Shown one piece after another: positions 1-34,499 of a DNA stretch of 34,499 bases; within the stretch, counting starts at the first letter, position 1; every line of letters begins with the position of its first letter. Origin of the DNA: Prochlorococcus sp. AG-355-J04 (GTDB lineage Bacteria; Cyanobacteriota; Cyanobacteriia; PCC-6307; Cyanobiaceae); NCBI GenBank assembly GCA_003280885.1, contig QCDN01000010.1:1-34499 (forward strand), given 5' to 3'. Both the position numbers and the translations under genes were made by a program. The notes below the pieces were generated by a model. That model did not search any database and was not told the DNA's origin. It saw nothing but the letters and a program-made list of their open reading frames with translations.

Positions 1-857
1 GAATTGAATATGGAATTGAACAAATACTTGCAGAAGCTTATGACCTTATGAAGAGAGTCAAAGGTATGAACGGTCAGCAGATGTCAGATGTATTTGGTAT
101 TTGGAATAATACTGATGAATTAGCTTCTTATCTAGTTGAGATAACAGAGATTTGTCTAAATACAAAAGATGAGATAACTGGAGATGATGTCGTGGAAAAA
201 ATATTAGATAAAGCTGGCCAGAAAGGGACAGGGTTATGGACTGTTGTAAGTGCTCTAGAACTGGGGGTATCAGTCCCAACTATTTATGCATCTTTAAATG
301 CAAGAGTAATGAGTTCTTTAAAAGAGCAACGTAGTGAGATTGAAAAAACTATTCCATCTAAAGAGATAGAGGATTTTGATTTAGGAAATATATCAGATGG
401 AATGAAACCTTTATTTGATGCTGTAGTCCTTGCCACAATAGCTAGCTATGCCCAGGGTATGGACATTTTAAGAGAAGCATCTGCAGTATATAACTATGGT
501 TTGAATATGCCTTCAATTGCTCAAATATGGAAAGGTGGTTGCATAATTAGATCAAAATTATTAAGTAAAATTCAAGATGCTTATAATAAAGATTCTAATC
601 TAAAAAATTTAATTTTTGATGAATGGTTCAATAATGAAATTGCGACAAGATTAGATAACTTAGCTAAAGTAGTTTCTTTATCCACAAAAGCTGGTATACC
701 AGTCCCATGTCTATCCAGTACCTTAGATTATTTGAATAGTTATAGAACCAATAGACTTCCTCAGAACCTTGTTCAGGCAATGAGAGACTGTTTTGGCTCT
801 CATACATATGAAAGAATTGATAAGGAAGGTAGTTTTCATACTGAATGGATGAAATGA
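1..857 (+). CDS. gnd: 6-phosphogluconate dehydrogenase, decarboxylating (5' truncated by window)
   Basis: This enzyme oxidatively decarboxylates 6-phosphogluconate to ribulose 5-phosphate, making NADPH in the cytosolic oxidative pentose phosphate pathway. The frame is open from base 3, before the first internal ATG at 48, and its first residues (IEYGIEQILAEAYDLM) match the helix that opens the C-terminal domain of the family, so the Rossmann half lies outside the window. Visible family landmarks are GTGLWTVVSALELGV, the substrate-region motif MPSIAQIWKGGCIIRS, and the C-terminal tail GSHTYERID followed by HTEW. About 284 residues are visible of a usual 470 or so. The stop overlaps the start of pgl, consistent with an operon of two consecutive pathway steps in reverse order. 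The identification is firm. Confidence 0.95.
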   Translation, partial: IEYGIEQILAEAYDLMKRVKGMNGQQMSDVFGIWNNTDELASYLVEITEICLNTKDEITGDDVVEKILDKAGQKGTGLWTVVSALELGVSVPTIYASLNARVMSSLKEQRSEIEKTIPSKEIEDFDLGNISDGMKPLFDAVVLATIASYAQGMDILREASAVYNYGLNMPSIAQIWKGGCIIRSKLLSKIQDAYNKDSNLKNLIFDEWFNNEIATRLDNLAKVVSLSTKAGIPVPCLSSTLDYLNSYRTNRLPQNLVQAMRDCFGSHTYERIDKEGSFHTEWMK

Positions 858-1582
858 TTGAAAAGGTTAAAAATAGATATACAGTTAACATTTACAAAGA
901 CAAGTTAGAGCTATCTACATCGGTTTTTAAGTTTATTGAAAGTCATATTATTCTTACTTTAAAAAAGAAAGACAGGTTCAAATTTTGTGTAAGTGGAGGT
1001 TCAACTCCTAAATCTGTCTATAAGCTCTTATCAAAAAGTGATCTTAGATGGGATATGGTTGATGTCTTTTTAGGGGATGAAAGATGTGTTGATCCAAATT
1101 CAGAGTTGAGTAACTCATTAATGTTGAAGAATTCATTATTAACTAATTTTGGATCTAAATCTTTTTTTTATGAAATTTTCAATGATTTAAATGCTGATGA
1201 TGAAGCTACAAAAAATCAATTTATTTCTAAATTATTTGAAAAATGCGGATCAAACCCTCCAACTTTTGATTTAACATTACTAGGTCTTGGAGACGATGGT
1301 CATACAGCCTCACTATTCCCTTATCAAAAAAATAATAATGTAGATGATTTTGTTATTTTTAATGAAGGTAAAGGTTTAAAAAGAATTTCATTAACTCCAA
1401 AGGTTCTTTCAGCTTCTTCAAAGATAGTATTTTTAGTTAGTGGAGCTTCTAAAAGAATTGCTCTTGAGAGGTTATTAGATGAAAAAGAGTCACCAGATAG
1501 AACACCATCAAAATTAATAAAATCTATTAATCAAATTTCAATATTTTGTGATCAGGAATCAGCAAAAGAATTAGAAATTTAG
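845..1582 (+). CDS. pgl: 6-phosphogluconolactonase
   Basis: It hydrolyses 6-phosphogluconolactone to 6-phosphogluconate, the step just before gnd. The 245-residue length is normal for the NagB/RpiA-like Pgl (DevB) family. Motifs seen are the phosphate-binding FCVSGGSTPKSVYKLL near residue 45, FLGDERCVD near 76, and the signature LLGLGDDGHTASLFP near 150. Two in-frame starts exist: ATG at 845, overlapping gnd by 13 bases, and ATG at 854, which gives the classic 4-base ATGA stop/start overlap. The latter may be the real, translationally coupled start; the first three codons carry no conserved sequence. Zwf is not in the window. Confidence 0.93.
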   Translation: MDEMIEKVKNRYTVNIYKDKLELSTSVFKFIESHIILTLKKKDRFKFCVSGGSTPKSVYKLLSKSDLRWDMVDVFLGDERCVDPNSELSNSLMLKNSLLTNFGSKSFFYEIFNDLNADDEATKNQFISKLFEKCGSNPPTFDLTLLGLGDDGHTASLFPYQKNNNVDDFVIFNEGKGLKRISLTPKVLSASSKIVFLVSGASKRIALERLLDEKESPDRTPSKLIKSINQISIFCDQESAKELEI

Positions 1583-1612
1583 TTAAAGTCTATTAATGAT
1601 TTAAATTATTTA

Positions 1613-2161
1613 ATGAGTAAGAAAAAATTTTTATTCCAGAAAAAGGAGTTCGATGGTTGGAAAACATTAAATGATACTGTTATGGGCGGATCAAGTTCAG
1701 CTTTTTGTGAAATTTCAAATTCGGGTTTGATATTAAAGGGTAATATTGTCGAGAAAGCAGGAGGATTTGTTAGTTGTAGATCGTCTATTTATAAACCTTC
1801 TTTAAATGTATCTGAGTATTCATCCTTTGAATTAAATATTGATGGACAAGGAAGAACTTTTAAATTTGCTGTCGCTTGTGAAGATGATCTACTAGGACTA
1901 ACCGAATTTATTCCGGGTGGACTTAGATGGATTAAATCATTCCCAACAAAAAAATTCGGAACAACAAATGTTCAAATTCCTTTTAGTGAGTTAAAACCTT
2001 CAGTAAGAGCTAATAAAGTACGTTTTCCATTTAAATTCAAGCCATCTAAAATTAAAAGATTGCAACTACTACACTCTAAGTTCGGTGATGATGGATTACT
2101 TAATAATGAGTTTAAACAGGGTTCAATAAAAGTTTTAATTAAATCAATAAGTGTTATTTGA
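1613..2161 (+). CDS. CIA30 / NDUFAF1-like family protein
   Basis: This 182-residue soluble protein belongs to the CIA30 family (complex I intermediate-associated protein 30). The N-terminal part FDGWKTLNDTVMGGSSSAF, then GNIVEKAGGFVSCRS and a beta-sandwich-like middle with GLRWIKSFPT, are the usual landmarks. Mitochondrial members assist complex I assembly. Cyanobacterial and plastid members are often supposed to act on NDH-1 or other thylakoid complexes, but that role is inference here. No signal peptide or membrane segment is visible. The gene starts 30 bases after pgl and its end overlaps the next ORF by 11 bases, so it probably belongs to the same transcript. Confidence 0.8.
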   Translation: MSKKKFLFQKKEFDGWKTLNDTVMGGSSSAFCEISNSGLILKGNIVEKAGGFVSCRSSIYKPSLNVSEYSSFELNIDGQGRTFKFAVACEDDLLGLTEFIPGGLRWIKSFPTKKFGTTNVQIPFSELKPSVRANKVRFPFKFKPSKIKRLQLLHSKFGDDGLLNNEFKQGSIKVLIKSISVI

Positions 2162-2537
2162 AAATCCACCTAAAAATATAGAGAGCTTAATCGCTAAGTC
2201 AGCAGATTTAATAAATAAACCTTTTGTTCATTCTGTAGTAAAAATAAATGGTGAATACGAATTCGAAGATGAAGATATTGATTTAACAGTAAATATCTTA
2301 TGTCGAGATAAAGAAGGTAAAAGATTAGAAATTTATGATCTTGAATTAGAACTTTTTAAATCAAATAAAGAGTTGGTTTTAGTAATCTCTAAGCTTAACT
2401 TCCCTGATGAACCAATATTATGGTGTGGAGTTAAAACATTATGGATGGATAGCAATAATGGAAAAAAATGCAACTCACCAAAATACAGCGCCAGATTGGA
2501 AAATTTAGCAAATAGGATAAAAAGTTTTATTGATTAA
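2151..2537 (+). CDS. conserved hypothetical protein, 128 aa
   Basis: I do not recognise this protein. It starts with GTG inside the last codons of the CIA30 gene (11-base overlap) and ends 21 bases before the convergent ilvD stop, so the ORF fills the space exactly, which argues for a real gene. The sequence is acidic in the middle (FEDEDIDLTVNIL) and looks like a mixed alpha/beta domain, with a conserved-looking ILWCGVKTLWMDS stretch near residue 90 and a C-terminal helix. No signal peptide, membrane segment or metal motif is evident. Its position as the last gene of the gnd-pgl-CIA30 transcript gives no firm functional clue. Confidence 0.7.
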   Translation: MLFENPPKNIESLIAKSADLINKPFVHSVVKINGEYEFEDEDIDLTVNILCRDKEGKRLEIYDLELELFKSNKELVLVISKLNFPDEPILWCGVKTLWMDSNNGKKCNSPKYSARLENLANRIKSFID

Positions 2538-2553
2538 GAAAATAAAATTTGAG

Positions 2554-2569
2554 CTGATTTATAAATCAG
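2554..2569. repeat. 16-bp perfect palindrome at convergent gene ends
   Basis: CTGATTTATAAATCAG is a perfect palindrome that covers the stop codon of ilvD and lies 16 bases after the stop of the plus-strand gene. Folded as RNA it gives only a short AT-rich stem with a six-base loop and no clear U-run, so it is at best a weak bidirectional terminator or 3'-end hairpin. Confidence 0.3.
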
Positions 2570-4232
2570 TAACAGCCCCTAAACTTGATGTGCTTACGAT
2601 TCTCGAATATTTTGAAAGAATTCCTCTTTTGTATTTTTGAATAGGTTTTACCCAATCTTTTTTTCTTTTTTCTAATTCTTCGTCAGATAAATCAACTTCA
2701 ATTAGTTGTTTTACAGCATCTACTGTAATTAAATCACCTTCATTTATTAGAGCAATATTTCCTCCTACAGCAGCCTCTGGAGCTATGTGACCCACAACAA
2801 GACCGTAGGTACCCCCGCTAAATCTGCCATCGGTAATTAAAGCCACCTTCTCTCCTAGCCCTTGACCAACAATCGCAGATGTTGGAGCTAACATTTCTCT
2901 CATGCCTGGACCTCCTACAGGACCTTCGTTTCTAATAACAACAACATCACCAGCTTTGATATCGTTATTTAATATCGATTTTAAACAATCCTCTTCACTT
3001 TCAAAAATCTTTGCGGGACCTGTTAATACAGGGTTTTTTACTCCGCTAATTTTGGCTACAGAACCTTCGCTCGCTAAGTTACCTTTTAATATCGCTAGAT
3101 GTCCTTTTTTATAAAGAGGGTCATCTATGTCTCTTATGACATTTTGATTTGTTGGAGGCTTATCTGGAATATTTTGTAAGTATTCTGAGATGGTTTTGCC
3201 TTCAATGTTTTTGCAATCGCCATGAATTAATCCTGCATTCAAAAGTATTTTCATTACTTGTGGAATCCCACCTGCCTTATGAAGATCCACCGTCACATAT
3301 TTACCACTCGGTTTAAGGTCACAAATAACGGGTACTTTTTGTCTGATTCTCTCAAAATCATTAATGTTGATATCTATTCCTGCAGTATTCGCGATAGCTA
3401 AGATGTGCAATACCGCATTTGTTGATCCGCCAATTGCCATAATTACTGATATTGCATTTTCAAATGCTTTCTTTGTCATTAGGTCTAGAGGTCTTATATC
3501 TTTTTCTATTGCAGAGACTAATATCTCAGCACTTTGATCTGCACTTAGTTCTTTTTCAAGATCTTCAGCAGCCATAGTGGAACTGTGAGGAAGACTTAAC
3601 CCTAATACTTCAATAACTGCAGACATTGTATTAGCTGTAAACATTCCTCCACAGCTACCAGCACCAGGAATACAATTTTTCTCAACTTGGATTAGCCTTT
3701 CTTCATTAATTTTGCCTGATGTTAATTGTCCAACAGCTTCAAATGCACTAACAACTGTAAGATCTTCTCCATGCAATTTCCCAGGCTTTATTGTTCCTCC
3801 ATAAATGAAAATTGAGGGAATATTCATTCTTGCAATCGCAATCATGGCACCCGGCATATTTTTATCACATCCACCTATAGCAAGTACTCCATCCATACTC
3901 TGAGCATTGCATGCTGTTTCAATTGAATCAGCAATAACTTCTCTTGAAACTAGGGAATATTTCATGCCCTCTGTTCCCATAGAAATCCCATCACTTACTG
4001 TTATAGTGCCAAACATCTGAGGCATCCCACCTGATCTTTTTATAGACTCTTCAGCTTTTAGAGCTAACTTATTTAAACCCATATTGCATGGTGTTATGGT
4101 GCTGTATCCATTTGCAACTCCAATAATAGGTTTATTAAAATCTTCATCATTAAATCCAACAGCTCTTAACATCGATCTGTTAGGTGATCTTTGCACACCT
4201 TGGGTTATTGCAGATGATCTGAGTTTATGCAT
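2559..4232 (-). CDS. ilvD: dihydroxy-acid dehydratase
   Basis: It dehydrates 2,3-dihydroxy-isovalerate and dihydroxy-methylvalerate to the 2-keto acids of valine and isoleucine synthesis. The 557-residue length is full for the IlvD/Edd family. The three cysteines expected to hold the Fe-S cluster are present: C49 (TPCNMG), C122 ([11 protein letters not shown]) and C194 ([10 protein letters not shown]). The C-terminal half has [20 protein letters not shown] with the catalytic-loop serine. Three cysteines in this pattern are typical of the oxygen-tolerant 2Fe-2S type, which would suit an oxygenic phototroph (inference). leuB at 14013 serves a later step of the leucine branch but is not in the same operon. 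Confidence 0.96.
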
Positions 4233-4255
4233 ATTATTTGAGAACCTTTTTTATT

Positions 4256-4546
4256 CTATTGCCCCAACTCTTCAAGTTGCTTCCTTACATCAGCAATTGC
4301 AGAATTAAGTTGCTCAACTTTCTTCTCCAAATTCTCTCCTTCAACTTCATTTATATTTTCATTTGAATCAATCGCTTCTGAGCCGTCTTGAATTCTGGAG
4401 GAATACATCATTGCTTTTTGTTTTTTTTCCTCCTTTCTTTTGTCTGCTTCGGATATTAACCACCAAGCTAGACCTGCTGCTCCAATAAAAGCACCGCTTA
4501 TTAATGATAAAAGATTATTTGAAGACGAATCTCTGTATTCAGACAT
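4256..4546 (-). CDS. small membrane-anchored coiled-coil protein, 96 aa
   Basis: No family is recognised. The protein has a short polar N-terminus, one glycine/alanine-rich membrane segment around residues 12-31 (LSLISGAFIGAAGLAWWLI), a basic stretch (KRKEEKKQK) just after it, an acidic linker, and a C-terminal heptad-like helix (LEKKVEQLNSAIADVRKQLEEL). The positive residues after the segment suggest a cytoplasmic coiled coil. The topology resembles YtxH-like proteins, but the resemblance is only in layout. It sits 23 bases upstream of ilvD and 29 bases downstream of the upp-like gene on the same strand. Confidence 0.65.
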   Translation of the reverse strand: MSEYRDSSSNNLLSLISGAFIGAAGLAWWLISEADKRKEEKKQKAMMYSSRIQDGSEAIDSNENINEVEGENLEKKVEQLNSAIADVRKQLEELGQ

Positions 4547-4575
4547 TGGTAAAATATTTACTCCTATATTCTATA

Positions 4576-5193
4576 TTAGTTCTTATCTTGAAATATAGTA
4601 CTTAAACGCGATAGAGGATTCCCAATACCCGGTACTAATAATTGTGTTTTTTCGTCTTCCTCATCTATGCAAGAAGTGTAAATCACCTGATTAGGGAGTG
4701 ATTTCGCAATTTCATTTAATCCTTTATTTGAGCAAATAGCAGTTATTAAAAGAATTCTATTTGAATCAACACCTAATTCCTTTAATTTAATTAAAGTTTT
4801 TAATGTTGCTGATTTTGTTGTTATTTGTTCTGAATAAAATATAACTCCTTCATTTGATTCAATAGTTTTAGGAAGTTCTCCTAATGAGAGGGTTGAATTA
4901 GGAATTACCTCTTTAGATCCAAACCAAAGAAATAACCCTTCGGGCAACATTGCGAGCACTTTTATTGGATAATCGTTATTAATAAAGAATCCATCTGCGT
5001 CTCCATTATCAGTATTTACTATTTCTTTTTTATATGGCAGCCAATTACGTAATGCTTCATATGTAAGCCATTTCCCTAATTGCTCATATCCTGTTGAGTA
5101 CAAAATATTTGGAGTATTTTTTTCTCGCAATATTGAAAGCCAATGTTTTATTAATGGATGAGGAGGAACAATAACCTTTAGTGACATTGCCAT
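4576..5193 (-). CDS. upp: uracil phosphoribosyltransferase homologue with degenerate PRPP site
   Basis: The overall plan follows UPRT: N-terminal IVPPHPLIKHWLSILRE, a central sheet, YTSCIDE near residue 175 and LVPGIGNPLSRL near 190, matching the family's YTAAIDE and IVPGLGDAGDRL. The 205-residue length is normal. However, the PRPP-binding loop, DPMLATGGS in active enzymes, is replaced by YSEQITTKSATLKT around residue 120, and the final GDAGDR uracil loop is GNPLSR. Prochlorococcus relatives are commonly annotated as upp; enzymatic activity should not be assumed. It may be a regulatory or structural paralogue. Divergent from the pentapeptide gene, with 63 bases between starts. Confidence 0.72.
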   Translation of the reverse strand: MAMSLKVIVPPHPLIKHWLSILREKNTPNILYSTGYEQLGKWLTYEALRNWLPYKKEIVNTDNGDADGFFINNDYPIKVLAMLPEGLFLWFGSKEVIPNSTLSLGELPKTIESNEGVIFYSEQITTKSATLKTLIKLKELGVDSNRILLITAICSNKGLNEIAKSLPNQVIYTSCIDEEDEKTQLLVPGIGNPLSRLSTIFQDKN

Positions 5194-5256
5194 ATATTTT
5201 CCTTTAAGATACTCTTACAAACTTTAAATCCTTAAGTTCTAAAATACAGTCTTATT

Positions 5257-5769
5257 ATGATTAAATCAATTGTTTTCCCCTCACTAAAGAATGCATTAAT
5301 TACTTTGTTATTCGTTGGGATTTTATTTTTTAATTCTGTAAATTCTGCATGGGCTAAAAGACCTCCTGAGATTAGAAACCAGCAAGACCTTAATTTAGAG
5401 CCAGATATGCATGGTCAAGACTTAAGCGGTAACGAATACGTTAAGTTTGATTTGAATGGGTTTAATTTCAGTGAAAGTAATTTAGAAGGCGCGGTGTTCA
5501 ATAATAGTAAATTGCAAAACTCAAAGTTTACTGGAGCCAATTTAAGAGATGCACTAGCTTACGCAACAGACTTTACAGATGCAGATCTTTCGGATGTTAA
5601 TTTTACAAATGCTTTATTAATGGAGAGCAATTTTGAAGGAGCAAAAATAGATGGTGCAGATTTTACTGATGCTGTTCTTAGTCGTACACAACAAAAACAA
5701 TTATGTGCGATTGCTAATGGCACAAATAGTTCTACAGGAGAGAGTACAGAATATAGCTTAGGTTGTTAA
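5257..5769 (+). CDS. thylakoid lumenal pentapeptide-repeat protein
   Basis: A 170-residue exported protein. Residues 1-33 form a Sec-type signal peptide with a hydrophobic core (LITLLFVGILFF) and an AWA-K cleavage site. Residues about 48-140 are A(D/N)LXX-type pentapeptide repeats (for example FSESNLEGAVFNNSKL, ANLRDALAYATDFTDADL), expected to form a right-handed quadrilateral beta-helix. The tail SRTQQKQLCAIANGTNSSTG with a final cysteine is typical of lumenal proteins such as cyanobacterial Rfr32 and plant TL15/TL17; the two tail cysteines may form a disulfide. The molecular function of this group is unknown. It is followed 9 bases later by the CobW-family gene. Confidence 0.85.
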   Translation: MIKSIVFPSLKNALITLLFVGILFFNSVNSAWAKRPPEIRNQQDLNLEPDMHGQDLSGNEYVKFDLNGFNFSESNLEGAVFNNSKLQNSKFTGANLRDALAYATDFTDADLSDVNFTNALLMESNFEGAKIDGADFTDAVLSRTQQKQLCAIANGTNSSTGESTEYSLGC

Positions 5770-5778
5770 TCATCAAAG

Positions 5779-6843
5779 ATGAAAAAAAAAATACCAGTTA
5801 TAGTTGTTTCGGGATTTCTTGGTTCAGGTAAAACAACTTTTCTAAGATATTTACTAAAAGAAAGTAATAAAAAATTTGGTTTAATAATTAATGAATTTGG
5901 CGATGTTGGAATTGACGGTGATTTGATTAAAAGTTGTGATAAATGTGATGAATCTGAAGAAGACTGCGTAATCGAATTAAACAATGGATGTTTATGTTGT
6001 ACTGTTCAAGATGATTTTGTTCCATCAATAAAAGCTCTCCTAGAATTTAATCCTCCTATCGAATCAATAATTATCGAAACAAGTGGCTTGGCACTACCAA
6101 TTCCCTTAATTCAAGCACTTAACTGGCCTGAGATTAGATCTTCCATCTACCTTGATGTTGTTGTTGGTATCGTTAACGGAGAATCAATGCTTAATGGTTC
6201 ACCAATTAATGATTTAAATAAAATAACAAAACAATATAATGAAACAGATAAAATTGATCACAATGCCACTATAGATGAACTTTTTGAGGAGCAACTAGAA
6301 GTTTCTGATATCGTTTTAGTCTCTAGATCAGATATTTTAAATGATGATCAGTTTAACGTTGTAAAAAATAAAATTCAAGGAAGTCTAAACTCATCTACAC
6401 CCGTCCTTAAATCTAAGAATGGCAATATTGATTTAAATTATCTATTTGATTTTAATTTAAAAAAAGAGACTTATAAAGAATTTTTAACTGAAGAACATGA
6501 CCATAATCATGTTGAGCTTGTATCAGATTCATTTAAATTAAATTATTTCCTTGAAAAAAATGACTTTGAAAAGGAGATGTCAGAAATCTTGGATGAATTA
6601 AACATTCTTCGAATAAAAGGACGTATTTGGATACCAAACAAATCATTGCCTTTACAAATACAAATTGTTGGAAAGAAAATTAATACTTGGTTTGAAGAAG
6701 CTCCAGACAATTGTTGGAGACCAAATGATAATGCTGGGCTTGAATTAGTAATAATTTCCTTTGATGAAAAATCTATAAAAACTTTCAATAGAAAAATTAC
6801 AGAGAAATTTAAGATTTTAAGTGATCCAAAAATAGCAATTTGA
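5779..6843 (+). CDS. cobW: CobW/COG0523-family P-loop GTPase (metal chaperone)
   Basis: A G3E-class GTPase of 354 residues. Residues 12-19 carry the Walker A GFLGSGKT, residues 70-74 the metal-binding GCLCC motif (C71, C73, C74), followed by ETSGLALPIPLIQAL and a base-recognition motif SRSD in place of the usual NKxD. Three more cysteines (C53, C56, C63) lie just before GCLCC, and a short HDHNH stretch precedes the C-terminal CobW domain. Members deliver metals such as cobalt or zinc; the CobW subgroup is linked to cobalamin synthesis, which this lineage performs, but the metal cannot be decided from sequence. It directly follows the lumenal protein gene. Confidence 0.85.
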   Translation: MKKKIPVIVVSGFLGSGKTTFLRYLLKESNKKFGLIINEFGDVGIDGDLIKSCDKCDESEEDCVIELNNGCLCCTVQDDFVPSIKALLEFNPPIESIIIETSGLALPIPLIQALNWPEIRSSIYLDVVVGIVNGESMLNGSPINDLNKITKQYNETDKIDHNATIDELFEEQLEVSDIVLVSRSDILNDDQFNVVKNKIQGSLNSSTPVLKSKNGNIDLNYLFDFNLKKETYKEFLTEEHDHNHVELVSDSFKLNYFLEKNDFEKEMSEILDELNILRIKGRIWIPNKSLPLQIQIVGKKINTWFEEAPDNCWRPNDNAGLELVIISFDEKSIKTFNRKITEKFKILSDPKIAI

Positions 6844-6851
6844 CTTTATAG

Positions 6852-6887
6852 TTAGCTGTCGGGATACTTACTACAGTAGACAGCCTA
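6852..6887 (+). other. hairpin in the leader of the 54-aa zinc-finger ORF
   Basis: TTAGCTGTC (6852-6860) pairs with GACAGCCTA (6879-6887) with one bulged base, leaving an 18-base loop. It ends two bases before the ATG at 6890, so it would occlude the start region if present on the transcript. There is no following U-run, so an intrinsic terminator of cobW is less likely than a leader structure. Confidence 0.35.
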
Positions 6888-6889
6888 AT

Positions 6890-7054
6890 ATGGAAAATCA
6901 AAAAATTGCTTTAAAACAAATAATCTCTGACGACGTTACATCAATTGATAAAATAAAATGTTCAAAATGTGGAGGGGCAGGAAATTTCAAAACTCATGAA
7001 AATTCAAGAAGAACTTGCTTAGTTTGTTTTGGTAGAGGCTTCATAAACATTTAA
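6890..7054 (+). CDS. 54-aa DnaJ-type zinc-finger protein (BSD2-like)
   Basis: A short ORF with ATG at 6890 and TAA at 7052-7054. Its second half holds two CxxCxGxG-type knuckles, CSKCGGAGN (residues 24-32) and CLVCFGRGF (43-51), the arrangement of half a DnaJ cysteine-rich domain that binds one zinc. Plant BSD2 and several small plastid or cyanobacterial thiol chaperones have this module without a J domain. A chaperone or thiol-exchange role is inferred only from the module. The N-terminal 20 residues are unremarkable. It lies 46 bases after cobW and about 100 bases before purS, and may be cotranscribed with the metal-chaperone gene. Confidence 0.72.
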   Translation: MENQKIALKQIISDDVTSIDKIKCSKCGGAGNFKTHENSRRTCLVCFGRGFINI

Positions 7055-7151
7055 TAACTTAGAAAACCTTAAGGTAAAAATATTTGTTTATTAATCGATA
7101 GTACTTTTTATAAAAATTTAAACTAATCTTCTAGTAGAAATTAATTTTTAA

Positions 7152-7406
7152 TTGGACCAATTTTCTGTAAAAGTTTTTGTAAGACTAAGACCCTCAGTTT
7201 TAGATCCCGCAGGGGAAGCTACCAAATCTGCTTCTATAAAACTTGGAGCCGAGGGAATTAAATCATTACGTATAGGAAAAATGATTGAGGTAAAAATAGA
7301 AGGTAATGGTGAAAACGAAGTAAGAGAAAAAATTGATTTATTGTGTGATAGGTTATTCGCAAATACTGTTATTGAAGATTATGAGTATTCACTAGAAAAA
7401 TTATAA
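7152..7406 (+). CDS. purS: phosphoribosylformylglycinamidine synthase subunit PurS
   Basis: PurS is the small subunit that bridges PurL and PurQ in the FGAM synthase complex of purine synthesis. The 84-residue length and the sequence ([51 protein letters not shown]) are diagnostic. The start must be TTG at 7152: an in-frame TAA lies directly before it (7149-7151) and the next in-frame ATG comes only in mid-protein. The gene is followed after one base by purQ; purL is not in the window. Confidence 0.93.
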
Positions 7407-7407
7407 G

Positions 7408-8073
7408 ATGGATAATTTTACTGTAGGAGTTGTTGTCTTCCCTGGTTCTAATTGTGATCGTGATGTTTCATGGGCATTGGAAGGTTGTTTAGACATAAGA
7501 ACAAAATACTTGTGGCATGAGTCTTCAGATTTAAGTGATGTAGATGCAATAGTTTTACCCGGAGGATTTAGCTATGGTGATTATTTAAGATGCGGAGCAA
7601 TTGCGAGATTCTCTCCATTAATAAATGCCTTGGATGAGTTTGTTAAAAGCGGGAAAAGAGTTTTAGGAATTTGTAATGGGTTTCAAATCTTGACAGAATC
7701 AGGGTTTTTGCCTGGTGCTCTTGTTGCAAATAAAAATCTTAATTTTATCTGCGATGACGTTGAACTGGACATCGTTTCTTCAAAAGGAGGTTGGTTTAAT
7801 AATGTAGATGAAAAACAAACAATTAAGTTGCCAATTGCGCATGGGGAAGGAAGATATCATTGTGATTCTGATACTTTAAAGAAACTTGTAGATAATGAAT
7901 TGATCGCTTTGAGATATAAAAATAATCCCAATGGATCCTCATATGATATCGCAGGCATAACTAATGAGAAGGGAAATGTTCTAGGTTTAATGCCTCATCC
8001 AGAGCGAGCATGTGACGAGACAATTGGTGGGACTGATGGTCTTTTTACACTAAAATCATTAATATTGAAATAA
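7408..8073 (+). CDS. purQ: phosphoribosylformylglycinamidine synthase, glutaminase subunit PurQ
   Basis: This class I glutamine amidotransferase supplies ammonia to PurL for the conversion of FGAR to FGAM. The protein is 221 residues, normal for stand-alone PurQ. The nucleophile cysteine is in GICNGFQIL near residue 90, and the catalytic His-Glu pair is in MPHPERA near 198-200. The N-terminus [15 protein letters not shown] and [15 protein letters not shown] are family signatures. It is separated from purS by a single base and ends at a strong terminator. Confidence 0.95.
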
Positions 8074-8109
8074 AAAAAAAAGACCCCCAATTTTGGAGGT
8101 CTTTTTTTA
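8072..8109. terminator. bidirectional intrinsic terminator between purQ and fbaA
   Basis: An A-run, then AGACCCCCAATTTTGGAGGTCT, then a T-run. The arms pair GACC with GGTC and CCAA with TTGG around a small loop, with one mismatch, and the flanking A and T tracts serve both strands. It separates the convergent purQ and class II aldolase genes and is the clearest terminator in the window. Confidence 0.88.
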
Positions 8110-8126
8110 TTTAATTTGGGAAGAAA

Positions 8127-9200
8127 TTAAACAGTAGCTTTTACTTTTGGATCCAAATCACCTTTTGCGTAAAGATCAGCAAAATAATTAGTGCTATTTT
8201 GTTTGATCTTACTTGCTTGACCTTCGCACCAGAACTGCTTGTATCTATCAAGACAAACTTGCTTCATGTATTTTCTAGCAGGCTTGTTGAAATGTCTTGG
8301 GTCGAAGTTTGCCTTATCAGCAAATGCTGCCTCTCTAACCGCGGCAGTGAAAGCAAGTCTGTTATCAGTATCAATGTTGACTTTCCTAACTCCATTTCTT
8401 ATTCCCTCTTGAATTTCTTCAACAGGAACACCATATGTTTGAGGAATTTCGCCGCCATATTTGTTAATGATATCCAACCATTCTTGAGGAACTGAACTAG
8501 ATCCATGCATTACAAGATGGGTATTTGGAAGTGCTTTATGAATTTCAGCAATTCTGCTTATTGCAAGAACTTCTCCTGTAGGCTTTCTTGTAAATTTATA
8601 AGCACCATGACTTGTTCCTATAGCAATAGCTAAAGCATCGACTTTTGTTTTAGCTACAAAATCTGCAGCTTCTTCAGGATCAGTCAGAAGCATATCTGTA
8701 GAAAGTTCACCTTCAAATCCATGACCATCTTCCGCTTCACCTTTTCCTGTCTCTAATGAACCTAGGCAACCCAACTCTCCTTCAACACTAACACCAACTG
8801 AATGAGCAAAATCTACTACTTTTTTAGTAACTGCAACATTATATTCGTAACTAGCGGGTGTTTTTGCATCTGCCTCTAGAGAACCGTCCATCATTACTGA
8901 TGTGAAACCATTTATTGCTGCTGAATAACATGTTGATGGCTCATTACCGTGGTCTTGGTGCATTACCACTGGAATATTAGGATATGTTTCTGTAGCAGCA
9001 AGGATTAAATGACGTAAGAAAATCTCTCCTGCATAATTTCTTGCCCCTCTTGAAGCTTGGAGGATTACAGGACTATCAGTTTCATATGCTGCTTCCATGA
9101 TTGCTTGAACTTGTTCAAGGTTATTAACATTGAAAGCTGGAATACCGTAACCATTCTCAGCAGCGTGATCTAAAAGTAGTCTTAGTGGAACGAGGGCCAT
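8127..9200 (-). CDS. fbaA: class II (zinc) fructose-bisphosphate aldolase
   Basis: It cleaves or forms fructose 1,6-bisphosphate and, in cyanobacteria, probably sedoheptulose 1,7-bisphosphate in the Calvin cycle. The 357-residue protein has the zinc-site region [12 protein letters not shown] with catalytic aspartate, [37 protein letters not shown] with the second zinc histidine, and [16 protein letters not shown] for substrate phosphate binding. These place it in the CbbA-like class IIB group with a long C-terminus. It ends at the terminator shared with purQ. The unrelated class I aldolase lies immediately upstream on the same strand, 146 bases away, with room for its own promoter. Symbol could equally be cbbA or fda. 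Confidence 0.95.
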
Positions 9201-9248
9201 AATTAAAATAAGTTAAATGCTACATAAAGCATATGTTTACGAGAGTTT

Positions 9249-9254
9249 AGTATA
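9249..9254 (-). promoter_or_regulatory. candidate -10 element for fbaA
   Basis: On the minus strand the hexamer reads TATACT, about 48 bases upstream of the fbaA start in the 146-base gap. No convincing -35 is visible, which is common for picocyanobacterial promoters. The gap also shows no terminator for the upstream aldolase gene. Confidence 0.35.
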
Positions 9255-9346
9255 AAGAGGTATCAAATGTCACGTCATTAGATATACAAAATACTAAATT
9301 AAAGAACTTATTTTATGACCCAGAGTACATTTTTAGGATTTTTTAG

Positions 9347-10414
9347 TTAATAAGTGTAGCCTGCCACAAACAATTGCTCATCAGATGAAGGTTGAGATCC
9401 TGCTACATAGGCACCTTTTGAAGCTTCAGAGTTTGCTTGAGCTCTTGCTATTAGTGCTTTTTGACCTCCTTCAACGTCGCTTCTTTTCCAGGCCTTTAAG
9501 CATGAGTGCTGTAATGCTCTTCCATAGGAGAATGAAACATTCCATAAAGCTTTCCTATAAAGAGTGTTCATATTATTTAGATAAACAGAGGCAGCTTCTT
9601 CGCTTAACCCTCCTGATAAGAAAACTATTCCAGGAACAGATGCAGGAACGCATCTTTCCATAGTTCTAATTGTCATTTCAGCAACCTTCATAGGATCAGC
9701 CTTTGTTGGACAATCTGCTCCATTAACAGTCATAGAAGGTTTTAATAGAGTGCCTTCTAGAAAAACTCCATTTGCTTGACAGGCAATATAAACCTGCTTT
9801 ATTACCTCTTCTTGCACTTCAGCAGTTTTTTCAATAGTATGGTCGCCGTCCATTAAGATTTCAGGTTCAATAATTGGTACTAACCCAGATTCTTGAACTG
9901 ATCTTGCATACCTTGCTAATCCCCAAGCATTCTCTTGAATTGATAGTTTTGAAGGACAACCATCATTGGTAATTTGCAGAACTGCTCTCCACTTTGCAAA
10001 TCTTGCACCTTGTTCATAGTATTTTGCGGCTCTTTCAACTAACCCATCTAGGCCAGAGCAAAAAGTTTCTACATCTCCTCCTCCTGGAAGTGGATTTAGG
10101 CCTTTATCGACCTTTATACCTGGAATAATACCTAAATCATTTAGTTTCTTAACCATTGACTCGCCATCTTGGTGATTCTGATAAAGAGTTTCTTCAAAGA
10201 GGATTGCTCCACTTATATATTTGCCAAGACCTTCTGTAGTAAAAAGCATTCCTCTATAGGCCTTCCTGTTGTCTTCAGTATTCTCAACGCCAATTCCAGC
10301 GAGTCTTTTACCTACTGTTTTAGTGGATTCATCTACCGCTAATATTCCTTTTCCTTTAGAAGCTAGTAATTGAGCATTTTCTTTAAGCTCATTTTTGTAA
10401 TAATTTAAAGCCAT
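9347..10414 (-). CDS. fbaB: class I (Schiff-base) fructose-bisphosphate aldolase
   Basis: A 355-residue aldolase of the eukaryotic/cyanobacterial class I type, metal-independent and unrelated in fold chemistry to its neighbour. The N-terminus ASKGKGILAVDESTKTVGKRL, the middle RWRAVL-like region (ARFAKWRAVLQI), and the Schiff-base lysine in VFLEGTLLKPSM near residue 224 are clear; SGGLSEEAASVYLNNMN follows. The C-terminal tyrosine (AGYTY) important in class I enzymes is preserved. Together with the class II gene downstream and prk further upstream it suggests a Calvin-cycle neighbourhood on this strand. Confidence 0.94.
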   Translation of the reverse strand: MALNYYKNELKENAQLLASKGKGILAVDESTKTVGKRLAGIGVENTEDNRKAYRGMLFTTEGLGKYISGAILFEETLYQNHQDGESMVKKLNDLGIIPGIKVDKGLNPLPGGGDVETFCSGLDGLVERAAKYYEQGARFAKWRAVLQITNDGCPSKLSIQENAWGLARYARSVQESGLVPIIEPEILMDGDHTIEKTAEVQEEVIKQVYIACQANGVFLEGTLLKPSMTVNGADCPTKADPMKVAEMTIRTMERCVPASVPGIVFLSGGLSEEAASVYLNNMNTLYRKALWNVSFSYGRALQHSCLKAWKRSDVEGGQKALIARAQANSEASKGAYVAGSQPSSDEQLFVAGYTY

Positions 10415-10433
10415 TCTTTAATAATTCAGTTCA

Positions 10434-10469
10434 ATTGATTTTTCCAGAATATGAAAAAATAAAATCAAT
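10434..10469. repeat. 9-bp inverted repeat upstream of fbaB
   Basis: ATTGATTTT (10434-10442) and AAAATCAAT (10461-10469) are exact inverted copies 18 bases apart, 20 bases upstream of the class I aldolase start. The spacing and AT-richness fit either an operator for a dimeric regulator or chance. Confidence 0.3.
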
Positions 10470-10514
10470 CCAATACTTTATCGGGTGATAATTGCTACTT
10501 ATAAATGTATAGCC

Positions 10515-11612
10515 TTAAATTTTGATACTTAATCCACTTTTGGATGATTCTCTTATGGCTTCGCAAACTTTATGACTAGCAAGTCCCTCGCATAAGCCTG
10601 GGATAACTGGTGTTCTATTAATTATACTCTGAGCCCATAAATTTTGAATTCTCAAAACTGGAGCTATTCGCCCATCAGTCCATGTTTTTTCAAAATTAAA
10701 ACTTGAATCTGCAGTTAGATTTTGTATTTTATTTTCGTTGTTTGAATATTTCAAATTAAAACCATGTACATAATCTTTTTGGTTTTCGCTTTTAAGAATT
10801 AGTGAACCTTCGCTTCCATATATTTCTAAACTAAATCCTCTACCATTTTTAGAAATTGATGATAAAGATACCTGACATGGAATAAGATTCGATCTGTAGT
10901 TTGATATTTCTATATTGGCTAAACATACATCTTCACTCGTAACATCATTTAAATCAGATGAATTTGGTAAAGGTCTTTTTTTTATTGATGTTGCTAACTT
11001 GCCAGACACGTTTATTGCTTCTCCAAAAAACCAATTCAACATATCGAATGCATGAGTACCTAAAGCGCCAATAACTCCCCCACCTTTTTCTTCCAATGAA
11101 TACCAATTCCAGGATCTTTTGGGGTCGGATCTACTGCCCATTAACCAATCTAATTTGACTAAATATATATCTCCTAAGATATTTTCATCAATAAGTTTTT
11201 TTGTCTGAAGGAAAAGAGGTACTGCTCTATATTCAAAATCAACACATACGCTTAAATTATTAATCAAAGATATTCTCTGAAGCTCTTCAATTTCTGAGGA
11301 GGATATTGAAACGGGTTTTTCTAGGAGCAAATTTTTATTATTCTCAAGAGCTTGTTTTGCTAACTTAAATCTTGATTCAGGAGGAGTGGCAATAATAATC
11401 CCATCAATTTTTGGAGATTTAACTAAATCTTCCCAATTATGAAAAAAATCTAAGCCCGTTTCTTTTTCTAATATCGATTTTTGTTTTTTCTCGTAATGAT
11501 AAATTGCTACAGGAGTTAAGTGATCAGAATCCTTTAATGCCTCTAAATGAACTTTTTTCCCAAACCCTAGTCCAGCGATTGCTATTTTTAATTTTTTATT
11601 TTTAGTATTCAT
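10515..11612 (-). CDS. Gfo/Idh/MocA-family oxidoreductase
   Basis: A 365-residue NAD(P)-dependent oxidoreductase. The Rossmann fingerprint IAIAGLGFGKKVHLEAL starts at residue 9, DGIIIATPPESRF follows, and LLLEKPVSISSSE near residue 95 holds the EKP motif with the catalytic-region lysine. The C-terminal alpha/beta domain contains WNWYSLEEKGGGVIGALGTHAFDM, typical of the family. Substrate cannot be inferred; sugar, inositol or bilin derivatives are all possible in this family. It follows the small exported protein gene by two bases, so it is likely the last gene of the accD transcript. Confidence 0.88.
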   Translation of the reverse strand: MNTKNKKLKIAIAGLGFGKKVHLEALKDSDHLTPVAIYHYEKKQKSILEKETGLDFFHNWEDLVKSPKIDGIIIATPPESRFKLAKQALENNKNLLLEKPVSISSSEIEELQRISLINNLSVCVDFEYRAVPLFLQTKKLIDENILGDIYLVKLDWLMGSRSDPKRSWNWYSLEEKGGGVIGALGTHAFDMLNWFFGEAINVSGKLATSIKKRPLPNSSDLNDVTSEDVCLANIEISNYRSNLIPCQVSLSSISKNGRGFSLEIYGSEGSLILKSENQKDYVHGFNLKYSNNENKIQNLTADSSFNFEKTWTDGRIAPVLRIQNLWAQSIINRTPVIPGLCEGLASHKVCEAIRESSKSGLSIKI

Positions 11613-11614
11613 TC

Positions 11615-12007
11615 TTATTCATTAATAAACTCTGAACAGCTATTTTCAATAACAACATCTATAAGTTCATCATTATTAGAAGTTTGCCATTTTGAATTGA
11701 ATTGAGGAATTCCATTTATTGATGTATCTTTGAACTTTTTTTCATTGCAATTAATTCTCATTACATAAAGTGATAACTCTCCATCATCATCAGAATTAGT
11801 TGGATTCTTAAAGAACTTTGTTAATACACTTATTTCACCATTTGGGAGCGACTTAATACTCCCTTTATCAAGCCATTCTTTCCCATCATCATTCTCTTTA
11901 AGGAGAACCCAATCAACATTTCCTATCGCATATGAATAGGAGGCAAAGTTTAAAATAAAGAGTAGAAGGCTTAAAGAAAAATAAAATAAATTAGAAATTA
12001 TTTTCAT
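11615..12007 (-). CDS. exported hypothetical protein, about 130 aa
   Basis: The function is not recognised. I place the start at ATG 12007, giving MKIISNLFYF and a one-base gap after accD; an earlier in-frame start at 12028 would overlap accD and add only seven polar residues before the signal. Residues 1-28 form a signal peptide with a long hydrophobic core (FYFSLSLLLFILNFA) and a likely SYA-I site. The mature part starts VDWVLLKENDDGKEWLDKGSIK and carries three cysteines, like the small periplasmic or lumenal surface-entry domains found next to many cyanobacterial genes. Its tight place between accD and the oxidoreductase suggests one transcript. Confidence 0.7.
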   Translation of the reverse strand: MKIISNLFYFSLSLLLFILNFASYSYAIGNVDWVLLKENDDGKEWLDKGSIKSLPNGEISVLTKFFKNPTNSDDDGELSLYVMRINCNEKKFKDTSINGIPQFNSKWQTSNNDELIDVVIENSCSEFINE

Positions 12008-12008
12008 T

Positions 12009-12890
12009 TTATATATTTGCTTCTGCAAGTTCTTTTACACCATGAATTTTTAAAATTTTAGTCAGAGTATCCTTGAGATCTTTCCTTTTCACTATTACAT
12101 CAACAAAACCATGCTCAAGCAGATATTCAGCTGTTTGAAAATTATCGGGTAATTTTTCTCTTAATGTTTGTTCTATAACCCTTCTTCCAGCAAATCCAAT
12201 AAGTGCTTTAGGTTCAGCCAAAATTAAATCACCTAACATCGCAAAGCTGGCTGTTACCCCTCCAGTAGTTGGATGAGTTAACAAGGGCATATATAGGAGA
12301 TTTTTCTCTTTATGTTTTTTTAGTGCTCCAGATATTTTTGCCATTTGCATGAGACTTAACATACCTTCTTGCATCCTTGCTCCTCCTGATGCGCAAACAA
12401 TAAGAATTGGAAAATTTTCCAAAGTTGCTCTCTCAATTATCCTTGTAATTTTTTCACCAACTACTGAACCCATGGATCCTCCCATAAATCTAAAATCCAT
12501 AACAGCTAATGCTAAAGGCATTGAATTTACAGAACAGATACCTGTTATTACTCCATCTCTTAAACCTGTGCCTGCTTGGCTTTCTTTAATTCGATCAGCA
12601 TATGATCTTCTATCTTTAAAACCTAAAGGATCTGTAGGACTTAGTGAACTATCAAACTCTTCGAATGAATTTTTGTCAGCAATTATATTTATCCTTTCAT
12701 CGCTATTAATCCTATTGTGGTGTCCACAATTACTACAAACATTGAAATTTGAAATTAGGTCTTTTCTATAGGCTACTTGCGAACATTCTGAACATTTAAC
12801 CCACAAACCATCTCCCTCATCAGTATCTTGCGAAACTTTCCCAACAAATTGATCTTTACGCCTTGCGGCAAACCAGTCGATTAATGACAC
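12009..12890 (-). CDS. accD: acetyl-CoA carboxylase carboxyltransferase subunit beta
   Basis: AccD with AccA moves the carboxyl group from biotin to acetyl-CoA, the committed step of fatty-acid synthesis. The 293-residue protein has the N-terminal zinc ribbon C33-x2-C36 ... C52-x2-C55 (CSECSQ and CSNCGHH), followed by the crotonase-fold carboxyltransferase core with [35 protein letters not shown] and [18 protein letters not shown]. All are diagnostic. The start codon is 140 bases downstream of prk's end, so it may have its own promoter; the next gene starts one base after its stop. Confidence 0.95.
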
Positions 12891-13030
12891 AACTTTTCCT
12901 GTTTTTTCTATTTAAATCTAAATAAGGTACTTTTATCAAGAAAGATATATAAAAATTTTAGATCCTCTAGATTAAACCTCCTCAAAGTAAAAAAATATAA
13001 TGATTTAAGTTGATAATCAAAAATTAATTA

Positions 13031-13927
13031 TTATTTATTTTTCTCCTCAATCATTTTATGAATTATTGGAGTGAGAATTAGTTCCATTGCGAAACCCATT
13101 TTCCCTCCATTTACAACGATACTTGTTGGACTTGACATAAATGAATCGTTAATCATTCCAAGTAAGTATTGAAAATCAATCCCCCATTTCTCTCTGGCCC
13201 CTTTTCTGAAATGTATGATCACAAAACTCTCATCAGGAGTTGGGATATTCCTGCATATGAAAGGGTTGGAAGTGTCAATTGTGGGGATTCTTTGGAAATT
13301 AATATCAGTTTTGCTGAATTGTGGGCAAATGTGATTTATATAATCAGGCATTCTTCTCAATATGGTATCCACAATGGTTTCAGCTGAGTAACCTCTTTCT
13401 GCGTTATCTCTATGGATTTTTTGAATCCACTCTAAATTTGTTATCGGAACAACTCCAACGAGTAAATCAGCATAAGAAGCCACATCGTATCCATCACCTT
13501 CTACCCCGCCATGCAAACCTTCATAAAAAAGTACGTCTGTTCCCTCAGGAATATCTTCCCATGGAGTAAATTGCCCAGGTTCTAAGGAAGTGCCAAGTCT
13601 TGTATTATGTTCTTCTGCTTCTTCAAGACTATGTAAATAATATCTTTTCTTTCCTCCTCCAGTTTCACCGTAGATTTTAAAAAGTTCTTCTAACTTGTCA
13701 AAAAGATTAGCCTCTGGACCAAAATGAGAGAAATTTTCACCTTTTGAAAGAGCCTCTGCCATAGCTTTTTTCATAGGCATTCTTTCAAACCTGTGGTAAC
13801 TATCACCTTCTACAACTGCAGGAACAATATCTTCTCTGGCAAAAATATGCTCAAAGGCTCTTTTCACTGTACTTGTTCCTGCTCCTGAAGATCCTGTTAC
13901 AGCAACTACTGGATGACGTTTTGACAT
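13031..13927 (-). CDS. prk: phosphoribulokinase, proteobacterial (short) type
   Basis: It phosphorylates ribulose 5-phosphate to the Rubisco substrate ribulose 1,5-bisphosphate. Residues 12-19 form the P-loop GSSGAGTS; EGDSYHRF, FYEGLHGGV, LEWIQKIHRD, ILRRM and FSKTDINFQRIPTIDTSNPF follow, and the protein ends ELILTPIIHKMIEEKNK. The 298-residue length and these motifs match the class I enzyme of proteobacterial cbb operons (CbbP), not the roughly 330-350-residue thioredoxin-regulated enzyme of plants and most cyanobacteria. There is no cysteine in the P-loop, and the only cysteines are in HICPQF and FICRN, so redox control by the canonical disulfide and CP12 is not expected. Eighty-five bases separate it from leuB. 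Confidence 0.93.
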   Translation of the reverse strand: MSKRHPVVAVTGSSGAGTSTVKRAFEHIFAREDIVPAVVEGDSYHRFERMPMKKAMAEALSKGENFSHFGPEANLFDKLEELFKIYGETGGGKKRYYLHSLEEAEEHNTRLGTSLEPGQFTPWEDIPEGTDVLFYEGLHGGVEGDGYDVASYADLLVGVVPITNLEWIQKIHRDNAERGYSAETIVDTILRRMPDYINHICPQFSKTDINFQRIPTIDTSNPFICRNIPTPDESFVIIHFRKGAREKWGIDFQYLLGMINDSFMSSPTSIVVNGGKMGFAMELILTPIIHKMIEEKNK

Positions 13928-14012
13928 TTTTTAAAAACAATATTCAATGATTCTGACAGGTCATATGCCAACTTTATGACTTACTTAAAAATATTTTTTA
14001 TTTATTAATTTT

Positions 14013-15086
14013 TTAAATTTCATCTATTATTTTATCTCCGATTTCACTGCAAGATAAAACTTCAGAAGAACCATCAGCTAAATCGGCTGTTCTAAATCCT
14101 TTTGATAAAACTTTATCAATAGCAGTTTCTAAATTTTCTGCGGCTTTTTCTTCATTAAATCCAATTTTTAACATCATGGAAGCGGATAAAAGCATCGCAA
14201 TAGGATTTGCTATGTTCTTACCAGCTATATCAGGAGCGGACCCATGAACAGGTTCAAAAACACCAGGGCCATTATTATTTAGAGAAGCAGATGGAAGCAT
14301 ACCAATGGAACCAGTTAACATTGCGGCTAAATCGCTTAAAATATCTCCAAATAAATTACTAGTTAAAATCACATCAAATTGACTAGGATCTCTGACTAAT
14401 TGCATTGCAGCATTATCAACGTACATATTGCTTAGAGATATATTTTTATCTTTTGAGGTGATATTTAAAACTGTATCTCTCCACAATTGACTAACCTCAA
14501 GAACGTTTGATTTGTCAACAGAACATATTTTTTTATTTCTTTGGTTAGCAATTTTTATTGCTATTTCAGTTATTCTCTCAATTTCGGCCGTATCATAAAC
14601 CATCGTATTGAAAGCTTTTGGGATTTTTGTATTTGTTATATGTCCTCTTGGTTTCCCAAAATAAATTCCCCCTATTAATTCTCTTACAACAATAAGATCT
14701 ACATGCTCAACGATTTCTTTTTTTAATGTACTTGCATCTAATAGAGATTTTCTTATTTTGACAGGCCTGATATTTGCGAAAAGGTTTAGGGCAGATCTTA
14801 ACTTTAGTAAACCACTTTCTGGCCTTAATTCTCTCGCAAGAGAGTCATATTTAATATCTCCAACACATGCTAAAAGTACAGCATCACTTTTTTTGCATTG
14901 ATCTAGTGTCTCATCAGGAGCAGGAGTCCCATATTTTTCATAAGCTATTCCTCCAAATAATTTTTCAACAATCTCAATATCGAAATTATGATTTTTTGAA
15001 AGCTTTTTTAAAACTTTTTTTGAAACTTCTGAAATCTCTGGACCAATTCCGTCTCCTGACAATAAAACAATCTTATATTTCTTCAT
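14013..15086 (-). CDS. leuB: 3-isopropylmalate dehydrogenase
   Basis: LeuB oxidatively decarboxylates 3-isopropylmalate in leucine synthesis, using NAD and a divalent metal. The 357-residue protein opens with VLLSGDGIGPEISEVSKKVL, has the substrate-binding region RPESGLLKLRSALNLFANIRPVK, the YDTAEIERI tyrosine region and the lysine and aspartates in VDKSNVLEVSQLWR, MYVDNAAMQLVRDP and TSNLFGDILSDLAAML. GSAPDIAGKNIANPIAM is the nucleotide-binding signature. It follows lpxD by 28 bases. Confidence 0.95.
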   Translation of the reverse strand: MKKYKIVLLSGDGIGPEISEVSKKVLKKLSKNHNFDIEIVEKLFGGIAYEKYGTPAPDETLDQCKKSDAVLLACVGDIKYDSLARELRPESGLLKLRSALNLFANIRPVKIRKSLLDASTLKKEIVEHVDLIVVRELIGGIYFGKPRGHITNTKIPKAFNTMVYDTAEIERITEIAIKIANQRNKKICSVDKSNVLEVSQLWRDTVLNITSKDKNISLSNMYVDNAAMQLVRDPSQFDVILTSNLFGDILSDLAAMLTGSIGMLPSASLNNNGPGVFEPVHGSAPDIAGKNIANPIAMLLSASMMLKIGFNEEKAAENLETAIDKVLSKGFRTADLADGSSEVLSCSEIGDKIIDEI

Positions 15087-15114
15087 TTAAATTTTTGTTT
15101 AATAGAAGAATAAA

Positions 15115-16149
15115 TTATTGCTTGTCTAATTGTCTAAGTTTTTTTGCTAATTCTGGTAATTTTTTAAAAATACTTGAACTCCTTAGCCATGATTTATTTT
15201 CCATCGCGGGAAAACCACTAATTACCTTGCCATCTTCTATGTCACAATGAATTCCGCATTTTGAACTAGCTATAACATTATTCCCAACTTTTACTCTATT
15301 ATTGACTCCTACTTGCCCTGCCAAAATAACACCATCTCCAATATTTGCTCCTCCAGCGATACCAACTTGCGCTGCAAATGCACAATTCTTTCCAATTTTA
15401 ACTCCATGACCTATTTGTATTAAATTATCCAACTTTGTTCCCTCATCAATAAAAGTAAATCCAACTGCGGGTCTATCAATACAACAATTCGTTCCAATTT
15501 CTACAAAACTCATTATTTTTACACCACCTTTTTGAGGCATCTTTACCCATTTGCCATTTTTAGGAATAAAACCAAATCCCTCTGATCCAATAACAGAATT
15601 TGAATTAATTACACAATTATTTTTTAGAGTGGTATTTTCGTAGATAACACAATTTGGATGAATTATATTATTATTTCCTATTCGAACATTGCCTAAAATT
15701 GATGATCCAGGAAGAATATGATTATTGTCACCAATTACAGTATTCTCCCCAATATAGACATTAGGTCCAATATGGCAATTTGCTCCAATTATGGCTGTTT
15801 TATCTATAACCGCTGAAGCGTGAATGCCTGTTTTGAAATTGATAGTTTTATATAAACAATCCAATACTTCTGCAAATGCAATTCTTGGATTTTTAACGAT
15901 AATGTTTGATATATTGAGTTTCTTTAGGGCACTAATGATTTCCTCGTTGTTAGTAGTTATTATTGCTGATGCTTTAGTTTGATCTAATTTTTCTTTAAGG
16001 ATATTATTTTCTTCTAAAAATGATATTTGATGTTTAACTGCAGCATCTAATGAGGCAGCATCATCTATTTTTAAATCTTCAAAAATATTGGCACTAATAA
16101 AATTTGAATTTCCTTTTTTTATTAGATCAACTAAATCACTTAAAAGCAT
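15115..16149 (-). CDS. lpxD: UDP-3-O-acylglucosamine N-acyltransferase
   Basis: LpxD adds the second acyl chain to UDP-3-O-acylglucosamine in lipid A synthesis, using acyl-ACP. The 344-residue protein has an N-terminal uridine-binding domain, then from about residue 110 a left-handed beta-helix of hexapeptide repeats (GANCHIGPNVYIGENTVIG and similar). The catalytic histidine is in LIQIGHGVKIG and the family motif GSEGFGF precedes it. The C-terminus ends in a helical extension. The gene points to an outer membrane with some lipid A, as expected for a Gram-negative-type cyanobacterium. It lies 20 bases after proB. Confidence 0.93.
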   Translation of the reverse strand: MLLSDLVDLIKKGNSNFISANIFEDLKIDDAASLDAAVKHQISFLEENNILKEKLDQTKASAIITTNNEEIISALKKLNISNIIVKNPRIAFAEVLDCLYKTINFKTGIHASAVIDKTAIIGANCHIGPNVYIGENTVIGDNNHILPGSSILGNVRIGNNNIIHPNCVIYENTTLKNNCVINSNSVIGSEGFGFIPKNGKWVKMPQKGGVKIMSFVEIGTNCCIDRPAVGFTFIDEGTKLDNLIQIGHGVKIGKNCAFAAQVGIAGGANIGDGVILAGQVGVNNRVKVGNNVIASSKCGIHCDIEDGKVISGFPAMENKSWLRSSSIFKKLPELAKKLRQLDKQ

Positions 16150-16169
16150 TTTTCAGTTTTAATTTTTTT

Positions 16170-17252
16170 CTAAGAGAGAGCAAGAACATCTCTGTGTACG
16201 ACAATTATCGAGGAATTGTTATTTTCTTTATTATTTAAGATACTTCTTAATTTGTCGCTACTTATTGATACTAAACCTTTTGCAACTTCTTTATCATTTG
16301 TATTTACGATTTTAACTGCCTGATTAATCGTAAAGTTTCCTTCTACATTCTTTACACCAACCGCTAAAAGTGAGGCACCTTTTTTTTTAATTGCAAAAGA
16401 AGCGCCATCATCTAAAGTGATTTTTCCTACTGTTTGAATTGCATGTGAAAGCCAACTTTTTTTGTTTCCTATCGGTTTTTCTACTGGATAAAATAAAGTT
16501 CCAATTTTATTATCATTAAAAATTTCAATTAAGTTATTTTTATTAGTTCCATCAACTAGTTGGACTTCAACGCCTCCTTTTGTTGCTATTTCTGCAGAAA
16601 TTAATTTTGTAGAAATTCCTCCTGTTCCCCATTCATTATTTGAGTTTTGAATATTTTTATCTTTAATTTCTTTTAATTCACTATTATGAACTTCTTTAAT
16701 AGGTTGCGCATCTTTATTATTACGTGGATCTTTTGAGTATAGATTTTCAATATCGGTTAATAAAATAAGCTTGTTAGCATTTATAGCTAAGGCAACTAGA
16801 GCAGAGAGGGTATCATTATCTCCATATTTAAGCTCTTCATTTGCTACGGTATCATTTTCATTTACTATTGGAACAACATTCAAATCGATTAATTTTTTTA
16901 AAGTTTTAGAAGCGTTATTAAAAGATTCTCGTGAATTAAAATCAGCTTTAGTTACTAGAATTTGAGCAATATTATGACCTAATTTATTAAATACTTTATC
17001 GTATAAGGACATTAAATTAACTTGACCTACTGCAGCAGTAGCTTGAAGGGTACTTAAATCATTTGGTCTCGTTTTAATATTTAATTTTTGGCAACCTAAT
17101 CCAACGGCTCCACTAGTTACTAAAATTAATTTGTTTCCTTTTGAAAGAAAACTTGTAAAGGATCTAGAAAGGGTTTCAATAACTTCTTCTGTAGATGTTT
17201 CTTCTGTTCCTCTTAAAATACTAGTACCAATTTTTATAACCCAAGTTTTCAT
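16170..17252 (-). CDS. proB: glutamate 5-kinase
   Basis: ProB phosphorylates glutamate to start proline synthesis. The 360-residue protein contains the amino-acid kinase fold ([84 protein letters not shown]) and a C-terminal PUA domain from about residue 275, as in the long bacterial form. The start overlaps the end of the yqeG-like gene by four bases (ATGA), a sign of translational coupling. Proline feedback inhibition is usual for the family. Confidence 0.95.
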
Positions 17253-17743
17253 TTTATAAAATGAGAAATTAATTTTTCTATTGTTAAAGTTAAATTAAAT
17301 TTTATAGGCAAGCCATCTCTATTTAATCGCTTAACTAATATTGTTTTTATATTACATCTATTCCCAACAATAATATCTGTAAAAATTCTGTCACCAATAA
17401 TGGCTATATTTTTTGGTTCTCTGCCAATTTCTTTGATAACAGACAAAGTTACTTTTTTTATTGGTTTTGATGCATTGTATTTGTACCTTAAATTTAATTC
17501 TTTCGCTATTTTTGCGATTCTTTTTTTTGATGGATTATTACTTATTAGATATAAGGAGAAAAGTTTTTTAGATTCTATGATCCAATTTTTTACAGCTTTT
17601 GGGATCATATTTGATTTTCTATTTACTAAAGTCCCATCCACGTCTAGCAATAAAGAATTAATTCCTTTTTTTTGCAACTCAGATTGAGAAATCTTATATA
17701 TTGGTAAGTTTGAATCCCAATTGACTTTTAGGATAGATCTCAT
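17249..17743 (-). CDS. YqeG family HAD IIIA-type phosphatase
   Basis: A 164-residue HAD phosphatase. Motif [11 protein letters not shown] near residue 33 provides the nucleophile and acid aspartates, SNNPSKKRI fits motif II, and [15 protein letters not shown] fits the C-terminal motif. The YqeG group includes yeast GEP4 and algal PGP1, which are phosphatidylglycerophosphate phosphatases, so a role in phosphatidylglycerol synthesis after PgsA (encoded at 25015) is a reasonable guess. The gene overlaps proB by four bases and starts five bases after the DUF3727 gene. Confidence 0.85.
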
Positions 17744-17748
17744 TTATT

Positions 17749-18285
17749 CTAAGAACTACTTTTTTCAAGCTCAGTTTCAATCAAAGGTTGAATTTTATCG
17801 AACTCATCATCTTCAACTAATAAGACACCCTTGTCTTTTAATTTACCCACAATAAAAAAAGGATCTAGTGGAATATATAAGCCATATTCTTGGTCAAAAA
17901 GATTGAAGTTAACAAGCAATTCATAACTCTCACTATCATCATCGACGTAATCTTCTTCTAATTCATCGTAAATTGGTTCTTCAAGTTCTCCAGATACTGT
18001 TAATGTAACTGCTGATCTGATAAGTCTTAAATCATGTTCTTGAAGAACTGCTTCAGCATTTTTTAGTATTTGTTCATTTTTATCTATTTTCTCAATTAGT
18101 TCAGGTTCATCTTTTTCATTTATCTTAAAAAGACTTACTGGAGTATCAACTGGAGTTAATAAGGCATATTCTTGGCCTTCAACACTTACTAATTGTTCAA
18201 GATAACAAAATAACTCGTTTCCATTTGAATCATTTAATAAAAGAGTCTGTGCATCATAATTATCATTTGAGTTGGCTTCTTTCAT
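17749..18285 (-). CDS. DUF3727 (DUF1292-like) family protein, 178 aa
   Basis: A soluble acidic protein made of two related beta-rich halves. The first (LLNDSNGNELFCYLEQLVSVEGQEYALLTPVDTP) resembles a DUF1292 module; the second (YELLVNFNLFDQEYGLYIPLDPFFIVGKL) completes the DUF3727 layout found in cyanobacteria and plastids. The linker EELEEPIYDELEEDYVDDDSE-like region is strongly acidic. The biochemical role is unknown. It sits between ruvX (26 bases upstream) and the YqeG-family gene (five bases downstream), an order that recurs in picocyanobacteria. Confidence 0.75.
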   Translation of the reverse strand: MKEANSNDNYDAQTLLLNDSNGNELFCYLEQLVSVEGQEYALLTPVDTPVSLFKINEKDEPELIEKIDKNEQILKNAEAVLQEHDLRLIRSAVTLTVSGELEEPIYDELEEDYVDDDSESYELLVNFNLFDQEYGLYIPLDPFFIVGKLKDKGVLLVEDDEFDKIQPLIETELEKSSS

Positions 18286-18311
18286 TTAAAAATTATCTAT
18301 CCTTATTAATA

Positions 18312-18773
18312 CTAATATTTAATCTGACGTTTACCAGCTATTTCTTCTAATTCAGGACCCTCTTCGATCCATTGTTCAAGTATTATTTTTGCTGAAAAAC
18401 TATCAATCAATCCGGATTTATCTTTTTTTATTCCAAATCTATCTGAAGATTCCCAGGTTGAACTATGTTCGTTGACGTAAGTAAATGGAAGCTTTAATTT
18501 ATTTGAAAGTAATTGACCGTAATTTTTACAGTCAATAGCTTGATTGGTCATTTGACCTTCCTCATCAAGTGGAATACCCACAATAAAACCAGTCAAATTT
18601 AATTCATTTATATGATTTCTAATGATTTTAATCTCTTGATTATTTTTAAACCTTTTTACTGCTGGAAGTATATTTGATGTTATGCATAAGGAATCACAAT
18701 AAGCTAATCCTATTCTTTTGGTACCTACATCCAAACTCAAAATTGACTTGGGTTTGGGTTTGCAAAATTTCAC
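18312..18773 (-). CDS. ruvX: Holliday junction resolvase-like / pre-16S rRNA nuclease
   Basis: A YqgF/RuvX-family nuclease of 153 residues with an RNase H-like fold. Motifs are [17 protein letters not shown] (catalytic Asp 16 region), [25 protein letters not shown] and the C-terminal [15 protein letters not shown] acidic helix. In E. coli YqgF matures the 16S rRNA 5' end; a recombination role has also been proposed. The start codon overlaps the end of the upstream gene by four bases. Confidence 0.9.
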
Positions 18774-19825
18774 TTTGTTTTTAATGGAAAAGGAGATGGA
18801 TATGGATTCCCTTGTGGACTTAATTTTTCAAAGATTGATTCCAAAGATTGATTTATTTTGTTTACTTGTTTGGCTTCATTCTTAATTATTGTGTTCCTGA
18901 TAAGAATAAGTTCTTGATTTTTTTCTTTGAGATTACATTTTTCGAGAAAAAGATTTAATTCAGAATTTTCTTTATATGTTTTTAAATATGAGACAGTAGA
19001 TTTTTCAAAAAATCTTTTTATAAATTCTTTTAAAATAGAATCGAATCTCTTATCCCAATATCTACTTATAGTTAAAGTATAAATTCCTTCGTCTTGATAA
19101 TTTATATCTTTTAAAATTGTACATAAAACTGAATTTTCATGTATTAAGGCGCCACTTTTAGAGTTATTTCTTTTAAGGATATCGTCTTGATCAAAATCTA
19201 AAATATTTCTTATTAAGGGCGATTGATTTGATCTTATGAAATTCATTATTTTCAGTATATTTTGTGGATTAATTTTTTGGAATTCATTAATTAAGGCATG
19301 GCTTCGGATATTTTGCTTTGTAGATATATTTAGATCACAACCATCCCAAAGTATTATCTCTCCTAAAGGTTGAAAGCCTAATTCTCTTGAGATTGATATG
19401 AGGTCAGTATTGTTAATATCAGCGTTAATTATCCAACTTGAAGTTTTGATTTCTTTTATTGAGATAGATTTTTTTATCAATCCTAAAGTTAATTGTTTAT
19501 CTGTTAAAGAACACTTGCTGTTAATTAACTTGGGCTTAGATATTTTTAAGCAAGTCTCTTTTTTGTTTAAGGGAAAAATATTCAAATAACCAATAATTTC
19601 GTTTCCAGATATGGCAATTATGCATTTATTTTTATTTTTCTTGAGATTATTTAAAAAAATTTTTAAGTCATCAAAGGTATTTATAATTGCCATCTTTAAA
19701 AACCAATTATTCAATTCCTTATTTTTTATATCTTTTAAGAGGTTAATGTGCCTTATATGAAGTTCTTCAAAAGTTACTTCCATTCCTTTTTTAGATTCAA
19801 AAGAATAAGAGGTATCTTTTTTCAT
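18770..19825 (-). CDS. GNAT-like hypothetical protein, 351 aa
   Basis: The family is not firmly recognised. The N-terminal two thirds have the pattern of an acetyltransferase domain: a beta strand and helix, [20 protein letters not shown] (like the GNAT strands around motif A), and [18 protein letters not shown], which resembles the GNAT C-terminal strand-helix-strand. The second part repeats similar secondary structure, suggesting tandem GNAT-like domains with a degenerate copy. Lysine and asparagine content is high. Start lies one base after the CofE-like gene's stop and the end overlaps ruvX by four bases, so the gene is surely translated within this operon. Confidence 0.65.
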
Positions 19826-20992
19826 TTACTTTTTTTCTCTTAATAACACTATAGGGGTTTTTTCATCTCCATTGCCAGCTGGATTAGATATTAAGTTTCT
19901 TTTGAGTATTTTATTTACTGCTTTATTTGAACTAGCTACGACTTTTACACCTCCAAGATCGTTAACATCTACTACAGCAACATCTATATTTAGATATTTT
20001 GAGACCTCCTTACAAAATAAATCAGCATTGAGAGGACCCATAACTATACTTTTGTCGTAAGGTGTAACTGTTCCGCTTATATCATCAATGAGGGATGATT
20101 CTGAACCAGTTAATCTATAAAACATCCCCTTAATTCCAACTAATTTAAAGAGAAATCCAACAATTAATGCAAAGGTTACTCTTGTGATCCCAATTCTATT
20201 TATTAACAATTGCATTCCACAAGCTGTTGCGAGACTGCTTGTAGGTTGAAAAAAATAACATAATCCTTTAGAAAATAAACTATATTCTAGATTTTGTGGG
20301 GCAATATATCTATTTTGCATAATGGCAAGTGGACTCTCACCGATTGTTAAAATATCATTTTCTTCAGCAATTCCTTTACAGTATTTAATCACAGTATTTA
20401 CTGGATCATCAAAGCAACCAAGTAAATCAGTTTTAATAGCAAAAGCCTTATATTGATTATTTATTGGAATTTCAAAAACTTCTTTCGGCCTATGTTTTTG
20501 ACCGTCTAAATTAATTAAAAAACAATCCTTTCTTTTTGAAATACCAAAATGTCCATAGTTCTCCCAAAATGCTTTTAGCCATAGATATTTTATTTTTTCT
20601 CTGAAATTATTATTGCTAAATTTATATATGATTCTTACAAATAATTCTGAATTGGACTTGATAATTGTTGTTGGCCAATAATTTTTTAAATTCTTAATTT
20701 TATTATTTTCTTGTATGTATATCTCTTCTTTATAGTTTAAATCTTGGTAATATTCGTTACCTTTAACTTTGAAAAAATCTAATTCAAACTTTATATTAGA
20801 TACCATCGTCTCTTTGGATTTACTTGTATTAGTTACTTTTAAATCAATAATTAATTCGTTTAAACCATCCTTTTTTTTGATTTTATAATTTATTGGTATA
20901 AGATTTAACTTTGATTTAGGTGAGTTTTTAATATATAAATCTGAAAGAATTAAAAAAATTAAAAGAACCAAGAGGATATTTATTAATATCAT
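19826..20992 (-). CDS. membrane-anchored CofE-like (F420-0:gamma-glutamyl ligase) family protein
   Basis: Residues 1-20 are one hydrophobic segment (ILINILLVLLIFLILSDLYI). Residues about 30-150 look like a beta-sandwich domain. From about 175 onward the sequence follows the CofE fold: YKAFAIKTDLLGCFDDPVNTV, ENDILTIGESPLAIMQ, SLATACGMQLLI, GPLNADLFCKEVSKYL, VAVVDVNDLGGVKVVASS and NPAGNGDEKTPIVLLR. CofE adds glutamate to coenzyme F420. Picocyanobacteria are not known to make F420, so the substrate here is probably different. Gene spacing to neighbours is eight bases or less on each side. Confidence 0.75.
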   Translation of the reverse strand: MILINILLVLLIFLILSDLYIKNSPKSKLNLIPINYKIKKKDGLNELIIDLKVTNTSKSKETMVSNIKFELDFFKVKGNEYYQDLNYKEEIYIQENNKIKNLKNYWPTTIIKSNSELFVRIIYKFSNNNFREKIKYLWLKAFWENYGHFGISKRKDCFLINLDGQKHRPKEVFEIPINNQYKAFAIKTDLLGCFDDPVNTVIKYCKGIAEENDILTIGESPLAIMQNRYIAPQNLEYSLFSKGLCYFFQPTSSLATACGMQLLINRIGITRVTFALIVGFLFKLVGIKGMFYRLTGSESSLIDDISGTVTPYDKSIVMGPLNADLFCKEVSKYLNIDVAVVDVNDLGGVKVVASSNKAVNKILKRNLISNPAGNGDEKTPIVLLREKK

Positions 20993-21000
20993 TTTTTTAA

Positions 21001-21549
21001 TTAATTTTTGTTCTTATCTTTTTTTTCAGAAATGATACTGTTGTATTCATTAAAACTTTCTACAGAAAATTCCGTATCATTTATATCAATTCCTTTTAAC
21101 TTTCCTATGACTTTGTTTAATTCATCGATATTAATCATCCCATTTTGATCATATTCAACTTCACCATCACTATTTAAAATAATGGTTTGTGGAATTAATC
21201 CGTTCCAATAATAATTAGGTTCATTTCTAAGGTCAGACTTTTCTTTATCCTGTAGTTCATCAGTAGTTAGAGCAATGATATCTATATTATTTCTCCATAT
21301 CAAATCTAAACCAGATATTATCGGAGCCATAGCTTTACTATCTGAGCTATCGTCAAGATAAAAAAATAAAACTGAGACTCTTTTATTTTTTAATGATTCC
21401 TGAAGTGTTGTCTGGGGAGGAACTATAGCCCCATTTCCTGCGTATATAGGAAAGATGTTGCCATCGTAACTATTAGAATCTCTAGAGGCATTTGCTTTAT
21501 ATGGACTTAAGAAAATTAATGCTATTAGGATCCATTGAATTATTTTCAT
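21001..21549 (-). CDS. exported thioredoxin-fold protein (photosystem I accumulation factor-like)
   Basis: A 182-residue protein with a short signal peptide (IIQWILIALIFLSPYKANA) and a mature start YDGNIFPIYAGNGAIVPPQTTL. VSVLFFYLDDSSDSKAMAPIISGL aligns with the thioredoxin beta1-alpha1 segment, but the CxxC is absent: SDSK occupies its place, so disulfide exchange is not expected. GLIPQTIILNSDGEVEYDQNG is the cis-proline region. I recall cyanobacterial homologues annotated as thylakoid photosystem I accumulation factors; I give that as a possibility only. It lies 14 bases after DUF3685 and eight before the CofE-like gene. Confidence 0.72.
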   Translation of the reverse strand: MKIIQWILIALIFLSPYKANASRDSNSYDGNIFPIYAGNGAIVPPQTTLQESLKNKRVSVLFFYLDDSSDSKAMAPIISGLDLIWRNNIDIIALTTDELQDKEKSDLRNEPNYYWNGLIPQTIILNSDGEVEYDQNGMINIDELNKVIGKLKGIDINDTEFSVESFNEYNSIISEKKDKNKN

Positions 21550-21563
21550 TAAAGTTTAAAAAC

Positions 21564-23180
21564 TTACTTTGAACTTGATCTTCCTAATCCTTGAAGGATC
21601 CCTTTACCCACTAAACCGATAGCTTTGCCAACGACCTTTGTAAGGAAAGTTACGAAAAGATTACCGACATATTTTACCGCAACTTCTAACTGAGGTGCTA
21701 CGGCATCTCTTATCTCAACTAACAATGTAACTTGTTTTTGTAGCCATTCTAGATTCTCTAATTCTTTCTCTCTATTTTCATTTTTAAAGTAACGCGTAAA
21801 TTTTTTATCGATAATATCAATATATTCTCGTTTACTCTCATACAAGTAAATAGGCATATAAATATAGTCATGCCAGCGATTGTAGTTATTAATATTATTT
21901 CTAAATCTTTCAAAATTTCTTGTCGATTGTAATTCGGGATTTATTAGTACAGTTCTTAATTCAGGCCAAGAAGCACAAATATTAAAGATTTCAGAAGCTA
22001 ATAAATTACAGTTCCTAATCGTCCAATTTGAAATTATATTTTCAAGGATCAAAAACGATTCTGTTTCATATAGAGGAAGTAATTTCCCATCATAGTCAAG
22101 AGCTTCATTATTAATAATTGGCTCAATAAACATTATTGATTCATGTGATTCTCTATCTCTCTCTTCGCAACTTACCTCACTATAAATAAAATCATTTATT
22201 GAAATAGATGCGCTTCCTTTTTTTAATCGAAAATAGCTGTCTGTGATATTTGAAATTGTATTAACTTTAAGTTCTTTTATAAGAGAATTTAAATCATCTT
22301 TAAAATCTTTCTCCTTATAGTTTTCCTTAATATTTTTTACTAAATTATCTAACTCATCTAACATTTTACAAATTAGTCGTGAAATAAATTCTTTTTTTAT
22401 ACCAGAGAGAATTATTGATGAATTATTAAATTCAACCTGTAAGTTAGTTGAGCTATACCTTTCTTTAAGTCTATCTAAAATTAAATTCCATATTTCTGTA
22501 GTATTTTTATCTTTAATGAATACTGTGTTCTTATTTTCAAGATTGATTCTATTCTCAGTGTAAACTGCCTCTGTATAAAGTTCTAGTGAATTACCCCATA
22601 AGAAAATTAGAAAAGATTTTGCTGTAATAAGTTCTCTTAATCTTCCTTTTAAAATGAATTTATAAAATTCTGGTGTTGAGTCAGAGTTGACATATTTGAA
22701 TATATAATTGATTTCAGAATCGATTTGTTTAAGACCTGAAGTTAGAATTTTTTGACTAAAAGACAGAGGTTTATTTTTGTTTAATTGAACTCGGGAATTA
22801 TTTTCAATATCAAATACCCTTCCTCCATTTAAAATGGTATTAATAGATTCAAGAACTTTTTCTGCACTGGGATTTAAAAGAAAGCCTTCAGCATTTAACG
22901 ATGGAGAGGTATTTGCTTCATAAACAAGTTCGCCAGAGAGAATTATAAGAAACTTTGACTCTTCATATCTTTCTCTTAATTTTAATAATTCTAAACTTAT
23001 AAGATCTTCTGATTGGAAATTAAGAACATTCCATAGGACTAAATCCGGAGTTTTATCACCTGTTCCATTATTAAAATTAATGTCTAAATTTTGGTCTAGT
23101 GATGTTAACTTAAGCGATAAAGATTCTGCTATTAAACTTGGAGCAATAATTAATATCGATTTTTTTGAAATTAATTCCAA
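21564..23180 (-). CDS. ycf55: DUF3685 / Ycf55-like protein
   Basis: A 538-residue protein. Residues 1-120 resemble a response-regulator receiver domain in layout (ILIIAPSLIAESLSLKL, DLVLWNV, FLIILSGE, GFLLNPSAEKVLESINTIL), but the acidic pocket and phosphoacceptor are not convincing. The remainder is the long helical DUF3685 region, homologous to Ycf55 of red-algal plastids, ending in hydrophobic VGNLFVTFLTKVVGKAIGLVGKGILQGL. Function is unknown. It lies 80 bases downstream of hisA. Confidence 0.72.
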   Translation of the reverse strand: MELISKKSILIIAPSLIAESLSLKLTSLDQNLDINFNNGTGDKTPDLVLWNVLNFQSEDLISLELLKLRERYEESKFLIILSGELVYEANTSPSLNAEGFLLNPSAEKVLESINTILNGGRVFDIENNSRVQLNKNKPLSFSQKILTSGLKQIDSEINYIFKYVNSDSTPEFYKFILKGRLRELITAKSFLIFLWGNSLELYTEAVYTENRINLENKNTVFIKDKNTTEIWNLILDRLKERYSSTNLQVEFNNSSIILSGIKKEFISRLICKMLDELDNLVKNIKENYKEKDFKDDLNSLIKELKVNTISNITDSYFRLKKGSASISINDFIYSEVSCEERDRESHESIMFIEPIINNEALDYDGKLLPLYETESFLILENIISNWTIRNCNLLASEIFNICASWPELRTVLINPELQSTRNFERFRNNINNYNRWHDYIYMPIYLYESKREYIDIIDKKFTRYFKNENREKELENLEWLQKQVTLLVEIRDAVAPQLEVAVKYVGNLFVTFLTKVVGKAIGLVGKGILQGLGRSSSK

Positions 23181-23260
23181 GACTAGATTTCTTATCTCTT
23201 ATACAAAATTAACTAACAATTACTGCAAATACCAGCCCTAAAATCAATTTTTATACTCTT

Positions 23261-24028
23261 TTAAGCGTAGTAATTTCTGTTTAAATCAAAGTCATTTAAT
23301 CTCTCTGATGACAATACATTATTCGCTTCTTTTATCGTAAATTTATTTTCATATAGAGCTTTACCTACAATTACTCCAAAGAGTCCAGAATTTTCAAATT
23401 TAATTAACGATAATAAATCAGAAATTGAACCAACACCTCCTGAGGCTATTACTGGAATATCTGTAATTTCAAGTATGCTATTTATGAATTCTTCATTTGT
23501 TCCCTCTAACGTCCCATCTGTATTTATATCTGTAACAATAAAATTAGCGATCTTAAATGAAGAAAACTCCTTTACTAAATCTGTGGCTAAAATATTAGAT
23601 TGCTCAAGCCAACCCCTCGTACTAACTTTTCCATCTTTTGCATCTATACCAACAATTATCCTTCCAGGAAATTTATTTGATAAATCTTTAACTAATTCTT
23701 TATTTTCTATTGCAGAGGTCCCCATGATGACTTTCTCAATACCATAAGAAAATAATTGTTCTATCCTTTCTTGAGACCTTATCCCCCCACCTATTTGAAT
23801 AGGTATGTTTACTGTTTTTGCAATGTTTTTTATTGATTTATCGTTTGTTGGTGATCCAGTTTTTGCAGCATCCAAATCAACTATATGTATATATTTTGCT
23901 CCTTCGCTTTCCCAAAATTTAGCCTGCTCGTGTGGCTCTTTTGTGAAGTCTTTTCTTTTATTAAAGTCGCCCTTAAAAAGCCTTACACACTTACCATTCA
24001 TTAAATCAATTGCTGGTATTAGTTCCAT
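23261..24028 (-). CDS. hisA: ProFAR isomerase (histidine synthesis)
   Basis: HisA is the TIM-barrel enzyme that isomerises ProFAR to PRFAR. The 255-residue protein has the catalytic aspartate in LIPAIDLMNGKCVRL, the N-half phosphate loop IQIGGGIRSQ, the second catalytic aspartate in VTDINTDGTLEG, and ASGGVGSISDL with GVIVGKALYE at the C-terminal phosphate site. It is divergent from the CSP41-like gene with about 92 bases between starts, so promoters for both lie there. Confidence 0.95.
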   Translation of the reverse strand: MELIPAIDLMNGKCVRLFKGDFNKRKDFTKEPHEQAKFWESEGAKYIHIVDLDAAKTGSPTNDKSIKNIAKTVNIPIQIGGGIRSQERIEQLFSYGIEKVIMGTSAIENKELVKDLSNKFPGRIIVGIDAKDGKVSTRGWLEQSNILATDLVKEFSSFKIANFIVTDINTDGTLEGTNEEFINSILEITDIPVIASGGVGSISDLLSLIKFENSGLFGVIVGKALYENKFTIKEANNVLSSERLNDFDLNRNYYA

Positions 24029-24120
24029 AGAATCATCCTTTTCATTAATTACTTCTTAGTAGTACTATTCAATATGTAATTCTATTTAAGATTACTACTT
24101 CAGTTAAATATTTTTTGAAT

Positions 24121-25041
24121 ATGAAAATTCTTGTAATGGGTGGCACTAGATTTGTTGGCAAGTCTTTGGTAGGAAAGTTATTAAGTCAAAATCATGAGAT
24201 TGATATTTTTACGAGAGGGAATAAAGCTAATCCTAAAAAAACAAATTTAATTAAGGGTGATAGAAATAGTTCAGAAGATATCGTCAAGTTAAGAAATAAA
24301 AAGTATGATGTTGTCTATGATATTTCTGGAAGAGAGTTAGAACAAACGAAACTTCTTATAGGGAATTTAGATAACTCATTCCAGAGATATATATATGTCA
24401 GCTCTGCAGGTGTTTATAAAGATAATTGTGAACTGCCCTTATCTGAAGTTGATCCAATTGATCAAAATAGTAGGCACAAAGGAAAGTTTGAGACAGAAAA
24501 TTGGTTGATAAACCAAAATATTCCTTTTACAAGTTTTAGACCTACCTATATTTATGGACCAGGAAATTACAATAAAATTGAAAATTGGTTTTTTGAAAGG
24601 TTATTTACTAAAAAATCTATACCAATCCCTGGCGATGGGTCTTTAATTACTCAACTAGGCCATGTTTCGGATCTAACTGATGTAATGATTAGGTGCCTGA
24701 ATTTTGAAAATTCTAAAAATAATATTTACAACTGTTCAGGTGAAAAAGGTGTAACAATAAAGGGTTTAATTTATTTCTGTGCGAATGTTCTTGGATTAAA
24801 CAAAAATGAGATTTCTTTAAGAACATTTGATTATCAAAAATTAGATCCTAAATCTCGAAAGGGATTTCCAATTAGATTAAATCATTATCAGACTGATATC
24901 TCTAAGATTAAACGTGATTTAGAGTGGTTGCCAACTTTTGATTTACTTAATGGTTTAAAGGATAGTTTTTTGAAAGATTTTAATAATAAAAATAGTAAGG
25001 AGTTTGATGAAAATTCAGATCATATTCTTTTTAACTCTTAA
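24121..25041 (+). CDS. CSP41-like NAD(P)-binding SDR epimerase family protein
   Basis: An atypical extended SDR of about 306 residues. I choose ATG 24121 (MKILVMGG); a TTG six bases earlier is also in frame. The nucleotide fingerprint is MGGTRFVGKSLVGKLL, DVVYDISG follows, and RYIYVSSAGVY leads to the HKGKFETENWL segment, in which the canonical catalytic tyrosine is replaced but the lysine kept, as in the plastid RNA-binding protein CSP41. RPTYIYGPGNYNKIENWFFERL is also typical of that group. Plant CSP41 stabilises plastid RNAs; the cyanobacterial role is not settled. Its end overlaps the convergent pgsA end by 27 bases. Confidence 0.85.
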   Translation: MKILVMGGTRFVGKSLVGKLLSQNHEIDIFTRGNKANPKKTNLIKGDRNSSEDIVKLRNKKYDVVYDISGRELEQTKLLIGNLDNSFQRYIYVSSAGVYKDNCELPLSEVDPIDQNSRHKGKFETENWLINQNIPFTSFRPTYIYGPGNYNKIENWFFERLFTKKSIPIPGDGSLITQLGHVSDLTDVMIRCLNFENSKNNIYNCSGEKGVTIKGLIYFCANVLGLNKNEISLRTFDYQKLDPKSRKGFPIRLNHYQTDISKIKRDLEWLPTFDLLNGLKDSFLKDFNNKNSKEFDENSDHILFNS

Positions 25042-25593
25042 ATAGCCTAATAAAGTCGCAAAAGTCAAGATGAATCCTAACCAATAAAAAATAAAAGCCA
25101 AATTATTCAATAAGCTTATTTTTAATGGTGCAAAAAAGGAGATTACTGAAATAAAAAAGAAAAATGTTTTAAATTTACCCAATATAGATGCTGGTAAACC
25201 ATCTTTTGTAGAGTTCCTCAGGCTAGAGATAATTAATTCTCTAAATAAAATTAATGACAAAGACCAAAAAGGTATTAAATTATTTTTACAAAGGAACGTT
25301 AAAGGAATTAAATAAAATACTTTATCACTTAAGGGATCAAGGATAGCTCCTAATCTGGTTTTAAGATTAAATTTCCTTGCAATTAACCCGTCAAAATAAT
25401 CAGTTAAACCTCCAATAATAATCAATATAAAGATATAAAAAGGTCTGTTAATTTCTAAAAAAAGTATTAATGGAAACACTAGGAAAAGGCGAGATATCGA
25501 TAATAAGTTGGGAATATTCAATGTCAAATTTTTAAGATTTTTTCTAAATAACAAATTAAATTTTGTATACAAAATATATAACACTCTAAACAA
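25015..25593 (-). CDS. pgsA: CDP-diacylglycerol--glycerol-3-phosphate 3-phosphatidyltransferase
   Basis: It makes phosphatidylglycerophosphate, the precursor of phosphatidylglycerol, the only phospholipid of thylakoids. The CDP-alcohol phosphatidyltransferase motif is intact: D68-G-L-I-A-R, G82, D86 and D90. Several membrane helices follow. The start is uncertain: no ATG is available, and TTG codons at 25593, 25527 and 25521 are all possible. The family usually begins just before NIPNLLSISR, which favours 25527 or 25521 and a protein near 168-170 residues; the longer form adds a 23-residue basic hydrophobic leader. The 3' end overlaps the CSP41-like gene on the other strand. Confidence 0.87.
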   Translation of the reverse strand: MFRVLYILYTKFNLLFRKNLKNLTLNIPNLLSISRLFLVFPLILFLEINRPFYIFILIIIGGLTDYFDGLIARKFNLKTRLGAILDPLSDKVFYLIPLTFLCKNNLIPFWSLSLILFRELIISSLRNSTKDGLPASILGKFKTFFFFISVISFFAPLKISLLNNLAFIFYWLGFILTFATLLGYLRVKKNMI

Positions 25594-25736
25594 GCTTGAA
25601 TTTTTAGTAAATATTTTAAATGATTTTTAATGCTAGATTCTAAAATTGTATTTCAATCTAAATCCTAAAGATTATAAACTCAACTTCTATTTATGATTGA
25701 TGATGTTTTATATTACAAAATTATTCCTTATATCAA

Positions 25737-26348
25737 ATGCAGCCTCATAGCCTAAAGCTATCTCCAGAATCTGATTTGATAAATTCAATTAAAGAATATT
25801 CTTTATCAAATAATTTATACGGGTATGTTTCTGGAGTGGTTGGTAATCTTAGAACAGTTTGTATTCAATGCCCAGGAAATCAAGAGATAAATAAATTTGA
25901 GGGAAATCTAGAGATAGTTTCTTTAAATGGACATTTTCATAAAGGAGATGTTCATTTACATTTGAGTTTTGCAGATGAGGGATGTAATGTCTTTGGCGGT
26001 CATCTTGAGGAGGGATGTATTGTAAAAAAAGGTACTGATATATTATTACTTTCTTTTGAACAAAAAATTATTAATATCTCAAATAATGATTTATTAAAAA
26101 ATGAATCACGTGTAAAAGCATATATTTTAAAGGATTGTCCTTGGTCTAAAAGAGCAATTAGGTTGCTTAATACTTTATCTATCCCTCATGAAGTTATTTT
26201 AATAGACAATGATGAGATCTTTCAAAAAATAATGTCTCAGAGTAGCCATAATACTTTCCCTCAAATATTTTTGGATAATAAATTTTTTGGAGGATATGAT
26301 GAACTTTCAGAACAAGCAAAATTTGATAACTTAAGTTCATTTATATAA
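25737..26348 (+). CDS. PPC (DUF296) domain - glutaredoxin fusion protein
   Basis: Two domains are joined in 203 residues. Residues about 3-115 are a PPC/DUF296 domain: LYGYVSGVVGNLRTV, LNGHFHKGDVHLHLSFAD and VFGGHLEEGC supply the metal-site histidines H73, H75 and H89 of the prokaryotic family. Residues about 125-203 are a glutaredoxin: VKAYILKDCPWSKRAIRLL with a CPWS active site (C134, no second cysteine), HNTFPQIFLDNKFFGGYDEL with the cis-proline and GG motif. PPC proteins are often DNA-associated in plants; bacterial ones are metal-binding trimers of unknown role. A single active cysteine suggests monothiol chemistry or Fe-S/glutathione handling (inference). ATG at 25737 is clear. Confidence 0.85.
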   Translation: MQPHSLKLSPESDLINSIKEYSLSNNLYGYVSGVVGNLRTVCIQCPGNQEINKFEGNLEIVSLNGHFHKGDVHLHLSFADEGCNVFGGHLEEGCIVKKGTDILLLSFEQKIINISNNDLLKNESRVKAYILKDCPWSKRAIRLLNTLSIPHEVILIDNDEIFQKIMSQSSHNTFPQIFLDNKFFGGYDELSEQAKFDNLSSFI

Positions 26349-26357
26349 TCTAAATTC

Positions 26358-26546
26358 TTAAATATCACGATTAGTAAGCTTTTCAGCAATTAATTCTTCC
26401 TCTAACTGCTTTATTAACCTTGATACAAGACTTTGAAATTCTGGTTGACAACCTTTAAATGCTGCTTTATGTCTTATTGGCTCATTTCTAGTTCTTAAAT
26501 CAGTAAGCATTAATTGTAATGCATCAATTTTGGGGTTTATTTTCAT
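26358..26546 (-). CDS. small conserved hypothetical protein, 62 aa
   Basis: Not recognised. The peptide is helical and soluble by appearance: IDALQLMLTDLRTRNEPIRHKAAF, then SLVSRLIKQLEEELIAEKL, with one cysteine and no membrane segment. It starts 26 bases after the SDR gene on the same strand and ends ten bases from the convergent fusion gene, fitting the space exactly. Its composition is coding-like and the ATG is unambiguous. Confidence 0.6.
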   Translation of the reverse strand: MKINPKIDALQLMLTDLRTRNEPIRHKAAFKGCQPEFQSLVSRLIKQLEEELIAEKLTNRDI

Positions 26547-26572
26547 AGTTTTATTCTATATATTTACATCTT

Positions 26573-27232
26573 TTAAATCATTTGCATAGCTTTCTTAAAA
26601 GATATCTTTTTATTATCATTCGAACTTGTTACTTCTATTAATTTATTTATGGACTCTTTGTTTTTTAAAGAATCTATACAACATTGTGCTACTAATCTTC
26701 TTGGGATTGATCCATTAAATTGAGTATCTTCCTTTGAATAATTTATATTATCTGATTTGATATCTTCATTTTCCTTTAATCCTCCAGGTCTAATAATAGT
26801 CCATTCGAAATTTGAATTTCGTAGAAAGTTTTCACCTATTTTCTTCCAAATAAGAATTAAACCAAAAAGGTTTAATGGGTGAAATAACTTTCCAGTGCAA
26901 AGAGAACTTACTAAAATAACCCTCTTAATGCCAACTCTTTTGCAACTTTCCAATTGCCTGTATACCCCTAAGGCATCAACTTTTGCAGGACCGGTTAGAT
27001 CCAATGATGCTCTCGCACCAGTTGCAATTACCAAAGCATCAATACCTTTAAACGCTTTATCAAGTTCTTTTTTATTATCTAATGAAATTCTAATTGTTTC
27101 CAAACTCTCTAGACCTTCTGAAATTTTTGAATTCTTTCTAATAATTTGCCTAACTTTATATCCTTTCTTAACTGCCTCTTCAGAAATTCTGTAACCTGTT
27201 TTCCCGGATGCACCAGTAATTGCTATTTTCAT
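26573..27232 (-). CDS. NAD(P)-binding atypical SDR (NmrA/Tic62-like)
   Basis: A 219-residue Rossmann protein. The dinucleotide motif IAITGASGKTGYRI is at the N-terminus, followed by DALVIATGARASLDLTGPAKVD, RVILVSSLCTG and WTIIRPGGLKENE, the pattern of atypical SDRs such as plant At2g37660 and the N-domain of Tic62. The active-site tyrosine of classical SDRs is not evident, so a binding or regulatory role is as likely as catalysis. It starts 35 bases downstream of the nth stop. Confidence 0.8.
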   Translation of the reverse strand: MKIAITGASGKTGYRISEEAVKKGYKVRQIIRKNSKISEGLESLETIRISLDNKKELDKAFKGIDALVIATGARASLDLTGPAKVDALGVYRQLESCKRVGIKRVILVSSLCTGKLFHPLNLFGLILIWKKIGENFLRNSNFEWTIIRPGGLKENEDIKSDNINYSKEDTQFNGSIPRRLVAQCCIDSLKNKESINKLIEVTSSNDNKKISFKKAMQMI

Positions 27233-27267
27233 GATTTAAGAACTAATAAATTTATTATATTAATTTC

Positions 27268-27921
27268 TTAGGGTTTTTTACATATAAATTTCTTTTTTCT
27301 TTTTGGGTAAAGAGTACGACATAAATAACATTTTGTTCCATCACAGCCTCTTGCGGTGCAGTGTTCTCTGCCATAAAAGATTATTTGCAAATGTAAGGTA
27401 TTCCAATCATTAATGGGAAATATTTTTTTCAAGTCTTTTTCTGTTTGAACTACGCTTTTCCCATTTGAAAGACCCCATCTTTGTGACAACCTGTGTATGT
27501 GAGTATCGACTGGGAATGAGGGAATTTTAAACACTTGAGACATCACAACTGATGCTGTTTTATGGCCTACCCCTGGGAGAGATTCAAGCTTCTCAAAAGA
27601 ATCTGGGACCATTCCGTTATGCTTCTCAATCAATAGTTTAGATAAGTTATAGATGTTCTTTGATTTTTGATTAGATAGACCTAAAAATTTTATGTATTCG
27701 TAAATGCCATCAATACCTAGCTGCATCATCTTTTGTGGATTATCTGCAACCTTAAATAAGCTTTTTGTTAATTCATTAACTTTTTTATCTGTTGATTGAG
27801 CACTTAAAACTACGGCGACTAGAAGTGTATATGCATTTGTATGATCAAGAGGTATTGGAGGCGATGGATATAGATTTTTGAGTTCCTTGCGTATTATTTC
27901 TGCTCTTTCAGACTTTCTCAT
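27268..27921 (-). CDS. nth: endonuclease III (DNA glycosylase/AP lyase)
   Basis: It removes oxidised pyrimidines and cuts the abasic site. The 217-residue protein has the helix-hairpin-helix LESLPGVGHKTASVVM with the catalytic lysine K121 and the aspartate D139 in FPVDTHIHRL. The C-terminal cluster region has C188, C193, C198 and C201, spaced C-x4-C-x4-C-x2-C, which differs from the E. coli C-x6-C-x2-C-x5-C pattern, with another cysteine at 214. An Fe-S cluster is still likely. The gene is divergent from the iron ABC ATPase gene, 95 bases apart. Confidence 0.93.
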   Translation of the reverse strand: MRKSERAEIIRKELKNLYPSPPIPLDHTNAYTLLVAVVLSAQSTDKKVNELTKSLFKVADNPQKMMQLGIDGIYEYIKFLGLSNQKSKNIYNLSKLLIEKHNGMVPDSFEKLESLPGVGHKTASVVMSQVFKIPSFPVDTHIHRLSQRWGLSNGKSVVQTEKDLKKIFPINDWNTLHLQIIFYGREHCTARGCDGTKCYLCRTLYPKRKKKFICKKP

Positions 27922-27941
27922 TAAATTTGAAAATTAAATGG

Positions 27942-27957
27942 TGTATAAAATTATACA
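27942..27957. promoter_or_regulatory. palindrome of NtcA/Crp type (tGTA-N8-TACa) in the nth-futC divergent gap
   Basis: TGTATAAAATTATACA has seven-base arms and fits the NtcA consensus GTA-N8-TAC including the flanking T and A. A TAATAT element lies at 27973-27978 toward futC, 16 bases away, somewhat closer than the usual 22 or so. NtcA or another Crp-family protein could bind; AT-richness makes a chance match possible. Confidence 0.4.
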
Positions 27958-28016
27958 AGGGATAATTTAGGTTAATATTTTCTGCTAACTTAATATATTT
28001 AAATAAGAAGAATTTA

Positions 28017-29075
28017 GTGAAAAATGGTGCGCTAATAATTGATGATCTGCATCATAAATATGATAAGCGAGAATGTTCAAATTGGATATTAAACGAAATT
28101 AACCTGAAAATTGAAAATGGCGAATTATTAGGTTTGCTAGGTCCTTCTGGTTGCGGAAAAACAACTCTTTTAAGATTAATCGCGGGTTTCGAATATCCTT
28201 CTAAAGGGTGTATTTCTTTAAATGACAACGAAATTTCTAGTAGAAAAAAAATTCTTAGTCCTGAGAAAAGAAATATTGGTATGGTTTTTCAAGATTATGC
28301 ACTTTTCCCACACTTAAATGTTTTGGAAAATGCAATGTTTGGTTTGAAAAACAAAAAAGACAGATCTAGAGTTGATTATTTACTAAATGTTGTTGGTCTT
28401 GATGGTTTTGTTGGAAGGTACCCACATGAATTGTCCGGAGGCCAAAAACAAAGACTCGCAATTGCGAGAGCTCTTGCTCCAGGTACAAATTTTATTTTAT
28501 TAGATGAACCTTTTTGTAGTCTTGATATGCATGTCAAACTAAAATTGAGAAGTGAACTTCCTAATATTCTAAAAGGTTGTAATGCAAGCGGATTGATGGT
28601 TACTCATGATCCGGAAGAAGCAATGTCAATTTGCGATAAAGTCGCCGTTATGAATGAGGGAAAAATACATCAAATTGATACGCCAATTAACCTTTTAAAT
28701 AATCCCAAGACCATGTTTGTAAGTAGTTTTATTTTGGGCAATAATATTATTAATCTCAAAAAAAACGGTAATTCATATATTTCTTGTTTGGGTGAAATAA
28801 ATAGTTCAGATTATTTGAAAAATACAAGTATCAAAAGTATGTCAATTTCGCCTAAATTTATTTCAATAAAAAGATCAGAAACTGGTAATGCAATTGTTAT
28901 ATCTAAAGAATTTCTTGGAGAATTTCTTATATATAAAGTAACAATTAATGGAAACATATTAAGGGTTAGGACTGATATTAATAATCTCCTTAATAATGGT
29001 GATAAATGTACTCTTTCAATTAATAAAAATAGTTATTATTTTTTATATCCCGGAGCATATAAGGAATATATTTAG
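28017..29075 (+). CDS. futC: iron(III) ABC transporter ATP-binding protein (FutC/FbpC-like)
   Basis: A 352-residue importer ATPase. Walker A GPSGCGKTT (42-50), Q-loop MVFQDYALFPHLNV, signature LSGGQKQRLAIARALA, Walker B FILLDEPFCSLD and the switch histidine in LMVTHDPEEAM are intact. The C-terminal 110 residues form the MOI/TOBE-type regulatory domain of the CUT1/Fbp class. Assignment to iron rests on this architecture and on the ferritin and Fur sites nearby; phosphonate, sulfate or putrescine systems are related alternatives. GTG is the start. The membrane and binding-protein genes are not in the window, as usual when fut genes are scattered. Confidence 0.82.
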   Translation: MKNGALIIDDLHHKYDKRECSNWILNEINLKIENGELLGLLGPSGCGKTTLLRLIAGFEYPSKGCISLNDNEISSRKKILSPEKRNIGMVFQDYALFPHLNVLENAMFGLKNKKDRSRVDYLLNVVGLDGFVGRYPHELSGGQKQRLAIARALAPGTNFILLDEPFCSLDMHVKLKLRSELPNILKGCNASGLMVTHDPEEAMSICDKVAVMNEGKIHQIDTPINLLNNPKTMFVSSFILGNNIINLKKNGNSYISCLGEINSSDYLKNTSIKSMSISPKFISIKRSETGNAIVISKEFLGEFLIYKVTINGNILRVRTDINNLLNNGDKCTLSINKNSYYFLYPGAYKEYI

Positions 29076-29220
29076 ACATTTTTTATAAGCAATTACACTT
29101 CCCCCCCTTCCAATTAGAGCATTTTTTCTTTTTACATTTCTTTTTTTTACTTTTATATATTTTATTAAGTAATAGAAGTTCAGAAATACTGTACTCTAAA
29201 TACATTTATAGTATTGCGAT

Positions 29221-29235
29221 TGATTTTCATTATCA
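29221..29235. promoter_or_regulatory. Fur box upstream of ferritin
   Basis: TGATTTTCATTATCA agrees with the 7-1-7 Fur consensus TGATAATnATTATCA at all specified positions but two. It lies 84 bases upstream of the ferritin start in an otherwise gene-free 237-base gap. The same gap also holds a run of seven C at 29101-29107 and no good terminator for futC. Confidence 0.68.
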
Positions 29236-29318
29236 TATTATTTAATTTAATTTAAAGGATTAATTTATTACTAATTTATACAAAATGTTGTATTATTTAT
29301 ATAGTTTCTTTTTTGAAA

Positions 29319-29873
29319 ATGATTGAAAATAATTTAAAAACAAAGAAATTAATTAATTTTGGTCCGTCTGGGAGAGCTGTTGCTCAACCGATAGATGATA
29401 GTTTACTGGATAATATTTTTGAACATCTAACTATGGAAAGATATGCTAATGTTCAATATTTTTCTATGTATCTCTGGTTTCAAGAACGTGATTTAAATGG
29501 ATTTGCGTATCATTTTTTAAGTGAATCACAAGGTGAAATGGAACATGCACAGAAGTTTGCAGATTATTTAATCGCAAGAGGACAAAGCGTAAAATTAGAT
29601 GAAATTCCTGCTCCCGTTCAAACGTGGGATTCAATAGAGGATCTGATTTCTTATTCTTTCAACATGGAGGCTGATTTAACTTCATCTCTGCAACAACTTT
29701 ATTCTATTTCAGAAAGAATTTCCGATACAAGAACCAACGTATTTTTAGATCCAATCATTGATGCTCAAACAAAATCAGAAGATGAATTTGCAAACATACT
29801 TGGCAAAGTAAAGTTTGCGTCTAATCAACCTTCTGCAATCTTATTGATAGATAGTGATTTAAAGAAAAAATAA
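29319..29873 (+). CDS. ftn: ferritin
   Basis: A non-haem ferritin that oxidises Fe(II) and stores the mineral in a 24-mer. I place the start at ATG 29319 (MIENNLK); a TTG six bases earlier is in frame. The ferroxidase ligands are recognisable: the glutamate in MERYANVQYF, the E-x-x-H of SQGEMEHAQKF, the glutamate in FNMEADLTSSLQQLY and the glutamine of IDAQTKSEDEF. The length, about 184 residues, is normal and there is no haem-binding sign of bacterioferritin. A Fur-like site precedes it. The last 15 bases overlap the convergent coiled-coil gene. Confidence 0.93.
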   Translation: MIENNLKTKKLINFGPSGRAVAQPIDDSLLDNIFEHLTMERYANVQYFSMYLWFQERDLNGFAYHFLSESQGEMEHAQKFADYLIARGQSVKLDEIPAPVQTWDSIEDLISYSFNMEADLTSSLQQLYSISERISDTRTNVFLDPIIDAQTKSEDEFANILGKVKFASNQPSAILLIDSDLKKK

Positions 29874-30149
29874 ATTGCTTTCAAATTTATTTTCATTTAA
29901 TATCCTTTTGCTTATTTCAACAAGTAACTTAGAAAAGTTTATTTTTTCATCACTTTTTTTATTTAATAGCTCAGCTATTTTATAAATCTCATTAACTCTT
30001 TTAAAAATATTTTTGTTTTCAGAAAACAATCTTTCCTTCAATGCTTTATTATTTGTTGTTTTGAAAGATTGTTTTATATTTTTGAGTCTATTCGATAAAA
30101 TATCAACTTCTATTAACAAGCTGTTAGTAAGTGATTGTGATTCCTTCAT
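29859..30149 (-). CDS. coiled-coil hypothetical protein, 96 aa
   Basis: Not recognised. It is almost entirely helical and charged, with heptad-like spacing (LIEVDILSNRLKNIKQSF, LFSENKNIFKRVNEIYKIAELL, LLVEISKRIL), no cysteine and no membrane segment. It begins six bases after the Crp-type regulator's stop, so it is almost certainly on the same Fur-flanked transcript, and its 3' end overlaps that of ferritin by 15 bases. The antisense overlap could couple expression of the two ends. A role in iron handling is inference from position only. Confidence 0.7.
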   Translation of the reverse strand: MKESQSLTNSLLIEVDILSNRLKNIKQSFKTTNNKALKERLFSENKNIFKRVNEIYKIAELLNKKSDEKINFSKLLVEISKRILNENKFESNLFFL

Positions 30150-30155
30150 TTTTTT

Positions 30156-30743
30156 TTATAGCGGCGAAGTTTCAATAAAAGAAGGTGCAACACTGACTGT
30201 TTGTGTTCCAATAGGAGCTATTAATAACTCAGATGATCTTAATTTAGAAATTAATCTTGTTGATGTTACGCGTGTAGAACCGATTAATTCACCAATTCTT
30301 TCGTGAGTTAACCTAAAAGGTAACTCACACCATTGCCCACATCTCCTGCCTAAACGATTTACAAGTATTGAAAACAACGCTTGTAATCGCTGTTCTGCAT
30401 TTCCTAAGTGCCTTATCCTAAGGAGTTGCAAAGTCCATTCATTTACTGCATCGAAACCAATATTCTCATCAATATTCACATTGCTGTGAAATGACAAATC
30501 TGTTAGTGCTTCAACACAGACACCTTCGCTACATAAAAGGTCCGTTCTTAATTGATCTCCTGATTGTAAAAATGCGAGGGTCATTCCTTCAGTTTCTTCA
30601 CAAGGGCAATAAACTCTAGCAATTCCACTTTCAACTTCTAGGCATGTCCCTTTTGGTCTTGATGAGAGATCTATTAATACGGATTGTCCAGTTATTATCC
30701 TTACTGATTTTGACGGAGATTCTCCATAATTATGGAAATTCAT
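30156..30743 (-). CDS. Crp/Fnr-family transcriptional regulator, Fur-flanked
   Basis: A regulator of 195 residues when started at ATG 30743 (MNFHNYGESPSKSV). An in-frame start at 30776 would read through the Fur box and give an implausible hydrophobic leader (IIILIIILKL), so I reject it. The N-terminal part is a short, divergent cNMP-binding-like beta roll (CLEVESGIARVYCPCEETEGM, LAFLQSGDQL); residues about 100-120 form a dimer helix; the C-terminal winged helix has RLTHERIGELIGSTRVTSTRLISKL, a good HTH_Crp. Ligand-binding residues of CAP are not visible, and several cysteines in the N-half (C47, C49, C71, C76 region) leave room for a metal or redox sensor. Its promoter carries two Fur-like sites. 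Confidence 0.88.
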   Translation of the reverse strand: MNFHNYGESPSKSVRIITGQSVLIDLSSRPKGTCLEVESGIARVYCPCEETEGMTLAFLQSGDQLRTDLLCSEGVCVEALTDLSFHSNVNIDENIGFDAVNEWTLQLLRIRHLGNAEQRLQALFSILVNRLGRRCGQWCELPFRLTHERIGELIGSTRVTSTRLISKLRSSELLIAPIGTQTVSVAPSFIETSPL

Positions 30744-30755
30744 TAATTTAAGTAT

Positions 30756-30774
30756 GATAATGAGAATTATTATC
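30756..30774. promoter_or_regulatory. Fur box 1 of the Crp-type gene
   Basis: GATAATGAGAATTATTATC matches 17 of 19 positions of the Fur consensus GATAATGATAATCATTATC. It sits between the -10 hexamer and the start codon of the regulator gene, where bound Fur would block transcription initiation. Confidence 0.82.
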
Positions 30775-30775
30775 A

Positions 30776-30804
30776 ATTATGCACCATAAAAATACTTATT
30801 GCAA
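30776..30804 (-). promoter_or_regulatory. sigma70-type promoter of the Crp-type gene
   Basis: On the minus strand TTGCAA (30799-30804) and CATAAT (30776-30781) are separated by exactly 17 bases. The -10 abuts Fur box 1 and the -35 is overlapped by Fur box 2, the standard layout of a repressible promoter. The transcript would have a leader of about 25-30 bases. Confidence 0.65.
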
Positions 30805-30820
30805 TAGATTCTCATTATCA
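30801..30820. promoter_or_regulatory. Fur box 2 of the divergent region
   Basis: AGATTCTCATTATCA (30806-30820) has 12 of 14 specified consensus positions or one fewer depending on register. Its minus-strand half TGATAATGAGAAT is identical to the first 13 bases of box 1, so the two sites form an inverted pair. It overlaps the -35 of the regulator promoter and lies about 40 bases upstream of the TATAAT of the plus-strand gene, so it could serve both. Confidence 0.62.
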
Positions 30821-30859
30821 TAACATTTCTGAAGCTTTTCTTCACATAGTATTTAGGAA

Positions 30860-30865
30860 TATAAT
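30860..30865 (+). promoter_or_regulatory. -10 element for the zinc-ribbon microprotein
   Basis: A perfect TATAAT lies 31 bases upstream of the ATG at 30897. The -35 is weak (TTTCTT at the 17-base distance), as usual in this lineage. Confidence 0.5.
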
Positions 30866-30896
30866 TTAGTTAGAATTGCAAATTTTTTTATTTTAG

Positions 30897-31085
30897 ATGA
30901 GCGTAAATAGAGTTTGTTTTAATTGTGGAAGTTCTTCATTTGTTTCAGATCGATCTTTAGGGGGTAAGATTGTATGTTCTAAATGTGGATCTTCTTCATT
31001 TAAAAATAAATCCTCTTCATTTTTAAAAAGTAAAAAATTAGTACTTCTTGCTATTGCGATAGCTATTTTCATAATTGTTATTTAG
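30897..31085 (+). CDS. zinc-ribbon plus C-terminal membrane anchor microprotein, 62 aa
   Basis: Residues 7-30 hold one zinc ribbon (C7-F-N-C10 and C27-S-K-C30, with GGKIVCSKCG), followed by a serine-rich linker (SSSFKNKSSSF) and a terminal membrane helix LVLLAIAIAIFIIVI preceded by lysines. This is a tail-anchored layout with the ribbon in the cytoplasm. No family is recognised beyond generic zinc-ribbon domains. It is divergent from the Crp-type regulator and shares its Fur-bearing promoter region; the 3' end overlaps the convergent ABC gene by eight bases. Function unknown; rubredoxin-like iron binding by the four cysteines is an alternative to zinc. Confidence 0.72.
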   Translation: MSVNRVCFNCGSSSFVSDRSLGGKIVCSKCGSSSFKNKSSSFLKSKKLVLLAIAIAIFIIVI

Positions 31086-31866
31086 ATAATCTGTTTATAT
31101 TCCAACGTCCATTTTTAAAAGTAACTTCTACTTCTATACCATATAACTTATTAAGATTTTCACTATTTATGACCTTATTTTGATATCCATCAGCGATAAT
31201 TTCGCCATCTTTTAACATTATGACCCGATCATAAATTTTTGTAATCGTTGAAATATCATGAGTAACGCATAAAATTTTAGTATTTAATTTTGATAATTCA
31301 TTAACCTTATCAACTACAAAAAACTTTGATTTATAATCTAAATTTGAAATTGGTTCATCTAGAATTAAGATTTGCGGTTTTTTGATTAGTGCTCTTGCAA
31401 TGAGAGTAATTTGTTTTTCTCCATCTGATAAATAGGAAAATTTTTTTTTTGATAAATTATATATATTCATTTTCTTCATAATTTTTTCCACCTCATAAGA
31501 ATCTCTTTCAGATTTATTTTGTACGTAACAATATCTTCCATATAGACCACTTAAAATTAAATCAAAAACTTGTAAATTTGGATTTATTCTATTTTTTATA
31601 TCATTATTTACGGTACTTATTTTTTTTCTTAGTTCCCATAAATTTATAAGTTCTTTGTCAAATATCTTCAGTTTCGATTCATTAGCTACCATTGGGTATA
31701 TGTTTCTATTAATTATTTCAATTAAGGATGATTTACCGGAACCATTTGGTCCAATTAATATTACATTCTCTGAATACGCTATCTTTAAATTTAAATCTTT
31801 AATTACTCTAAAGCCATTTTTAAAACAATTTATATTTTTTGCATCAAACCAAAATTTATTAAACAC
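31078..31866 (-). CDS. orphan ABC transporter ATP-binding protein (COG1119/ModF-like)
   Basis: A 262-residue ATPase. Walker A GPNGSGKSS near residue 39, a divergent signature YLSDGEKQITLIARALI, Walker B ILILDEPISNLD and the switch histidine in LCVTHDISTI are present, so ATP hydrolysis is plausible. The layout, with an insert before the signature and a short C-terminal extension, is like COG1119 proteins, which often lack a dedicated permease. The start is GTG at 31866, whose G is the last base of the stop codon of the small upstream ORF (taGtg), indicating coupled translation. No large permease gene lies nearby. Confidence 0.83.
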   Translation of the reverse strand: MFNKFWFDAKNINCFKNGFRVIKDLNLKIAYSENVILIGPNGSGKSSLIEIINRNIYPMVANESKLKIFDKELINLWELRKKISTVNNDIKNRINPNLQVFDLILSGLYGRYCYVQNKSERDSYEVEKIMKKMNIYNLSKKKFSYLSDGEKQITLIARALIKKPQILILDEPISNLDYKSKFFVVDKVNELSKLNTKILCVTHDISTITKIYDRVIMLKDGEIIADGYQNKVINSENLNKLYGIEVEVTFKNGRWNINRLSK

Positions 31867-31967
31867 TAAAACTTATTACTCCAAAATATAATCAATTGAA
31901 TTGAGCTTAAAAGAAATATAAAAAGATAGAGCCAATTCAACCATGAAGGTCTATTTACATTCTTCAT
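31866..31967 (-). CDS. 33-aa single-span membrane peptide
   Basis: ATG at 31967 opens three bases after the Rieske gene stop, and the TAG at 31868-31866 shares one base with the GTG of the ABC ATPase. The peptide has a basic polar N-terminus (MKNVNRPSW), a hydrophobic span of about 18-20 residues (LYLFIFLLSSIQLIIFW) and a basic tail (SNKF). The exact tiling between two genes and the tail-anchor composition support a real gene. It might tether the ATPase to the membrane, which is inference. Too short for homology by eye; chance cannot be excluded. Confidence 0.55.
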   Translation of the reverse strand: MKNVNRPSWLNWLYLFIFLLSSIQLIIFWSNKF

Positions 31968-31970
31968 AAA

Positions 31971-33299
31971 TTATATAATTAACATAAAAAATATAAGCGG
32001 AGCAGCAAATCTTACAAATGTTTTTCTAATAATATCTATATTATTTCTAATTTCTAACTTCTTTATCTCAGGAGGATATTTCAATATGACCTTATCATAT
32101 ACATCAAGATTTTGGGTTTTGTTAATATTTTTCCATGGTTCATCTTTATCTTCAGACTTCTTATACCATTTCCAAAAATAATTTATTATCCTATCTTCTC
32201 CCAATAATTTTATTTCATCCTTACTAATAAATCCCATATCGTGATTATATGTTTGTGTTTTTAAAATCATATAATCCTCATCGAATATCTTATAAAAAAT
32301 CTTTCTTTGAGTCTCTTTAAATAATAAGAGGTTATTAAGTAGTTTATTTTGTAGAAATTTCCTGTAGTGTCTTACTATTACTCTTGCTTTGTTGTTTCCT
32401 AGAGGAATATGATCTAAAACTTGTAAATATCTTGACGATGAAGGATCATCTTTGTAAATTAATATCCTTCCTGGAGGTATGTATTTTATTCGAATAAATT
32501 CTTTTGTAGGGTCATTCTTGTAATAATAAATACTTTCAATGTATTTGGGATTAATATTAATTTTCTGGTTAAAACTAACTAGTACGTTTTTATTCACATC
32601 TTTATCAGGGATTGTATCGCCATGAACCCAAAAGATATGAAGGATATCTAGGTGATTTTCAATAATCCTTGACCAATCACATTTGAAGTCAACTAATACC
32701 TCCTCAAAGACGTAATCCTTATGTGAAAACCCATTTTCATGTAATTCGTAGTTACTTATACTTATAGGTATATCTTCACTTATTTTATTTAAATCAGTCT
32801 CAGATTTTTTAGAGTAATTTACAAAAATATATCCATTTTTTTCTGAAGTTTTGTATTGAGATAAATGAATTCTTTTGGCGTAGTTATCGTAGTTATTATC
32901 TACTATATGGCGACATGTTATTCTGTCGAGATTTTGGCAACTTCCTCCAGATGAAAACTTGGCCCCATGATATGGGCAGGTTATTACTCCATCTGATAAT
33001 GTCCCTCCAAAAAAGGAGGCTCCTCTATGTGGACAAATATTTTTAATACACCTAACGTTTTTATTTTCATCTCTATAAAGAACAAGAGGCTCATCATATA
33101 GTGAAAAATAATATAGCTTATTTTTTCTTAGTTCTTTAGAGGGACAAATTGCATACCAACCAAATAAACCTAGATTTAATTCTTTTTCATTTTCTCTAAT
33201 ATCAAACGAGTCAATTTTTACTACCGTTCCTTTTTTAAATGGCTTAAGAACGGTATTAAAGTCTTTTGATTTAAAAAAATTAATTTGTCTGTTTTCCAT
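31971..33299 (-). CDS. Rieske 2Fe-2S oxygenase, pheophorbide a oxygenase-like
   Basis: A 442-residue oxygenase. The Rieske ligands are C89 and H91 (CPHRGAS) and C108 and H111 (CPYHGAKF). The mononuclear iron facial triad is in N215-H-L-D218-I-L-H221-I-F-W-V-H226, matching the D-x2-H-x4-H motif. The C-terminus ends in one hydrophobic segment (FAAPLIFFMLII), as in the thylakoid/envelope PAO-Tic55-CAO group. Members act on chlorophyll breakdown products or related rings; the substrate here is unknown. It heads a three-gene transcript with the small peptide and ABC ATPase. Confidence 0.85.
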   Translation of the reverse strand: MENRQINFFKSKDFNTVLKPFKKGTVVKIDSFDIRENEKELNLGLFGWYAICPSKELRKNKLYYFSLYDEPLVLYRDENKNVRCIKNICPHRGASFFGGTLSDGVITCPYHGAKFSSGGSCQNLDRITCRHIVDNNYDNYAKRIHLSQYKTSEKNGYIFVNYSKKSETDLNKISEDIPISISNYELHENGFSHKDYVFEEVLVDFKCDWSRIIENHLDILHIFWVHGDTIPDKDVNKNVLVSFNQKININPKYIESIYYYKNDPTKEFIRIKYIPPGRILIYKDDPSSSRYLQVLDHIPLGNNKARVIVRHYRKFLQNKLLNNLLLFKETQRKIFYKIFDEDYMILKTQTYNHDMGFISKDEIKLLGEDRIINYFWKWYKKSEDKDEPWKNINKTQNLDVYDKVILKYPPEIKKLEIRNNIDIIRKTFVRFAAPLIFFMLII

Positions 33300-33316
33300 A
33301 AATTAATTTCTTTTTT

Positions 33317-33330
33317 TAAACGACTGTTTA
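33317..33330. repeat. inverted repeat in the Rieske promoter region
   Basis: TAAACGACTGTTTA has five-base arms around GACT, 18 bases upstream of the Rieske ATG. It could be an operator. The rest of the 158-base gap is AT-rich with no obvious Fur box. Confidence 0.3.
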
Positions 33331-33457
33331 TCTTTCGGAACTATAACCCAACTAAATAATCAATTTCTTATAAAAAAAAATTTCTCTATTATTTGTAGCA
33401 ATAATTATGTAATTATCGAAAAATATTGAGTCTCTTTCGTATCTATGTATCTTTATT

Positions 33458-33652
33458 TCATATTTTTTGTATCTTTTGTGATTCTTTCAAATTTTTTATG
33501 TAATCAATAGCATCATCAATATTTTTGTGGAAATTACATTGACCCAAATAACAACCTATAAATCTTAAAAATTTTCTCTTGCCACCACTAATTTCATATC
33601 TATGTATTGTTCCGCCATCTATGGGAGCATAAATAAGTTCTGGTAGTGCCAT
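33458..33652 (-). CDS. small hypothetical protein, 64 aa
   Basis: Not recognised. A soluble peptide with LIYAPIDGGTIHRYEISGGKRKFLRFIGCYLG, two cysteines (C34 and C39), and a helical, lysine-rich tail (IDDAIDYIKNLKES). The ATG is clear, and the composition with few rare residues and a glycine-rich centre looks coding. It lies 158 bases upstream of the Rieske gene and may have its own promoter; GTATTTAATAC just upstream of the start is a short palindrome. Confidence 0.55.
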   Translation of the reverse strand: MALPELIYAPIDGGTIHRYEISGGKRKFLRFIGCYLGQCNFHKNIDDAIDYIKNLKESQKIQKI

Positions 33653-34020
33653 ATTAATTTTGTATTTAATACTTAATTAAACAATAATTCATCTTCAAAT
33701 ACATTTCCATAGCTCATTCCATATATTTAATAATTAATTTACTTATTTTTGGATAATTATTTATTGAATATCCATGTATTATTTGTTATCTATTAATTAT
33801 TGTTATGGATTTTTTATTATGCCAAAAGCATTTAGGCGTTTTTTAAAAAAACTACCAAAAAAAATTCAAACTATGAAATACTCATTTAGAGAGTTTTTAT
33901 CGTCAAAAATATGAAATAGCTATTCTGGCTAATGAATTTTTAAATTTCTATATTTTTAATTAAACATGGTCGGCAGAGTTGAATTCTAAACTATATTAAA
34001 TTTGCAATTCATGAAATATT
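33653..34020. other. 368-base region between genes
   Basis: Very AT-rich sequence with no large ORF. It contains one possible 31-residue ORF (33819-33914, listed separately), a TATATT element at 33992-33997 suitable as -10 for the secreted-protein gene, and a short palindrome GTATTTAATAC near 33661. No tRNA, terminator or known small RNA is visible. Confidence 0.5.
33819..33914 (+). CDS. possible basic 31-aa peptide
   Basis: ATG 33819 to TGA 33914 encodes a peptide rich in lysine and arginine (MPKAFRRFLKKLPKKIQTMK, then YSFREFLSSKI), which would form an amphipathic cationic helix. It is the only ORF of note in a 368-base gap. Its real status is uncertain: in AT-rich DNA lysine-rich chance ORFs are common, and no ribosome binding site is obvious. 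Confidence 0.3.
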   Translation: MPKAFRRFLKKLPKKIQTMKYSFREFLSSKI

Positions 34021-34362
34021 ATGATCAAAAGAGTTTTTGCGATATTCACTTTAACTTTGCTTTTTCTATTTAGTAGTCCAGTTTACTCTTTAGATACTTC
34101 TACTAAAACTCTTGAAAAGTATACTAAAAAGATTTCTAACAAGTTCACTAGAACTTACTGCAACACTACTAAATTCGGTATTTCTTATGACGGAGCTTTG
34201 GCTTTTGCGATTGGAGAGACTAAAAAGGAATTTAAAAATAATAAACTCAATAAGTTGATAGATTATTCTCTTCTAAAAAATTCAATAGTTAATGAATTAG
34301 AAAATAATTGCCAGGTTTATGATTTTGAAATTAGAAATTTAGAAAATTTAAAATTTAGCTAG
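34021..34362 (+). CDS. small secreted hypothetical protein, 113 aa
   Basis: Not recognised. Residues 1-23 are a signal peptide (MIKRVFAIFTLTLLFLFSS) with a likely VYS-L site. The mature part is lysine-rich, mostly helical, with two cysteines near residues 47 and 97 (RTYCNTTKFGISYDGALAFA and ELENNCQVYDF) that may pair in the periplasm. A TATATT lies 23 bases upstream of the ATG. It is convergent with the partial gene at the window end. Confidence 0.65.
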   Translation: MIKRVFAIFTLTLLFLFSSPVYSLDTSTKTLEKYTKKISNKFTRTYCNTTKFGISYDGALAFAIGETKKEFKNNKLNKLIDYSLLKNSIVNELENNCQVYDFEIRNLENLKFS

Positions 34363-34384
34363 AAAAATGTAAATTGTTAAAGGT

Positions 34385-34499
34385 TTATTTTTTTCCTATC
34401 CAATCATTGGGTTTTTCCATCATCCATTCGAAAACTCCCTTAGCATCAAGGTTTTTAGATGCATAAACAAATAAAATTGGAAATATTAAAATTACTGCG
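34385..34499 (-). CDS. 3' end of a small membrane-associated protein (5' truncated by window)
   Basis: The minus-strand frame is open to the window edge and ends with TAA at 34387-34385. The visible 37 residues have a hydrophobic segment (AVILIFPILFVYA), then SKNLDAKGVFEWMMEKPNDW and a basic end. Composition and the tryptophan-rich tail look coding. Its identity is unknown and its start lies outside the window. Confidence 0.6.
   Translation of the reverse strand, partial: AVILIFPILFVYASKNLDAKGVFEWMMEKPNDWIGKK

What the first reader, a model, noticed from the sequence alone, without database searches (positions are those of the whole stretch)
30755..30820. Inverted pair of Fur boxes embracing the promoter of a Crp/Fnr-type regulator
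Seen: box 1 (30756-30774) matches 17 of 19 positions of the Fur consensus; box 2 (30806-30820) shares an identical 13-base half, TGATAATGAGAAT, on the opposite strand. Between and overlapping them is TTGCAA-N17-CATAAT pointing to the regulator. Known: Fur represses by covering promoter elements. Inference: iron loss switches on a second-tier Crp-type regulator, which may then act on other iron-stress genes. A Fur-to-Crp cascade would be compact and testable.
Basis: partly seen in the sequence, partly recalled or inferred. Interest (0 to 1): 0.78.

Follow-up and report, generated by a model that had tools for sequence, protein, structure and literature searches.

The report
Fur-flanked promoter of cysteine-rich Crp regulator
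In ocean picocyanobacteria, a gene for a cysteine-rich regulator next to the iron-storage gene has a promoter squeezed between two old, strongly conserved iron-repressor-type sites, which suggests a two-step iron response in some of the most abundant photosynthetic cells on Earth.

Summary
Box 1 (30756-30774) matches the Fur consensus at 17 of 19 positions; box 2 repeats its half inverted; TTGCAA-N17-CATAAT lies between.

The pair is old. Over 126 distinct promoters of the window's Prochlorococcus genus the boxes are 99% identical, the rest 79%. In 40 loci of 36 other genera the outer site (over the -35) is present in 40, the inner site (after the -10) in 35. There the letters shift to TTGAGA-type halves, with the core of Anabaena FurA sites. 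Fur is the likeliest binder; binding is not shown.

The regulator is Crp-like, neither NtcA nor PtrA, found only in this family among 194 class genomes, with four invariant cysteines, tail-to-tail with ferritin.

Crp-type sites sit before futA (10 of 10) and flavodoxin (9 of 10) at near-fixed positions in the genus, less regularly elsewhere, and over the ferritin -10 in other genera. Fur-like sites there: 1 of 24 futA, 6 of 20 flavodoxin. I propose Fur -> regulator -> futA/flavodoxin/ferritin, like PhoBR -> PtrA. The second tier is inference; NtcA may own those sites.

The parts
30159..30743 (-). Crp-fold regulator gene ('CrpX', my label), 195 aa, with C34, C46-P-C48, C71-x4-C76, C135-x3-C139; stop codon 30156-30158
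   Evidence: Crp HTH in Pfam/NCBIfam; predicted fold closest to NtcA; cysteines
30755..30775 (-). Box 1 (inner Fur-type site), directly after the -10 hexamer
   Evidence: 17 of 19 to Fur consensus; conserved in the genus and in 35 of 40 loci of other genera
30800..30820 (-). Box 2 (outer Fur-type site), overlapping the -35 hexamer
   Evidence: 13-base half shared with box 1; orthologous site in 40 of 40 loci of other genera
30799..30804 (-). predicted -35 hexamer TTGCAA
   Evidence: conserved in the family alignment
30776..30781 (-). predicted -10 hexamer CATAAT
29313..29873 (+). ferritin gene, tail-to-tail with the regulator
   Evidence: Pfam Ferritin 6.7e-29; convergent within 2 kb in 145 of 149 loci of the genus (3 of the other 4 end at a contig edge) and in 32 of 40 loci of other genera
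29215..29235 (-). third Fur-type site, TGATAATGAAAATCAATCGCA, between a mini-ORF (-) and ferritin (+)
   Evidence: Fur-type sites upstream of ferritin in 22 of 33 loci of other genera
28017..29075 (+). ABC transporter ATPase gene of the PotA/FbpC/PhnT type, possibly the FutC ATPase
   Evidence: no NCBIfam equivalog cut-off reached in the 25 families shown; the name FutC is inference

Best explanation
The two boxes are Fur operators that clamp the predicted promoter of a family-specific, cysteine-rich Crp-type regulator. With iron present, Fe-Fur on the outer site covers the -35 and Fur on the inner site covers the start region, so the gene is off. With iron scarce, Fur leaves and the regulator is made. 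The regulator then binds TGTA-N8-TACA-type sites, probably activating futA and flavodoxin and, in other genera, covering the -10 of ferritin; its cysteines may sense iron, an Fe-S cluster or redox state. Shown here: the sites, their placement and conservation, the protein family, the cysteines and the synteny. Inferred: Fur as binder (I would say 0.75), repression, the regulon (0.4) and the sensing role (0.3). The confidence given is for the two-tier reading with Fur on top, weighted between these.
For: Box and promoter geometry; chance expectation 0.09. Over 126 distinct promoters of the genus, box identity is 0.993 and 0.986 against 0.790 in the rest. Other genera: outer site 40 of 40, inner site 35 of 40; the distance from TTGCAA to the inner site is 21-23 nt in the 36 of 41 scored matches that were not the outer site itself, and 22 in the window. 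The most divergent orthologue read (57.5% identity, L377) has both sites plus a perfect TTGAGAAAAGATCTCAA. The core of the sites outside the genus, ATTCTCAATA, is in the Anabaena FurA consensus and in furA's own site ATAAATATTCTCAATAAGC (PMC4005646, passages). Ferritin adjacency. Second tier: an unbiased motif search of 33 ferritin upstreams yields TGTAtCAtaTGaTACA; that matrix scores above 40 of 40 shuffle sets before futA and flavodoxin, where Fur-type sites are found in 1 of 24 and 6 of 20. Precedent for a Crp second tier: PhoBR -> PtrA (PMC11098088, passages).
Against: No binding, transcript or iron-response data. Outside the genus the sites match the E. coli-type Fur consensus only a little better than shuffles (inner 10.2, outer 12.0, shuffles 9.2 of 19), and the Anabaena consensus moderately (11.6 and 12.0 against 9.5). 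The inner site is absent in 5 of 40 loci. The unbiased motif search returned the Crp-type palindrome from ferritin upstreams only: futA and flavodoxin upstreams gave other, mostly weaker motifs when searched alone. In the window's own genus no Crp-type site was found before the regulator or ferritin (27 and 35 of 40 shuffle sets did as well). The Crp-type consensus is also above shuffles before amt, an NtcA target (8 of 23 against 3.6), and is weak before the regulator in other genera (10 of 39 against 5.5). Whole-genome pattern scans did not single out iron genes. 5 of 10 flavodoxin upstreams of the genus carry a weak Fur-type match (0.7 in shuffles), so flavodoxin may be under Fur directly.
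Confidence: 0.55

Rival explanations
1. Fur represses the regulator as described, but the regulator has no broad iron regulon; the Crp-type sites before futA, flavodoxin and ferritin belong to NtcA or another Crp-family protein, or flavodoxin is under Fur directly.
For: The sites are of the GTA-N8-TAC class; amt upstreams also carry GTA-N8-TAC sites (12 of 23). In the genus GTA-N8-TAC occurs in 10 of 10 futA and 10 of 10 flavodoxin upstreams; the exact match in futA lies near the assumed start. The closest solved DNA-binding domain is that of NtcA, so the two may read similar DNA. 5 of 10 flavodoxin upstreams of the genus have a weak Fur-type match.
Against: Many iron-gene sites of other genera have TGTA...ACA flanks and a CA..TG core, whereas 8 of the 12 amt upstreams with a site read GGTA...TACT, 6 of those 8 from the window's genus. 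futA and flavodoxin are known as iron-stress markers (PMC12274634 for idiA, passages; PMC7170224 gene set, passages).
Confidence: 0.25
2. The boxes are bound by another Fur-family protein (Zur or PerR), so the regulator answers to zinc or peroxide rather than iron.
For: In the window's genus box 1 fits the RegPrecise-derived Zur consensus quoted in PMC9337993 at 14 of 16. A similar site lies about 0.9 kb from one of the two Fur-family genes found in this incomplete genome (C2:22071).
Against: The orthologous sites in other genera fit the Zur consensus poorly (inner 9.1, outer 10.0 of 16; shuffles 7.7). The conserved neighbour is ferritin. PerR was not tested.
Confidence: 0.1
3. The conserved elements are operators of an unrelated regulator or of the regulator itself.
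For: The outer site is conserved beyond what a Fur half-site plus a -35 would seem to require; the fit to known Fur consensuses outside the genus is only moderate.
Against: The boxes do not look like Crp-type sites, and in the window's genus they are good Fur matches at the same positions.
Confidence: 0.1

Closest known systems
PhoBR -> PtrA cascade of marine picocyanobacteria (PMC11098088, passages)
   Same: a first-tier nutrient regulator controls a Crp-family second-tier regulator in the same kind of organism
   Different: here the first tier would be a repressor (Fur) and the signal iron; the protein misses the PtrA model cut-off (41.4 against 300 bits) and carries invariant cysteines
NtcA
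   Same: closest fold among solved structures and closest solved DNA-binding domain
   Different: 29.9 bits against a cut-off of 244.95; N-terminal part matched by no Pfam family and rich in cysteine
FurA sites of Anabaena (PMC4005646, passages)
   Same: core ATTCTCAATA of the consensus; furA itself is listed with two sites
   Different: here one site lies on each side of the -10, at near-constant spacing
Tery_1663 of Trichodesmium, a putative Crp/Fnr regulator gene in a cluster up more than 100-fold at low iron; its locus tags adjoin isiB (PMC12090762, passages)
   Same: a Crp/Fnr-type gene raised by iron loss in a cyanobacterium
   Different: not compared directly; the ten relatives from outside the family that I read lack the CPC and C-x4-C motifs

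Membership tests
Fur-regulated promoter | near-palindromic Fur box above chance | tested here: met
   17 of 19; shuffle mean 0.09; this holds for the window's genus, the fit is moderate elsewhere
Fur-regulated promoter | box overlaps promoter elements | tested here: met
   outer box on the -35, inner box next to the -10; the promoter itself is only predicted
Fur-regulated promoter | conserved in relatives | tested here: met
Fur-regulated promoter | binding by metal-loaded Fur and iron response | not testable with these tools
   needs footprinting and expression data
Crp/Fnr family | Crp-type helix-turn-helix | tested here: met
   PF13545 (30.4 against 27 bits) and PF00325 (25 against 21)
Crp/Fnr family | N-terminal effector beta-barrel | tested here: met
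   by predicted structure only: pLDDT 85.2, strands over residues 14-90, whole-chain TM 0.70 to NtcA; no Pfam match for that part
NtcA or PtrA orthologue | curated equivalog cut-off | tested here: not met
   29.9 against 244.95 and 41.4 against 300 bits
Fe-S or metal-sensing Crp regulator | conserved cysteine ligands | tested here: met
   C46, C48, C71, C76, C139 in 45 of 45; C135 in 44; C34 in 43. In L377 C46, C48, C71, C76 and C135 are kept, C34 and C139 not
Fe-S or metal-sensing Crp regulator | bound cluster or metal | not testable with these tools
   needs purified protein; coordinates of the model were not available to measure distances
Zur-regulated promoter | match to Zur consensus across orthologues | tested here: not met
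   14 of 16 at box 1 of the window, but means of 9.1 (inner) and 10.0 (outer) of 16 in other genera, shuffles 7.7

The most novel reading that the evidence does not exclude
Picocyanobacteria have moved futA and flavodoxin, reported Fur targets in other cyanobacteria, to a second tier: Fur controls mainly a cysteine-ligand (Fe-S or iron-sensing) Crp regulator, which itself reads iron or redox state, activates uptake and flavodoxin, and shuts ferritin, giving a coincidence detector in some of the most abundant phototrophs.
Probability: 0.27. Interest if true: 0.82.

Novelty: new variant of a known kind. Interest (0 to 1): 0.62.

Why it matters
Iron limits these cells over large ocean areas, yet how so small a set of regulators runs their iron response is poorly known. 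A conserved, Fur-clamped Crp regulator would give a concrete second tier, predicts target sites base by base, and makes the difference between direct and indirect Fur control testable in culturable marine Synechococcus.

Tried and rejected
Loose genome-wide consensus searches gave counts close to the reversed-pattern controls in many of the genomes and were set aside. In the three GC-rich genomes none of the 21 places lies at the regulator or futA places known, so no regulon could be read from this.

Unbiased motif search returned the outer Fur-type site from regulator upstreams and the Crp-type palindrome from ferritin upstreams of other genera; the four futA and flavodoxin sets, searched alone, gave other motifs.

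A first reading of flavodoxin and futA upstreams had wrong strand handling and was redone. In one search the inner-site count of 41 of 45 includes 5 loci where the outer site itself was matched; 36 lie at the expected distance; one search gives 35 of 40 for the chosen loci. Autoregulation through a Crp-type site 133-144 nt upstream of the start is plausible in other genera (best site there in 22 of 39), but only 10 of 39 reach the consensus threshold against 5.5 in shuffles, and it is not seen in the window's genus. That the Crp relatives outside the family are the same thing was rejected: the ten read lack the cysteine motifs. Rows dropped: 1 of 40 regulator and 7 of 40 ferritin upstreams of other genera were too short or had no ferritin match; the ferritin set may hold a paralogue (L104).

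Papers: the searches listed none that I recognised as describing this regulator, and the passages I read in eleven papers did not; mentions an unnamed Crp-family transcript raised in dark phage infection. Thompson et al. 2011 is not held; Rivers et al. 2009 and RegPrecise were not looked up, so prior notice cannot be excluded.

Full report
What is in the sequence. Box 1 (30756-30774) is 17 of 19 to the Fur consensus and is the only place in the 34.5-kb window within three mismatches, where shuffles give a mean of 0.09. Its half TGATAATGAGAAT returns inverted at 30820-30808, and a third relative, TGATAATGAAAAT, lies at 29223-29235 (-) in front of ferritin. On the minus strand the order is box 2 with TTGCAA at its end, 17 nt, CATAAT, box 1, and the ATG at 30743. 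The hexamer pair alone is no better than chance; its weight comes from conservation.

Where it is. The window is contig C10 of an incomplete genome (1.1 Mb, 67.9% complete). The nearest named relatives of the protein are Prochlorococcus, among them strain MIT 9201 at 97%. The regulator (195 aa) lies tail-to-tail with a ferritin gene; an ABC ATPase gene precedes ferritin.

Conservation in the genus. The protein search hit 192 of 200 genomes of the genus at E <= 0.001, and 66 of 66 of the near-complete ones, but a part of the 192 rests on weak matches to paralogues only. I used loci with full-length orthologues from two collections, whose genomes may overlap; identical upstreams were counted once. 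Of 126 distinct promoters (from 156 loci with enough upstream sequence), box 1 is 21 of 21 in 114 and box 2 in 104; the weakest reach 17 of 21. Mean identity to the window is 0.993 and 0.986 in the boxes and 0.790 in the rest of the stretch.

Conservation in the family. From the orthologues listed I chose 40 loci of 36 other genera. The outer site TGAGAAYCRNTTGCAA is present in 40; the inner site TTGAGA-N5-TCTCAA (at least 9 of 12 at the right distance) in 35; those without it are L079, L080, L083, L091 and L100. The distance from TTGCAA to the inner site is 21-23 nt in the 36 such matches, and 22 in the window. The most divergent orthologue read (L377, 57.5% identity) has TTGAGAATGACTTGCAA, TTGCGAGTAATTCTCAT and, further upstream, a perfect TTGAGAAAAGATCTCAA.

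Who binds. The letters of the window's genus are classic Fur letters. Those of other genera share the core ATTCTCAATA with the Anabaena FurA consensus; that paper reports that 20 selected predicted sites were confirmed by EMSA (passages). The scores there are moderate: inner site 11.6 and outer site 12.0 of 19 to the Anabaena consensus against 9.5 for shuffles; 10.2 and 12.0 to the E. coli type against 9.2. Zur fits box 1 in the window (14 of 16) but not the orthologous sites (9.1 and 10.0 of 16, shuffles 7.7). Two Fur-family genes were found in this incomplete genome. Fur is thus the best, not the only, candidate.

The protein. Pfam sees only the Crp-type DNA-binding end; the PtrA, NtcA and Fnr models of NCBIfam also match mainly that end and miss their cut-offs by far. 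AlphaFold gives pLDDT 85.2 and Foldseek puts NtcA first, TM 0.70. In 45 sequences C46, C48, C71, C76 and C139 never change, C135 changes once and C34 twice. The ten relatives read from outside the family, and the two family paralogues read, lack the CPC and C-x4-C motifs. Among 194 genomes of the class (21 of the family, 173 of others), the best matches outside the family reach E 4.9e-16 and 35% identity, against E 1.4e-70 or better for the orthologues listed. A metal, Fe-S or redox role of the cysteines is inference; I could not measure distances in the model.

Second tier, for. An unbiased palindromic motif search of 33 ferritin upstreams from other genera returned TGTAtCAtaTGaTACA, which overlaps the likely -10 TATCAT (by eye). 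Scored with that matrix, upstreams of futA (14 other-genus, 10 same-genus) and flavodoxin (10 and 10) beat 40 of 40 shuffle sets, with the best site at -108 to -111 in 10 of 10 futA and at -87 in 9 of 10 flavodoxin upstreams of the genus (futA positions are relative to an assumed start). In other genera the best site keeps a similar place in 5 of 14 (-111 to -115) and 5 of 10 (-85 to -87). Fur-type sites (at least 12 of 16) are found in 39 of 39 regulator and 22 of 33 ferritin upstreams of other genera, but in 0 of 14 and 1 of 10 futA and 1 of 10 and 5 of 10 flavodoxin upstreams (other genera, then same genus).

Second tier, against. Searched alone without bias, the futA and flavodoxin sets gave other motifs. 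The matrix finds nothing before the regulator or ferritin in the window's own genus. The amt control, an NtcA target, is also above shuffles (8 of 23 against 3.6), and exact GTA-N8-TAC occurs in 12 of 23 amt, 10 of 10 futA and 10 of 10 flavodoxin upstreams (the last two in the genus), so NtcA cannot be excluded. 8 of the 12 amt upstreams with a site read GGTA...TACT, unlike many iron-gene sites. The weak Fur-type matches in 5 of 10 flavodoxin upstreams of the genus leave direct Fur control open.

Known and new. A Crp-family second tier exists for phosphorus in these organisms (PhoBR -> PtrA; passages), and a putative Crp/Fnr gene cluster with locus tags next to isiB rises more than 100-fold at low iron in Trichodesmium, its mechanism called entirely uncharacterized (passages). 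Ten paper searches (listed under Tried and rejected) showed me no description of this regulator, but key subscription papers are not held. I file it as a new variant of a known kind: a Fur-clamped, cysteine-rich Crp regulator.

Noticed in passing
window 29083-29205, - strand: Mini-ORF of 40 aa with the core KKKxCKxxKCSxWKGGxCxC between the ABC ATPase and ferritin, too short for the ORF list; matched in distant genera (for example L092, L100, L110, L111, L112, L117) and preceded 9 bases upstream by a Fur-type site; a candidate iron-controlled metal-binding peptide.
   Followed up: partly
L375 1916-2470, L377 2401-2910; also listed for G297, G319 and G272: A second Crp-fold paralogue (about 30-35% identity; the two read lack the cysteine motifs) lies about 1-10 kb from the regulator in some genera.
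   Followed up: partly
30897-31085 +: 62-aa protein with a weak zinc-ribbon match below the Pfam cut-off and a hydrophobic end, divergent from the regulator in the window's genus; a conserved AATTATATT block lies in its upstream region.
   Followed up: no
flavodoxin upstreams of the genus, for example L177, L182, L187: GTATAAAATTTTAC followed 22 nt later by TAATTT (by eye), the layout of an NtcA-type class II promoter as I recall it; the best Crp-type site is at -87 in 9 of 10.
   Followed up: partly
L197-L199, L202, L207, L210, L215 and other futA upstreams of the genus: A second GTA-N8-TAC site (GTAACCATAGATAC) close to the assumed futA start, the motif that the unbiased search picked in this set.
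   Followed up: no
G000:C2:22071-22097: Overlapping Fur/Zur-type palindromes about 0.9 kb from a Fur-family gene (C2:20818-21156), perhaps the zur/znu locus.
   Followed up: no
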